A stretch of DNA of 56,060 bases from Acidobacteriota bacterium (lineage in GTDB: Bacteria; Acidobacteriota; Terriglobia; Bryobacterales; Bryobacteraceae). Numbering within the stretch: the first letter of the stretch is position 1; each line of letters starts with the position of its first letter. The notes beneath the pieces were generated by a model. It was not told the DNA's origin and did no database searches. It saw nothing but the letters and a program-made list of their open reading frames with translations. Where the stretch lies: NCBI GenBank assembly GCA_026394015.1, contig JAPKZA010000292.1, positions 1-56,060 of the forward strand, given 5' to 3'. Of this stretch, positions 1 to 56,060 are shown in pieces. Position numbers and translations under genes: made by a program.

Positions 1-47
1 CGGCGGAAGTCGCCCTCCGGGCTCCCCCCGCCGCCCCGGAACCCATT

Positions 48-413
48 GTGTCTTTCATCTCTTCTGCCATTCCTATTAGTCTCCTTGGATCTCGATCATT
101 AAGCCAACCTTGTGTCCAAGAAAACCGGGTCCCCTATACGATTGATCCCGCGGTGATCCGGCGTTTGCGGGAGCTACCCAAAAACGAAAAACTTGAGTGT
201 CTGCTGGCGCTCTCCGACCTCTGCGGCGTTCTCGGCAACCCACACACCCATAGCGGGCTAGGCGTTCGGAAGTTGGGAAACAAGCTCTTCGAATGCCGCG
301 GTAGCTTGGCGTTGCGGTTTGTTTTTCAAGATCGAGCCACGGATCTTTATGTCTCATTCCTGGGCGATCACGACGAGGTCAAAGCATTGCTGAGGACGGG
401 TCAGTATCGTTAG
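48..413 (+). CDS. Possible RelE/ParE-superfamily protein, 5' end uncertain
   Basis: The second half of this 121-residue frame reads like a RelE/ParE-type toxin: a helical stretch with RRLRELPKNEKL, then strands around VRKLGNKLFECRG and LRFVFQ, and a C-terminal FLGDHDEVKALLR that resembles the usual end of the fold. Proteins of this fold usually cleave mRNA on the ribosome or poison gyrase. No antitoxin gene is visible downstream, and upstream is outside the window. The start is doubtful: GTG at 48 is used here, but the frame stays open to the window edge, so the gene may begin earlier, and the first 30 residues do not look like this family. An 11-bp tandem duplication overlaps the stop codon. 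The family call rests on general pattern only. Confidence 0.4.
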   Translation: MSFISSAIPISLLGSRSLSQPCVQENRVPYTIDPAVIRRLRELPKNEKLECLLALSDLCGVLGNPHTHSGLGVRKLGNKLFECRGSLALRFVFQDRATDLYVSFLGDHDEVKALLRTGQYR

Positions 414-483
414 AGGGAAGTTAGAGGGAAGCCGTCTCCTTGGAGCGACGGGAAGACGTTAGCGGCGCAGGCGGGCCGGGACG

Positions 484-513
484 TTGACGCATTCGACACA
501 CAAGCAGTATAGT
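484..513 (+). promoter_or_regulatory. Sigma-70-type promoter for the DUF305 gene
   Basis: TTGACG (484-489) and TATAGT (508-513) are separated by 18 bp, close to the housekeeping consensus. The ATG at 519 begins six bases after the -10 box, so transcription should start at or next to the start codon and give a leaderless or nearly leaderless mRNA. No Shine-Dalgarno sequence precedes this ATG, which agrees with that reading. Confidence 0.7.
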
Positions 514-518
514 GGCGC

Positions 519-1154
519 ATGGCTATCCGGGTTGCATTTTTTGTGACGCTTGCGCTGGGCGCAACTGTGGCTTGGGGACAATCGGCCCCCATCGTACAGC
601 CGGGCGCGCCGGGTACGGCGACGACGACGGTGGCTCCGGCGAAGGCGGCGTTGGCCGTCCCGAAAGTGGCGGACGCGGACGTCGTCTTCATGCAAGGCAT
701 GATCCACCACCACTCGCAGGCGGTGGAGATGGTCGACCTGCTGCGTACGCGCGGGAAAAGCAAAGACCTGCTGGCGCTCGGCGAACGGATCACCATTTCG
801 CAAAGCGACGAGATGCGGTTTATGAAAGAGTGGCTGATGGAACGCGGTAAGCCGGTGACCATGGCACACGACCATGCGGCCCATATGGCGGGCGGCGGCA
901 TGCCGCTGATGCCGGGTATGCTCACCTCTGCGCAGATGGCCACCCTGGCCGCGGCCAAAGGAGCGGCGTTCGACCGCTTGTTTTTGACAGGAATGATCCA
1001 ACACCATACCGGCGCACTCGATATGGTGGACGATCTGTTCGACATCCCTGGTGCGGGACAGGACCCAGTCATGTTCGATTTCGCTACCGATATTGACAAT
1101 ACACAACGCGCAGAAATTGAGATTATGCGCCGCATGTTAAAGGAAATCCGTTAA
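519..1154 (+). CDS. DUF305 family secreted protein
   Basis: This 211-residue protein has an N-terminal signal peptide with likely cleavage after Ala-Trp-Gly at residue 20. It carries the two His-rich helix motifs of the DUF305 ferritin-like family: FMQGMIHHH at residues 57-65 and FLTGMIQHH at 155-163. DUF305 proteins are exported four-helix proteins often found near copper or metal-handling genes, but their biochemical role is not established. A His/Met-rich linker (HDHAAHMAGGGMPLMPGM, near residue 110) could also bind metal. The gene ends two bases before the LVIVD-repeat gene, so the two are very likely co-transcribed. Start chosen because it follows a promoter-like sequence directly. Confidence 0.9.
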   Translation: MAIRVAFFVTLALGATVAWGQSAPIVQPGAPGTATTTVAPAKAALAVPKVADADVVFMQGMIHHHSQAVEMVDLLRTRGKSKDLLALGERITISQSDEMRFMKEWLMERGKPVTMAHDHAAHMAGGGMPLMPGMLTSAQMATLAAAKGAAFDRLFLTGMIQHHTGALDMVDDLFDIPGAGQDPVMFDFATDIDNTQRAEIEIMRRMLKEIR

Positions 1155-1156
1155 GT

Positions 1157-3124
1157 ATGAAACGAACATTGACGCAGTTGGGCGGCGGGCTGGCGCTCGC
1201 TTTGTCCTTTTCCGTTAGCTATGGTCAGGCGCCCACCGCGCCGGCCAAGCCCGTGACTCCGCCTCGGCCGCCTTCGGTCTATTCCAATCCTCGCTCCGAT
1301 GCGAGCGATCCGCGCATTGGCTTGAAAGCCGGTCTGCATGATGCGGGGGAGGCGGCTTCCGGAATGGAGAAGATTGCTACGCTGCCGAAGCCTAAAGGAT
1401 TCGCCCCGGGAGATCCGGGCACGACGACGGCACCCCCTCCGACCGAACAGCAGGGCGTGGGCGGAGAAGCACCCCGGACCCCTCCGCAGCAGTATGGCTC
1501 GGCCAATACCGATTTGGCGTTCAGCGGGAATCACCTGTTCGTGGGGAACTATAACGGGATCAATTTCTACGACATCGATAACCCGGGCAAGGTGAAGCTG
1601 ATGACGTCGGTGCTTTGCCCGGGCGGGCAGGGGGACGTGTCGGTATACGGCAAACTCCTGTTTATGTCGGCCGAGGCGATGAATGGACGGATCGACTGCG
1701 GCGGGCAAGGGATCGCGTTGCCGGAGGGCTACAAGCCTCCGCCGCCTCCTCCGCCCGCGCCGGAGGGTACGCCCGCGGGAACGCGGCCGCCGCGTCGGCC
1801 GCCGCCGCCGAGTCCGGACCGGTTCCGGGGGGTACGGATTTTCGATATCAGCGACCTGGCGAAGCCGAAGCAGGTAGCGACGGTGCAGAGTTGCCGGGGG
1901 TCGCACACGCATACTCTGGTGGTGGACCCGAACGACAAGGAGAACGTCTACATCTACATTTCGGGGACGGGGCCGGTGCGGCAACCCGAAGAGTTGGCGG
2001 CGTGTTCGGCGGGGGATCCAGATAAGAATCCGGAGACGGCGCTGTTCCGGATCGACATCGTGAAAGTCCCGCTGGCGCACCCGGAGCTGGCGAAGATTGT
2101 GAGCAGCCCGCGCATTTTCAGCGATGAAAAGACGGGCGCGGCGAATGGCCTTTGGAAGGGCGGCACGCACGGCGAGGGGTTGCAGACGACCTCGCAGACC
2201 GATAAGTGCCATGACATCACAGTGTATGCGGCGATTGGTTTGGCGGCGGGGGCTTGTTCCGGGAACGGGATTTTGCTGGACATCAAAGATCCGAAGAACC
2301 CGAAGCGGATTGACGTGGTGAGCGACCCGAACTATGCGTTCTGGCATTCGGCGAACTTCAGCAATGATGGGACGAAGGTGCTGTTTACGGATGAGTGGGG
2401 CGGCGGGGCGCAGCCGCGGTGCCGGGCGACGGATCCGATGCATTGGGGGGCGGACGCGATCTTCACTTTGGATAAGGGCAAGATGAAGCTGGCTTCGTAC
2501 TACAAGATGCCGGCGGCGCAGACGGACACGGAGAACTGCGTAGCGCATAATGGCTCGCTGGTGCCGATTCCGGGGCGCGATATTCTGGTGCAGTCGTGGT
2601 ACCAGGGCGGCATTTCGCTGTTGGATTTCACGGATGCATCGCATCCGATGGAGGTCGGGTACTTTGATCGCGGTCCGATTGATGCGACCAAGCGGGGGAT
2701 GGGCGGGCAGTGGTCCACCTATTGGTACAACGGGTACATTTACGGGGCCGAGATTGCGCGGGGCGTGGATGTGTTTAAGCTAAAGCCGAACAAGTATCTG
2801 ACGCAGAACGAGATTGATGCTTCGAACCAGGTGCATTTTGACGAGTTGAACGTGCAGAACCAGCCGAAGATCGTGTGGCCGCAGAACGCGATTGTGGGGC
2901 GGGCTTACGTGGACCAGTTGGAGCGGAGCGGGGCGTTGCCGGCGGCGCGGATTACGGCGTTGATGACGGCCTTGGCGGGGACGGATAAGAAGAGCGCGGG
3001 GCAGCAGGTGGGCCTGGCGAAGGGTTTGACGAAGGATGCGGGGTCGGCGAAGTCGACGGCGGATGGGCAGAGGATGCGGGCGTTGGCGGGGATTCTGAAT
3101 ACGTTGGGAGCGGCGCGGCGGTGA
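1157..3124 (+). CDS. Secreted LVIVD-repeat (beta-propeller-like) protein
   Basis: A 655-residue exported protein with a signal peptide ending near Ser-Tyr-Gly-Gln (residue 24). Repeated segments of the type GVRIFDISDLAKPKQVATV and INFYDIDNPGKVKLM match the LVIVD repeat, which forms a beta-propeller-like surface domain of unknown ligand. A proline-rich insertion lies near residues 190-220 and interrupts the repeats, probably as a surface loop. The C-terminal 100 residues are non-repetitive and Ala/Gly/Lys-rich. It sits two bases after the DUF305 gene and its TGA stop overlaps the GTG start of the threonine-aldolase-like gene, so the three form one operon. The shared export signals suggest that all three act outside the cytoplasm. 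Confidence 0.85.
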   Translation: MKRTLTQLGGGLALALSFSVSYGQAPTAPAKPVTPPRPPSVYSNPRSDASDPRIGLKAGLHDAGEAASGMEKIATLPKPKGFAPGDPGTTTAPPPTEQQGVGGEAPRTPPQQYGSANTDLAFSGNHLFVGNYNGINFYDIDNPGKVKLMTSVLCPGGQGDVSVYGKLLFMSAEAMNGRIDCGGQGIALPEGYKPPPPPPPAPEGTPAGTRPPRRPPPPSPDRFRGVRIFDISDLAKPKQVATVQSCRGSHTHTLVVDPNDKENVYIYISGTGPVRQPEELAACSAGDPDKNPETALFRIDIVKVPLAHPELAKIVSSPRIFSDEKTGAANGLWKGGTHGEGLQTTSQTDKCHDITVYAAIGLAAGACSGNGILLDIKDPKNPKRIDVVSDPNYAFWHSANFSNDGTKVLFTDEWGGGAQPRCRATDPMHWGADAIFTLDKGKMKLASYYKMPAAQTDTENCVAHNGSLVPIPGRDILVQSWYQGGISLLDFTDASHPMEVGYFDRGPIDATKRGMGGQWSTYWYNGYIYGAEIARGVDVFKLKPNKYLTQNEIDASNQVHFDELNVQNQPKIVWPQNAIVGRAYVDQLERSGALPAARITALMTALAGTDKKSAGQQVGLAKGLTKDAGSAKSTADGQRMRALAGILNTLGAARR

Positions 3125-4227
3125 AGCGCCGGCTGTTCCTGGGTACGCCGTCGGTCGCCGCGCTTGCCGCGGCGGCGACGGCTCCGGCCTCGCTACCGGT
3201 GGTCGCTTCCGGCGATGGGTTGGCGCTTTCTCCGGCGGAGTATGCGGCAGTGCTGCACAAGCAAGGCGAGGCGGTGAAGGCGGACAACTATTCGTTGGGA
3301 GGGGTGGTTCAAGAGTTGGAAGTGAAGGTGGCGGCCGCGCTGGGGAAGGAGTTCGCGGTGTGGATGCCGACGGGCACGTTGGCCAACCACATGGCGGTTC
3401 GTTTGTTGGCCGGGGAACGGCGGCGGGTGCTGGTGCAGGCGGAGTCGCACCTTTTCAACGACTGCGGCGATTGTTGCCAGACGCTGAGCGGGCTACATCT
3501 GGTGCCGCTGGCGCCGGGCCGGGCCGGTTTTACGTTGGCCGAGGTGATGGCCGAGGTGGAGAAGGGAACTTCGGGCCGGGTGAACGTCCCGGTGGGCGCG
3601 ATGCAGATTGAGACTCCGGTGCGGCGGAAAACGGGCGAGGTGTTCGATTATGCCGAGATGGAGCGCATCTCGCGTTGGGCGAAGGAACGGAGGATTGGTC
3701 TGCATTTGGATGGGGCCCGGCTTTATCTGGCTTCGGCTTACAGCGGCATTCCGGTCGCCGATTATGCACGGCTTTTCGATACGGTTTACGTTTCGATGTA
3801 CAAGTACTTCAACGGGGCCAGCGGGGCGATGCTGGCGGGTCCGCGGGCACTGCTGGAGAACCTGTTTCACGCTCGCCGGATGTTTGGCGGGGGAGTGAGC
3901 CACTCCTGGCCTTCGGCCGCGGTGGCGAACCACTATTTTGATGGGTTTGCGGAACGGTACCGGAGGGCGATGAAGGCCTCCGAGCAGGTGATTGCGGGTT
4001 TGGGGCAGGACCGTCGGTTCGAGGTTTCGCGGATTCCGAATGGGACGAATGTGTTTCAATTGCGGCTTGGGCAGGGCGATCCGCAGCGGTTTCAGGAGCG
4101 GTTGCGCGGTGGGGGCATCGTGGTGGGAGCCCCGGTGAACGGTTGGTTCGTGCTGGCGGTGAATGAAACGTGGAACCGGGCAGCGGTCCAAACGATTCTG
4201 GGCGCCTTCGGTAACGCCATCGCGTAG
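3121..4227 (+). CDS. Exported threonine aldolase-like PLP enzyme
   Basis: The 368-residue product has the fold signature of the beta-eliminating lyase/threonine aldolase family (fold-type I PLP enzymes): HLDGAR with Asp197, which pairs with the pyridine nitrogen, and the Schiff-base lysine Lys228 in SMYKYFNGASG. Threonine aldolases split threonine into glycine and acetaldehyde. Unusually, the protein begins MKRRLFLG followed by a hydrophobic Ala-rich stretch, which resembles a Tat export signal, so it may act in the periplasm; cytoplasmic members start close to the catalytic domain. The GTG start overlaps the stop of the upstream gene by four bases, implying translational coupling. Substrate cannot be assigned; it may act on an amino acid other than threonine. 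Confidence 0.85.
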   Translation: MKRRLFLGTPSVAALAAAATAPASLPVVASGDGLALSPAEYAAVLHKQGEAVKADNYSLGGVVQELEVKVAAALGKEFAVWMPTGTLANHMAVRLLAGERRRVLVQAESHLFNDCGDCCQTLSGLHLVPLAPGRAGFTLAEVMAEVEKGTSGRVNVPVGAMQIETPVRRKTGEVFDYAEMERISRWAKERRIGLHLDGARLYLASAYSGIPVADYARLFDTVYVSMYKYFNGASGAMLAGPRALLENLFHARRMFGGGVSHSWPSAAVANHYFDGFAERYRRAMKASEQVIAGLGQDRRFEVSRIPNGTNVFQLRLGQGDPQRFQERLRGGGIVVGAPVNGWFVLAVNETWNRAAVQTILGAFGNAIA

Positions 4228-4254
4228 GCGGCCAGGACGTGATAGTCGTAGGAG

Positions 4255-5871
4255 ATGCTTCGAATTGTTTTGTTGGTGGGGATGGCTGGTCGCTTGTTTG
4301 GGCAGCACCAGCATGGCGACGCTTCGGCGGTGCGGCCGGCGGAATTGCTGGCGGGGATGGGGAGCCATAGCCATCCGATCGCGACGAAGTCCGCGTTAGC
4401 GCAAGCGTTTTTTGACCAGGGATTGGCGCTGCTGTACGGCTTCAATCACGACGAGGCGGCGCGGCTGTTTGCGCGGGCGGCGGAGCTGGATCCGGAATCG
4501 CCGATGCCGCATTGGGGCATTGCCTATGCCTTGGGGCCGAACTACAACTTGCCGGCGATGCCGGAGCGGGAGGAGAAGGCTTGGGAGGCGATCGCGAAGG
4601 CGGGGGAGCTGGCCAAGCGGGCTCCGGCACGGGAGAAGGCTTACGTCGCGGCGTTGGCGCAGCGGTATTCGAAAGACCCGAAGGCGGACCGGAGTGCGTT
4701 AGCGGTGCGGTACGCGGAGGCGATGGGCGAGGTGATGCGGAAGTTTCCGGACGATTTGGATGCGGCGACGCTTTACGCCGAGGCGAAGATGGATTTGCGT
4801 CCGTGGCAGTTGTGGACTTCGACAGGGGAGCCGGCGCCGGGGACCTTAGAGATTTGCCAAGTGTTGGAGGGGGTGCTCAGGCGGAACCCTATGCACCCGG
4901 GGGCCAACCACTACTACATTCACGCGGTGGAGGCGTCGCCGCAGCCGGAGCGGGCGTTGCCGAGCGCCGAACGATTAGGCGGGCTGACGCCGGGGGCGGG
5001 GCACTTGGTGCACATGCCGTCGCACATCTACTCGCGGATGGGGGAGTTTGAGAAGGCGGCGGTGGTGAACGAAGTGGCTTCTGAGGTTGATCGGGAATAC
5101 GTGGCGCGGTCGGGGGCCAAGGGGATGTATCCGTTGGGGTACTATTCGCACAATCTGCATTTTGTGGCTTATTCGCGGATGATGCAGGGCCGGTATCAGG
5201 ACGCGCGGGAGTACGCGCAGCGGTTGCGAAAGAACGTGGCGGGGGCGATCGACGGTATGCCGATGTTGGGGGCTTATGGGGCGTATGAGTGGCTGGTGCT
5301 GGTTCGTTTTGAGAAGTGGGAGGAGCTGAGGAAGGAAGCGACGCCGACGGAGAAGGATCTGTTTTTGCGGGCGATGTATTTATACGCGCAGGGTGCGGCG
5401 TTGGCGGCGACGGGGAAGGCGGACGAAGCGCAGAGGTGGCAGGAGATGATCAAGGCGATCGCCAAGGATATGCCGGCGGAGGCGGTGGCGATGTTTAACC
5501 CGGCAAAACAGGTGTTGGCGTTAGCGAGTATGGACTTGGGGGCACGAATCGCGCGAAGCCGGGGGGAGAGGTCGCTGGAAGTGGAGCAGTGGAAGATGGC
5601 GGTGGAGTTGGAGGATGGGTTGGCGTACATGGAGCCGCCGGATTGGTATTATCCGACGCGGGAATCGCTGGGGAAGGCGCTGTTGCGGTATGGAAGGGCG
5701 GAGGAGGCGGAGTGGGTATTTCGGAAGGATTTGGAAAAGAATCCGCGCAATGGGCGCTCGTTGGCGGGCCTGTTGGAGAGCTTGCGCGTGCAACAGAAGG
5801 GCGAAAGTATTGTTTTCGTCGAGAAGGAGTTTCGGGAGGCGTGGCGGCGGGCCGATTCTCCGGCCCGCTAA
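4255..5871 (+). CDS. Tetratricopeptide-repeat protein
   Basis: A 538-residue protein with a short hydrophobic N-terminus (possible signal peptide, then a His-rich HQHGD stretch) and TPR-like helix pairs throughout, for example FNHDEAARLFARAAELDPES and the HMPSHIYSRMGEFEKA block at residues 253-268. The HMPSHIY motif marks a family of acidobacterial and proteobacterial TPR proteins with no assigned function. The ATG at 4255 directly follows GGAG, with no spacer, and a GATAGT box ends eight bases before it, so initiation could be leaderless. The stop codon interlocks with the convergent PilZ gene through a shared CTAA. TPRs usually build protein-binding scaffolds; no partner is indicated. Confidence 0.8.
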   Translation: MLRIVLLVGMAGRLFGQHQHGDASAVRPAELLAGMGSHSHPIATKSALAQAFFDQGLALLYGFNHDEAARLFARAAELDPESPMPHWGIAYALGPNYNLPAMPEREEKAWEAIAKAGELAKRAPAREKAYVAALAQRYSKDPKADRSALAVRYAEAMGEVMRKFPDDLDAATLYAEAKMDLRPWQLWTSTGEPAPGTLEICQVLEGVLRRNPMHPGANHYYIHAVEASPQPERALPSAERLGGLTPGAGHLVHMPSHIYSRMGEFEKAAVVNEVASEVDREYVARSGAKGMYPLGYYSHNLHFVAYSRMMQGRYQDAREYAQRLRKNVAGAIDGMPMLGAYGAYEWLVLVRFEKWEELRKEATPTEKDLFLRAMYLYAQGAALAATGKADEAQRWQEMIKAIAKDMPAEAVAMFNPAKQVLALASMDLGARIARSRGERSLEVEQWKMAVELEDGLAYMEPPDWYYPTRESLGKALLRYGRAEEAEWVFRKDLEKNPRNGRSLAGLLESLRVQQKGESIVFVEKEFREAWRRADSPAR

Positions 5872-6215
5872 AGTTCCGGCTGGTTAGCCGGAACTAGTCT
5901 CTGCGGATCGAAAAGGTGGAGCGGTTTGAATTGGCGCTTGGACCATTTGCTGCCGGGTTCGAACTGGACTCCGACAAAGAAGCCGATATCCCGGTAGACG
6001 CAGTACCGGACCTGGCCGACATAGTCGCCCTTCGGGCCGCTGACGGTTAGGATCGTATTCAAGGGGATCTCAGCATCCATTTGGAGGCAAACTCCGGATT
6101 CTGAGATATCTTCAAGGTTGGCAATCGTCTTCTTCCGCCCACCCGCGTTGTCACGCCAGTGGACCTCGATGAGATCTGCGCACATTAGTCGGGGCTCAAA
6201 GCGCCTGTTCCGCAT
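5868..6215 (-). CDS. PilZ domain protein, predicted c-di-GMP receptor
   Basis: A 115-residue single-domain protein. It has both parts of the PilZ signature for cyclic di-GMP binding: RxxxR (Arg5 to Arg9, in RRFEPR) and DxSxxG (in LEDISESGV, about residue 37). Both are intact, so nucleotide binding is expected. PilZ proteins pass the c-di-GMP signal to motility, adhesion or polysaccharide-export targets; as a stand-alone domain this one needs a partner that is not evident here. The gene converges on the TPR gene and shares a 4-bp CTAA with it, where each strand reads a stop codon. Confidence 0.85.
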   Translation of the reverse strand: MRNRRFEPRLMCADLIEVHWRDNAGGRKKTIANLEDISESGVCLQMDAEIPLNTILTVSGPKGDYVGQVRYCVYRDIGFFVGVQFEPGSKWSKRQFKPLHLFDPQRLVPANQPEL

Positions 6216-6268
6216 ATACCTATCTATCGACGCCGGGATGGAATTTGAGTATCCGACGCTTGCAATAA

Positions 6269-6294
6269 TTTAACCCTACGACGTCTAGGGTAAA
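6269..6294 (-). terminator. Hairpin downstream of the RraA-like gene
   Basis: ACCCTA (6273-6278) pairs with TAGGGT (6286-6291) around a 7-nt loop, and outer TTT/AAA pairs can extend it past one bulged base. Read on the minus strand it follows the RraA-like stop by about 30 nt and runs into an A/T-rich TTAAATTATT. It could end that transcript or be part of the promoter region of the PilZ gene. The rest of 6216-6322 holds nothing recognisable. Confidence 0.35.
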
Positions 6295-6322
6295 CTGCTA
6301 TTGAATTGAGTACTAGGGTCAG

Positions 6323-7069
6323 TTAAATCCGATTGAAAACTTCGACGGCTTTGCTGAGCGCCTTGTGGAGTCGAATGAAGGGTACCATTTTGGTTTCGCG
6401 CTCGTCGATCTCCTGGGCTCGTTTGAGGACTTCGGCGGCTTGGGCGGCGGGAACGCGGACGACGCCGTCTTCATCAGCGACGATGATGTCGCCGGGTTTG
6501 ACTTCGACGCCGGCGCATTGGACGGGGACGTTGCGGGCGACGCCGGCGAAGCGGCTGACGGTGCTGGAGGGGACGACGCTACGGCCGTAGATGGGCAGGC
6601 CGAGGGAGCGGACCTCTTTTAGATCGCGGACGCCGCCATCGACGATGACTCCGGCCATGCCGCGGGCCTTAGCTGCGGTGGCCATGAGGCCGCCGATGCC
6701 GGCGACGTCGATGCCGTCCTTGATGACGATGACGCCGACTTCGCCGGGGTTGCCGTTGTCGATCATGGCGGTGGATTCGCGGGTGGAGAGGGAGGGGGTG
6801 GCTTTTTCGGGGGTGGTGGGTTCGAGGTAGACGGTGACGGCGCGGCCGACGGCGCGGGCGGTGATGGTGCGGGGGCGCATGTCGTGGGACATGAAGCCGC
6901 GTTGGCCGGTGATCTGGTCGACGGCGTCGGCGACGGCGGCGACGGTGACGATTTCATAGCCAGCGAGGAGGGGATCTTTGGAGGTTGTCTTGCGGGCGGC
7001 CTGGAAGCCGAAGCCGAGGAGAGCGCAGGTGCCGACGGCGAGCGCGAGAGTTTTGTTGCGAGATAGCAT
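6323..7069 (-). CDS. RraA-like protein (HMG aldolase/RraA superfamily) with N-terminal export or anchor segment
   Basis: The 248-residue product matches the RraA-like fold, which includes RNase E inhibitor RraA and 4-hydroxy-4-methyl-2-oxoglutarate aldolases. Visible signatures are GGLMATAAKARG (126-137) and VDGGVRD (143-149), where Arg148-Asp149 are the usual substrate and metal residues; the first motif has Gly127 where many relatives have Glu. About 25 residues at the N-terminus form a hydrophobic segment ending GFGFQAA, which is a signal peptide or membrane anchor and is unusual for this normally cytoplasmic family. It is transcribed divergently from a membrane protein gene across only 20 bp. 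A lyase or decarboxylase role is possible; an RNase regulator role is unlikely for an exported protein. Confidence 0.75.
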   Translation of the reverse strand: MLSRNKTLALAVGTCALLGFGFQAARKTTSKDPLLAGYEIVTVAAVADAVDQITGQRGFMSHDMRPRTITARAVGRAVTVYLEPTTPEKATPSLSTRESTAMIDNGNPGEVGVIVIKDGIDVAGIGGLMATAAKARGMAGVIVDGGVRDLKEVRSLGLPIYGRSVVPSSTVSRFAGVARNVPVQCAGVEVKPGDIIVADEDGVVRVPAAQAAEVLKRAQEIDERETKMVPFIRLHKALSKAVEVFNRI

Positions 7070-7089
7070 ACAGGCGCTATTCTACTGGA
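7070..7089. promoter_or_regulatory. Bidirectional promoter with superimposed -10 boxes
   Basis: The 20 bp between two divergent start codons contain TATTCT on the plus strand (7078-7083) and TAGAAT on the minus strand (7084-7079), so five bases serve both. The plus-strand box ends six bases before ATG 7090 (leaderless geometry) and the minus-strand box nine bases before ATG 7069. A plus-strand TTGCGA at 7056-7061, 16 bp upstream, is a possible -35. Confidence 0.5.
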
Positions 7090-7686
7090 ATGCGCATAGG
7101 AGCCATATTGGCCAACTTGGCGGTGCTGTTTTTGTTCGGGGTGATTGTGCCGTGGGTGAAGGGGATTGAATTCCTCGATCTGTTTTTGTTGATCCCGTAC
7201 GCGTTGCTTTCGGTGTTCTATGTTTCGCCGCGGGCGGTGGCGGTGGCGTTTGAGTCGCCGATTTCGTTGGCGGCGTTGGGGCGGACGGCGCTGGTCGGTT
7301 GGGCGATCGGGGTGTTGATTCTGGTGATGGGGTTTACGACGGTGAACGTGGCGATTGGCCATCAGGTGTTGCCTCCGCTGCCGGTGTTGTTGTGCCTGGT
7401 GGTGTTGAGTTTGATGGCGTGTTTGTTGACGGCGGCGGTGGCGGTGCGGGTGGCGATGGGGGCGGCGACGGAGGACGTGGCCCGGCGCCGAATTCGGATT
7501 GGATTTTTGGTCTTACTGTGCGCGGCGCTGGGGATTCCGCGGGCGTTAAGCGATGAAGCGACCGGAGAGATTCTAGCGTGGTTGACCGCGGAGGGGATGG
7601 TGCAGGGGACGATGATTTTGGTTCCGGTGATGGCGGTGGGGACGATTTGGCTGCTGCGGGTGAGACTGGCGCGATACACTGGCTAG
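7090..7686 (+). CDS. Hypothetical integral membrane protein
   Basis: A 198-residue protein with about five or six hydrophobic segments spread over its length (for example ILANLAVLFLFGVIVPWV, ALVGWAIGVLILVMGFTT and LPPLPVLLCLVVLSLMACLL). No family could be recognised. The start used is ATG 7090, because the longer upstream frame would overlap the divergent RraA-like gene and encode an Arg-rich unlikely sequence, while a -10-like box sits six bases before this ATG. It ends three bases before the heptose-kinase-like gene, so the run 7090-10305 probably forms one operon of envelope-related genes. Confidence 0.7.
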   Translation: MRIGAILANLAVLFLFGVIVPWVKGIEFLDLFLLIPYALLSVFYVSPRAVAVAFESPISLAALGRTALVGWAIGVLILVMGFTTVNVAIGHQVLPPLPVLLCLVVLSLMACLLTAAVAVRVAMGAATEDVARRRIRIGFLVLLCAALGIPRALSDEATGEILAWLTAEGMVQGTMILVPVMAVGTIWLLRVRLARYTG

Positions 7687-7689
7687 TTC

Positions 7690-8700
7690 ATGCGCATCGT
7701 TTCGAAATCTGCGTGTCGGGTTGACTTGGCGGGTGGCACCCTGGATATTTGGCCGCTCTATCTGCATCATGCGAACGCTTGCACGGTGCACTTCGCGGTG
7801 GACCGCTACACGACATGCGACCTGCGCACGCGCGAGGACAGCCGGATTGTGCTGCGGTCGCGTGACTTGGGGAAGGAAGAAGAGTTTGGCTCGCTGGGCG
7901 AGTTGATTGCGGCGAAGCGGTACAAGCTGGCGTTGTTGGCGGAGGTGGTGCGGTTTTTTGCGCCGCCGATGGGGATCGACTTGGATACGGATTCGGAAGC
8001 GCCGGCGGGGGCGGGGATCAGTGGCTCGTCGTCCTTGATCATTACGCTGGCGAGCGCGTTCAATAAGCTGTTGGGGACGGGCTACTCGATTGAGGCGTTG
8101 CGGCAGGTGGCGCAGAATATTGAGGCGCGGATTATCAAGGTGCCGACGGGCTGCCAGGACTACTATCCGGCGATGTACGGCGGGGTGGGGGCGGTGGAGT
8201 TGCGAGTGGACGGGATTCGGCGGGTGGCGTTGCCGGTGGACCATGAGGACCTGATTTCGCGAACGGTGCTGGCGTATACGGGTGAACCGCGGAACTCGGG
8301 GATCAACAACTGGGAGGTGACCAAGCTGCATATCGACGGCGATAAGCAGGTGCACCGGAATTTCGACATGATTGCGGGGATTGCGCACGCGATGCGGAGC
8401 GCTTTGACGGCTGGGGAGTGGGCGGAGGCCGGGCGGTTGTTGCGGGAGGAGTGGAGTTTCCGAAAGAAGAATGCGCCGGGGATTACGACGCCGTTGATTG
8501 ATGAGATGGTGAAGGTGACGCGGAAGGCCGGGGCGGTGGGGGCGAAGGTTTGCGGGGCGGGCGGGGGCGGGTGTGTGTTTTTTCTGGTGGAACCGGGGAC
8601 GAAGGAGAAGGTCGGGGCGCTGATCGAGAAGGCCGGGGCGACGGTGTTGCCGGTGAAGGTGGCGCCGAAGGGCGTGACCGTGAAGGCGAGCGGTGGATAG
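7690..8700 (+). CDS. GHMP-family sugar kinase, D-glycero-D-manno-heptose 7-phosphate kinase-like
   Basis: The 336-residue sequence has the GHMP kinase signatures: the N-terminal RVDLAGGTLDI, the ATP-binding PAGAGISGSSSL at 105-116 and the C-terminal CGAGGGGCVFF. The order and the wording of these motifs resemble HddA, which phosphorylates D-glycero-D-manno-heptose 7-phosphate at C1 on the way to GDP-heptose for surface glycans. Fucokinase/galactokinase relatives are alternatives. No other heptose-pathway gene (gmhA, gmhB, hddC) is present in the window. The stop overlaps the GTG start of the CPBP gene by eight bases, so translation is likely coupled. Confidence 0.8.
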   Translation: MRIVSKSACRVDLAGGTLDIWPLYLHHANACTVHFAVDRYTTCDLRTREDSRIVLRSRDLGKEEEFGSLGELIAAKRYKLALLAEVVRFFAPPMGIDLDTDSEAPAGAGISGSSSLIITLASAFNKLLGTGYSIEALRQVAQNIEARIIKVPTGCQDYYPAMYGGVGAVELRVDGIRRVALPVDHEDLISRTVLAYTGEPRNSGINNWEVTKLHIDGDKQVHRNFDMIAGIAHAMRSALTAGEWAEAGRLLREEWSFRKKNAPGITTPLIDEMVKVTRKAGAVGAKVCGAGGGGCVFFLVEPGTKEKVGALIEKAGATVLPVKVAPKGVTVKASGG

Positions 8701-9526
8701 GAACTGGGCGGGTCCAGCGCTGCGGGTGGGGCTGTTTGGGCTGACCGGATTTTTTGGTTTGTTGGTTTGGGGCTTTCTGCTGAGTCCGTTGGGGATGCTG
8801 GTGACGGCGGCGTTGAGCGTGTTTGGGGCGGGGGCGGTGGCGAGCGCGCTGGTGTTGCGGATTTATGAGGGCGGTCGGCTGACGACGATTGGGTTTGGCT
8901 GGCATGCGGCGGCGGGGAGGCATTTGCTGTTCGGGCTGGGGTTGGGGGCGGCGGGGATTGTGTTTGTGATGGGGATTCCGCTGTTGATCGGGAAAGCGTA
9001 TTTTGTGGCGACGCCGGAGTCGCCGTTCAACTTGGGAAGCCTGGCGCTGGTGGCGGTTTGTTTGCTTTTTGGGGCGATTGGGGAGGAGTTGCTGTTTCGG
9101 GGGTATGCTTTTCAACTGCTGGCGGGGAGGTTTGGGGTGTATCAGGTGCTGCTGCCGTTGGCGGTGCTGTTTGCGTTGATGCATGCCGGGAACCAGAGTG
9201 CGACTAAGCTCGGGTTGTTCAATACGTTTCTGTGGGGGGTGTTGCTGGGCTATGCGTTGTTGCGGAGCGGGGACTTGTGGTTGCCGATTGGTTTGCATTT
9301 TGGATGGAACGTTACAACTCCGCTGTTCGGAGTGAACCTGAGCGGCTTTACAATGGGGTTGACGGGTTACACCGTGCAGTGGAAGGCGAACGAACTTTGG
9401 AGCGGCGGCGGATACGGGCCGGAAGGCAGTGTTCTATGCACGTTGGCTTGCTTCGGAGTGGGTTACCTTCTGCATCGGATTCCAATCGTGAAGCAACGGC
9501 TACCGCTGTTGCCTGAGGAGGAGTGA
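8693..9526 (+). CDS. CPBP family intramembrane metalloprotease
   Basis: A 277-residue multi-spanning membrane protein with the three CPBP (Abi/Rce1-like) active-site motifs: EELLFRG with Glu131-Glu132 and Arg136, ALMHAGN with His164, and GLHFGWN with His202. Related enzymes are glutamyl proteases that cut CAAX-type or bacteriocin-related substrates inside the membrane. The GTG start lies inside the end of the kinase gene; the TGA stop overlaps the ATG of the next gene. Substrate unknown. The operon neighbours suggest an envelope role rather than bacteriocin immunity, but this is inference. Confidence 0.85.
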   Translation: MDRNWAGPALRVGLFGLTGFFGLLVWGFLLSPLGMLVTAALSVFGAGAVASALVLRIYEGGRLTTIGFGWHAAAGRHLLFGLGLGAAGIVFVMGIPLLIGKAYFVATPESPFNLGSLALVAVCLLFGAIGEELLFRGYAFQLLAGRFGVYQVLLPLAVLFALMHAGNQSATKLGLFNTFLWGVLLGYALLRSGDLWLPIGLHFGWNVTTPLFGVNLSGFTMGLTGYTVQWKANELWSGGGYGPEGSVLCTLACFGVGYLLHRIPIVKQRLPLLPEEE

Positions 9527-10305
9527 TGCGGCGTTGGGCGATGGTGCTGTGTGTCTGCTTGCCGGCTTGGGGGGAGAAAGAGAAGCTGTCGGAAGAGGAG
9601 CGCCTAGCGTTGATCCGGGGGTTGACGGCGGAGACGGCGAAGGCGAAGGTGTTGATTCCGCGGTCGAAGAAGCCGTTGGCGGTGAGTGCCAAGAGTGTGT
9701 GGGATCAGGCGGTGTGGGACGCGGCGACGAAGGAGTTGGGGCCGGCGGCTCGGTTGGGCGAGTTGATTACGGTGACCAAGGTGGAGATCAAGGACGACCG
9801 GATTGAGTTGGAGCTCAATAATGGGCTGAAGAGCGGGCGGACGTGGAAGGACCGGGTGCAGGTGGGGGTAGGGAACAACACGCAGCCGATTAGCCGGAAC
9901 GACGCGCGGGCGACGGCGGGGAGCTACATCGCGGTGGTGTTTGATAAGAAGTTGACGACGCTGGAGGTGGCCGATGTGAAGCGGATACTGGCTCCGGTGC
10001 TGGATTTCGACAAACGGACGGTGACCGAGAATTACATGGAGAACATCCCGGCGCCGATTAAGAAGGCGATCGAGGATAAGCGGGTGATTGAGGGGATGGA
10101 TAAAGACCAGGTGATGGCGGCGGTGGGGCGGCCGTTGCGGAAGGAGCGGCGGACGGTGGACGGGAACGACCTGGAGGATTGGATGTACGGGCGGGCACCG
10201 GGGAAGTTGACGTTCGTGACGTTTGAGGGGAATAAAGTGACGAAGGTGAAAGAGATGTACGCGGGGTTGGGGGGGAGCACGGCGGCGGATTTGCCGGTTC
10301 AGTAG
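9526..10305 (+). CDS. Hypothetical exported protein with BamE/OmlA-like C-terminal domain
   Basis: About 259 residues. A short hydrophobic leader (RRWAMVLCVCLPAWGEKEK) suggests export. The middle part is not recognised. The last 80 residues (IEGMDKDQVMAAVGRP, then DLEDWMYGR and a final strand VTFEGNKVTKVKEMY) follow the SmpA/OmlA/BamE pattern, a small domain that in BamE assists outer-membrane protein assembly but also occurs in many unrelated exported proteins. ATG 9526 is used because GAGGAGG-like bases lie just upstream and it overlaps the CPBP stop as TGATG; GTG 9523 is also possible. The 3' end overlaps the opposing membrane gene by seven bases. Confidence 0.7.
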   Translation: MRRWAMVLCVCLPAWGEKEKLSEEERLALIRGLTAETAKAKVLIPRSKKPLAVSAKSVWDQAVWDAATKELGPAARLGELITVTKVEIKDDRIELELNNGLKSGRTWKDRVQVGVGNNTQPISRNDARATAGSYIAVVFDKKLTTLEVADVKRILAPVLDFDKRTVTENYMENIPAPIKKAIEDKRVIEGMDKDQVMAAVGRPLRKERRTVDGNDLEDWMYGRAPGKLTFVTFEGNKVTKVKEMYAGLGGSTAADLPVQ

Positions 10306-10664
10306 TAGTCGTTGGGGAGGAGCCAGAAGGCGGCGGCGTTGGCGATGGCGGCTAGCCCGAGGAGAGTCGTCGCCGCGGTGGACCAGTGCGTGAGTGAAAT
10401 GCCTATGGTGGGCAGCAGCCAGACGATGTTGGCTACGGCGGCGGAGCGGAGGAGGGCTGGGTCGCGGCGTCGGCGGGTCGCGATGGTCAGGCTGAGCAGG
10501 GCGGAGGCGGCCAGGCCGACGGCAAAGTAGTGGGTGAAGCCGTCGGTCCGGTCGCTGGCCCAGAAGGAGATTCGAGCGATTTCGAATCCGTGGCCGAGGG
10601 CGCAGAGGATCAAAAAGACCGCGCCCATACGGAAGCAGGTGGCACCGAAGCGGGCGCGGTCCAT
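10299..10664 (-). CDS. Small hypothetical membrane protein
   Basis: A 121-residue protein with about four membrane segments (RMGAVFLILCALGHGF, YFAVGLAASALLSLTIA, ANIVWLLPTIGISL, TTLLGLAAIANAAAFWLL) and a short Arg-rich cytoplasmic loop. No family recognised. It begins four bases after the stop of the PhoPQ-related gene and is probably its operon partner; the 3' end overlaps the convergent BamE-like gene by seven bases. Confidence 0.65.
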   Translation of the reverse strand: MDRARFGATCFRMGAVFLILCALGHGFEIARISFWASDRTDGFTHYFAVGLAASALLSLTIATRRRRDPALLRSAAVANIVWLLPTIGISLTHWSTAATTLLGLAAIANAAAFWLLPNDYY

Positions 10665-10668
10665 ACGG

Positions 10669-12060
10669 TTAGCGCCCGCGCGCCGGGACGGCGCCGAGTT
10701 TGGTTTTGCCGGGGACGGGCGGGCCGGAGGGATAGGTGTCGGGGGTGACGACCACGCCGCTTGTGAATTTGAACGGCATTTTGCCGGAACTCGGGAAAGT
10801 CATTTCGATGAAGTAGGCAGTATATCCTTTTGCGGGGCTGCTTGGCTTGGCGGTGTACTTGCCGTTTTTGCCGGGTGCGAGGACGGTGCTTGTGTACTTC
10901 GCGCCGAGGGTTTCGAGGCGGAAGTCGCGGGCGTCGGGGTTGGTGGCTTGCCAGAGCTTGACGGTGGTTGGCTTCGTTTTGCATTCCAGTTCGATGGAGA
11001 GATCCTTCTTCACCTTCCAGGCGTAGACGGGGCGGGGTTCGTTCTTGATGACGCCATTGTAGAAGGCGGTGATGGATTCGACGGCGTCGGAGTTGCGGAG
11101 GCTGTGGTCGGTGTTGGGGATGTAGCGGATGTGCTTTTCGCCCTTGAGATCTTTCCAGTAGAACTTCCAGGAGTCGGGGAGGAAGAACTGGTCGCCGGCG
11201 GCATGGACGAGGAACTTGGGTTGAGTGAAGCGTTCGCGAAAGTTATAGGGCTCGACGAGCTGCATGAGCTTGGCGTAGTTGGGTTCGTCCATCTTATCCA
11301 TCAGCCCTTGCTCGAAGTAGTTGCCGACGGATGGAGCCCAGAAGCCATAGGCGCGGTAGTGGTGGATGAAGCTCTTCTTCAGGTTGAGCATGTCGATGAC
11401 GAGGGGCATGAAGGCGACGACGCGCTTGTCGACGGCGGCGGTGGTCCAGGTGGTCCATCCGCGTTTGGAGGCCCCGGCGACGACGAACTTGTCGATGGTC
11501 GCGTTTTGTTCCTTCATGAAGGCGGTGACGGTGTCCATGGCGCGGACGGCGGCTTTGGTCATGGGCATGCGGGCGGGCCAGGTTTCGTCGCCGGTTTTGA
11601 GGTAGTTGTTCCAGGTGTAGGCGATGAAGTCGTCTTCGGTGCGGGGCTTTTTGGCGGGGTCGTCGTTAAAGATGAGGGGCTGATTGGGGACCATGCGGAG
11701 TTCGGTGACAACGGCACCGGTGTATTCGGCGATGGCGGTCATCATGGGGTCGACGGAGGTGCGGGGACGGCTGTCATTGGCGCCGCCGGTGATCATGAGA
11801 AAGCCGATGTTAGATTTGATTTCTTTAGGTTTTACGATGGTGACCCAGTGCCTCCACTGGCCGCGGTTCATGTCCTTTTCCTTCCAGGTTTGGGAGGTCA
11901 TGTCGATGACGTAGCCGGTTGTGTTTTTCCCGGGAAGCGTGCTGGAAAGCTTCCAGGTGTAGCTCGCGTCGGGGGCGGCGATGTAGCGATCGAGGCCCGT
12001 TTGTTTGGGCGGGGCGGCGGCCAAAAGCAGAGGGATGAAAAGAAGAAGAGCGAGACGCAT
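10669..12060 (-). CDS. PhoPQ-activated pathogenicity-related protein (PqaA-like alpha/beta hydrolase)
   Basis: The 463-residue protein has a signal peptide (cleavage near LLAAAPP) and matches the PhoPQ-related family. The nucleophile elbow GASKRG (196-201, Ser198) and the surrounding TWTTAAVDKRVVAFMPLVID are characteristic, as is the early ITGGANDSRP segment. Salmonella PqaA is linked to antimicrobial peptide resistance, but in environmental bacteria the family is simply an exported alpha/beta hydrolase-like protein with unknown substrate. The gene is divergent from the M14 peptidase gene over 20 bp, with its own -10-like TACGAT (12075-12070) nine bases before the ATG. It is unrelated to virulence on present evidence. 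Confidence 0.85.
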   Translation of the reverse strand: MRLALLLFIPLLLAAAPPKQTGLDRYIAAPDASYTWKLSSTLPGKNTTGYVIDMTSQTWKEKDMNRGQWRHWVTIVKPKEIKSNIGFLMITGGANDSRPRTSVDPMMTAIAEYTGAVVTELRMVPNQPLIFNDDPAKKPRTEDDFIAYTWNNYLKTGDETWPARMPMTKAAVRAMDTVTAFMKEQNATIDKFVVAGASKRGWTTWTTAAVDKRVVAFMPLVIDMLNLKKSFIHHYRAYGFWAPSVGNYFEQGLMDKMDEPNYAKLMQLVEPYNFRERFTQPKFLVHAAGDQFFLPDSWKFYWKDLKGEKHIRYIPNTDHSLRNSDAVESITAFYNGVIKNEPRPVYAWKVKKDLSIELECKTKPTTVKLWQATNPDARDFRLETLGAKYTSTVLAPGKNGKYTAKPSSPAKGYTAYFIEMTFPSSGKMPFKFTSGVVVTPDTYPSGPPVPGKTKLGAVPARGR

Positions 12061-12086
12061 ATCCGAACAATCGTATCCTGATGAGT
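12061..12086. promoter_or_regulatory. Divergent promoter region with overlapping -10 boxes
   Basis: TATCCT on the plus strand (12074-12079) and TACGAT on the minus strand (12075-12070) overlap by two bases in the gap between divergent genes. The minus box ends nine bases before ATG 12060, the same spacing as at 7070-7089. The plus box is one base before ATG 12081 but seven before ATG 12087, so if used it favours the second ATG and a leaderless message. Confidence 0.4.
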
Positions 12087-14717
12087 ATGCGTAAGCTAGT
12101 TGTCTTTTTGATTACAGCCGCGGCGTTGTGCGCGCAGGGGCGATTTGAGTTCTGGCCGGGGGCGACCTACGACCCGGCGGTGCCGACGTTTGAGAAGGTT
12201 TTGGGCTATGGGGCCGGAGAGAAATTGGCTTCGCATGCCGATATCGTGAAGTACTTTGAAACGCTGGCGGCGGCTTCGGGCGGCCGGATGAAGGTGGTGG
12301 AGTACGCCAAGAGCTGGGAGGGGCGGAAGCTGTTTTACGCCGTGATCGCGAGCGAAGCGAACCAGAAGAAGATGGCGTCGATTCAGGGCGACATTCAGAA
12401 GCTGGCGGACCCGCGGAAGACGTCCGACGCGGACGCCAAGCGGATTATGGCCGGGTTGCCGGCGGTGGTTTGGCTGGGATATACGGTGCATGGGAATGAG
12501 CCGTCGGGTTCGGATGCGGCGATGTTGACGGCTTACCACTTGCTGGCGGCACGCAACCAGAAACTGGTGGACAGCGTCCTAGCGAATACGGTGATTCTGA
12601 TTGATCCGCTGCAGAATCCGGATGGACGGACACGGTTTGTGAACAACTTCGAGCAGGCGTATGGCTTGGAAGCCAACGGGAGCGTGGTGGCGGCGGAGCG
12701 GAATGAGCCTTGGCCGGGCGGCCGGGCCAACCACTACCTGTTCGATATGAACCGGGATTGGTTTGCTTTGACGCAGCCGGAGACGGTGGGCCGGATCAAG
12801 ATGCTGTTGCAGTGGTTCCCGGTGGTGGCCGCGGACTTGCACGAGATGGGGTCGGAGTCGACTTACTACTTTGCGCCGGAGGCCACTCCGTTCAACCCGC
12901 ATTTGACGAAGGAGCAGAAGACGTCGCTCGATTGGTTTGGCAAGAATAACGCCAAGTATTTTGACCAGATGGGCTACAGCTATTTCACGCGGGAGGTTTA
13001 TGACGCTTGGTTCCCGGGGTACGGGGCGAGTTGGCCGGCGTATCACGGGACGATTGCGATGACGTATGAGAACGCTTCGGTGCGGGGGATGCTGTACACG
13101 CGGTTGGACGGGAGCGCGTATACGTTTCAAGAGAGCGTGAAGCGGCATTTTGTAACATCCGTAGCGACGTGCGAAGCGGCGGCGATGTACCGGACGCAGT
13201 TGCTCGAAAACTTCTGGGCGTATCGCAAGACGGCGATTGAAGAGGGGCGGACGGAGCCGGTGAAGGGGTACATTTTGTCGCGGAAGGGAGACGGGAGCGC
13301 GGCGGATAAGCTGGCGGAGTCGCTGGTGACGCAGGGCGTGGAGGTGGGCAAGCTGGCGAGTGGAGCGAGCGGGGCGCCGGATGGGAGCTACCTCGTGAGC
13401 TTGGCGCAACCGGCCAAGCGGTTGATCCGGACGATGCTGGATAAGGACGTCGCGTTGGAAGCCGATTTTGCCAAGGAGCAGGAGCGGCGGCGGAAGAAGA
13501 AGCTGGGCGATGAGATTTACGACGTGACGGCGTGGAGCCTGCCGTTGATGTACGGCGTCGAGTCGATTCCGGTGACGAGTTTGCCGGGCGGTTCGACGCC
13601 GTTTACAGGAGCGCGGCCGAAGCCGGCGGTTCCGGCGAAGGCGCAGGTTGCTTATGTGATTCCGTGGGGCACACAGGCGGCGGGAGCGTTTTTGACGGCG
13701 GCGTTGCGGGCGGGGTTGAAGGTCCATTCGGTGGACAAGCCGTTCGTGCAGAATGGGAGAAAGTTTGACCGTGGGACGCTGGCGGTGAAGGTGAAAGAGA
13801 ACGCCGAGAACGTGCATGAGTTGGTGTTGAAGGCGCAGGGCTACGCCGAGATTGTGGCGACGGATTCGGGTTGGGTGGAGAGCGGGGTGAACCTGGGGAG
13901 CCGGTCGGCGAATGTGATGAAGAAGCCGGTGATTGCGATGGCGTGGGATCGGCCGGTGTCGGCGAATTCGGCGGGGGCGGCGAAGTGGATGCTGGAGCGG
14001 CAGTACGGCTACCCGGTGACGGCAGTGCGGGTTTCTTCGATGGCGCTCGCGGATTTCAGCAAGTTTGACGTGTTGATTTTGCCGGATGCGACGGGCGACT
14101 ACGCGACGGCGCTGGGGGCGGGGGCGATTCGGCGGTTGAAGGAGTGGGTGGCCAACGGGGGGACGGTGATTGGAATTGAGGCTGGCGTCGAGTTCCTGGC
14201 TGATGCGCGGGTCGGCTTGCTGGCGACGGCGCGGGAGGCGATGGCGGTGGAGAAGAAAGTGGACCCGGCGAAGCCGGATGCAGGGGGGCGGGTTCCGGGA
14301 AAGGTGTTGGCTGGGGAGGCCGATTTCCTGAAAGCGATTGAGCCGGAGAATGATCAGCTCGATGCGGTGCAGGGGATTCTGGGCGTGGCGAAAACGGATC
14401 CGGACCACTGGCTGACGGCGGGGGTGCCGGCGACGGTGACGGCGCTGGTGCAGGGCCGGACGGTGTTTAGCCCGCTGAAGTTGAACGCGGGGACGAACGT
14501 GGCCTACTTCGAAGGGGCCGATAAGTTGGTGGCGAGCGGGTACATGTGGGAAGAGAGCCGGAAGCAGATGGCGTATAAGCCGCTCGTGATGGTGCAGCGG
14601 GAAGGGCGGGGGCACGTGATTGGGTTCACGAACGACCCGAACTTCCGGGGCTACATGGACGGGATGAACATCTTCTTCCTGAACGCGATTTTCCGCGGCG
14701 TGGCGCATTCGCGCTAG
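12081..14717 (+). CDS. Secreted M14-family zinc carboxypeptidase with C-terminal GATase-like domain
   Basis: An 878-residue exported protein. After a signal peptide (ending AAALCAQG near residue 20) comes an M14 peptidase domain: zinc ligands His137 and Glu140 in VHGNEPSG, the substrate-binding NPDGR at 179-183, and the third ligand His254 in ADLHEMGS. A Glu in AMTYENAS (about residue 330) is the likely general base. The region from about 620 to the end (VLILPDATGDYA, GAIRRLKEWVANGGTVIGIE) resembles a class I glutamine-amidotransferase-like fold without an obvious catalytic Cys. This architecture is common in secreted acidobacterial and Bacteroidota peptidases, probably for nutrient scavenging. 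Start may be ATG 12087, six bases later, as the promoter position suggests; the signal peptide works with either. Confidence 0.88.
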   Translation: MSMRKLVVFLITAAALCAQGRFEFWPGATYDPAVPTFEKVLGYGAGEKLASHADIVKYFETLAAASGGRMKVVEYAKSWEGRKLFYAVIASEANQKKMASIQGDIQKLADPRKTSDADAKRIMAGLPAVVWLGYTVHGNEPSGSDAAMLTAYHLLAARNQKLVDSVLANTVILIDPLQNPDGRTRFVNNFEQAYGLEANGSVVAAERNEPWPGGRANHYLFDMNRDWFALTQPETVGRIKMLLQWFPVVAADLHEMGSESTYYFAPEATPFNPHLTKEQKTSLDWFGKNNAKYFDQMGYSYFTREVYDAWFPGYGASWPAYHGTIAMTYENASVRGMLYTRLDGSAYTFQESVKRHFVTSVATCEAAAMYRTQLLENFWAYRKTAIEEGRTEPVKGYILSRKGDGSAADKLAESLVTQGVEVGKLASGASGAPDGSYLVSLAQPAKRLIRTMLDKDVALEADFAKEQERRRKKKLGDEIYDVTAWSLPLMYGVESIPVTSLPGGSTPFTGARPKPAVPAKAQVAYVIPWGTQAAGAFLTAALRAGLKVHSVDKPFVQNGRKFDRGTLAVKVKENAENVHELVLKAQGYAEIVATDSGWVESGVNLGSRSANVMKKPVIAMAWDRPVSANSAGAAKWMLERQYGYPVTAVRVSSMALADFSKFDVLILPDATGDYATALGAGAIRRLKEWVANGGTVIGIEAGVEFLADARVGLLATAREAMAVEKKVDPAKPDAGGRVPGKVLAGEADFLKAIEPENDQLDAVQGILGVAKTDPDHWLTAGVPATVTALVQGRTVFSPLKLNAGTNVAYFEGADKLVASGYMWEESRKQMAYKPLVMVQREGRGHVIGFTNDPNFRGYMDGMNIFFLNAIFRGVAHSR

Positions 14718-14748
14718 TGATATTCTGGTGAGTTCGTAAGGAGCAGAT

Positions 14749-16014
14749 ATGGAAAATGTACTTTCGCGCCGGGCACTGCTGGGCGCATTGGCGGCTGGTC
14801 CGGCGGTGTTGCCGGCACTGGGCGCGAATGAGAAGTTGAACGTCGGGTGGATCGGCACGGGCAGCCGTGGGATGCACGTGATGACGCAGATGTACACGGC
14901 GGTGCCGGAGAGCGTCATTGTGACGGCGGTCTGCGACACCTTCGAAGGGAACAAGAACAAGGGCAAAGACCAGGTTCAGACGAAGGGCGGCAACACGCCG
15001 AAGACCTACGTCGACTACAAGGACGTGCTGGCGGATAAGTCGATCGACGTCGTGTTCATCACGACGCCGGAGCATTTGCACCACGAGATGGCCGTGGCGG
15101 CTTTGCGTGCGGGCAAGCATATTTACCTCGAAAAACCGTTGGCGCACACGATTGAAGAGGGCGCTGATATTGTTCGCGAAGCCAAGAAGGCTGGCAAGAT
15201 TGTGCAGGTGGGGACGCAGAACCGGTCGAATTCGCTGTATATCAAGGCGAAAGAGATGGTGGCGAAGGGCATGATCGGCGAGGTTCACTACGTACGGGCG
15301 TTCTGGTATCGGAACTCGCTGCCGGATAACCCGGCGTGGCGCTACGCGATTCCGAACGAAGCGGACGAGAAGAACACGGATTGGAAGCGGTTTTTGGGCA
15401 CGGCGAAGAACCGGGCGTTCGATAAGCAGCGCTACTATCAGTGGCGGCTTTACTGGGACTACTCGGGCGGCATTTCGACCGACCTGCTCGTGCACCAGAC
15501 GGACATCACGAACTTTGTTTGCGGGAAGACCGAGCCGATATCCTGCGCGGCGTCGGGTGGCATTTACCGCTGGGCGGAGGGCGCGGATGACCGCGAGGTG
15601 CCGGATACGTTGAGCGCGGTGTACGAGTACCCGGACAAATTCCACATCAACTACTCGTGTTATTTCGGCAATGTGCAGTATGGCTACGGCGAGCAGTTCA
15701 TGGGCAACGAAGGCACGATTGAAGTGACGAATCGGCAGCAGTTGAAGTTCTACACCGAGAAGTTCGGCGGTAAGGCCCCGGCGAACGTGGCGGCGCGGCA
15801 GGAGTTCACCGACGATAAGCCGCAGAACGATTTGAAGGCTGTGCAGGCGCACGTGGCGGACTTGATCAACGCGATCAAGACCAACGGGAAAGTGATTGCA
15901 CCGGTGGAAGTGGGGCAGCAGGCGGCGATTTCGGGCCATTTGGCGACGCTTTCGTACCGTAGTGGAAAGAAAGTGCTGTGGGATACGAAGACCCAGAAGC
16001 ACCGGTTCGCATAA
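14749..16014 (+). CDS. Tat-exported Gfo/Idh/MocA family oxidoreductase
   Basis: A 421-residue NAD(P)-dependent sugar dehydrogenase-like protein. The N-terminus carries a twin-arginine signal (SRRALLGAL, residues 6-14). Then comes the Rossmann motif GTGSRG (36-41) and the family's EKPLAHT (128-134), where Lys129 is the usual catalytic/NAD-contacting lysine. The C-terminal half is the substrate-binding beta-sheet domain. Tat export with cofactor already bound is typical of this subgroup in Acidobacteria and Planctomycetes. AAGGAG lies 10 bases before the ATG, and TATTCT (14721-14726) may be its -10 box. The next gene, a sugar-type MFS transporter, follows after 13 bases, which suggests a sugar-derivative catabolic pair. 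Confidence 0.88.
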   Translation: MENVLSRRALLGALAAGPAVLPALGANEKLNVGWIGTGSRGMHVMTQMYTAVPESVIVTAVCDTFEGNKNKGKDQVQTKGGNTPKTYVDYKDVLADKSIDVVFITTPEHLHHEMAVAALRAGKHIYLEKPLAHTIEEGADIVREAKKAGKIVQVGTQNRSNSLYIKAKEMVAKGMIGEVHYVRAFWYRNSLPDNPAWRYAIPNEADEKNTDWKRFLGTAKNRAFDKQRYYQWRLYWDYSGGISTDLLVHQTDITNFVCGKTEPISCAASGGIYRWAEGADDREVPDTLSAVYEYPDKFHINYSCYFGNVQYGYGEQFMGNEGTIEVTNRQQLKFYTEKFGGKAPANVAARQEFTDDKPQNDLKAVQAHVADLINAIKTNGKVIAPVEVGQQAAISGHLATLSYRSGKKVLWDTKTQKHRFA

Positions 16015-16027
16015 TAAGGAAACCAAA

Positions 16028-17176
16028 TTGGCACAGAATAATTCCGGTCGGATAGTATTTGCCGCGATCCTCGCAATTTTTGTTTATGGCGTGATCGCGG
16101 CGATGTTGGGAGTGTTGCTGGCGTCGTTTAAGTTGACGCCGGAGGAGAGCGGAAACATCGCTCTGGCGCAGGCGATCGGTATGATTATCGCTTCGCTATC
16201 GGCGGGTCCGATTATTGATAAGCAGGGCAAGAAGATTGCTCTGGTGGCGGCGCTCGCGTTGATCGCGGTTTCGCTGTTTATGTTGCCGGGAACTGCGAGC
16301 TACAACGAGCGGGCGGGTTGGGTGTTTGTGCTTGGCTTGGGTGGCGGCATTCTGGTGACGGCGGCGAATGCGCTGGCCGGTGATGTGAATGAGGAGCGGC
16401 GGAGTTCGACGTTGAACTTTCTGAACCTGTTCTTCGGTTTGGGCGGAATGGCTACTCCGTTGATCGCGGCGAACCTCGTCAACAACAATGCGCAGATGCT
16501 GTGCTGGTTGGCGGCGGGATTGGCGGCGGTGACGTTTGTGGTGCATCTGACGACGCCGATGCCCGCGCCCAAGGGTGCCGGTGGGGCGATGTTTGAAGGG
16601 GCGGGCGCGATGCTGGGACGGCCGGCGCTGTGGCTGCTGGCGGCGTTTTTGTTTCTTTATGTGGCGGCCGAGATCGGCGTTTGGAACTGGTTGGCGAAGT
16701 ATCTGATCTCACGCGGCTTGACGGAGAACCAGGCGCAGAACATCGTCGGCAGCGGGTTTGCTTTCGGCATTCTGGTTGGCCGGGTGGTGGTGTCGCGGAT
16801 TCTGATCAAGATTTCGGCACCGACGGTGACGCTGGCGAGTTCAGCGCTGATGCTGATCACGACGTACCTGATGCTCAACACTTCGGACCCGACGTTTGCG
16901 TGGATCGCGGTGTTTGCGGCGGGTATTGCGATGGCTCCAGTATTCCCGACGACGTTGGGGATGGTGGGGGATGCGTTTCCGAAGAGCACGGCGACGGCGA
17001 TGGGCATCGTGATTACGTTTGGCTGGGTGGGGCTGGCGGTGAGTTCGCGGATTATTGGCGCCTTGGGCGGTGATGATCCGGCGAAGTTAGGGACGGCGCT
17101 GCTGGTGCTGCCGGTAGTGAGCGCGTTGATGGTCGTGATCAATTTGGCGCTGCGTCCGATGCTGAATAAGGCCTAA
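16028..17176 (+). CDS. MFS transporter, probable sugar permease
   Basis: A 382-residue protein with about 12 membrane segments and MFS features, including GPIIDKQGKKIAL between segments 2 and 3 and a Gly-rich GLGGGILVTAANALAGD in segment 4. It resembles the fucose/glucose permease type more than drug exporters. TTG at 16028 is taken as start because AAGGA (16016-16020) sits seven bases before it and the first membrane segment begins at residue 9; the longer upstream frame would overlap the dehydrogenase by over 100 bases. Co-transcription with the preceding sugar dehydrogenase suggests import of its substrate or product. Substrate not determinable. Confidence 0.82.
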   Translation: MAQNNSGRIVFAAILAIFVYGVIAAMLGVLLASFKLTPEESGNIALAQAIGMIIASLSAGPIIDKQGKKIALVAALALIAVSLFMLPGTASYNERAGWVFVLGLGGGILVTAANALAGDVNEERRSSTLNFLNLFFGLGGMATPLIAANLVNNNAQMLCWLAAGLAAVTFVVHLTTPMPAPKGAGGAMFEGAGAMLGRPALWLLAAFLFLYVAAEIGVWNWLAKYLISRGLTENQAQNIVGSGFAFGILVGRVVVSRILIKISAPTVTLASSALMLITTYLMLNTSDPTFAWIAVFAAGIAMAPVFPTTLGMVGDAFPKSTATAMGIVITFGWVGLAVSSRIIGALGGDDPAKLGTALLVLPVVSALMVVINLALRPMLNKA

Positions 17177-17183
17177 GACTCGC

Positions 17184-17198
17184 TAGAATGAGCGGATG
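17184..17198 (+). promoter_or_regulatory. -10-like box and possible original start of the SEC-C gene
   Basis: TAGAAT (17184-17189) is followed after six bases by ATG 17196, the same leaderless spacing seen at 519 and 7090. This ATG is in frame with the SEC-C gene, but a TAA at 17265-17267 separates them. No good -35 is seen. Confidence 0.35.
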
Positions 17199-17327
17199 CT
17201 CCTTCGTGGCGAAAAACTTAGTTCAGATTGGCAAAAACTGAATGACGATGTGAAGGCGGGACGGTAATCCGATGCGGAGGCCGTCCTGCTTTTTCGTGCG
17301 CTGGATCCGTTCGATGCCGCGGCGACG

Positions 17328-19787
17328 TTGCTGGAAGCAAAGTTGGCTCTGCAGGCTGGAGATGCGACGCGGGCGGAGGAGTTCCTGTGGAAGGCCCTGA
17401 CGTTGCAGCCGCTGCGACCGGCGACCTACTTCCTGCTGGCGAAGGTGATGGAGGAGACGAGCGGGGCCTCGCGGATGGTGCTGAAACTGCGCTGGCTGGG
17501 GCTGCGGGTGTTGCTAGTGAGCGAGGACATCGCGCCGGCGGATCGGGCGCTGCTGGAGCGGGAGTATCCGGAGTGGGGCGGCGGTCGCAGTTTGCTGCAG
17601 CGGATCGAGGGAGCGGCTGATGATCTGTTGCAAAAGTTAGGACCGGAGACGGAGCGCGAGCCGCTGACGGAGCCGTTTGATGTGTTAGCGGGTTTTCTGG
17701 ATGTGACGCGCGGCGAAGTGGACCCGAGTGCGGTGAAGCGTTTGGAACTGCGTCCGATGGAGTTTGGCGCGGTGATGCTGGGAGCGGCGCGGGACGCGCT
17801 GCGGGAGCCGGGTCGGACGAGTGAGACAACGACGATCCTGCTGGTGGCCACGCTGGGGATAGTGGGCGATGTGATGCTAATCCCGGAGTTGGTCGAGATC
17901 GGGGGGGAGATGGAGGCGGATTACATGACCCACGCGATGTGGGCTTTGATCCAGCTAGTGCGGCGCTTCCCCGAGGAAGGGGTGGAGTTATTGGGAAGGT
18001 CCGGGGTGGGGCGACCCGCGGCGTGGCGGACCGTGGCGGCGGATGTTCTTGCCACCCTGCCGAAGGGGAAGCCGGTAACCGATGCTCTGGTTGGGTTGTC
18101 TGAAGGGTTGGAAACGATCGCGGACGAGGTGGATGCGGGCTACTTGATGGTGTTGCTGGAGCGCGAGTTGCGACGTCGGGCGGGGGCGGCGGAGTGCAAG
18201 CGGATTCGAACGCTGGCCGCGGCGGTGTTGCGTGGCGAGGCGGCCGAGCATCTGCGGATGTATGCCGAAATGGGGGAAACGTTCGAGACGCAGATTGAGG
18301 CGGAGGAACTTTTGGCGGTGACCTTCAAGGAGGTTGTGTGGGAGCAGGGTTTGTTCGATAAAAGATATGAGCCCGATGGCTTTGACGAGTTGGAAGAGCT
18401 GATGGAGCAGCCGGATTTAGAGCCGATCCGCCGGGAGACGCCAAAGATCGGCCGGAATGATGCTTGCTGGTGCGGATCGGGGAAGAAGTATAAGAAGTGC
18501 CATTTGGACCAGGATGAAGGGCGGCAGCCGGGTGCGGTTCCCGCGGCGTTCGAGACCGTGGCGGAGATGTCGCAACGCCTGTTTAATCGGTTAACGGAAT
18601 TCTCAACGACCGTGGTTCCGCGGGAAGAGATGTTGGCAGTGGCGCTGCGGTACTTCGGCAAGCCGCTGCCTGAGGTGGATGCAGAGGACGTGGTTGAGTC
18701 CGGGTTTCTGCCTTGGCTGTTCTACGAGTATCCGTCAGCGAAGAATGGACGGACGGTGCTGGCCGAGTATGTGCGACGGAACAGGAACGTACTGAGCGAG
18801 CGGGAGACGGGGTTGCTCGAAGCCCGGCAAGCGGCCGAACAGGGACTCTACGAAGTGACGGCGGTGGAGCCCGGGGTGGGGATTGATCTGCGTGAAGTCT
18901 ATTCGAAACGAGGGGTCTATGTAGTGGAGAAGACCGCATCTCGGCAACTGTCTACGGGCGACTTTCTGTATCAACGCATTGAGTCGTTTGAAGGGAAGTT
19001 GGCCTTCAGCGGGCATGGGCTTTCCATACCTGACGGTGTGGTGGAGCCGTTGTTGGCTTGGGTAGAGAAAGAGCGCTTGCAGAGCGGAGAGACGGCGGCG
19101 GCATTCGTAGCGACGCACCTTCCTGAGTTGCGGCTGTTTGTGTTGCGATCGCACGCCGCGGCCAGCGTCCAGGTTCGCGACGCTGAAGCGAACGACCTGG
19201 TGTTTTCAAAGGCGCGGTATCGCGTCGTGGATGCGGAGGCTCTGCGGAAGGGGATGGAGGGAGGGGCGGCGAAGCGCCGGGAGTGGGAGGCCGACGACAA
19301 TGGGTACGTTTGGCTTGCGGCAGGAAAAGATTCTACGGTGCGCCGCGTCTACGGCCGCCTGAGTCTGCAGGGAGACGAGGCGACGTTAGAATGCATATCG
19401 CGCGAGCGCCTAGTGGCCGGGCGCGCCGATCTGAAGAAGCGGGTCGGCGGTGCGTTGGAGCATCTGGAGGACTCTTTCAGGACGATGGGCGAGGTGAGCC
19501 ACGACGCCCCCTCGGCTGCACCCCCAAACGTGATTCCGGCGGAGGTTCAGCGGGATCTTGTCAGCCAGTATAAAGAGCAGCACTACCGGACGTGGCCGGA
19601 TATTCCGTTGCCGGCGCTGGGCGGGAAGACGCCTCGGCAGGCGGCTAAGACGCCGAAGGGAGTGAATCTGCTCGACGGCTTGCTGCGCGAGTTTCAGAAA
19701 AGCGAAGAGCGGGAACAACGTAAGGGAAATGGCTTTTACGATATCAACCGGCTACGCAAGGAGCTAGGACTGAAGCCGACGAAATAA
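17328..19787 (+). CDS. Large SEC-C motif protein with helical repeats, 5' end disrupted or mis-started
   Basis: An 819-residue cytoplasmic protein. The first 60 residues are TPR-like (ALQAGDATRAEEFLWKALTLQP), residues 60-360 are helical and may be HEAT-like, and a SEC-C zinc motif lies at C380-x-C382-x8-C391-H392 (RNDACWCGSGKKYKKCH). SEC-C is the zinc-binding, SecB/ribosome-contacting element of SecA and is found in many uncharacterised proteins. The second half (430-819) is not recognised. The only start in the open frame is TTG 17328, yet coding-like sequence in the same frame (SDAEAVLLFRALDPF) continues upstream to an in-frame TAA at 17265, and beyond it to ATG 17196. Either a TTG start is used or a nonsense mutation has cut off about 44 residues. 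The 3' end overlaps the opposing membrane gene by 24 bases. Confidence 0.7.
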   Translation: MLEAKLALQAGDATRAEEFLWKALTLQPLRPATYFLLAKVMEETSGASRMVLKLRWLGLRVLLVSEDIAPADRALLEREYPEWGGGRSLLQRIEGAADDLLQKLGPETEREPLTEPFDVLAGFLDVTRGEVDPSAVKRLELRPMEFGAVMLGAARDALREPGRTSETTTILLVATLGIVGDVMLIPELVEIGGEMEADYMTHAMWALIQLVRRFPEEGVELLGRSGVGRPAAWRTVAADVLATLPKGKPVTDALVGLSEGLETIADEVDAGYLMVLLERELRRRAGAAECKRIRTLAAAVLRGEAAEHLRMYAEMGETFETQIEAEELLAVTFKEVVWEQGLFDKRYEPDGFDELEELMEQPDLEPIRRETPKIGRNDACWCGSGKKYKKCHLDQDEGRQPGAVPAAFETVAEMSQRLFNRLTEFSTTVVPREEMLAVALRYFGKPLPEVDAEDVVESGFLPWLFYEYPSAKNGRTVLAEYVRRNRNVLSERETGLLEARQAAEQGLYEVTAVEPGVGIDLREVYSKRGVYVVEKTASRQLSTGDFLYQRIESFEGKLAFSGHGLSIPDGVVEPLLAWVEKERLQSGETAAAFVATHLPELRLFVLRSHAAASVQVRDAEANDLVFSKARYRVVDAEALRKGMEGGAAKRREWEADDNGYVWLAAGKDSTVRRVYGRLSLQGDEATLECISRERLVAGRADLKKRVGGALEHLEDSFRTMGEVSHDAPSAAPPNVIPAEVQRDLVSQYKEQHYRTWPDIPLPALGGKTPRQAAKTPKGVNLLDGLLREFQKSEEREQRKGNGFYDINRLRKELGLKPTK

Positions 19788-20342
19788 GAGCAAATGGCCG
19801 ATCCAGGCGGTGGGGACGAGGACGGTGGGTAGCCAGATATACGGGAACTGCGCGATGAATGTATTGGCCGGTTCGTTCTGGAAGAGCCGGAACGAACTGG
19901 GGGTGGAGAGGATCGCCACGGCCATGATGTTGATGAGCAGAGCGAAGCCAACCAGGTTCCATAGCACAGCGGCCCAGCGGGGCAGCGTGTTTCGCGCGGC
20001 GAGATAGGCGACGGGGATGGCGGTGAGGCCGGTGAGAATGTCCCAGTTGCGGCCCTCCCAGGTCATCTGCGGAGGAACGAACCCGGCGAGATAACCCTGG
20101 TGGAGCAGGATCTCGACGACGATGCGAAACGATTGGAAGCCGATGAGCCAGGCGATCGGCGTGGCGCGAGCGGCCGCGGCACCGAAGGGGGACGCGGCGA
20201 AGATGGTCGAGATCAGGAGCGCTATGGCGATGAGCCAACCGACGGGCGACGGGGTGCGGGAGAAATCGCTCAACAGGTTGAGATAGGCCAGAGCCCCGGT
20301 GAGCGCGACCCAGCCGAGGAGGAGCGTGATGATCACGCTCAT
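19764..20342 (-). CDS. Hypothetical integral membrane protein
   Basis: A 192-residue protein with about five or six membrane segments starting at MSVIITLLLGWVALTG. A loop PQMTWEGRNWDILTGL and the C-terminal WIGHLLLFRRL are distinctive, but I cannot name the family. The ATG at 20342 overlaps the TGA of the TIM-barrel gene as ATGA, so the two are translationally coupled; the longer frame upstream would lie fully inside that gene and encodes Arg/Pro-rich sequence, so it is rejected. Confidence 0.72.
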   Translation of the reverse strand: MSVIITLLLGWVALTGALAYLNLLSDFSRTPSPVGWLIAIALLISTIFAASPFGAAAARATPIAWLIGFQSFRIVVEILLHQGYLAGFVPPQMTWEGRNWDILTGLTAIPVAYLAARNTLPRWAAVLWNLVGFALLINIMAVAILSTPSSFRLFQNEPANTFIAQFPYIWLPTVLVPTAWIGHLLLFRRLQS

Positions 20343-21235
20343 GAGAAGAGGGGCACCTGGGCGGCGGCAGCCATCTTGCGGATGTAGGTGGCCCCTTCGA
20401 GATACTCGCCGGCCGTTTTTAGGTGCTCGAGCATGAGCGGGGCTTGGGGGGCGTATTTGTGGATCGCGCGGAGGTAGGCCTGGTAGTCGATTTCGCCGCG
20501 GCCGGGGATGACTTCTACGTAGTGGACGTTCATCTCGGGGAGCCAGGCGAGATCCTTCGCGTGGCAGGAGACGATCCAACGGCTGAGGCGTTTGAAGAGG
20601 TCATCAGTGAGAGCGGCGTTGTTGTAGAACAGGGCGGGGCTGTTGACGGCGTTGCACACATCGATATGGACGCCGAAGGCGGGTCGATCGATGGCTTTGA
20701 TTAGCTTCAGGTAGGAGGTGGCCGAATCCGGGGCGGACCAGCCCATGATTTCGAGGGCGAATTTGGTGCGTTTCGGTTTGACGGCGTCGAGGACTTTGCG
20801 GACATTTTCGACGGTGGCGTCGTAGAAGCGCGGGGAGAGGTTGTCTTTGTGGGGGCCGTACCAGACTTTGGGGTTGAACGAGCCGGCGATATCGACGCAG
20901 CAGCGGGCCCCGACGGCGTCGGCGAGGGCGAGCCGTTCCTGGACGTAGGCGAGATTAGCGGCGCGGGCGGCGGGGTCCGGGTCGAGCATGTTTTTCCAGG
21001 CGCCGACCTCGGCCAGGATGACGTTTTCAACGGCGAAGGCTTTTTCCACGCGGGCGGCGTCGGCAAGGGGGACGGTGGGGCAATAGGCGGCCCCGTAGCC
21101 GAGACGCTTGTGTTCGCGGGCGAATTCGACCGGGTCGGTGGACTTCAAAAAGATTGGGCCGCCGAGGCGGATGCCGGGCGGAGGGGTGGCCAAAGCAACG
21201 GCGGGCAGGGCGGAAAGGAGGTGGCGACGGGTCAT
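20339..21235 (-). CDS. Exported sugar phosphate isomerase/epimerase-like TIM-barrel protein
   Basis: A 298-residue protein of the xylose isomerase-like TIM-barrel superfamily (AP_endonuc_2). It starts MTRRHLLSALPAVAL, a Tat-like signal. Metal-site residues of the family are visible: Glu in FALEIMGW, Asp/His in GVHIDVCN, His in VSCHAKDL and Glu/His near the end (LMLEHLK), with GRGEIDY before it. Members isomerise or epimerise sugars or inositols. The gene is coupled to a membrane protein downstream and is divergent from a small Cys-rich gene. It may work with the oxidoreductase and MFS genes 3-6 kb away on related sugars, which is only inference. Confidence 0.82.
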   Translation of the reverse strand: MTRRHLLSALPAVALATPPPGIRLGGPIFLKSTDPVEFAREHKRLGYGAAYCPTVPLADAARVEKAFAVENVILAEVGAWKNMLDPDPAARAANLAYVQERLALADAVGARCCVDIAGSFNPKVWYGPHKDNLSPRFYDATVENVRKVLDAVKPKRTKFALEIMGWSAPDSATSYLKLIKAIDRPAFGVHIDVCNAVNSPALFYNNAALTDDLFKRLSRWIVSCHAKDLAWLPEMNVHYVEVIPGRGEIDYQAYLRAIHKYAPQAPLMLEHLKTAGEYLEGATYIRKMAAAAQVPLFS

Positions 21236-21266
21236 AACTGGCTCGCCTTATGATACTCTCGAAGCA
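21236..21266. promoter_or_regulatory. Bidirectional promoter around a symmetric TATGATA
   Basis: TATGAT on the plus strand (21249-21254) and TATCAT on the minus strand (21255-21250) share the palindromic core TATGATA. Predicted leaders are about 6 nt for the Cys-rich gene (ATG 21267) and about 8 nt for the TIM-barrel gene (ATG 21235). An alternative plus box, TACTCT (21254-21259), would make the Cys-rich gene leaderless. Confidence 0.5.
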
Positions 21267-21665
21267 ATGTCGATGCGTCGAGCTATCTGCGCGATCCAGC
21301 GCCGCTGTTCCAGCGGTGTGTTACTCGCGCTGTTCTTGCTGATGCAATCGATGCCGCTGTTCGCCATGTGGTCCGGCCCGAGTCTGAAGGGCATGGAGTG
21401 CTGTCGGCGTTCGGCGAACGGGCATAGCTGCTGTAAGCGGCAGAGCATGGGCACGGTGATTAAGCCGACGAACGATTGCGGCGGATCGTCCTGCTGCGTC
21501 AGCCCATCGATCAGCGTTTCGGTTCGTTTCGCGATGGCGATGCCGCCGATTGTGACCTTGCCGGTCGCCGTCGTCGTGCACCCGGTGGAGGCACCTGAGC
21601 CTCGGACCGCCCCCACGCCCGGTTATTCTCCGATCCGTTTTCAACGCCCCCCGCCCGTGGCTTAA
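21267..21665 (+). CDS. Small Cys-rich exported protein
   Basis: A 132-residue protein with an Arg-rich N-terminus, a hydrophobic segment (SGVLLALFLLMQSMPLFAM, about 16-34) and three paired-Cys clusters: Cys45-46, Cys55-56 and Cys71/76-77. A Pro-rich tail follows. The CC pairs suggest metal (copper, zinc) binding or a disulfide-stabilised exported peptide; I know no named family. It precedes the TonB-receptor gene by about 50 bases and may be co-transcribed with it, which would fit a metal-uptake theme, but the receptor's ligand is unknown. ATG 21273 is an alternative start. Confidence 0.6.
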   Translation: MSMRRAICAIQRRCSSGVLLALFLLMQSMPLFAMWSGPSLKGMECCRRSANGHSCCKRQSMGTVIKPTNDCGGSSCCVSPSISVSVRFAMAMPPIVTLPVAVVVHPVEAPEPRTAPTPGYSPIRFQRPPPVA

Positions 21666-21715
21666 GCCCGAGCGGAAGTGTGTCCTGAAAACGAAAAATC
21701 TGAGGAGAATTGCGT

Positions 21716-22324
21716 ATGATTCGACTGCTTTTGTGCGGTCTGGCGGGGGTTTTGCTGCTGCCCGCCCAGAGTATTAGTGCCAATGTAATCGGTACCGTGG
21801 TGGATTCCCAAGGGCTCCCCGTATCGAGGGCTCAAGTGAAGGTGATTTCCAAGACGACGAACGCCGAGGCGCGGGCCGAGTCTGGCGGGGAAGGCGGGTT
21901 CCGCGTTACCTCGTTGCCTCCGGGCCAGTACTCGGTGGAGGTGACGGCGGCTGGTTTCGGACGGCTGACGTTTTCGAGCGTCGGGTTGGTGGTCGGGCAG
22001 ACCCGCGACTTACGCGCAGTGTTGCAGCCGGAGTCGACCAAGCAGGAAGTGACCGTATCGGCCGAAGCGATGAGCGCCTTGACGGTGGACAGCGCTGGCG
22101 AAGGAAAGAACTTCGGGCAACTGCAGATGACGGACCTGCCGATGGCGATGTCCGGCGAGGGCCGCAGCTTTCGGACGCAGGCTCGATTGACCCCTGCCGT
22201 GACGCCCTCGACGGCCGCCCATCGGCCCTTTGCCGTGGCTGGAGCAAGGAATCGGAACAACAACTATCTGATCGATTCGAACGACTACAACGAGATCGAA
22301 GGCGGATTGATGACCGGGGCGTGA
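21716..22324 (+). pseudogene. N-terminal part of a frameshifted Oar-like TonB-dependent receptor
   Basis: About 202 residues: signal peptide (LLLPAQSISA), a carboxypeptidase-regulatory-like beta-sandwich domain (residues about 20-105, NVIGTVVDSQGLPVSRAQV to LPPGQYSVEVTAAGF) and the beginning of a plug domain (AVAGARNRNNNYLIDSNDYNEIEGG). The sequence stops abruptly at GCG-TGA, and the continuation of the plug (SEQLIPSESIEGMQVITHNF) is found in the -1 frame at 22321. A missing G in GGGGCG-TGAGC explains it. TGAGGAGA lies eight bases before ATG 21716, so translation initiates well. The fragment alone would be an exported domain without a barrel. Confidence 0.8.
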
Positions 22325-24621
22325 GCGAGCAGTTGATTCCTTCGGAGTCGATTGAGGGGATGCAGGTGATTACGCATAACTTCAAGGCTGAATACGGACG
22401 GCAGAATGGCTCGATCATCAGCCTGGTGACGAAGAAGGGCGGCAACGATTGGCACGGGACGTTCTACGAATACTGGCGCAATGAAGCGCTGGCGGCGCGG
22501 AACACCTTTGACCTGACGAAGCCCCCGCTGAAGTTCAACTTCTTTGGCGGCCAAGCGGGCGGGCCGATCAAGAAGGACAAGGTCTTTATCTTTGGCAATT
22601 GGGAAGGTTTCAACCGGATCCAATCGACAGCGACGACGATTCAGACGCTGCGGCCGGAGCAACGGGCGCTGGCCGTAGCGTCGGTGCGGCCGCTGGTCGC
22701 CCGCTACCCGGAACCGAACTTGCCGGGTACGAACCTGTTCCGTGCGAACCTGCCGCAGGGTGGGTTTATGCAGACGTTTCTCGTGCGTGCCGACGTCAAT
22801 GTGACCGAGACGCAGCGGTTGTTTGCACGGTCCACTTATCTGACTTCGGACAACGTCAACAAGGGCGGCGCGGCGCTGAGCGAGTCGAATGTGGGGACGG
22901 GATCGCAAGGGCATTCGCTGCACCATATCTGGACTCCGAAGGCGAACGTCGTGAACGAGGCGCGGTTTAACTATACGCGTTTCCGAATTCTGGACACCTT
23001 CAAAGAGAGCGTCCTGCTGGGCGATCCGGCGATCAACGGGCAGCTTGGCTTTTTGACCGTCAACGGACTCACCTCGCTGGGCTATCAAAGCTTTCTGGGC
23101 CGGGTGACGGCGCAGAATAACTTCCAATACACCGACGACCTGACGATCGTGAAGGGTCGGCACACCTTGAAGATGGGCGCTGCTTTGCGGCGGCTGCAGT
23201 TGAACAATGGGGTGATCAATGCGCAGTTCAATGGTTCACTGCGGTTCAACAACGTCAACGATTTCCTGGCCGGGCGCCCGGCGGCGTACACGCGCAACGT
23301 GGGCCAGCCGTACATCGGCCTGCGGGCGTCGGAGATCAACACGTACTTCCAGGACGACTGGCAGGTGCACTCCCGGCTTACGTTAAACCTTGGGGTTCGC
23401 TACGAGTACAACACGGTGCCGCGGGAGGTAAACGGCCTGATCGCCGAGAAGTACCGCTTCAACAACGATCCGAACAATCTGGCCCCGCGCTTCGGCTTCG
23501 CCTGGAAGGCGGACCGGAGCGGCAAGAGCGTGGTGCGTGGTGGGTATGGCGTTTACTACAACGTTCTCGAACTCGTCTTCGTCGGGCTAACCCGGTTTAA
23601 CCCCCCGCTGATCACATCGCTCGCCAACGCCGCGCCTCGGTTTCCGAACCTGCTCGACGGTGCCGCGGCAGGCATCCCCAGCGGCCTCGTCCTTCCGAAC
23701 ACGAACCTGCGGAACCCTTATTCGCAGCATTTGACGCTGAACTACGAGCGGGAGCTGTTCAACCCGCAGACGACGTTGAGCGTGGGCTACATCGGAACCA
23801 TCGGCCTGCGTCTGCCGCAGACGTTGCGGCCGAACGGCGGCGACGGCCTGGCGCAAAATCTGCGGCCCGATCCGACGGTTGGGGTGGTGAATTTGCTCGA
23901 TACTTCGGCCCGATCGAACTACCATGGGTTGCAGACCAGTCTGACCTGGCAACGAAACGGCGTCATGGTCCGCGGCAACTACACCTATTCGAAGGCGCTG
24001 GATACCGTGAGCGATATTCCGAGTGGGAACCAGAACCTGGACCGCGGCATTCTGGCGCTGGACGAACGAAATACCCGGCTCAACTATGGACCCGGCGACT
24101 TCGATGTCCGCCATCTGGCGAACGTTGCGTTCTCGTATGAGCTGCCTTGGATGAAGCGGAATCGGCTGCTGGGTGGTTGGTCTGTCCAGGGGATCATGAC
24201 GATGAACAGTGGGCGGCCTTATACCCTGTATTCGGGCACGGACAACCTTGTGGGGAACAACAACAATCGGTTGCTTGACCTGTCCGGAACCCTGTTGCGG
24301 AATGGCGGGGAGCAACGACGGGCGATCGATTTTGCGCCGAGTGTTACGCGGGCGCTACTGACTCCACGGGTCGGCACGCTGGGTACGATCGGACGGAATA
24401 CGGAACGCGGTGACACCTTGTTGCAGACCAACGTTTCGCTGTTCAAGACGTTCGCGATTACCGAACGATGGAAGCTGCAGTTCCGTGCCGAATCCTACAA
24501 CATGACGAACACCGTGAACTACGATCTGCCGGACGGCGTTCTGAGTTCGGCGAACTTTGGCAACGCCCTGACCGCGGGCGATTCCCGGCAACACCAACTG
24601 GCCTTGCGGCTATCTTTCTAA
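22321..24621 (+). CDS. C-terminal plug and beta-barrel of the frameshifted Oar-like TonB-dependent receptor
   Basis: A 766-residue frame that continues the receptor started at 21716: rest of the plug (ESIEGMQVITHNFKAEYGRQNGSIISLVTKKGG) then outer-membrane beta-barrel strands to a typical end (SRQHQLALRLSF, aromatic last residue). Such Oar-type receptors are abundant in Solibacter relatives and are thought to import large or polymeric substrates. Read alone from GTG 22321 it lacks a signal peptide, so it can be functional only if the frame is restored, by sequencing correction or ribosomal slippage. The GTG overlaps the upstream TGA (GTGA), which could allow re-initiation. It is followed 19 bases later by a BNR-repeat gene with a good AAGGAG site. 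Confidence 0.85.
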   Translation: MSEQLIPSESIEGMQVITHNFKAEYGRQNGSIISLVTKKGGNDWHGTFYEYWRNEALAARNTFDLTKPPLKFNFFGGQAGGPIKKDKVFIFGNWEGFNRIQSTATTIQTLRPEQRALAVASVRPLVARYPEPNLPGTNLFRANLPQGGFMQTFLVRADVNVTETQRLFARSTYLTSDNVNKGGAALSESNVGTGSQGHSLHHIWTPKANVVNEARFNYTRFRILDTFKESVLLGDPAINGQLGFLTVNGLTSLGYQSFLGRVTAQNNFQYTDDLTIVKGRHTLKMGAALRRLQLNNGVINAQFNGSLRFNNVNDFLAGRPAAYTRNVGQPYIGLRASEINTYFQDDWQVHSRLTLNLGVRYEYNTVPREVNGLIAEKYRFNNDPNNLAPRFGFAWKADRSGKSVVRGGYGVYYNVLELVFVGLTRFNPPLITSLANAAPRFPNLLDGAAAGIPSGLVLPNTNLRNPYSQHLTLNYERELFNPQTTLSVGYIGTIGLRLPQTLRPNGGDGLAQNLRPDPTVGVVNLLDTSARSNYHGLQTSLTWQRNGVMVRGNYTYSKALDTVSDIPSGNQNLDRGILALDERNTRLNYGPGDFDVRHLANVAFSYELPWMKRNRLLGGWSVQGIMTMNSGRPYTLYSGTDNLVGNNNNRLLDLSGTLLRNGGEQRRAIDFAPSVTRALLTPRVGTLGTIGRNTERGDTLLQTNVSLFKTFAITERWKLQFRAESYNMTNTVNYDLPDGVLSSANFGNALTAGDSRQHQLALRLSF

Positions 24622-24640
24622 GAACTAAGGAGAACTATTC

Positions 24641-25900
24641 ATGAATCGACGTTTTCTATTGCTCGTGTTGCCCGGGTTGCTGGTGGCAGCGGATAACCGC
24701 ATGGGCGTGCCGGCGGCACCGGCGGCCGTCTTCGAAGCCGAGGCGCAATCGATCGGCAAGTCGAAGAGCCCGAAGTTCTTCGCCCGGCGCGCGCATGGGC
24801 TGATGATGGTGAGCACGGTGCCCCAGGCTGGCGGCGGGGCGGACCTGATTTTTCAAGCCTCGAACGACCTTGGCGACAGCTTTGCCGACCAGATGCGAGT
24901 GAACGATGTAGCGGGGGAAGTCAGCGACCATGGGGAGAATTCGCCCCAATTGCTGACCTCACCCGATGACTCCATGCTCTATGCGGTTTGGGGCGCCAAG
25001 GACCCGAAGAACCCCGCCGGCAGCGTGATTCGCTTCTCGGCGGCGGGTTCCATGCGGACGGTCTGGTCGCCGGCGAAGATTCTGAACGATGATGGGCTGC
25101 CGGTTTCGCACTCGTTCCAATCCGCGGCCGTAGGGCCGGACGGGACCATCTATGCGGCTTGGCTCGACGGTCGAGACGGCCGGTCGACCACCGAAGGGGC
25201 GACCGGGGGAACGACTTCGATCTACTTGACAAAATCTACCGACGGCGGCAAGACGTTTTCAAAGAACGTACGGGTGGCCAAGAACGTTTGCCCGTGCTGC
25301 CGGGTGGCGTTTGGCTTCGTTGACGGGAAGGTGTTGCTCGCTTGGCGACAGGTGGAAGCGGGCGATATCCGGGACATTTACTTCGCCTCTTCGAAGGATC
25401 GGGGTGACACCTGGGAGACCGGCAAGCCGGTGTTTCGCGATGGTTGGAAGATCAAGGGGTGTCCTCACGTGGGTCCGTCGATGGCGACGTTGAACGGTAA
25501 GGTTTACGTCACTTGGTTCAGCGAAGGGGCGGACGATCCTTCGATCTATCTGGCGGTATCGAGCGATGCCGGCAAAACGTTTGCTCCGCGGCAGAAGATT
25601 TCGGTGGGGACGACCGACCCGACGCATCCGCAAATTACGTTGGGCGAAGACCGGATCGGGATCACCTTTCAAGCTCGGGACGCCAAGGTGAAGGGCGGGT
25701 GGGGCAAGGTGAGTGTATGGTATCGGGAGGTTCGGGCGGATGGGGCGTTGTCACCCCTGACGAAAGCGGCGGAAGGCAAGGGAAACCTGACCTATCCGAC
25801 CGTTGCGCTGGGCTTGTCCGGCCGCGTTTTCCTGGGTTGGACGGAGACCGTTGAGGGCCTATCGAAGGCGATGTTACTGCGGGGGCGCGTCGGCAAGTAA
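24641..25900 (+). CDS. Exported BNR/Asp-box repeat protein (sialidase-like propeller)
   Basis: A 419-residue protein with a signal peptide (LLVLPGLLVAA). It contains Asp-box motifs of the sialidase-like propeller: SNDLGDSF (74-81), STDGGKTF (199-206), SSKDRGDTW and SSDAGKTF further on. The sialidase catalytic Arg triad cannot be confirmed, so a glycosidase activity is not claimed; many such proteins are binding propellers. An unusual CPCC at residues 217-220 and a GCPH near 284 may bind metal or form disulfides. The AAGGAG 10 bases upstream of the ATG is strong. Position directly after the TonB receptor suggests a substrate-capture partner. Confidence 0.8.
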   Translation: MNRRFLLLVLPGLLVAADNRMGVPAAPAAVFEAEAQSIGKSKSPKFFARRAHGLMMVSTVPQAGGGADLIFQASNDLGDSFADQMRVNDVAGEVSDHGENSPQLLTSPDDSMLYAVWGAKDPKNPAGSVIRFSAAGSMRTVWSPAKILNDDGLPVSHSFQSAAVGPDGTIYAAWLDGRDGRSTTEGATGGTTSIYLTKSTDGGKTFSKNVRVAKNVCPCCRVAFGFVDGKVLLAWRQVEAGDIRDIYFASSKDRGDTWETGKPVFRDGWKIKGCPHVGPSMATLNGKVYVTWFSEGADDPSIYLAVSSDAGKTFAPRQKISVGTTDPTHPQITLGEDRIGITFQARDAKVKGGWGKVSVWYREVRADGALSPLTKAAEGKGNLTYPTVALGLSGRVFLGWTETVEGLSKAMLLRGRVGK

Positions 25901-25925
25901 GTGGTGGTAGGCTGGGGCAGAGCCT

Positions 25926-27974
25926 ATGCGAATTTTATTGGTGCTTGCCCTGATCAACCTGCCGCTTGCGGCCCAGTTTAGCTCCTTTACGATAGCGGCG
26001 ACGGACCCGATTCTGCAGACGACGCAGGGTCGGGTTCTCGACTTTCCGGTGCCCGTCCGCGGCGGCGTGGCACCGTATCGATTCTTTATCGCCGGAGAAC
26101 TTACGGTACCGGCCGGGATTTCGCTCGAGGCGTCGACCGGGGTGCTGCGCATCAGTGCTCCTACCGTTGGCTACTTCCGGCTCGAAATCTGCGTGGTGGA
26201 TGTATCGAAGGCGACCGCTTGCGCGCCATATCTGATTCGCGTGGGTGCGCCGAATGCCCCCGCGCCGATTCTGCTGCCGAACGGAAGGGTCGGCAATTTT
26301 TATGACCGAGCGCTGGAAGGCGCCTCCGGCAACCAGGTGGAGTTTTCGGTAGCCAGCGGTACGCTGCCGCCCGGGGTTCTGCTGAACACGTTCGGACGCC
26401 TGGTCGGCGCACCTATTGCGGCGGGGGCCTACGGCTTCACGCTGCGTGCTCGCGATACGGTTGAAGGCGAGACGACGAACCGCGAATATTTATTCACGGT
26501 CGATGGCCCGGCGCTTGTGAGTTCGACGCTGCCGAACGGGTTCCTGGATACCGCCTATAGCGCCCCGCTAGCGGCCTTCGGCGGCACTGCCCCTTACACT
26601 TGGACCCTCCTGCGCGGCCCGCTGCCGGCGGGGTTCGGGCTCAGTGCCGACGGCCGCATTAGTGGGCGCACGCCCGTAGCGGGCCAGTACGTCTTCCTGA
26701 TCCGGGTGCAGGATACTTTTGGGAGCAATGCGGACCGCGAGGTGCGCGTGACGATCGAGCCGACGTTGGAACCGCTTCTGATTACGACGACGACACTGCC
26801 AGCGGCCGCGCTGGGTGTCGCTTATCGGTTCCCGTTAGACGCGGTTGGGGGTCGGGCACCGTATGTGTGGCGTGTCTCTTCCGGGCAACTGCCTCCGGGG
26901 TTGGCGATGTCGAGCGCGGGGGTCATCACCGGAACGCCCACTGCCGCCGGTAGCGCCACGGTGCAGGTCGAACTCCGAGACCTATCCGGTGCTTCGAAGG
27001 TGACCTCCTACGTCCTTCCGGTGCTGGCTGGCTTCTCGGTGACTACGAACGCGACGCTGCCCACCGGGAGTAGCGGGGCACCGTATCGGGTCGGACTCGC
27101 TGCCGCGGGGGGAACGCCTCCGTACCGCTGGGCGTTGGTTTCAGGAAAACTTCCCGATGGGATCACGCTCGGGGTCGACGGCGTGCTGAGCGGATTCCCG
27201 TTGGAAGCCGGCCAGTTCCCGTTTGCGGTTCGGGTTACCGACGCTGGGGCAGCCACGGCGACGGCCAATCTCAGCGTGACGATCAATCTTTCACCGCCTG
27301 TTATCAGTTCGGGCGGAATCGTCAATGCGGCTAGTTTTATCGGCGGAGCGATCGCTCCAGGCCAAATTATCACCGTCTTTGGCGGTCCGTTTGGCGAACG
27401 CGCCGTCCGAGTATTCACGCTGGATGCCAATGGTCGGGTGCCGACCCGGATCGCCGGGACGCGGTTGCTGGTTGACGGGGTGCCTGCTCCGCTCCTATAC
27501 GTGGCGCCCGGCCAGTTGAGCGCGATTGTGCCCTATGCGGTGAGCGGGAGAGCGACCGTCCCGGTTGCGCTGGAGGCCGACGGCCTCGTTGGACCAGCGG
27601 TGCAAACCAATGTCGCTGCAAGCGCCCCGGCGATCTTTACGGTCGATAGCTCGGGAAAGGGTGCCGCCGCCGCCTTGGTTACGCAGGACGTGGTGACCCT
27701 CTATGTGACCGGCGAAGGTCTGCTGCAGCCACGACCGGTTGATGGATCCGTGGTCGCTGAGCCCCTACCCCGACCGGTGCTCCCCGTAAGGGTGATTCTG
27801 GGTGGGAGGGATGCCGAAGTTCTGTATGCGGGAGGTGCTCCGGGCCTGGTTGTGGGCCTTATGCAGGTGAACGTCAGGGTGCCGGAGGGGCTTCGGGGGG
27901 AGGCGATTCCGGTGACGGTGCGTGTTGGTACGGCGGAGAGTCCTACGGGTGTGAGCGTCCGCTATCTTCCCTAG
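25926..27974 (+). CDS. Exported protein with putative-Ig repeats and Solibacteraceae-type C-terminal domain
   Basis: A 682-residue exported protein (signal peptide ending LPLAAQ). Residues about 110-455 hold repeated putative-Ig (He_PIG-like) domains with the recurring pattern LPxGLxxxxxGxIxGxPxxAG followed by FxVRVxD; the first 100 residues may be a degenerate copy. From about residue 458 (SGGIVNAASFIGGAIAPGQIITVFG) begins a domain of about 215 residues that matches the uncharacterised Solibacteraceae C-terminal domain, with the usual VNAASF and PGQI.TVFG opening. It is a cell-surface or secreted adhesin-like protein of unknown ligand. A -10-like TAGGCT lies at 25908-25913. It is the last gene before the ribosomal cluster. 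Confidence 0.85.
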   Translation: MRILLVLALINLPLAAQFSSFTIAATDPILQTTQGRVLDFPVPVRGGVAPYRFFIAGELTVPAGISLEASTGVLRISAPTVGYFRLEICVVDVSKATACAPYLIRVGAPNAPAPILLPNGRVGNFYDRALEGASGNQVEFSVASGTLPPGVLLNTFGRLVGAPIAAGAYGFTLRARDTVEGETTNREYLFTVDGPALVSSTLPNGFLDTAYSAPLAAFGGTAPYTWTLLRGPLPAGFGLSADGRISGRTPVAGQYVFLIRVQDTFGSNADREVRVTIEPTLEPLLITTTTLPAAALGVAYRFPLDAVGGRAPYVWRVSSGQLPPGLAMSSAGVITGTPTAAGSATVQVELRDLSGASKVTSYVLPVLAGFSVTTNATLPTGSSGAPYRVGLAAAGGTPPYRWALVSGKLPDGITLGVDGVLSGFPLEAGQFPFAVRVTDAGAATATANLSVTINLSPPVISSGGIVNAASFIGGAIAPGQIITVFGGPFGERAVRVFTLDANGRVPTRIAGTRLLVDGVPAPLLYVAPGQLSAIVPYAVSGRATVPVALEADGLVGPAVQTNVAASAPAIFTVDSSGKGAAAALVTQDVVTLYVTGEGLLQPRPVDGSVVAEPLPRPVLPVRVILGGRDAEVLYAGGAPGLVVGLMQVNVRVPEGLRGEAIPVTVRVGTAESPTGVSVRYLP

Positions 27975-28088
27975 TTCCTCCGATGAAAGAAAAATCGCGA
28001 AAAGGTTGCCGAGGTGACCAATCGTCATCCGATTGTGCTAATCTATGATCTGTGCCGCAAACGCGGCCGGCGATTTCTGATCGCTGAG
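27975..28088. other. Intergenic, no gene seen
   Basis: Start of the 485-bp spacer before rpsL. A second, weaker promoter is possible, TGCTAATCT at 28036-28044 being an extended -10 form, with GTGACC 19 bp upstream. No convincing ORF or terminator for the preceding gene is visible. Confidence 0.3.
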
Positions 28089-28117
28089 TTGACAGCCATG
28101 TTCTGTCACGCTACACT
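28089..28117 (+). promoter_or_regulatory. Near-consensus promoter of the ribosomal supercluster
   Basis: A perfect -35 TTGACA (28089-28094), a 17-bp spacer and TACACT (28112-28117) make the best sigma-70-type promoter in the window. Transcription would start near 28124, leaving a leader of about 335 nt before rpsL. Confidence 0.75.
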
Positions 28118-28459
28118 TGTAAGGTTTGCTGTTAGCGGTTCCCTGAATCTGCTTTCGACTACCACTTCACGAAAAGCCTGCGCGCAACGCTTGGGTGGTT
28201 TGGAGAGTTTTACATCCAAACGGTTGAAGTCCGGTTGATAGCCCGCCCCGAGGTTCCTTCGAGACTACGAGCTCAGAAGGGGCATGGGCGAGTCCCAAGA
28301 TCCTCTCCGCACCGAATACGGTCCCCAACTTCACGGCCGTCATCACAAAAAAGAGTTCTGTGGTCGCAATAGGATGGCTCCCAGCCGGAATATGCTTGAC
28401 CGAGAGAGCTCGAACATCTCGAAACAAAAAGATTTCTAAGTTTTTCTAAGAGGGTATTC
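28118..28459 (+). promoter_or_regulatory. Structured 5' leader of the str/S10/spc/alpha cluster
   Basis: No ORF is convincing here. A long imperfect stem pairs GCCC and CCCC (28241-28249) with GGGG and GGGC (28279-28289) around a 29-nt inner part that can itself fold through GAG/CTC. The final 30 nt before rpsL are A/T-rich with an AAGAGGG ribosome-binding site (28448-28454). Long leaders upstream of ribosomal operons are often sites of feedback control by a ribosomal protein; which one cannot be told. Confidence 0.4.
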
Positions 28460-28834
28460 GTGCCTACGTTCAACCAGCTCGTTCGTAAGGGTCGTGTTGC
28501 GATCCGTTACAAGACGGCTAGCCCGGCTCTGCAGGCTTGTCCCCAGAAGCGCGGAGTTTGCACCCGCGTCTACACCACCACACCGAAAAAGCCAAACTCG
28601 GCGCTGCGTAAAGTTGCCCGTGTTCGCTTGACCAACGGAATTGAAGTTACGACCTATATTCCGGGCGTCGGCCACAACTTGCAGGAGCATTCGATTGTCC
28701 TGATCCGTGGCGGTCGTGTGAAAGACCTTCCTGGCGTTCGCTATCACGTTGTTCGGGGAACCCTGGACACTGCCGGCGTGGCCAACCGCAAACAGAGTCG
28801 CTCCAAGTACGGCGCCAAGCGCCCGAAATCGTAA
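28460..28834 (+). CDS. rpsL: 30S ribosomal protein S12
   Basis: The 124-residue S12 of the decoding centre. [13 protein letters not shown] holds the conserved lysine (Lys43 here) and GGRVKDLPG the second one (Lys88); both are the wild-type residues where streptomycin-resistance changes usually occur, and the Asp after it is the methylthiolation site in other bacteria. Start is GTG 28460 after an AAGAGGG site. First gene of the cluster. Confidence 0.98.
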
Positions 28835-28857
28835 TTTTTTTGAGGATTTAACGATCT

Positions 28858-29328
28858 ATGCCGCGTAGAAGAAGTGCGGAAATTCGCGAAGTTCAGCCCG
28901 ATCCGATGTTTGGATCGACGCTGGCTGAGAAGTTTGTCAATTCCATGATGTGGGATGGCAAGAAAACGATTGCGCAGAAAGTGTTTTATGCTGCCATGAG
29001 CAAAGTTGCGGAGCGGTCTGGCGAAGACGCTCTGAAAATGTTCAAGAAGGCTGTCGAGAACGCTAAGCCGATGTTGGAAGTGAAGACGCGGCGGGTTGGT
29101 GGTGCGAACTATCAGGTCCCTGTCGAGGTCCCGCAAAACCGTAGAACATCGCTGGCGATCCGTTGGATCGTACTGAACGCACGGAATCGTCCTGAAAAGG
29201 GTATGCCTGAGCGGTTGGCTGGTGAGTTGCTCGACGCGGCGAATCTCCGCGGCGGCGCCATCAAGAAAAAAGATGACGTTCACCGCATGGCTGAAGCCAA
29301 CAAGGCTTTTGCTCATTACCGTTGGTAG
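28858..29328 (+). CDS. rpsG: 30S ribosomal protein S7
   Basis: A 156-residue S7, which nucleates folding of the 30S head and binds near the E site. Full length, with the typical MPRRRSAE start and KLANELLDA-like helix ([19 protein letters not shown]). TGAGGA lies 11 bases before the ATG. In E. coli S7 represses its operon by binding the rpsL-rpsG spacer; here that spacer is only 23 nt and T-rich, so the same control is unlikely. Confidence 0.98.
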
Positions 29329-29358
29329 CTGCGAAGACCGATAAATTAAATTCTCACT

Positions 29359-31449
29359 ATGGCACGTACCGTACCACTTCTGAAAATGCGCAACATCGGC
29401 ATCATGGCCCACATTGATGCCGGTAAGACGACCACAACGGAACGAATCCTTTATTACACTGGTCGTACTTACAAGATCGGTGAGGTCCACGAAGGCACAG
29501 CCATTATGGACTGGATGGAGCAGGAACAGGAGCGTGGTATCACCATTACCTCCGCTGCCACCACCTGCCAATGGCGTGACATCCAAATCAACATCATCGA
29601 CACCCCAGGCCACGTAGACTTTACGGCCGAGGTGGAGCGTTCGCTCCGGGTCCTCGACGGCGCTTGTGCGGTTTTTGATGCCGTCGCCGGTGTTCAGCCG
29701 CAATCCGAAACCGTTTGGCGCCAGGCCGATAAGTATCGTGTACCCCGTATTTGTTTCATCAACAAAATGGATCGCGTAGGTGCCGACTTCTTTAAGTCCG
29801 TCGGTACAATCGTTGATCGGTTGAAATGTCGCCCGGTTCCGATCCAACTCCCGGTTGGCGCAGAGGAGAACTTCCTCGGCATCGTTGATCTGATTACGAT
29901 GACGGCGCGCATTTGGCGCGATGACTCGCTCGGCGCTGAATACGACGACGTGGCGATTCCAGAAGATCTCCAGGATCAGGCTGAAGAGTATAGGGCGCTG
30001 CTGGTTGAAGCGGTTTCTGAGACCGACGACATCTTAATGCAGAAGTTTTTTGACGGTGTCGAGATTACCAAGGAAGAACTTATGGCCGGTATCCGCAAGG
30101 CTACACTGGCACAGAAAATTTTCCCGGTCATTTGCGGTTCGGCGTTCAAAAACAAGGGCGTACAGAATCTTCTAGACGCTGTGTGCGACTACCTACCGCA
30201 TCCGCTGGACATCCCGTCAATCGAAGGCAAGAATCCGGATACCGATGCTGTCGAAAACCGCGGTGCGGATGACAGCGAGCCGTTTTCGGGCTTAGTCTTC
30301 AAGATCATGACCGATCCGTTTGTCGGCCAATTAGCCTTCGTCCGGGTCTACTCGGGCAAACTCTTCGCAGGCACCTCTGTTTACAACGCGGCGAAAGGAA
30401 AGTCGGAGCGCGTTGGCCGTCTCGTTAAGATGCACGCCAACAAACGCGAGGACATCACCGAAATCCTCGCTGGCGACATCTGCGCTTGCGTCGGACTGAA
30501 ACAGGTTTCGACCGGCGACACCATTTGCGACGAAAAGCATCCTGTTCTTTTGGAACGGATCGACTTCCCGGCTCCTGTCATTCAGTTGGCGATTGAACCG
30601 AAGTCGAAGCCCGACCAAGAGAAGATGGGCATGGCTATCAGCAAGCTCGTCAACGAAGATCCCACGCTCCGCGTCACGACCGATATCGAAACGGGTCAAA
30701 CCATTCTTGCTGGCATGGGTGAGCTCCACCTTGAGATCATCGTCGACCGGATGCGCCGCGAATTCGGCGTCGAAGCCAACGTCGGCAAACCGATGGTGGC
30801 CTACCGCGAGACGATTCGTACGAACTCGGCCGGCGACGGTCGCCACGTCCGTCAGAGCGGCGGTAAGGGTCAATACGGTCACGCGAAAATTCGGATCGCC
30901 CCACTTGAAGAAGGAAAGGGCTTCGAATTTGAAAACGGAACTGTTGGCGGCACCGTACCGAAAGAGTACATCCCGGCCATTCAGAAAGGCATTATCGAAG
31001 CGCTCGAAGGCGGTATCTTGGCGGGCTATCCGATGTCCGATCTGAAGGTTACGCTCTACGACGGTAGCTATCATGATGTTGACTCGTCGGAAATGGCATT
31101 CAAGATCGCGGGCTCGCTCGCTATCAAGGACGCAGTGAAGAAAGCCAAGCCCGTACTTCTTGAACCGGTCATGTCGGTTGAAGTTGTAGTCCCCGATGAG
31201 TACATGGGGCCTGTCAACGGAGACTTGATTTCGCGGCGTGGACGCTTGGAAGGCATGGAAATGCGCGGCACCACCCAGCTCATCAAATCGATGGTTCCTC
31301 TGAGCGAGATGTTCGGTTACGCTACTGAACTCCGCAGTCGGACCCAAGGGCGTGGCAGCTTTACGATGCACTTCGGGCGGTACGAAGAAGTGCCCGTCAA
31401 TATCGCAAACGAAATTATCGCAAAGGCGCAGGGCAAGCCCAACGCTTAG
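29359..31449 (+). CDS. fusA: Elongation factor G
   Basis: A 696-residue EF-G, the GTPase that drives translocation. G1 motif AHIDAGKTT (17-25), switch-[10 protein letters not shown] and NKMD are intact, and domains II to V continue to a normal end ([12 protein letters not shown]). No strong Shine-Dalgarno precedes the ATG. Codon use here and in the following genes is visibly less GC-biased than in the accessory region. Confidence 0.98.
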
Positions 31450-31490
31450 GCGGACTCAGTTTTCACTAACCAGGAGAATCCCGGAACACC

Positions 31491-32678
<1,188 letters not shown>

Positions 32679-32685
32679 TCAGATC

Positions 32686-32713
32686 GGGGTTTGGGGTTGT
32701 TCCTCAAAACCCC
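32686..32713 (+). promoter_or_regulatory. Hairpin between tuf and rpsJ
   Basis: GGGGTTT (32686-32692) pairs perfectly with AAACCCC (32707-32713) across a 14-nt loop. No T-run follows, so it is not a classical terminator; it might be an attenuator or RNA-stability element dividing the str and S10 parts. Confidence 0.35.
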
Positions 32714-32741
32714 ATCCTCTACGAAGTAACTTGTAAAAAAC

Positions 32742-33065
32742 ATGTCTCTACGAGAAAGCATTCGCATCCGCCTCAAGGCATACGACCACCGTATCCTTGA
32801 TCAATCAACCCAAGAGATCGTCGAAACGGCGAAGCGCAGCGGCGCTCAAGTCGCTGGACCGATCCCGCTTCCCACGATTCGAAATCGCTACACGGTCAAT
32901 CGGTCTCCGCACGTTGATAAGAAGTCGCGGGAACAGTTCGAAATTCGGACGCACAAACGACTACTGGACATTCTGGCTCCGACCCAGGAAACAGTGGACG
33001 CCCTTATGAAGCTCGATTTGCCCGCGGGCGTCGACGTCGAAATCAAAGCGTTCGGAAAGAAGTAA
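32742..33065 (+). CDS. rpsJ: 30S ribosomal protein S10 (NusE)
   Basis: A 107-residue S10 with the characteristic [15 protein letters not shown] start and the [17 protein letters not shown] loop. Besides its place in the 30S head it serves as NusE in transcription antitermination. First gene of the S10 part, 63 nt after tuf. Confidence 0.98.
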
Positions 33066-33088
33066 GATCCGCCAACAGGTTGAGGTAG

Positions 33089-33104
33089 CGGTTCACCGGA
33101 ACCG
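33089..33104 (+). promoter_or_regulatory. Perfect small hairpin in the rpsJ-rplC spacer
   Basis: CGGTTC-ACCG-GAACCG forms a 6-bp stem with a tetraloop near the start of the 134-nt gap between rpsJ and rplC, an unusually long gap for this cluster. No ORF is seen in the gap. Confidence 0.35.
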
Positions 33105-33199
33105 AACGGCTCCCTGGTCAGGCAAACGAAAGAGATTGAACCTGCGGTAACAGCGCAAGACGGCAACGTCCGGGCGGTTACCCAAGCCGAAGGAAATAT

Positions 33200-33844
33200 A
33201 TGAGCCCTGGAATTCTAGGCAAAAAAATCGGAATGACACAGGTCTTCCGCCCCGATGGGCAGGTAGTCCCTGTGACGTTGGTAAAGGCTGGGCCTTGCGT
33301 AGTGGTACAACGCAAGACGTCCGCCGCAGACGGCTACGATGCTGTACAACTCGGCTTCATGGAGTATGTCAAGGCGGCACGGATCAATAAGCCGGAGACG
33401 GGCCACTTGAAGAAAGCCGGCGCAGAGGGTGTTCGTCACCTTAAAGAGCTCCGCCTCGGTTCGGGCTCCAGCGATCTCAAAGCTGGCGACCGCGTCCTGG
33501 CCAGCGACTTCAAGCCGACCGAGAAAATTGACGTGATCGGGATCAGTAAGGGTCGCGGCTTCGCCTCAGTCATCAAACGCCATAACTTCCGCGGCGGCCC
33601 TGGCGGTCACGGATCTATGTTCCACCGCGCGCCTGGTTCGATCGGCGGCTCCAGTTTCCCGAGTCGCGTGTTCCCCGGAACCCGTATGGGTGGCCACATG
33701 GGAACTGACCAAGTGACCGTCCGCAATCTGGAGATCGTCCAGATTGATGCCGAAGAAAATGTAATCGCGATCAAAGGCGCAGTTCCCGGGCCCAACGGCA
33801 GCTACGTACTGTTGCGTCGCTCCAAGAAGGGGCAAGGCCGTTAG
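33200..33844 (+). CDS. rplC: 50S ribosomal protein L3
   Basis: A 214-residue L3. [13 protein letters not shown] at the start and [18 protein letters not shown] near residue 133 (loop reaching the peptidyl transferase centre) are diagnostic; the conserved Gln methylated in proteobacteria is replaced by the HGS context here. AAGGAAA precedes the ATG. Confidence 0.97.
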
Positions 33845-33856
33845 GCTGGAAAGAAC

Positions 33857-34483
33857 ATGCCGAAAGTAAACGTACTGGATCTAAATAACAAAATCGTCGG
33901 CGAAATTGAGCTCTCCGACAGTGTATTCGCCGCCGACGTAAACGAAGCTCTACTTTACGAGGCCGTCCGGAATTACCTCGCCAATCAGCGCCGCGGCACC
34001 GCGTCGACCAAGACTCGGCACGAAGTAGCGGGTTCGGGTAAGAAACTTTGGAAACAAAAGGGTACTGGTCGCGCCCGTATGGGTTCCATTCGGTCGCCAT
34101 TGTGGCGTCACGGCGGCACGACCCACGGTCCCCAGCCCCGCGACTACTCCTACAAACTGCCCTCGAAGATGTTGAAAGGGGCCATGCGCTCCGCCCTCAG
34201 CGCCAAACTTCGGGACGGCGAGTTGCAGGTAGTTAGCGAATTTACCCTCACCGACCATAAGACCAAGACGATGGAAGGCGTACTGGGGAATTTTTCCTCA
34301 CCGAAGACCGTACTGTTGATCGATAACATCGAGAACCGTAACCTTAAGCTCGGTTCCCGCAATATTCCCGGCGTGACCCTGCTCGAAAGCAAGGATGTGA
34401 ACCCCTACCACCTACTCGGTGCGCGGAAGGTTCTCATCTCCGAAGTGGCCGCCAAGCGCCTATCGGAGGGTCTCTCCAAATGA
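33857..34483 (+). CDS. rplD: 50S ribosomal protein L4
   Basis: A 208-residue L4 with the exit-tunnel loop (QKGTGRARMGSIRSPLWRHGG). In E. coli L4 also represses the S10 operon. The stop overlaps rplW by four bases (ATGA). Confidence 0.97.
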   Translation: MPKVNVLDLNNKIVGEIELSDSVFAADVNEALLYEAVRNYLANQRRGTASTKTRHEVAGSGKKLWKQKGTGRARMGSIRSPLWRHGGTTHGPQPRDYSYKLPSKMLKGAMRSALSAKLRDGELQVVSEFTLTDHKTKTMEGVLGNFSSPKTVLLIDNIENRNLKLGSRNIPGVTLLESKDVNPYHLLGARKVLISEVAAKRLSEGLSK

Positions 34484-34767
34484 ATCTTTATCAAGTAGTC
34501 CGTCGCCCGATCGTTACCGAAAAGGGCTTGACCAAGAAAGAAGACGAGAATACTCTCACGTTTGAAGTCCATCCGGAGGCGAACAAAGTTCAGGTTCGTC
34601 AGGCGATCGAAAAGATCTTCAAAGTAAAAGTGGCCGATATCCGTTCGATGAATATCGAAGGGAAGTTGCGCCGCCGGGGTAAGTTCGCGGGTTACCGTTC
34701 GGACTGGAAAAAAGTATACGTGAAGCTCAGAGCCGGCGAAAAAATGCCGGAGTACGCGGAGATCTAA
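34480..34767 (+). CDS. rplW: 50S ribosomal protein L23
   Basis: A 95-residue L23, at the tunnel exit where trigger factor and SRP dock. The pattern VVRRPIVTEKG and FEVHPEANKVQVRQAIEKIF is typical. Coupled to rplD by a four-base overlap. Confidence 0.97.
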   Translation: MNLYQVVRRPIVTEKGLTKKEDENTLTFEVHPEANKVQVRQAIEKIFKVKVADIRSMNIEGKLRRRGKFAGYRSDWKKVYVKLRAGEKMPEYAEI

Positions 34768-34770
34768 ACC

Positions 34771-35601
34771 ATGCCGATGAAAACATTCCGTCCGTTTACG
34801 CCGAGCCGCCGTTTCATGACGGTGGTCACACGTGAAGAGATCACCAAGCAAACTCCGGAAAAGTCGCTTACCGCCATTCACCAAAAGACCGGTGGCCGGA
34901 ACAGCTCTGGTCGGGTTACTTCGCGCTTCATTGGCGGCGGTCACAAACAGTCATACCGCCTGATCGACTTCAAGCGGGACAAGGCTGGCATCCCTGCCAA
35001 AGTGGCATCGATCGAATATGATCCGAATCGCACCGCGCGCATTGCCCTGTTGAACTATGCTGATGGCGAAAAGCGTTACATCATCGCTCCATTAGGCCTT
35101 GAGGTGGGGAAAACGATCATGAGCGGTCCCGATGCGGACATCTTGATCGGTAACTCTTTGCCTCTCAAGAACATCCCGGCGGGTACGTTCATTCACAACA
35201 TCGAGCTGAAGCCCGGAAAGGGAGGCCAGATGGCCCGTTCCGCGGGTACTCTTGCCCAGTTGGTCTCTAAAGAGGGCGGCATCGCACTCATCAAGTTACC
35301 TTCGGGGGAAGTGCGGAAGGTTCAGTTGGACTGTGCGGCTACGATCGGTCAAGTCGGCAACACCGACCACGAGAACGAATCACTCGGTAAGGCCGGCAGG
35401 ACGCGGTGGTTGGGCAAAACTCCTCACAACCGGGGCGTAGTCATGAATCCGGTCGATCACCCCCATGGTGGTGGTGAAGGTCGAACCTCGGGTGGACGTC
35501 ATCCGGTCAGTCCGTGGGGCCAGCCGACGCGTGGATTCAAGACGCGTAACAACAAGCGGACCGATCAATTCATCGTTACCCGCAAGAGTAAGAAGCGCTA
35601 G
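34771..35601 (+). CDS. rplB: 50S ribosomal protein L2
   Basis: A 276-residue L2 needed for subunit joining and peptidyl transfer. The near-invariant HPHGGGEGR segment with the functional histidine is present toward the C-terminus, as is [17 protein letters not shown]. Confidence 0.98.
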
Positions 35602-35615
35602 GAAGGAAACCAGAC

Positions 35616-35897
35616 ATGGGTCGTTCACTTAAAAAAGGGCCGTTTATCGACGACCACCTCCTCGCGAAGGTGGATGTGATGAACGCCAAGAACGAGAAGA
35701 AGGTCATCAAGACCTGGTCGCGCCGGTCCACCATTCTGCCCCTTTTCATCGGGCACACGCTTGCCGTGCATAATGGTCGGAAGTTCATCCCGGTGTACGT
35801 AACCGAAAACATGGTGGGACATAAGCTAGGCGAGTTCTCGCCGACGCGGACCTTTAAGGGCCACCAAGCCAAGACGAATGAAAAGTCGAGTCGGTAG
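35616..35897 (+). CDS. rpsS: 30S ribosomal protein S19
   Basis: A 93-residue S19 of the 30S head: [25 protein letters not shown] and the C-terminal [12 protein letters not shown] are all canonical. AGGAAACC precedes the ATG. Confidence 0.98.
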
Positions 35898-35907
35898 GGA
35901 GAAAGAG

Positions 35908-36246
35908 ATGCAAGCAAGAGCAGAAGCCCGATACATCCACGTCTCTCCGCAGAAAGCCCGCCTGGTCGTGGATCTAATCCGCGGCGTCAAGGCTGGCGAC
36001 GCCATCAACATTCTTCGGACTACCAACAAACGAATCGCTCCGACCGTTGAAAAGGTTCTGCGTAGCGCGATCGCCAACGCCGAAAACAAGACCGCGTCGG
36101 TCGACGTGGATAAGCTTTACGTCAGTGAAGCTTACGTAAATGATGGCCCGCGCATGAAGCGGATTCGCCCTGCCCCGATGGGCCGTGCGTATCGTTACCA
36201 GCGGCGGATTTCCCACATTGTCGTTACGGTTGCTGAAAAGCAATAA
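35908..36246 (+). CDS. rplV: 50S ribosomal protein L22
   Basis: A 112-residue L22 whose beta-hairpin (GPRMKRIRPAPMGRAYRYQRR) lines the exit tunnel. ATG 35908 is chosen, since family members start just before the YIHVSPQKARLV block and AGGGAG precedes it; an earlier in-frame ATG at 35878 would overlap rpsS. Confidence 0.95.
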   Translation: MQARAEARYIHVSPQKARLVVDLIRGVKAGDAINILRTTNKRIAPTVEKVLRSAIANAENKTASVDVDKLYVSEAYVNDGPRMKRIRPAPMGRAYRYQRRISHIVVTVAEKQ

Positions 36247-36295
36247 GCGGCGATGCCAAACACACACATAGAGCCAAACGAGAAATCGAGTTAGC

Positions 36296-37204
36296 ATGGG
36301 TCAGAAAACACATCCATATGGATTCCGACTAGGGGTCACCAAAACGTGGCGTTCGCGCTGGTTCGCGAAGCAAGATTACGCCAAGTTATTGCATGAAGAC
36401 CTCAACCTCCGGGAATCCCTCACCAACCGCCTCAAAGCGGCTGGCATCAGTTCGATTGAAGTCGATCGTCCTGGGAACAAGTTGCGAATCACGATCCGCA
36501 CCTCGCGCCCCGGCATCATCATCGGACGCAAGGGTGCCGAGATTGAAAAACTGAAGTCGGATCTGGCTCAGAAGACCAACCGTGAAGTCTTTATAGACAT
36601 CCAGGAAGTCTCGAAGCCCGATCATGACGCCCAGCTCGTGTCTGAGTCGATTGCGATGCAACTCGAAAAGCGCGTCGCTTTCCGGCGGGCTATGCGGAAG
36701 GCTGTCGACAACGCAAAGCGTCTTGGCTGCAAGGGAATTAAGGTTCGGGTATCTGGGCGCTTGAACGGAGCTGAAATTGCCCGTAGCGAGTGGTATCTGG
36801 ACGGACAACTGCCGCTGCATACACTCCGAGCGGACATTGACTACGGCTTTAGTGAAGCGTTTACGACTTACGGAGTGATCGGCGTCAAGGTGTGGATCTA
36901 CAAGGGCGAGATCCTTGGTGATTTCCGGAAGGGAACCGAACCCGAACCCCGGCGCGCACCTCGTCGCGAACGCAATGATCGCAACGATCGTCCGGATCGG
37001 GGCGATCGTGGTGGTGAGCGAGGAAATCGGAGTGCCGACGGCCGTGCCCCTCAGGGCGCGCCGGCTGGTCCGCCGGTTCAGGTGGCCCCAGCAGCTGGAG
37101 AGGCCGCAGCCCGACCGATCGCCCCGCCTTTGGCTCCGGTGCAACCCACGTGGAAAGCTGAGCCGGCGGCCGATGCGCCGACCGACGTTGTCGACGGTCA
37201 GTAA
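36296..37204 (+). CDS. rpsC: 30S ribosomal protein S3 with long charged C-terminal tail
   Basis: The first 211 residues are a normal S3 with the KH motif [10 protein letters not shown] (75-84) and the [19 protein letters not shown] block; S3 lines the mRNA entry site and has helicase activity. Residues 212-302 are an extra tail, first Arg/Asp/Asn-rich ([18 protein letters not shown]) then Ala/Pro-rich to the end. Common S3 proteins have 205-240 residues, so this is long, though extended S3 tails do occur. The tail resembles the FolP tail in composition. Confidence 0.97.
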
Positions 37205-37249
37205 CCTCAATAGAATTCAGAATCAATTTCGATACGGAGAATTATCGCC

Positions 37250-37666
37250 ATGCTGATGCCCAAAAAAGTCAAGTACAGAAAGCAACAGCGCGGCCGCATT
37301 ACAGGCAAAGCCTGGCGCGGCAGCACTTTGGCTTTCGGTGACTACGGCTTGAAGGCCATGGAGTGCGGCTTGATCACGGACCGGCAAATTGAAGCCGCCC
37401 GTATCGCGATGACGCGATACATCAAGCGCGGTGGCAAAGTCTGGATCCGGATTTTCCCGGACAAACCAATCACCAAGAAGCCCGCCGAAGTCCGCATGGG
37501 CTCGGGTAAGGGTCCTTTGGATCACTGGGCGTGCGTGATTCGCCCGGGCAAGATCCTGTTTGAAATGGAAGGCGTGACGCTCGACATTGCAACGGAGGCC
37601 ATGCGGCTCGCCGCTCAGAAGCTTCCGATGCTCACGAAGGTAGTCAGCCGCGATATGCAAGCGTAA
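37250..37666 (+). CDS. rplP: 50S ribosomal protein L16
   Basis: A 138-residue L16 at the A-site side of the peptidyl transferase centre. The [11 protein letters not shown] start parallels E. coli MLQPKRTKFRK, supporting ATG 37250 over ATG 37256. [12 protein letters not shown] is the conserved functional loop. Confidence 0.97.
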
Positions 37667-37705
37667 GCGCTAGCGCAACTAGAGAAACGAAGCAGGAATA
37701 ACGAT

Positions 37706-37897
37706 ATGAAAGCCGAGAAAATCCGGGGGCTCGAAGCAAGCGAGCTGGAAAAGCAGGCCAAGGCGAACGAAGAGCAGATGTTTCAATTGCGCTTCCGGAT
37801 GTCCATGGGCCAAGCGGACGGTTTGAAGAAGTACCGCGAACTCAGGAAGGACCGGGCACGGATTTTAACGATCCTGCGCGAGAGGCAAGGAAAGTAA
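37706..37897 (+). CDS. rpmC: 50S ribosomal protein L29
   Basis: A 63-residue L29, two helices (LEASELEKQAKANEEQMFQLRFRMSMGQ and YRELRKDRARILTILRERQ shortened here) near the tunnel exit. Two bases separate it from rpsQ. Confidence 0.95.
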   Translation: MKAEKIRGLEASELEKQAKANEEQMFQLRFRMSMGQADGLKKYRELRKDRARILTILRERQGK

Positions 37898-37899
37898 TC

Positions 37900-38256
37900 A
37901 TGGCGGCTGAAACCAATCAATTAGCGGTCCCGGAGAAGGCTGGCCAGGCGAAAGTCGGCGAAGTCGTATCGACCAAAATGACCAAGACCATCGTGGTCGA
38001 AGTTACCCGACGGGTAAAGCACCCGCTCTACAAGCGGGTCATTACGAAGCGGCGGAAGTTTTACGCCCACGATGAAAACGAGACTGCCCGCACCGGGGAC
38101 GTCGTACGCATCACCGAACACCGGCCGCTGAGCCACCTGAAGCGTTGGGCGTTGGCGGAAATCATCCGCAAAGCGGTCATCGTGGAGGACGCCATCGTCG
38201 CCCCGGTTGTACAACCCAAGAAGAAGACTACTGCCAAAAAGTCTGGCAAGTCGTAG
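37900..38256 (+). CDS. rpsQ: 30S ribosomal protein S17 with extended termini
   Basis: The S17 core (GEVVSTKMTKTIVVEVTRRV, HPLYKRVITKRRKFYAHDE, GDVVRITEHRPLSHLKRW) is complete. At 118 residues the protein is longer than the usual 80-90, with about 20 extra residues before the core and a basic tail ending KKKTTAKKSGKS. The tail may reach 16S rRNA. Confidence 0.96.
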   Translation: MAAETNQLAVPEKAGQAKVGEVVSTKMTKTIVVEVTRRVKHPLYKRVITKRRKFYAHDENETARTGDVVRITEHRPLSHLKRWALAEIIRKAVIVEDAIVAPVVQPKKKTTAKKSGKS

Positions 38257-38289
38257 ACCGAACACACATAAGGAGGCTGGAAAAACTAC

Positions 38290-38658
38290 ATGATCGGAAT
38301 GAGAACAATCCTCGAGGTCGCTGACAATAGCGGCGCTCGACGTTTGCAATGTATCCTGCCCCGCGGTGGAGACCTCGGTGCGCATGCTGGATTGGGCGAT
38401 ATCATCACGGCGTCGGTCAAAGAAGCCGCACCGGATTCCAACATCAAGAAAGGTAAGGTCGTACGTTGTGTGATCGTTCGGATGCGGAAGGAAGCTCGCC
38501 GGAAAGACGGCACCTACATCCGGTTCGATAACAACGCAGCCGTCCTCATCAACGACCTCGGCGAACCCATTGGCACGCGCGTCTTTGGCCCTGTCGCTCG
38601 GGAACTGCGGGATAAGAAGTATATGAAGATCGTCAGTCTTGCTCCGGAGGTGCTGTAA
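38290..38658 (+). CDS. rplN: 50S ribosomal protein L14
   Basis: A 122-residue L14, canonical from [18 protein letters not shown] to [18 protein letters not shown]. It contacts 16S rRNA in an intersubunit bridge and binds the silencing factor RsfS in other bacteria. GGAGG precedes the ATG; the stop overlaps rplX by one base. Confidence 0.98.
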
Positions 38659-39014
38659 TGGCGACCCCCAATGAGCCGATGAAAATCAAACTCCGGAAAA
38701 ACGACCTCGTTAAGGTTATCGCCGGTAAAGACAAGGGCAAGTCCGGTCGTATCCTCGAAATCAACAAGGAGACGGGTCGCTTAATCGTTGAAGGTGTGAT
38801 GCTCGTCAAGCGCCACACGAAAGCTAACCCATCCAAGCAGATCAAGGGTGGCATCGCCGAGAAGGAAGGTACGATCCACGTGTCTAACCTGATGATTCTC
38901 ACGAGCGACGGCAAGCCGACTCGGATCGGTATTAAAATGGAAGGCGAGGGAGCCTCGGCCAAACGCGTACGCGTGGCCAAGAAGACCGGCGAAGTCCTCG
39001 CGGCGAAGAAGTAA
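38658..39014 (+). CDS. rplX: 50S ribosomal protein L24
   Basis: A 118-residue L24, an assembly initiator, with the KOW motif KNDLVKVIAGKDKGKSGRI. ATG 38658 overlaps the rplN stop; ATG 38679 is a possible alternative. Slightly longer than typical (100-105) at the N-terminus. Confidence 0.95.
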   Translation: MATPNEPMKIKLRKNDLVKVIAGKDKGKSGRILEINKETGRLIVEGVMLVKRHTKANPSKQIKGGIAEKEGTIHVSNLMILTSDGKPTRIGIKMEGEGASAKRVRVAKKTGEVLAAKK

Positions 39015-39023
39015 GGAATCAGT

Positions 39024-39569
39024 ATGAAGGCCAGGCTCAGAGAACACTACCTCAAGAACGTCGTTCCGGCGCTCACTAAAGAATTTGGTTATACCAACGT
39101 GATGGCCGTGCCCAAGATCGAGAAGATCTCGATCAACGTAGGCCTCGGCGAGGCGACCTCCAATCCCAAGATTATGGACGGTGCCGCCAACGAACTCGGT
39201 TCGATTGCCGGCCAGAAGCCGGTTGTGACCAGGGCTAAGAAATCCATCGCCGCTTTCAAACTCCGCGAAAACATGCCGATCGGCTGCATGGTGACTCTCC
39301 GGGGCGATCGGATGTTCGAATTCCTCGATCGCCTGATGAATATCTCGTTGCCGCGTGTTCGCGACTTCCGGGGCGTCTCCTCGAAGGCGTTCGACGGGCG
39401 GGGCAACTATACGCTGGGTATTAAAGACCAGCTCATCTTCCCTGAGATCGACTACAACAAGGTCGACAAGACCCGCGGCATGAACATTAGCATTACAACC
39501 ACGGCGAAGACCGATGCAGAGGGTGTCTCTCTGTTGAAGTTGATGGGTATGCCGTTTCGGCTGCAGTAA
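39024..39569 (+). CDS. rplE: 50S ribosomal protein L5
   Basis: A 181-residue L5 that binds 5S rRNA and the P-site tRNA. Motifs [20 protein letters not shown] and [28 protein letters not shown] (partial) are intact. Confidence 0.98.
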
Positions 39570-39590
39570 CCAAATAAGGACTCTTGATTC

Positions 39591-39800
39591 ATGGCAACCA
39601 CCGCTAAAATCGCTAAAGACATCAAGCTAAAGAAGTTAGCTGATGCCAACACTCCGAAGTTCGGCGTTCGGCACCGGAATCGCTGTTTCCGTTGCGGCCG
39701 TCCCCGTGGCTTTATGCGCAAGTTTGGATTATGCCGCATTTGCTTCCGCCAGCTGGCGCTGTCAGGGCAAATCCCCGGTGTTACAAAATCGAGCTGGTAA
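39591..39800 (+). CDS. rpsN: 30S ribosomal protein S14, zinc-binding type
   Basis: A 69-residue short S14 with a complete zinc ribbon, Cys32, Cys35, Cys48 and Cys51 ([21 protein letters not shown]). This is the C+ form, so the protein depends on zinc. Family members are normally 61 residues; the extra eight are at the N-terminus. Confidence 0.96.
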
Positions 39801-39850
39801 CCCCAGTTCCCTCCACAGTATTTCACTAAATAAGGAAACCCGAACGGACC

Positions 39851-40246
39851 ATGACCAGCGATCCTATCGCCGATATGCTTACGCGGATCCGCAACGCGAT
39901 GGCCGCCCGACATCCTAAAGTAGATGTCCCGGGATCGAACCTGAAGTTGGAGATTGCCCGCATTCTTCGTGAAGAAGGCTACATTCTCAATTTCAAGCTC
40001 GCCGAGGAAGGGGCCAAGAAAGTAATCAAGATCTATCTGAAGTACACCCCCGCTAACGCGCCGGTGATTTCGAAGATCGAACGAGTTTCCAAGCCCGGCT
40101 GCCGGGTATACGTCGGATCAAAGGACGTCCCGCGCGTCCTCGGCGGTATGGGAATCAATATTCTAACGACTCCGAAAGGGGTCATGACCGGCCGCACCGC
40201 TCGTAAAGAGGGCGTGGGTGGCGAACTGCTCTGCCAAGTTTGGTAG
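39851..40246 (+). CDS. rpsH: 30S ribosomal protein S8
   Basis: A 131-residue S8, full length, from MTSDPIADMLTRIRNA to GGELLCQVW. In E. coli it is the repressor of the spc operon through an S8 site near rplE; no such site was identified by eye here. Confidence 0.98.
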   Translation: MTSDPIADMLTRIRNAMAARHPKVDVPGSNLKLEIARILREEGYILNFKLAEEGAKKVIKIYLKYTPANAPVISKIERVSKPGCRVYVGSKDVPRVLGGMGINILTTPKGVMTGRTARKEGVGGELLCQVW

Positions 40247-40276
40247 GCCTGCAAACCGATTGAGAGAGAACGAAAT

Positions 40277-40816
40277 ATGTCGAGAGTAGGAAAAAAACCG
40301 ATCCCGCTCCCAGCTGGGGTGACCGTTAACATCGGCTCTGAGCTTGCGGTCCAAGGACCCAAGGGCAAGTTGATTGTACCGATTCCCAGCGGGGTCCGGA
40401 TCGAACAGAACGCGAACGTACTGGAAGTGAAGCGAGACAGCGACGCCCAAGCTGCCCTTCACGGACTGACCCGCGCGCTGGCAGCGAATGCCGTCACCGG
40501 CGTTTCCACCGGCTTCACTCGTGAGTTGGACATTGTCGGCACCGGCTATCGGTCCGAGCTGAAAGGGCGAGTGATCGTCTTTACTCTCGGATATTCACAT
40601 CCGATCGAATTCCTTCTCCCCGCGGGCGTTGATGCGAAGATCGAAAAGTTGACGCACGTCGTTCTTACCAGCCATGATCGGCAACTGATCGGGCAAGTAG
40701 CGGCCAATATGCGTTTCCTGCGTCCGCCAGATCCGTATAAAAACAAGGGTGTCCGTTACACGGGCGAAGTACTCCGCAAGAAGGCTGGTAAGTCTGGCGC
40801 TGGCGGCAAGAAGTAG
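40277..40816 (+). CDS. rplF: 50S ribosomal protein L6
   Basis: A 179-residue L6 near the sarcin-ricin loop. [14 protein letters not shown] at the start and [22 protein letters not shown] at the end are canonical. Confidence 0.98.
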
Positions 40817-40837
40817 CAGCGCGAGGAAATAAGAAGC

Positions 40838-41194
40838 ATGATCTCCAAAATCAACAAAGACGCTGTTCGTCGCCGCATTCATACCCGTATTCGGAAGCGG
40901 GTCGAGGGGAGCCCGACCCGCCCCCGCCTAGCTGTTTTCCGCAGCATCAAGCACATCTACGTTCAAATCATTGATGACTTGGCTGGTTCGACGCTCGTGT
41001 CGGCCTCCTCTGCCGAGAAAGGTGCCGTTGACGGTGGCAATGTCGCCGGCGCGGCGGCCATCGGAAAGTTGGTAGCCGAGCGAGCCAAAGAGAAAGGCGT
41101 ATCCAAGGTCGTTTTCGACCGCGGCGGCTTCCTCTATCATGGCCGGATCAAGGCGTTGGCGGAAGCCGCGCGTGAAGCCGGGTTGGAATTTTAA
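40838..41194 (+). CDS. rplR: 50S ribosomal protein L18
   Basis: A 118-residue L18, a 5S rRNA binder: [26 protein letters not shown] and [28 protein letters not shown] are typical. Confidence 0.98.
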
Positions 41195-41214
41195 AGGTCG
41201 AGGAGAAATAACGC

Positions 41215-41724
41215 ATGCCAGCCACCGTAGTTAAGCGCGTCGAAGCGACGGCCAATCTAAAAGAACAAGTCGTCTCGATCAATCGCGTTACTAAAGTCGT
41301 CAAGGGCGGTAAGAACCTGAGCTTTTCGGCTCTGGTCGTCGTCGGTGATCCACAGGCCAAGATTGTAGGATTCGGCACCGGGAAGGCCAAAGAAGTTCCG
41401 GCGGCGATCAAGAAGGGGATTGAAGCGGCTAAGAAAAACTTGCGCCGGATCAACGTCCTCGAAACGACCATCGCTCATGCAGCGACCGGCCGTTTTGGCG
41501 CCGGTCTCGTTCTCATCAAACCGGCTCCGGAAGGTACCGGCGTAATCGCTGGAAGTGCGGTCCGTGCGGTTATTCAGGCCGTCGGTATCCCCAATGTTTT
41601 AACCAAGTGTCTCGGTTCCCGCAATCCCCACAACATGGTCAAGGCGACCATGGCCGCGTTGGTTCAGTTGCGCGACAAGAGCGAAGTGGCAGATCTCCGC
41701 GGCATCCCGATGGAGAAGATGTAA
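41215..41724 (+). CDS. rpsE: 30S ribosomal protein S5
   Basis: A 169-residue S5, linked to translational accuracy and mRNA unwinding. [18 protein letters not shown] and the [19 protein letters not shown] block are conserved. Three bases before rpmD. Confidence 0.98.
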
Positions 41725-41727
41725 GAA

Positions 41728-41922
41728 ATGCCAGACATGACTACTGCTAAAATGATAAAGATCCAACTTTACCGGAGCCCCATCAGCACTCCGGAACCGC
41801 ACAAAGCGATCGTGCGGTCGTTGGGTTTGAAAAAGATGAATCGAATTGTTGAGAGGCCCGACACTCCATCCTTCCGCGGAATGGTGGCAAAGGTGCCTCA
41901 CTTGCTCCGTATCGTGGAATAG
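41728..41922 (+). CDS. rpmD: 50S ribosomal protein L30
   Basis: A 64-residue L30; the ferredoxin-like pattern KIQLYRSPISTPEPHKAIVRSLGLKK and the MVAKVPHLLRIVE end identify it. A second ATG at 41749 would give the more usual length of 57. Confidence 0.93.
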   Translation: MPDMTTAKMIKIQLYRSPISTPEPHKAIVRSLGLKKMNRIVERPDTPSFRGMVAKVPHLLRIVE

Positions 41923-41947
41923 CAAGTTTCCGTGGAGACCACCTCAA

Positions 41948-42415
41948 ATGAATCTCAGTGACATTAAACCGCCAGTCGGACAAGTAAAGAAAAAGCAGCG
42001 CGTGGGCCAAGGTATGGGTACCGGCCGCGGAAAGTTTTCCGGTCGGGGTGCCAAGGGTGCCAAATCGATCAGCGGCTACTCCCGTATGCGTGGATTTGAG
42101 GGTGGACAGATGCCTCTGCATCGTCGCCTGCCGAAACGCGGCTTCACCAACATCTTCCGTAAAGAGTACGCGATTGTAAACCTTTCGACCCTAGACAAGC
42201 TCGCCGGAGACACCTTTGGGCCGGAGCAGGTGGTTGAGCTCGGCGTCATCAAAAAGATGCTCGACGGCTTGAAAGTTCTGGCGAACGGGGAGATCACTCG
42301 TGCGATCCATGTTACCGCGCATATCTTTTCGAAGGCCGCCGAGGAAAAGATCAAGGCTGCTGGCGGCACAGTGACCGTCATCGAGAAGAAGTCCCGCATC
42401 CAACCAAAGGCGTAG
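41948..42415 (+). CDS. rplO: 50S ribosomal protein L15
   Basis: A 155-residue L15 with the Gly/Arg-rich RNA-binding N-terminus (GMGTGRGKFSGRGAKGAKS). ATG 41948 is chosen because it begins MNLSDIKPPVGQ, matching L15 starts; an upstream in-frame ATG would lie in rpmD. Confidence 0.96.
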   Translation: MNLSDIKPPVGQVKKKQRVGQGMGTGRGKFSGRGAKGAKSISGYSRMRGFEGGQMPLHRRLPKRGFTNIFRKEYAIVNLSTLDKLAGDTFGPEQVVELGVIKKMLDGLKVLANGEITRAIHVTAHIFSKAAEEKIKAAGGTVTVIEKKSRIQPKA

Positions 42416-42419
42416 CTGA

Positions 42420-43814
42420 ATGAAGTTCTTCGAAGCACTGGCGAATGCATTCAAGATTCCCGACCTGCGGAATCGGATCCTCTTTACACTTGGCATGCTC
42501 GCCATCTATCGCCTCGGTGGGCATATTCCCACCCCGGGGATCGATGCCGAGCGGCTGGAAGAGTTCTTCCAACAGAATCAGGGCACCCTCCTGGGCTTCA
42601 TCGACCTGTTCTCCGGCGGAATGTTTCGCCGGTTAACGGTGTTTGCGCTGGGCATCATGCCATACATAACGGCATCGATCATTCTCCAGTTGATGACGAT
42701 TGTGGTCCCAACGCTCGAGAAGCTTTCTAAAGAAGGGGAGCTTGGACGCCGAAAGATCACCCAATGGACGCGTTACCTAACGGTTGGACTGGCGTTGATC
42801 CAATCGTTCACCATCGCTTCGGCTCTACAGTCGCAGGGCAACTTTGTCGTCAACCCCGGTCTCGGGTTCATTCTGATGACGATGATCTCGTTGACGACTG
42901 GCACCGCCTTCATCATGTGGCTTGGTGAACAGATTACTGAAAGAGGAATCGGCAACGGTATGTCGCTGATCATCTTTACAGGCATCGTGGTTGGTCTGCC
43001 GCAAGCGATCGGTAATATCTATCAGAAAGCATTTCAGACCCGCGAGTGGAACATTGTTCAGTTATTGATCATCGTCGGGATCATGGTGGCGGTGGTTGGG
43101 CTTATCGTTCTTGTAGAGCGAGGAGAACGTCGCATTCCTGTCCAATACGCTCGACGCGTGGTCGGACGGCGCATGATGGGCGGGCAATCGACCCACTTAC
43201 CCTTGAAGGTAAACGCTGGAGGTGTGATTCCGGTTATCTTTGCGAGTTCGCTTCTTACGTTTCCCCAAACTCTGACACAAGTGGCATGGGTGCGGGATAA
43301 CTCCTATCTGAGTGCGATGCTGCGCAGCATCCAACACTCGGAACCGCTCTACATCATTCTGTTCATCGCACTGATCGTATTCTTCTGCTTCTTCTACGTT
43401 TCGATCATCTTCAACCCGAACGAAGCGGCGGATAACATGAGGAAGTATGGTGGATTTATTCCGGGTATTCGACCGGGTAAGAACACCGCTGACTACATGA
43501 ATAACATTCTTACGAAGATTACGGTCGTCGGTGGTCTTTACCTCGCAGTCCTTTGTCTGCTGCCCGAAATCATGATTTCGGGCATTAAGCTCCAGCATCT
43601 CCCCTTGATTGGGAACTGGGTGGACGCTTATTTCCCTCGTTTCATTCTGGACGGTCTCAACGTGAATTTCTATTTCGGTGGAACGTCGTTGCTGATCGTC
43701 GTTGGTGTGGCCATGGATACGATCAACCAGATCGAGGCCCAGCTCATCATGCGTCATTACGAAGGCTTTACACCTCGGGCGGGCCGGATTCGTGGTCGCC
43801 GTTCTTCGTCCTAA
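42420..43814 (+). CDS. secY: Preprotein translocase subunit SecY
   Basis: A 464-residue channel subunit of the Sec translocon with ten membrane segments. The first segment (RILFTLGMLAIYRLGGHIPTPG) and the conserved cytoplasmic loop GERRIPVQYARRVVGRRMMG (partial) are clear. It starts four bases after rplO. The start of adk lies just beyond or inside its end. Confidence 0.97.
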   Translation: MKFFEALANAFKIPDLRNRILFTLGMLAIYRLGGHIPTPGIDAERLEEFFQQNQGTLLGFIDLFSGGMFRRLTVFALGIMPYITASIILQLMTIVVPTLEKLSKEGELGRRKITQWTRYLTVGLALIQSFTIASALQSQGNFVVNPGLGFILMTMISLTTGTAFIMWLGEQITERGIGNGMSLIIFTGIVVGLPQAIGNIYQKAFQTREWNIVQLLIIVGIMVAVVGLIVLVERGERRIPVQYARRVVGRRMMGGQSTHLPLKVNAGGVIPVIFASSLLTFPQTLTQVAWVRDNSYLSAMLRSIQHSEPLYIILFIALIVFFCFFYVSIIFNPNEAADNMRKYGGFIPGIRPGKNTADYMNNILTKITVVGGLYLAVLCLLPEIMISGIKLQHLPLIGNWVDAYFPRFILDGLNVNFYFGGTSLLIVVGVAMDTINQIEAQLIMRHYEGFTPRAGRIRGRRSSS

Positions 43815-43830
43815 ACCTGATCTTTCGCAA

Positions 43831-44550
43831 TTGAATACCGCATTCCCCGTCAGCTTCCGTGCCCTTAAACCGCTTGCGGTTATGGTCTACGGTGCCCCGG
43901 GTTCAGGAAAGGGTACTTTCGGGAGACTCCTTAGCCAACTTACCGGTTGGCCACATATCTCCACGGGGGACCTACTTCGCAAACATATTACCGCCGATAC
44001 CGAATTGGGCCAAGCATCGATTGCTATCCTCGACGGGCAGTACGCCCCCGATAGGATAGCCAATCAACTGGTTTCTGACCGCATTCAATTGGCGGATTGT
44101 CACGACAGCTTTATTTTGGATGGGTACCCGAGAACTCTACCGCAGTGTCTTGCATTTCTTCCAATGCTCCAGCGGTGGCAAATTGAGCCCATTGTTATCC
44201 GACTTCAACTAGATCGACAAACAGTTCGGTCTCGCTTGCTGGCTAGGGTGACCTGCTCCTGCTGCGGTACTAGCTTCAATCTAGTGTCTTTTCCACCCAG
44301 CCAAGCTGGTCGCTGTGATGAGTGTGGTTCCCAGTTGGCTACTCGAACGGACGACCAAGCGGCACTGATTGACAAACGAATTGACTTCTACGACGAACTC
44401 ACGGGGCCAGTGGAGAAATATCTCCTCGAGAATGCCTTTCGTTGTCGCCAGATGGACGCATCGCTCGAACCGAAAGTAATTTTATCCGAAGTTTTAAATG
44501 ATTTGGTGGGCGATTCCTTAGTCACCCAATCCGATTCCTCAGTTTCATGA
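43831..44550 (+). CDS. adk: Adenylate kinase, zinc-LID type; start uncertain
   Basis: Adk balances ATP, ADP and AMP. Seen here: P-loop GAPGSGKGT, the AMP site ISTGDLLR, FILDGYPRT, and a LID with Cys142, Cys145, Cys162, Cys165 (TCSCCGT and RCDECGS; residues counted from TTG 43831), a structural zinc site. The start is unclear: ATG 43882 leaves only three residues before the P-loop, too few for the first beta-strand (LAVMVY), so TTG 43831 is preferred; GTG 43792 inside secY is also in frame. None has a good ribosome-binding site, so translation may rely on coupling to secY. The stop overlaps map by four bases. Confidence 0.9.
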   Translation: MNTAFPVSFRALKPLAVMVYGAPGSGKGTFGRLLSQLTGWPHISTGDLLRKHITADTELGQASIAILDGQYAPDRIANQLVSDRIQLADCHDSFILDGYPRTLPQCLAFLPMLQRWQIEPIVIRLQLDRQTVRSRLLARVTCSCCGTSFNLVSFPPSQAGRCDECGSQLATRTDDQAALIDKRIDFYDELTGPVEKYLLENAFRCRQMDASLEPKVILSEVLNDLVGDSLVTQSDSSVS

Positions 44551-45317
44551 TCATTCGCAAAAGTCCTGCCGAACTCGAAAAAATGCGCCGTAGCGGGCTA
44601 CTCGTGTATAAAATTTTGCAGACGGTTGCGGATATGGTTAAAGAGGGTGTTTCGACGCTAGAGTTGGAGACGACGGCCGAGCGGTTGATCCTAGAGGCCG
44701 GTGCCAGGCCGGCCTTCAAAGGTTACTATTCCGCATCGGCGGGAACTCGTTATCCTTACGTCCTTTGCACCTCGGTCAACGATGAGATCGTGCATGGAAT
44801 GCCGTCCAAACACAAAATCCTCAAAAAAGGCGATATCATATCAATTGACACTGGTGTTCAGCTCGATGGCTATTATGGCGATTCGGCGATCACGGTCGGT
44901 GTTGGGGAGATCAGTCCTCAGTTGGCAAAGCTCTTGGCGGTAACCAAAGAATCTCTGGAGCGCGCGATCGACCAAGTGAGGGAAGGGAATCGTTTGTTTG
45001 ACATCTGTGCGAGTGTGCAGAAACACGTGGAATCTAACGGTTTCACGATTGTTCGGGAGTTCGTGGGTCACGGGATCGGCACTGAGTTACATGAAGAGCC
45101 GCAAGTCCCGAACTACGTCGACCGAAACAATGAAAATCCGCGGTTGAAGGAAGGCATGGTTCTCGCGATTGAGCCCATGGTGAATGCCGGCAAGCCGCAA
45201 TCCAAAGTTTTATCCGATCGCTGGACCGCTGTCAGTCAGGATGGTTCGGCTTCGGCCCATTTCGAGCATTGCGTGGCCGTGACCAAGAACGGGCCGTGGG
45301 TGCTAACGCGTCCGTAA
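44547..45317 (+). CDS. map: Methionine aminopeptidase, type I
   Basis: A 256-residue cytoplasmic metalloprotease that removes initiator Met. The five metal ligands are visible: Asp101, Asp112, His175, Glu209 and Glu240, plus the substrate-side His83. The sequence is the short bacterial type Ia form. ATG overlaps the adk stop (ATGA). Confidence 0.97.
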   Translation: MIIRKSPAELEKMRRSGLLVYKILQTVADMVKEGVSTLELETTAERLILEAGARPAFKGYYSASAGTRYPYVLCTSVNDEIVHGMPSKHKILKKGDIISIDTGVQLDGYYGDSAITVGVGEISPQLAKLLAVTKESLERAIDQVREGNRLFDICASVQKHVESNGFTIVREFVGHGIGTELHEEPQVPNYVDRNNENPRLKEGMVLAIEPMVNAGKPQSKVLSDRWTAVSQDGSASAHFEHCVAVTKNGPWVLTRP

Positions 45318-45330
45318 AGAGTTTGTTCGC

Positions 45331-45540
45331 ATGGAAATCCACAACGCGACCGTCGTCGAGCTTATGCCAAACGGCATCGTGAAAGTGGAGTTGGAAAATC
45401 GGCGCCAAGTTCTGGCACACGCCGCAGGTAAAAAAGAGATTGCGTTCGTCCGGCTCCGGCCGGGAGATCAAGTGGAAGTGACGCTCTCGCTGCAAGACAA
45501 CACGCGAGGTCGGATCACGGGGGCACCAAGGAAGTCATGA
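45331..45540 (+). CDS. infA: Translation initiation factor IF-1
   Basis: A 69-residue OB-fold protein ([48 protein letters not shown] shortened) that blocks the A site during initiation. It is more divergent than usual IF-1, for instance FVRLRPGD replacing YIRILPGD, so the genome may hold a second infA. The stop overlaps the rpmJ start (ATGA). Confidence 0.88.
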
Positions 45541-45650
45541 AAGTACGAGCATCCGTTAAGAAAATTTGCGATAAGTGCAAGGTCATTCACCGTTACGGAA
45601 CGGTGCGAGTCATCTGCACGAATCCTAAGCACAAGCAGCGGCAGGGCTAG
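45537..45650 (+). CDS. rpmJ: 50S ribosomal protein L36
   Basis: A 37-residue protein, [20 protein letters not shown] to the end KHKQRQG. The zinc ligands Cys11, Cys14, Cys27 and His32 are present, so this is the zinc-containing form, in line with the C+ S14. Coupled to infA. Confidence 0.97.
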
Positions 45651-45708
45651 GCGTTTCGCCCAGTCCCTTTAACAGCCAACCAAAAAGAGAACCAGGAGAA
45701 CCCAGCCA

Positions 45709-46092
45709 ATGGCACGTATCGCCGGCGTCGATCTTCCCCCGAAAAAACGGGCTGAGATCGGTCTCACTTACATTTACGGCATCGGCCGCACGCGCGCTAA
45801 GTCGATCCTTTACCGGGTCGGAGTAGACTTTAACCGCAAGATCTCGGACCTCACCGAAGACGAGGTCAACCAGATTCGTATCCTTCTCGAAAGTGAAGGG
45901 GCGGTAGAGGGTGACTTGCGGAAAGAGGTGTCCCTCAACATTAAGCGGCTCATCGAGATGGGCTCTTATCGAGGGTTGCGTCATCGTCGTGGCCTTCCCG
46001 CCCGCGGTCAACGCACGCACACGAACGCCCGTACGCGGAAAGGACCGCGCAAGGGAACAGTTACGAATAAGAAGAAGCCGGGCCAAAAGTAA
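45709..46092 (+). CDS. rpsM: 30S ribosomal protein S13
   Basis: A 127-residue S13 of the 30S head that touches P-site t[17 protein letters not shown] and [27 protein letters not shown] (partial) identify it; the basic end [13 protein letters not shown] is typical. AGGAGAACC precedes the ATG. A 58-nt spacer separates it from rpmJ. Confidence 0.98.
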
Positions 46093-46114
46093 CGGTCCGA
46101 TCCAGTAAACGAAC

Positions 46115-46522
46115 ATGGCCAAAGCACCCGCAAAAAACGCTAAGAAGAAGGCCTTCAAGAAGAAGGAAAGAAAAAACGTACCGATTGGGCTCTGCCATGT
46201 GCAGGCTACGTTTAACAACACGATCGTTACGTTCACCGACCCCATCGGTAATGTCATCGCCTGGTCGAGCTCTGGTTCGTTGGGCTTTCGTGGCTCCCGC
46301 AAGGGAACCCCGTTCGCCGCTCAGCAGGCCTCACTGACCGCCGCCAACAAGGCGAAAGAGTCTGGTCTCCGTACCGTCGAAGTTCGCGTCAGCGGACCCG
46401 GCGCCGGTCGGGAATCTGCAATCCGCGCGTTGTCCACTGCTGGCATTGAAGTTCGGTCCATCAAAGACCGGACGCCGATCCCGCACAATGGTTGTCGCCC
46501 GCCGAAAAAACGCCGCGTTTGA
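46115..46522 (+). CDS. rpsK: 30S ribosomal protein S11
   Basis: A 135-residue S11 at the platform near the E site. The core from [20 protein letters not shown] to [12 protein letters not shown] is highly conserved; a Lys/Ala-rich extension of about 20 residues starts the protein. Confidence 0.98.
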
Positions 46523-46528
46523 TGGTTT

Positions 46529-46574
46529 TGGTCCGGTCGAGGTACCTCTCGGGGTCTGCTTCGACTGCGGACCA
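46529..46574 (+). promoter_or_regulatory. Strong two-part hairpin right after rpsK
   Basis: TGGTCCG (46529-46535) pairs with CGGACCA (46568-46574), and the adjacent GTCGA (46536-46540) with TCGAC (46561-46565), with one 2-nt bulge (46566-46567): 12 bp in total. It starts seven bases after the rpsK stop and is not followed by a T-run. It sits at the head of a 255-nt spacer before rpsD (S4). A regulatory RNA structure for rpsD-rpoA-rplQ is plausible. Confidence 0.5.
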
Positions 46575-46777
46575 GATCCTCGGCACGACCGGGCCGACCG
46601 CGGGACCTCGTGTGGGATGGCGTACATAGCTCGAGATGTGTAATACTGTTTAGTGATGCGTTTTGCGTTTTTTCGCAGGCGCTACCGCAAGCAGGAAGAA
46701 GATCAGGCGGTGATGCAATCCCGCCAGAAGATCGTAAACTGCACCCTGAGTAGAAACTCAAAGGTTTAGGAGAAAGA

Positions 46778-47419
46778 ATGGCCCGTTATATTGGCCCCGT
46801 GTGCCGCCTGTGTCGGCGCGAGGGAATGAAGCTCTACTTGAAGGGCGAGCGTTGTTATGGCCCCAAGTGCGCCGTCAGCGATGAAAAGAAGCGCAACTTC
46901 CCCCCTGGCCAACACGGCCAGGCCCGCAAGCCCAAAATTGTCGGGTATGGATTGCAGCTTCGTGAGAAGCAAAAGACGAAGCGCTACTTTGGTCTCCTCG
47001 AAGGCCAGTTCCGTAACATTTTCGAAAAGGCCAGCCGCTCGAAAGGAATCACCGGTGAGGTGATGTTACAGATGCTGGAAAAGCGTCTGGACAATGTCGC
47101 TTTCCGAATTGGGTTCTCCACCTCCCGCGCCGGTGCCCGCCAAGTCGTCCGCCACGGCCACCTGCTCGTGAACGGTAAAAAGGTCAATATCCCTTCCTAT
47201 CAGGTCCGTCCGGGCGATGTCGTCTCGGTTCGTGACAAGAGCAAGGCTAATCCGGCGATTCTTTCCTCGCGGGACGCTACGGCTCATCTGCCGTCGCCCA
47301 CGTGGTTGGAAGTCGACCGTGAAAATCTGAAGGCGACCATTGCCTCGAACCCGAAACGTGAAGAGCTTGTTCAGATTCAGGTCAACGAACAGTTGATCGT
47401 CGAACTGTACTCGAAGTAA
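46778..47419 (+). CDS. rpsD: 30S ribosomal protein S4
   Basis: A 213-residue S4, a primary 16S rRNA binder and, in E. coli, repressor of the alpha operon. [15 protein letters not shown] at the start holds Cys residues of the zinc-type N-terminus (also KCAVSDEKK), and the S4 RNA-binding domain [25 protein letters not shown] (partial) is clear. It is preceded by a 255-nt spacer with a strong hairpin; TTTAGGAGAAAGA gives a good ribosome-binding site. Confidence 0.98.
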
Positions 47420-47454
47420 GCGACCTAAGTCCCCCCAACCCTACAAGGAGAGCT

Positions 47455-48474
47455 ATGTTCAAGGGCTTTCAGAAACCGAAGCGGCTAGTTGCAAACACCG
47501 AAACGCTCACGGAACGTTATGGCATGTTCACCGCGCAGCCGTTTGAGCGCGGATTCGGCACGACGATAGGCAACAGCCTTCGTCGCGTGCTGCTCAGTTC
47601 GATTGAAGGGGCGGCGATCACCGCCGTCCGGATCGAAGGGGTGGCCCACGAGTTTAGTCCGATCCCGGGCGTGACCGAAGACGCCACCGATATCATTCTG
47701 AACCTGAAGCAAGTGCCGTTCAAAATGATGGCGGATGGCGTTCATACTGCCAGAATCATTGTCGATCAGCCGGGTGAGGTTCTCTCCGGGCAGATCCAGA
47801 CCGACGCTGACGTTGAGGTTCTCGACCCGCATCTTCACATCGCCACCGTTGGTGAAGGCGGTAAGTTGAATATTGAGCTTCGCCTGAAGCAGGGTCGTGG
47901 CTATGTCGCGGCTGACCGCAACTTTGACGAAGACCTGCCGATTGGTTTCATCCCCATCGACTCGGTTCATTCCCCGGTCCGCAAGGTTAATTATTCGGTC
48001 GAGGCGGCTCGTCTCGGGCAGATGACGGACTATGACAAGCTGACGCTTGAAGTGGTGACCAACGGTGCGATTTCACCGCAAGATTCGATCGGCATGGCCT
48101 CGAAGCTGCTGAAGGATCACATGAGCATCTTCATTAACTTTGAAGAGGTTTCTGAGGCGGTTGAAGAGCCGGCAGAGCGTGTCACGGGTCAAGTCAATGA
48201 AGTATTGAATCGGTCGGTTGAGGAACTCGAGCTTTCGGTTCGCTCCTACAACTGCTTGAAGAACGCTAATATCCAGACGATTGGTGATCTGGTTCAGAAG
48301 TCTGAAGCCGAAATGCTCCGGACTAAGAACTTTGGTCGCAAGTCCCTTAACGAAATCAAAGAGATCCTTTCCGGCCTCGGGCTCGGCTTCGGTATGAAGT
48401 TCGATTCGCAGGGCCGTCTAGTTTCGCCTGCTGGTTCCTCTTCGATGAGCGACAGCGCCGAACTCGACGATTAG
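47455..48474 (+). CDS. rpoA: RNA polymerase alpha subunit
   Basis: A 339-residue alpha subunit. The N-terminal domain drives assembly ([20 protein letters not shown]), and the C-terminal domain ([20 protein letters not shown]) carries the promoter UP-element contact region, including the conserved Arg of VRS. AAGGAG lies near the ATG. Confidence 0.98.
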
Positions 48475-48511
48475 GTCTCGTCCCCGAAAAATCCGAAGTT
48501 AGAGAAAGAGA

Positions 48512-48967
48512 ATGAGACATCAGCGAGCAGGTTTTAAACTCAAGCGCGACGTTAGCGCCCGCCGGGCGTTGTTACGTAGCTTGGTTACGAGCGCCATTCT
48601 AGAAGAGCGCATTGTTACAACGGTGCCGAAGGCAAAGGCTGCAAAGCCCCTTGTCGAGAAGATGATTACCTTGGCCAAGCGGGACACTCTTCATTCCCGT
48701 CGTCAAGCCGCCCAATTCTTGCTCACCCCGGCTGCGGTGCAGAAGTTGTTTGAGAAGATTGGACCACGATTTACCCAGCGCAATGGCGGATACACCCGGA
48801 TCGTACGGGTCGGTATTCGCAAGGGCGATGGAGCGGAGACGGCGATGCTGGAACTGGTCGGTTCTGAGCTTGTCCGTCGCGCGGCCGACCGGGCCAAACG
48901 TCGCGAAGAGCGCCTGAAGCAGTTGCAACAGGGTGAAGGCGCCGGAGTCGAGCAGGATTCGAAGTAA
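48512..48967 (+). CDS. rplQ: 50S ribosomal protein L17
   Basis: A 151-residue L17 (MRHQRAGFKLKRDVSARRALLRSLVTS, shortened) with a longer acidic-polar C-terminus than E. coli. It is the last gene of the ribosomal cluster and is followed by a strong terminator. Confidence 0.97.
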   Translation: MRHQRAGFKLKRDVSARRALLRSLVTSAILEERIVTTVPKAKAAKPLVEKMITLAKRDTLHSRRQAAQFLLTPAAVQKLFEKIGPRFTQRNGGYTRIVRVGIRKGDGAETAMLELVGSELVRRAADRAKRREERLKQLQQGEGAGVEQDSK

Positions 48968-48983
48968 GATCGTTGTACCTATA

Positions 48984-49028
48984 CCCGGCGCAAGAGTCAG
49001 ATCCTGATTCTTGCGCCGGGTTGTTTTG
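48984..49028 (+). terminator. Intrinsic terminator of the ribosomal supercluster
   Basis: A 17-bp stem with one G-U pair (48984-49000 with 49004-49020), CCCGGCGCAAGA on one side, and a 3-nt loop, followed by TTGTTTTG. It begins 16 bases after the rplQ stop. Confidence 0.93.
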
Positions 49029-49039
49029 TCTCAATCGCC

Positions 49040-49897
49040 GTGCCCACTATGGAAGTGACCCCTGCAGTCTTGCCGATCCGCGTTTCTGTCCTTTGCGTCA
49101 CCCGCAACCAGGACGAGAACCTGCGACGTTGCTTATCTGCGTTATCCCTTTCCACTCTGGCCAAGGAGATCGAGATTGTCGTGGTCGACTTGGCCTCCAC
49201 TGACCAGACGTCTCTGGTGGTTGAGGGAAACCTGAATCTCTCCTATCTTAGGCTGCCGAAGAACTTCGGCTGGACGAAGGCTGCGAACATCGGTCTCCGG
49301 TCGACCCAGGGTGAGAGTATCCTGTTTCTCGATCCTCGGGTTGAACTCGCCCCTGGGGCGGTCGAGATCCTGGCGAACGCTGTGGAGGAGAATGGGGTCG
49401 TTGCCGCGGCGATACCGACACTTACTGATGTCGACGGTCGTCCGTCTTCCTACCTGCGGCAACTCCCTTCGCCCCAGAATCTTCGGCCGGATCCGCAGTC
49501 CCCGGCGGATCCCACCAGCGCTGAATCGGTCGAGTACCCCGGGTGTTTTGCTCTACTGATTCGAAAGTCCTTTCTGAAGGGAATGAACTTTCTCGATCAG
49601 CGGTACGGGGAACTCTGGGCTGACGCCGAGATTGCCGCTCAAGTGAAAAGTGCGGGACGCCGGATTCTCCGTAGTCCCGACGCCGTCGGGATCCTTCACC
49701 CGGAACAACCGAAGCGATTGGACGCGGGTCTCCTTGAGTCCGATTGGCATGCCGGCGCTGCCGTATATTTGAAAAAACACCACGGTAGTGGCTTCGGCCA
49801 CAGCGTCGGTGCTACCTTTAGCTCTCTTTTTTCTGGTCGCCTCGGTTTGACCCGGCGGATCGTATCCGGTGACAAATTCGACGGAACCCAGGAGTAA
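49040..49897 (+). CDS. Family 2 glycosyltransferase
   Basis: A 285-residue GT-A-fold enzyme. VSVLCVTRNQDENLRRCLSAL, VVVDLASTDQT and NFGWTKAANIGLR are the nucleotide-binding and acceptor motifs; the metal-site DxD is degenerate (LFLDPRVEL), and ELWADAEIAAQVKSAGRRI matches the usual ED-box helix in reduced form. This resembles rhamnosyl- or galactosyl-transferase-type GT2 enzymes for surface glycans. It follows the ribosomal terminator directly and is probably transcribed on its own, or by read-through. Start: GTG 49040, or ATG 49049 with little difference. The sugar donor is not determinable. Confidence 0.82.
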   Translation: MPTMEVTPAVLPIRVSVLCVTRNQDENLRRCLSALSLSTLAKEIEIVVVDLASTDQTSLVVEGNLNLSYLRLPKNFGWTKAANIGLRSTQGESILFLDPRVELAPGAVEILANAVEENGVVAAAIPTLTDVDGRPSSYLRQLPSPQNLRPDPQSPADPTSAESVEYPGCFALLIRKSFLKGMNFLDQRYGELWADAEIAAQVKSAGRRILRSPDAVGILHPEQPKRLDAGLLESDWHAGAAVYLKKHHGSGFGHSVGATFSSLFSGRLGLTRRIVSGDKFDGTQE

Positions 49898-49913
49898 TCG
49901 AAACTGTTAGTTT

Positions 49914-49930
49914 TGCGCCGACTCGGCGCA
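49914..49930 (+). other. Perfect small inverted repeat before rpmB
   Basis: TGCGCCG-ACT-CGGCGCA, 7-bp stem with a 3-nt loop, lies 17 bases after the glycosyltransferase stop. It lacks a T-run, so it may be a weak terminator or an operator or RNA element in the rpmB leader. Confidence 0.35.
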
Positions 49931-50002
49931 ATATGTTATCCTTGGTCTTTGCGCGCACACTCTATGTGTGCCCTGCCGACCCCAAAATTTCGGAGTCTTC
50001 TT

Positions 50003-50233
50003 ATGGAATGTCCTGTAACTGGAATCAAGACGCGATTCGGAAATCGTGTTTCGCACGCGAATAACAAAACCCGCCGCACCTGGCAGCCGAATATGCAGCG
50101 CAAGCGCTTTTGGTACCCGGCCGAGAACCGCTTCATCCGCCTCACGTTGAGCGTGCAAGGGATCAAGCACATCGACAAGGTCGGCATCGACGTCGTCGTA
50201 AAGGACCTGCGCGCGAAGGGCGTTAAGTTCTAG
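50003..50233 (+). CDS. rpmB: 50S ribosomal protein L28
   Basis: A 76-residue L28 needed for late 50S assembly: CPVTGIKTRFGNRVSHANNKTRRTW (partial) and VQGIKHIDKVGID match the family. ATG 50003 is chosen since the core starts at once and GGAG lies upstream; the longer frame from 49913 is not supported. It uses Cys3 but not the full CxxC zinc set, so this is a non-zinc form. The stop interlocks with the mutM stop (CTAG). Confidence 0.95.
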   Translation: MECPVTGIKTRFGNRVSHANNKTRRTWQPNMQRKRFWYPAENRFIRLTLSVQGIKHIDKVGIDVVVKDLRAKGVKF

Positions 50234-51012
50234 ACTTTTTGACACACGGGGCAGAAGTGGGTGCCCCGTTGCGCCAAAGTGATTTTCTGGATCGGAGAGC
50301 CGCATGCTAGGCACGGCTCTCCGGCTCTGCCGTACACGCGATGTTCGCGCTGGAAGGTTCCCTGCCGACCCGCCGTATCGACGTAGTCAGAGATCGACGA
50401 GCCCCCACCTTCGATCGCCTCCTCCAGGAGAGCTCTCATTTCCTGCCACATGTGGGTCAACTGCTTTTGTGACAGGCTGGCGCTGCTGTGCGTAGGATGC
50501 ACGCTGGCGCGAAACAGCAGTTCATCTACGTAGATGTTCCCCAGTCCCCGCACGAACGTTTGCGCCAGCAGCAATGATTTGATGCCCGTTCGATGGCTCC
50601 GGGCCCGAGTCACAAACTCCCGTGACGAAATCTCCAGCGGGTCCGGGCCGAGCAGGCGTAATCCCTCCGGAAGACCCTCGCTCCAGATGACTCGCCCGAA
50701 CTGGCGGATATCTTCCAGGCTCAAAAGCAAACCGTCGAAGAGCCATTGCGCCCTTGTGTACTTATTCTGAGGTACGTCGAAGAGTAGCTTGCCGGTCATG
50801 CCGAGGTGGATCGCCAGATAGCCCCGATTCAGTTCGATTAAGACGAACTTGCCGTGGCGACGAACCTCCTTGACGAACGCCCCGTCCAGCGGGGGAGGCG
50901 TCACCCCGCGAAAGACCCGGGACGGCCAATACTTGGCTGAGGTGACGGTCGCGCCCTGCAGGCGAACCGCTAGGGCCCGGACAATTGTCTCCACCTCCGG
51001 AAGTTCAGGCAT
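50230..51012 (-). CDS. mutM: Formamidopyrimidine-DNA glycosylase (Fpg/MutM)
   Basis: A 260-residue base-excision repair enzyme that removes 8-oxoguanine and formamidopyrimidines. After start methionine, the catalytic Pro2 and Glu3 (MPELPEVET) are present. The conserved Asn in GLGNIYVDE and the C-terminal zinc finger, Cys234, Cys237, Cys254 and Cys257, complete the active form. Preceded at three bases by a Rieske protein, with which it forms an operon; converges on rpmB. Confidence 0.97.
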   Translation of the reverse strand: MPELPEVETIVRALAVRLQGATVTSAKYWPSRVFRGVTPPPLDGAFVKEVRRHGKFVLIELNRGYLAIHLGMTGKLLFDVPQNKYTRAQWLFDGLLLSLEDIRQFGRVIWSEGLPEGLRLLGPDPLEISSREFVTRARSHRTGIKSLLLAQTFVRGLGNIYVDELLFRASVHPTHSSASLSQKQLTHMWQEMRALLEEAIEGGGSSISDYVDTAGRQGTFQREHRVYGRAGEPCLACGSPIQKITLAQRGTHFCPVCQKV

Positions 51013-51015
51013 CGT

Positions 51016-51321
51016 CTACGGAAGCTCCAATCGGATTTCGTCGCCCACGATCTCCACCTCGTAGGTGCGCAGTACAATGGCAGGGTTGAAATCGCACTTC
51101 CCTGTCGTACAGTCAAATTCCCATCCATGCCAAGGGCACGCCAACATGTTGTCGTGGAGGGCCCCCATGGCGAGCGGACCACCTAGATGCGGGCACCGAT
51201 TATCCACGGCATACAGCTTTCCACCCCGATTGCACACCGCCACCTCGGTCGCCCCGGACTTCACCAAAATCACTCCGCCTGGCTTTACATCACCGGCCGA
51301 CCCTACGCGCACAAAGGACAT
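51016..51321 (-). CDS. Small Rieske [2Fe-2S] protein, NirD/ferredoxin-like
   Basis: A 101-residue Rieske-domain protein. Cluster ligands Cys43 and His45 (CPHLGGPL) and Cys62 and His65 (CPWHGWEFD) are complete. Proteins of this size usually act as electron carriers for oxygenases or nitrite reductase, none of which is seen nearby. It shares its operon with mutM; the pairing of a redox protein with an oxidative-damage repair gene may be functional or accidental. Confidence 0.92.
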   Translation of the reverse strand: MSFVRVGSAGDVKPGGVILVKSGATEVAVCNRGGKLYAVDNRCPHLGGPLAMGALHDNMLACPWHGWEFDCTTGKCDFNPAIVLRTYEVEIVGDEIRLELP

Positions 51322-51337
51322 ATAGAATTAACCTACC
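51322..51337. promoter_or_regulatory. 16-bp divergent promoter gap
   Basis: The start codons of the Rieske gene (minus) and the sugar-binding lipoprotein gene (plus) are only 16 bp apart. TAGAAT (51323-51328, plus) ends nine bases before ATG 51338; TAGGTT (51335-51330, minus) ends eight bases before ATG 51321. The boxes face each other and no good -35 could be assigned. Confidence 0.35.
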
Positions 51338-52300
51338 ATGCGTACTCTTCTGTTCTTTTGCTTCGTTCTCACTCTCGCCCCAAGCTGCAACCGGTCGAAG
51401 GACAAAGTCATCGGTGTCGTGCCCAAAGGTGCCGGTCACGTCTTCTGGCTAACGGTCAACGCCGGAGCGGAGAAGGCCGCCCAGGAATCCGGATACACCG
51501 TCGAATGGAACGCACCAACGCTGGAAGTGGACTCGACCCGCCAGAAGGACATCATCGACTCCATGATCACCCGCCGTCTAGACGGTATCGCCCTTGCCCC
51601 CGTGGACCGCAGAGCGCTCGCCGGTACGGTTGACCGGGCCACGGCAGCCGGCATTCCCATCGCCGTCTTCGATTCCGACGTCGATACGCCCAATCGGCTC
51701 ACCTACGTCGCCACGGATAATCGCGCGGGCGGTCGCCTCGCCGCCCGACGCATGGGCGAAATTCTACAGGGCAAGGGGAAGGTCGCGGTCATCGGATTCA
51801 TGCCCGGCTCCGCCTCCACCATGGACCGCGAGGACGGCTTTCGCGAGGAGATCCTCGCTTCCTTCCCGGGCATCCAGATCGTCGTCATGACTTACGGCAT
51901 GGCGGATCGCGCCAAGTCGATGGCTGTCACCGAAAACGCTCTCACGGCCCACCCCGACCTGGCCGGTGTATTCGCGGATAACGAATCCAGCGCGGCCGGG
52001 GCATTGCAGGCCATCAAAAGCCGTCAAGCCAGACAGGTGAAGTTCATAGCCTTCGACGCCAACGAACAGTTCATCGTTGATCTCCGCGCGGGCTGGATTG
52101 ATGCCCTCGTCCTGCAGGATCCTTACCGAATGGGGTACGACTCCGTAAAGGCGATCACAACAAAGCTCAACGGCGGGACCCCCGCTCCTCGTGCTGACCT
52201 CCCGGCGACTCTCGTCACCCTGGCCAACATCGATTCGCCACAGATCCCGCCGCAGATTTTACCCGCCTTTCAGCGTCAGCTTACCCAGGCAACCCACTAG
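51338..52300 (+). CDS. Sugar-binding periplasmic lipoprotein (RbsB/type I ABC binding protein-like)
   Basis: A 320-residue protein of the periplasmic binding protein type 1 family, similar to ribose/xylose-binding proteins: PKGAGHVFWLTVNAGAEKAA, DGIALAPVDRRAL and AVFDSDVD. A signal peptide ends in APSC, so Cys17 is the likely lipid-anchored residue. The ATPase and permease genes that normally accompany it are absent here, so it is an orphan binding protein; it may use distant transporters or act as a sensor. Its stop interlocks with that of folP (CTAG). Confidence 0.88.
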   Translation: MRTLLFFCFVLTLAPSCNRSKDKVIGVVPKGAGHVFWLTVNAGAEKAAQESGYTVEWNAPTLEVDSTRQKDIIDSMITRRLDGIALAPVDRRALAGTVDRATAAGIPIAVFDSDVDTPNRLTYVATDNRAGGRLAARRMGEILQGKGKVAVIGFMPGSASTMDREDGFREEILASFPGIQIVVMTYGMADRAKSMAVTENALTAHPDLAGVFADNESSAAGALQAIKSRQARQVKFIAFDANEQFIVDLRAGWIDALVLQDPYRMGYDSVKAITTKLNGGTPAPRADLPATLVTLANIDSPQIPPQILPAFQRQLTQATH

Positions 52301-54033
52301 TCGCGCCGGAATCCGCCCGGCTTCGGAAAGCGCGGTCGAAACGGCCGATCTCCCGGACCGTCACCCGACGGACGCGGTCGAAACGGTCGATCCCCACCCT
52401 GAGGCCGATCGCCACCGTACGGAGGACGCGCCGGCCGATCTCCCCCGCCACCATACGGCGGTCTGGACGGTCGGTCCCCGCCGAAAGGTGGACGAGAGGG
52501 CCGATCCCCGCCATAGGGTGGCCGCGCAGGCCGGTCGCCATAGGACGGCCGATCCCGATCGCCACCGCCACCGCGATAGGGCGGCCGATCCCCGCCCTGG
52601 GGCCGGTCGCCTCCATATGGTGGACGTGACGGCCGATCACCGTAACTCGGACGCTGCGGCCGATCTCCGCCCCCACCGCCATACGACGGGCGATCGCTGC
52701 CATACGATGACCGCTGGGGGCGATCTCCGCCTCCGCCGCCGTAGGAAGGCCGGTCCCGATCTCCACCGCCGCGATACGGCGGACGATCTCCTCCTTGCGG
52801 ACGATCTCCTCCGTAAGACGGTCGCTTCACATAGGGCCGGTCGCCCCCGCCGCCGCCTTGGTAGGGCGGTCGGTCGCCGCCACGGTCGCCACCACCCTGA
52901 TACGGAGGCCGATCCCCGTAAAGTGGTCGCTTCATATAGGGTCGATCGCCTCCGCCCCGATCCTCGCGCGGAGGTCGGTCATCGCGCACAGGCCGATCGT
53001 CGCGCGAAGGCCGATCGTCAAACGACCGCTCCTCCGCCGCCGGTGAGGCGTCCGTCGTCGGCGCTGCCGCCGGTCGGAACTCCCGCGGGCCGCGCACATC
53101 CGACGCTTCGCCCAGACCATAAGGTCGTCGCTCGGAAGGCCGCACAAACAGCCGCTTTTCCTTGTGCTCTTTGATCTCTTCCGGACCATTCCGCAGCAGC
53201 GCATCAGCGGTCTGCACCGCGCACAAAAGAGCCGCTACCTTATGTACCCGCACCATGTGCGCGCCCTGCAAAATCGCGCCGGTAATCGCCGCCGCAGTCG
53301 CAAAATCCTGCTGTAAACTGTCGTTCAGCTTCTGGCCGAGAAACGCCTTCCGCGACGCGCCCACCATGATCGGCATGTCCAACTCGCGCAACTTGCCCAG
53401 CCGCGCCAAAATCTCGTAGTTCTGGTCGCCGCGCTTCCCGAATCCTAAGCCCGGGTCGATGATGATCTTACCCCGATCGACCAGCGCCTTCTGCGCCCGA
53501 TTCACGCTGTTTTCGAGATCACTCAGCACCGATTCGCTCGGGTGCGTCATGTTTCCCAGCTTGGCCCAAGTCTCCGGCGTGCCTCGCATGTGGTTCAAAA
53601 TCAAACCCGCATCCTGCGATGCCACCACGTTCGCCACTTTTGGATCCAGCGTCAGATTCGACGGATCGTTGATGAAAGCCACGCCGTACTCGAGCGCCTT
53701 CTCCGCAACACCGCTCTTGTAGGTATCGACCGAGATCGGAATCATCAGCTTCCCTTCGAGCTTTTTGAGTACCGGAATCAACCGCCGCAACTCCTCTGCT
53801 TCGCTCACCGGCACCGCGCCCGGCTTGGTCGACTCCGCGCCGATATCGATGATGTCGGCACCCTGCGCCTCCAACTCCAGTGCGCGGGCCACGGCCCGAT
53901 CCGGATCGCTGAACCGCCCTCCGTCGGAGAAGCTATCGGGCGTGACGTTCAGCACCCCCATAATCAATGTGCGGTCGCCGAACTGCAACTCGTAACCGCG
54001 AACTTTCATCAAATACCGTTTTGGGCGGATCAT
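52297..54033 (-). CDS. folP: Dihydropteroate synthase with a 296-residue low-complexity tail
   Basis: Residues 11-282 are a DHPS (TIM barrel) that makes dihydropteroate in folate synthesis. Visible: [11 protein letters not shown] (29-39), GAESTKPGA (65-73), HMRGTP (148-153), DPGLGFGK (193-200) and GASRKAFLG (225-233). Oddities: INDPSN (121-126) instead of IND(V)SG and HKV at 264-266 where most have HDV. From about residue 283 to 578 the chain is a low-complexity tail, Lys/Arg/Pro-rich first, then about two dozen DRP repeats with Gly, Tyr and Arg, including a duplicated segment around [17 protein letters not shown]. Typical DHPS has 270-300 residues. ATG 54033 overlaps the tyrS stop (ATGA) and is preferred over the start at 54051. 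The whole frame is open without a stop, so the tail is translated unless the sequence is wrong. Confidence 0.9.
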
Positions 54034-55202
54034 CCTTGTACCTTCTTCCACTTCTTGCCTAACCGCAATACATAACTACCCGGGAACTCCAGCGTGACCA
54101 TTTCCGAAACCCGAGCGCCGTCCACTTCAAGCGCTCCTTCTTTGATCTTCCGCTGTGCTTCGCTCCCTGAAGCCGCCAGCCCGCACCGCACGAGTAACTT
54201 GTCTACCCGCAATCCTGTCTCTGTCACCGCGTAAACTTCGAGTTCCGTTGGCACTGAGCCCTGCGAAACCACACGGGTCCACTCTTCCGCCGCCCGTTCG
54301 GCGTCGGCACGAGAATGGAAATCAGACACGATCAACCGTGCCAGTTCCATCTTCGTCTCTTTCGGGTGGGCCAACCGCAGCTGTTGAATCTCACTCCCCG
54401 TCATATCGGTGAGCAGCTCGTAGTATCGGAACATTAGATCGTCAGGAATCGACATCAACTTCTGGAACATCACCGGAGCCGACTCGGTAATCCCAACGTA
54501 GTTGTTCTTCGACTTCGACATCTTTTCGACGCCGTCCAAGCCTTCCAGCAGCGGCACCGTCCCCACAATCTGGGGTGGTTGCCCGTAGGCCCGTTGCAAC
54601 TCCCTGCCCACCAGCAGGTTAAATTTTTGATCGTTGCCGCCCAACTCGACGTCGCACTTCATCATGACGGAGTCGTATCCCTGGGCCAGCGGATATAAAA
54701 ATTCATGCACCGAAATCGGCGTATTGGAGGCGTAGCGTTTGGAGAAATCGTCGCGCTCTAAGATCCGCGCGACGGTGTAGTGCGAACAAAGCCGGACCAT
54801 CTCCTCGAAGGACAGTGGCTCGAGCCACTTGCTGTTGAATTCGATCACCGTTTTTTCCGGGTCGAGAATCTTGAACACCTGAGTCTTGTAGGTCTCGGCG
54901 TTGGCGTTGATTTCGTCCCGCGTCATCGGTGGGCGCATGGCATTCCGGCCCGACGGATCGCCGATCAAGCCCGTCATGTCTCCAATCAGAAACGTGACGG
55001 TATGGCCTAAATCCTGGAAATGCTTCATCTTACGAATCAGCACGGTATGGCCGAGATGCAGATCAGGCGCTGTCGGATCAAAGCCGGTTTTTACGCGTAA
55101 AGGGCGACCCAGCTTGAGTCGCTCGCGGAGATCCTCTTCTCGGATCAGCTCCGCCATGCCTTTTCTCAGATAGGCGATCTGCTCTTCAATTGTCAAAGCC
55201 AT
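54030..55202 (-). CDS. tyrS: Tyrosine-tRNA ligase
   Basis: A 390-residue class I synthetase. HLGH (49-52) is the HIGH motif, KMSKS is at 227-231, and the C-terminus (about 330-390) is an S4-like domain. The sequence resembles the TyrZ-type form. It starts an operon with folP, overlapped by four bases. A T-box was not seen upstream. Confidence 0.97.
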
Positions 55203-55447
55203 TCCAATCTTCTAGGATCCGCGAAGTCGCGAAAAAGAAGCCCTCATTAACAATGGCACTCCCGCTCGGCGTTGTCCACCCCGATCCCCTGGCAAATCAA
55301 CACCCATGGACCACGCGAAGGACCTCTACCCGGTGCGAAGCAGGAACAGTAGGCCGCTCATCGCAAGCGTCCGTAGTCCTAGACTATACGGAAGGCCGAT
55401 CTCCGGCTACACCATATCGTTGCACCCGTCCCAAACCAACAAGTAGT
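55203..55447. other. Intergenic, no gene recognised
   Basis: Holds the tyrS promoter region on the minus strand, and no supported ORF. TATAGT-like and TTAATG-like boxes exist on the minus strand but without convincing -35 partners. Confidence 0.3.
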
Positions 55448-55451
55448 TGGT
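55435..55451 (-). other. Inverted repeat at the tRNA 3' end
   Basis: ACCAAC-AAGTA-GTTGGT, a 6-bp stem that includes the CCA end of the tRNA-Met fragment. It could be a terminator for the former tRNA transcript or a recombinase arm site. Confidence 0.3.
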
Positions 55452-55492
55452 TGCGGCGGCATGATTTGAACATGCGACCTTTTGGTTATGAG
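55448..55492 (-). tRNA. 3' fragment of tRNA-Met(CAT), probable integration (att) site
   Basis: On the minus strand the sequence runs from the anticodon loop CTCATAA through a variable loop AGGTC, a perfect T-arm (GCATG-TTCAAAT-CATGC), the 3' acceptor strand CGCCGCA, discriminator A and an encoded CCA. It ends at the anticodon loop: the 5' side (GATTCTCGTCACG) cannot pair with CCAAA and shows no D-arm or TGCGGCG acceptor strand. So only the 3' 45 bases remain. Such fragments are what site-specific integrases leave when elements insert into tRNA genes. Confidence 0.75.
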
Positions 55493-55657
55493 CGTGACGA
55501 GAATCGGTAACTGAAGGAAAAGAAAAGCACGAGTGGCAACTCAAAGAGCCTTCAGGAACTCTCGGGAACGCTTATTGGGAGTCCAATGGGAGTCTGGCGG
55601 CGGGGTGTCCACGCCGCCGAACAAACGCTGCCGATGCGGTTGAGTATGCAGATGGGA
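55493..55657. other. Probable remnant of an inserted element, no gene seen
   Basis: Between the tRNA fragment and the transposase frame. A short direct repetition, GGGAGTC, occurs twice around 55577-55595. No complete gene is visible. Confidence 0.25.
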
Positions 55658-56060
55658 CTAAGCACGGCGGCACGCGGTGGAGCAGGAAGGCGGTCTTATG
55701 AATTCCCGAGCCGCTTGTCTTCTCGGACAAGCATCTGAAAGAATGGTCATCCTTTGCAGCTTTTCGATTTCTTGGAGGATGTATGAGCTTTCAACCTTCG
55801 GGAGGTAAAGCCCCACGACCGCTTCGAGCTTTTCGGCGAAATGAGGATCATTGCTGACCTTGAAGGACTCGGACCGATGGGGCTTGAGTCCGTGGGCCCG
55901 CCATATTCGGAGAACGCTGGTATCGCTGATCCCGACCTCGTTCGCCATGCTGCGAGTGCTCCAGTGCGTGGCGTGGACGGGCTTTTCGAGGGTGGTCAGC
56001 CGGACCACTTCGGTGACTTTGTCGGGGGCGATCGATGGCAACCGTCCCGGGCGTGGAGCA
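55658..56060 (-). pseudogene. IS630-family transposase fragment, continues beyond window
   Basis: The minus-strand frame runs to the window edge (upstream codons read APRPGR before LPSIAPDK, so TTG 56041 is not the true start). RLTTLEKPVHATHWSTRSMA and SDTSVLRIWRAHGLKPHR match the N-terminal helix-turn-helix of IS630-type DDE transposases. Homology ends near 55802, just after VVGLYL; the expected DEKSQ-type catalytic block is missing, replaced by 48 unrelated residues. So the element is truncated and inactive on its own. The 5' end is outside the window. Confidence 0.8.

Follow-up and report, generated by a model that had tools for sequence, protein, structure and literature searches.

A long, compositionally biased C-terminal tail on the dihydropteroate synthase of a genus of Bryobacteraceae: purifying selection and a putative recruitment role

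The window analyzed here is the whole stretch of 56,060 nucleotides, which is contig C366 of its genome. On its minus strand lies folP (52297-54033), which runs from an ATG at 54033 to a stop codon at 52297-52299 and specifies a dihydropteroate synthase (DHPS) of 578 amino acids with a C-terminal tail; an alternative GTG start located 18 bases further upstream would yield a protein of 584 residues. Immediately upstream on the same strand is tyrS (54030-55202), a tyrosyl-tRNA synthetase gene by Pfam, the stop codon of which overlaps the folP ATG by 4 bases. This overlap was present at all 17 genus loci having upstream flank, that of the window included. A gene for a periplasmic binding protein (Peripla_BP_4) on the plus strand (51338-52300) converges on folP, and its end overlaps the folP stop codon. 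No Rfam match was obtained in the region 49000-56060.

DHPS is a textbook enzyme and the target of the sulfonamides, and is usually regarded as a compact protein of about 280 residues. The DHPS core of the FolP examined here comprises residues 1-286 (53176-54033, minus strand). Pfam Pterin_bind (PF00809) was recognized at residues 25-264 (53242-53961) with 247 bits against a cut-off of 25.5, and the NCBIfam model for DHPS, TIGR01496, at residues 24-278 with 270 bits against a cut-off of 162.6. In an alignment of 17 rows, most columns of the FolP signature motifs (an 18-residue stretch, DPGxGFGK, SRK, and RVH) were invariant and the remaining ones were nearly invariant or unlisted. Judged by the domain cut-offs and the signature motifs the protein is a dihydropteroate synthase, with catalysis predicted. 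It is the only DHPS-sized Pterin_bind match in its genome, which is 97 % complete. As the one other Pterin_bind match sits inside a frame of 1284 residues, taken from its size alone to be methionine synthase, the window FolP appears to be the sole DHPS of its genome, with putative catalytic activity. Of the solved sequences, 44 matched FolP, bifunctional HPPK-DHPS proteins among them; the best stretches all ended at or before residue 284, so that these matches cover the core and none of them the tail.

Residues 287-578 (52300-53175, minus strand) form a low-complexity extension of the core. Gly, Pro, Arg, and Asp make up 71 % of it, Tyr and Phe 8.9 %, and Ile, Leu, Val, and Met 3.1 %; Cys and Trp are absent and the net charge is +19. 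The earlier note on this DNA had described a tail of 296 residues with about two dozen DRP units and RGG-like patches. The long tail is real and measures 292 residues as cut here, and the DRP units were counted at 24, whereas 5000 shuffled tails averaged 1.25 and never exceeded 6. Over the same 292 residues, 18 GDRP units and 10 Pro-Pro pairs were found. The RGG-like patches, present as 4 RGG and 5 RG, are too few for the dense RGG/RG repeats of an RGG box and describe the tail weakly. The aromatic residues are spaced more evenly than in shuffles (z of -3.3 in the window tail), and z was negative, from -0.7 to -3.5, in all 22 FolP tails that could be tested among 24. Even spacing of aromatics is typical of condensate-forming sequences. 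In AlphaFold2, using the 17-row alignment, pLDDT was near 90 in most core blocks and below 50 over most of the tail, with short tail stretches of 50-70. The low values are consistent with disorder and, together with the net positive charge and the presence of Tyr and Phe, they bear out the earlier reading of the composition as one of the disordered type.

Searches with the tail returned little. The window tail and the tails of two relatives had no Pfam match at E values up to 10, and a fusion with a known domain was rejected on this basis; among solved structures, one match at chance level (E 7.6) was obtained. When its own genome was searched with the tail (E up to 10), the tail itself was the only match, a result in which the composition correction of HMMER may mask similar tails. 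Tandem Repeats Finder reported a single array of 3.5 copies of 18 bases in the tail DNA, and four Gly codons and five different Arg codons are intermixed across the repeats. As this one short array goes together with mixed codons, the tail repeats are, to judge by codon usage, kept at the level of the protein and scrambled in the DNA. A DNA tandem repeat as the source of the tail was rejected because only one short array is present. Third-position G+C was lower in the tail (0.60) than in the core (0.78), and dS was higher in the tail in 12 of 13 species pairs, though both are parts of one gene.

FolP was matched in 17 of the 18 other genomes of the genus, the exception (G007) being 62 % complete, and all 18 genus genomes in which folP was found, the window included, carry the tailed form. 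In 17 of these 18, the frame runs uninterrupted into a tail of 181-293 amino acids, although in G004 the first 26 residues of the protein are lost to a contig break. In G018, folP breaks off where its contig ends, and a tail piece that matches is present at the terminus of a second contig. The domain matches and the 17 frames that run on into the tail confirm the claim of a DHPS fused to low-complexity sequence in a single frame. Of the two observations that the earlier note named as fatal to its proposal, FolPs of about 280 residues with a stop codon at that point are absent from these genus genomes and common outside the genus, while a sequencing or assembly error merging two genes fails in the genus, where separate assemblies agree on the tail. 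As the tail is found in all 18 genus genomes with folP, assembly error is excluded.

For 13 species pairs, dN/dS was 0.03-0.15 in the tail and 0.03-0.09 in the core, values in which the amino-acid alignment of repeats biases dN downward and gap-rich pairs carry less weight. In the pair L013/L019, the tails of which align without gaps, substitutions at the three codon positions numbered 7, 4, and 77, and dN/dS was 0.04. The FolP tail is coding and under purifying selection as a protein. The same counts indicate that the antisense frames are not under selection, and an antisense gene is excluded because substitutions concentrate at the third codon position as read in folP. Long open frames do exist on the opposite strand (e.g., 52191-53174), but with separate assemblies in agreement and substitutions falling at that third position, the chance that the tail is an assembly or frame artefact, or that an antisense open reading frame is the real gene, is negligible.

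Conservation is unevenly distributed along the tail. The first 35 residues (53071-53175, minus strand) are comparatively well conserved in the nine FolPs of branch A of the genus, with a mean column identity of 0.72 versus 0.38 for the whole tail. They are followed by a variable repeat region (52354-53070, minus strand) of GDRP, RPPYGG, and SYGG units, the length and arrangement of which vary by species. The last 16 tail residues (52300-52347, minus strand), as delimited in the branch-A tail alignment, ranked second of 373 windows in branch A, where an overlapping window came first, and first of 307 in branch B. Of 16 representatives that have a long tail and share less than 80 % core identity, 11 contain an RPP-type motif (RPP preceded by L, V, I, M, T, H, N, or A), a class defined after viewing the tails, that begins 20-38 residues past the core, against a mean of 0.48 and a maximum of 4 when the first 60 residues were shuffled in 5000 rounds. 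Six rows had been removed before counting, five as duplicates and the sixth because a contig end truncates it. A narrower motif, with only L, V, I, or M ahead of RPP and at any position of the tail, was present in 8 of the 16 (shuffle mean 1.35, maximum 8, 2000 rounds). Among nine tails of 33-69 residues the positioned motif occurred in three (shuffle mean 0.40, maximum 4), a weak signal. At tail position 20-38 it is absent in branch A of the genus, the window included. The picture suggested by these alignments is that of a linker, a putative docking motif, a variable repeat region, and a conserved basic end.

Most other genera of the family that were read have no long FolP tail, which indicates that DHPS does not need one. 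A search of the family gave a FolP match in 136 of 150 genomes, and at least 22 of these 136 carry R/P/G-rich tails of 70 residues or more, as found by examining every listed match with an open frame of at least 350 residues and including one genome (G023) with a frame interrupted by N. A further genome (G476) has a long FolP tail of another kind that is weakly charged. Tails of the R/P/G-rich type, 75-471 residues long, recur in several lineages of the family. Among 33 tails of at least 70 amino acids, two of which (L343 and L347) are incomplete because the sequence read for them stops within the tail, 32 have a net charge of +7 to +31, the exception being that of G476 (+2), and 32 consist for 42-81 % of Gly, Pro, Arg, and Asp. 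Short FolP ends of 15-69 amino acids were present in 22 of 78 representatives. On a tree of 62 cores, the long-tail label changes seven times, with four changes forced by well-supported branches, and six times without the row of G018, which a contig end truncates. Nine changes were obtained on a quick tree of 113 rows with long branches and weak support, and none of these counts separates gain from loss. Absent from the 62-row tree are 13 loci missed by motif-based extraction, as well as L189, L192, L194, L200, and L202; for the later set of loci, BLAST-based extraction was used instead. Beyond the family, no long FolP tail was seen at 47 loci from other families of the phylum (27 best-matching and 20 chosen for long open frames, from the best part of 382 matching genomes), nor was such a tail seen in 50 FolPs from other phyla (L094-L143, phylum according to the record name). 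One of the latter (L140, 6001-7239, plus strand), in a metagenome-assembled genome titled Chloroflexi, is a DHPS-FolB fusion of 413 residues. The FolP tail of another record, titled Nevskia soli (L080, NZ_CAJCHS010000180.1), looks the same as that of the family member G517, and the organism label looks wrong.

Four genomes of the family (G503, G541, G563, and G515) have two DHPS-type genes each, one with a long R/P/G tail (L347, L349, L348, and L352) and one without (L355, L357, L356, and L358). The tailed gene of G504 (L345) scored 104 bits against part of the Pfam profile and the tail-less copy of G503 (L355) 276 bits; the tail may thus sit on a divergent paralogue in the G503/G504 branch.

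The occurrence of similar sequences elsewhere in the proteome was examined in samples of 1.2 Mb from G017 (940 genes), 0.4 Mb each from G504 (310 genes) and G040 (266 genes), and the window (55 genes). Genes were called by codon usage, and one stretch each of G017 and G504 was chosen to include FolP. The highest share of R+G+P+D over 80 residues belonged to FolP in G017 (0.80), G504 (0.85), and the window (0.83). Across the four samples, 18 genes besides FolP reach 52 % or more, of which Pfam names 12 and leaves six without a match. RNA proteins account for three of the 12 named carriers (uS3, RNase E/G, and PNPase), and only uS3 and PNPase carry the stretch as a C-terminal tail, as FolP does; RNase E/G of five genomes has similar R/G/P/D patches. 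Other named carriers are a SWIM zinc-finger protein, two HlyD-type proteins, and a secretin. In the remaining five (GAF/SpoIIE, phosphoglucomutase, glyoxalase, DUF1501, and sulfatase), the stretch is found close to the first start and a long way upstream of the first domain, which makes an over-extended start likely. The SWIM zinc-finger protein of G017 (L263, 6745-7959, minus strand; 405 residues) has an N-terminal low-complexity region rich in Gly, Asn, and Arg. In two genus genomes, the 12 pseudouridine synthase frames listed span 195-360 amino acids and the best DEAD-box match measures 431 amino acids in each, with other DEAD-family frames of 362-1351. A proteome-wide fashion for tails is unsupported by the sampled genes. 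The C-terminal tails of uS3 and PNPase provide modest, circumstantial support for a link of the FolP tail with RNA or ribosomes.

The uS3 gene of the window (36296-37201, plus strand) specifies a tail of about 95 residues rich in Arg, Asp, Gly, and Pro. As read at 30 loci of the order (L264-L293), the uS3 tail has near its end a 12-residue motif conserved in the genus (g1), and FRPPLA, APVRPPLVG, APVKPPLIG, or the like in family f3. Many FolP tails contain PMRPPLARP, AVRPPVKP, or similar sequences, and PVRPPVV occurs in RNase E/G of one genome (G017) among five. The uS3 tail thus resembles that of FolP in being rich in Arg, Asp, and Gly with RPP-like motifs near the end, its disorder being judged from composition only and homology between the two not being established; unlike the FolP tail, it is also present in relatives in which FolP has none. 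The likeness of the motifs makes a partner common to both tails possible. No RPP motif was found, forward or as a reversed control, in the last 130 residues of the 940, 266, 310, and 55 sampled genes, a limit that also missed the known motif of the G504 FolP, and a general RPP docking motif was rejected for want of matches in these C-tails. When the collected DNA was scanned in all frames, 30 distinct contexts of the RPP motif were obtained, of which 15 belong to FolP and one to uS3, the remaining 14 lying in further frames.

We tentatively favor, at somewhat short of an even chance, a genuine DHPS extended at its C-terminus by a long disordered tail for recruitment, with putative docking and polyanion contacts. 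In this view, a partner would be bound by the RPP-type motif and the basic end. The Arg, Tyr, and Phe residues that recur along the tail would add weak, multivalent contacts to polyanions, the likeliest being RNA, ribosomes, or RNA-processing bodies; the tail would thereby concentrate or position FolP and leave its chemistry unchanged. Retention in the genus, low dN/dS, low pLDDT, and positive charge were counted in its favor, as were the positioned motif, the conserved end, the top R/G/P/D share, the C-tails of uS3 and PNPase, and the single DHPS-sized match. Counted against it were the low RGG content, the lack of a tail in most other genera, the presence of only three RNA proteins among the 12 named carriers, and a motif that was defined post hoc and is absent at that position in branch A, to which the window belongs. 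The most probable purpose of the tail would be to bind RNA, ribosomes, or a condensate, for which the support is circumstantial. That a dedicated disordered tail specifically tethers FolP to ribosomes or RNA-processing bodies, through a type of docking motif shared with uS3, is doubtful.

The near-fixed distance of the motif from the core and the conserved terminus, both of which resemble docking sites, combined with repeats that differ in length and order, would also suit a protein-protein scaffold in which the RPP-type motif and the basic end recruit a folate-pathway enzyme, a chaperone, or a membrane partner and the repeats act as a spacer, RNA being uninvolved. This is unlikely, albeit a serious contender: no partner is known, the charge of +7 or more in 32 of 33 tails exceeds the need of a spacer, and the HPPK frames of three of the four genus genomes, at 161-181 amino acids, are too short to accommodate a long tail. 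In the fourth, HPPK lies in a frame of 371 residues; a wider tailed folate complex has no support for the same reason. The tail could instead tune the amount, solubility, or stability of FolP as an entropic bristle, through Pro-Pro pausing, or as a protease handle, in the absence of a specific partner. The 10 Pro-Pro pairs of the window tail and the retention of composition while order turns over agree with such tuning, which leaves the conserved 16-residue ends and the positioned motif unexplained and is less probable than either the recruitment tail favored above or a scaffold. Near-neutral growth of low-complexity sequence after loss of a stop codon, tolerated as harmless, is very improbable. 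It would account for the variable tail lengths, for at least six label changes on the 62-core tree (nine on the larger, weakly supported one), and for the short ends of 15-69 amino acids in 22 of 78 representatives, but not for dN/dS values of 0.03-0.15, with 0.04 in the gapless pair despite alignment bias, nor for a tail in all 18 genus genomes with folP and a positioned motif.

A match to FolB (PF02152) was lacking in the four genus genomes searched (G000, G017, G004, and G014), all of which have HPPK; the FolB step may be performed by another enzyme in these genomes. Folate supply is needed for formyl-methionine, purines, and thymidylate. If tethering to ribosomes or RNA bodies were true, the family would have a physical link between folate supply and translation. 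With a long disordered tail that is under selection in the genus and recurs in a family of Acidobacteriota, FolP would be unusual among core metabolic enzymes in having a conserved disordered element for recruitment. The tail hints that this basic enzyme may have a partner or a location yet to be recognized. The tailed, tail-less, and two-copy genomes offer a natural comparison for the function of disordered tails in bacteria.

In conclusion, the observation that a conserved enzyme carries a lineage-specific, selected disordered tail is right, and firmer than the earlier note had grounds to expect, and the functional reading that we infer from it is plausible. The earlier note knew of no described case in a bacterial FolP, which agrees with full-text searches among open-licence papers, where no description of a DHPS with a disordered tail was found. 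With known DHPS proteins (TIGR01496, PF00809) the present one shares the core domain, the signature motifs, and a single DHPS-sized gene, and it differs from the solved ones in having a tail. In the RNA degradosome, the nuclease RNase E is reported to have a region, disordered for the most part, to which partners are recruited, the metabolic enzyme enolase among them (PMC4435900), by way of short linear motifs (PMC11964227); as described there, the nuclease bears the scaffold, whereas here the metabolic enzyme FolP bears the disordered region. The nearest precedent, by analogy, would be the disordered region of Rho. In Bacteroides thetaiotaomicron, this highly conserved protein has an intrinsically disordered region, Rho of Clostridium symbiosum contains YQSRGD repeats, and phase separation has been reported for Rho (PMC10284900). 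The FolP tail is of the same type in being long, compositionally biased, without predicted structure, attached to a conserved protein, and variable between lineages, and in both proteins the disordered region is lineage-variable and biased. Rho already binds RNA, its region is internal, and its phase separation has been reported, whereas FolP is a metabolic enzyme with a C-terminal tail known from sequence and prediction.
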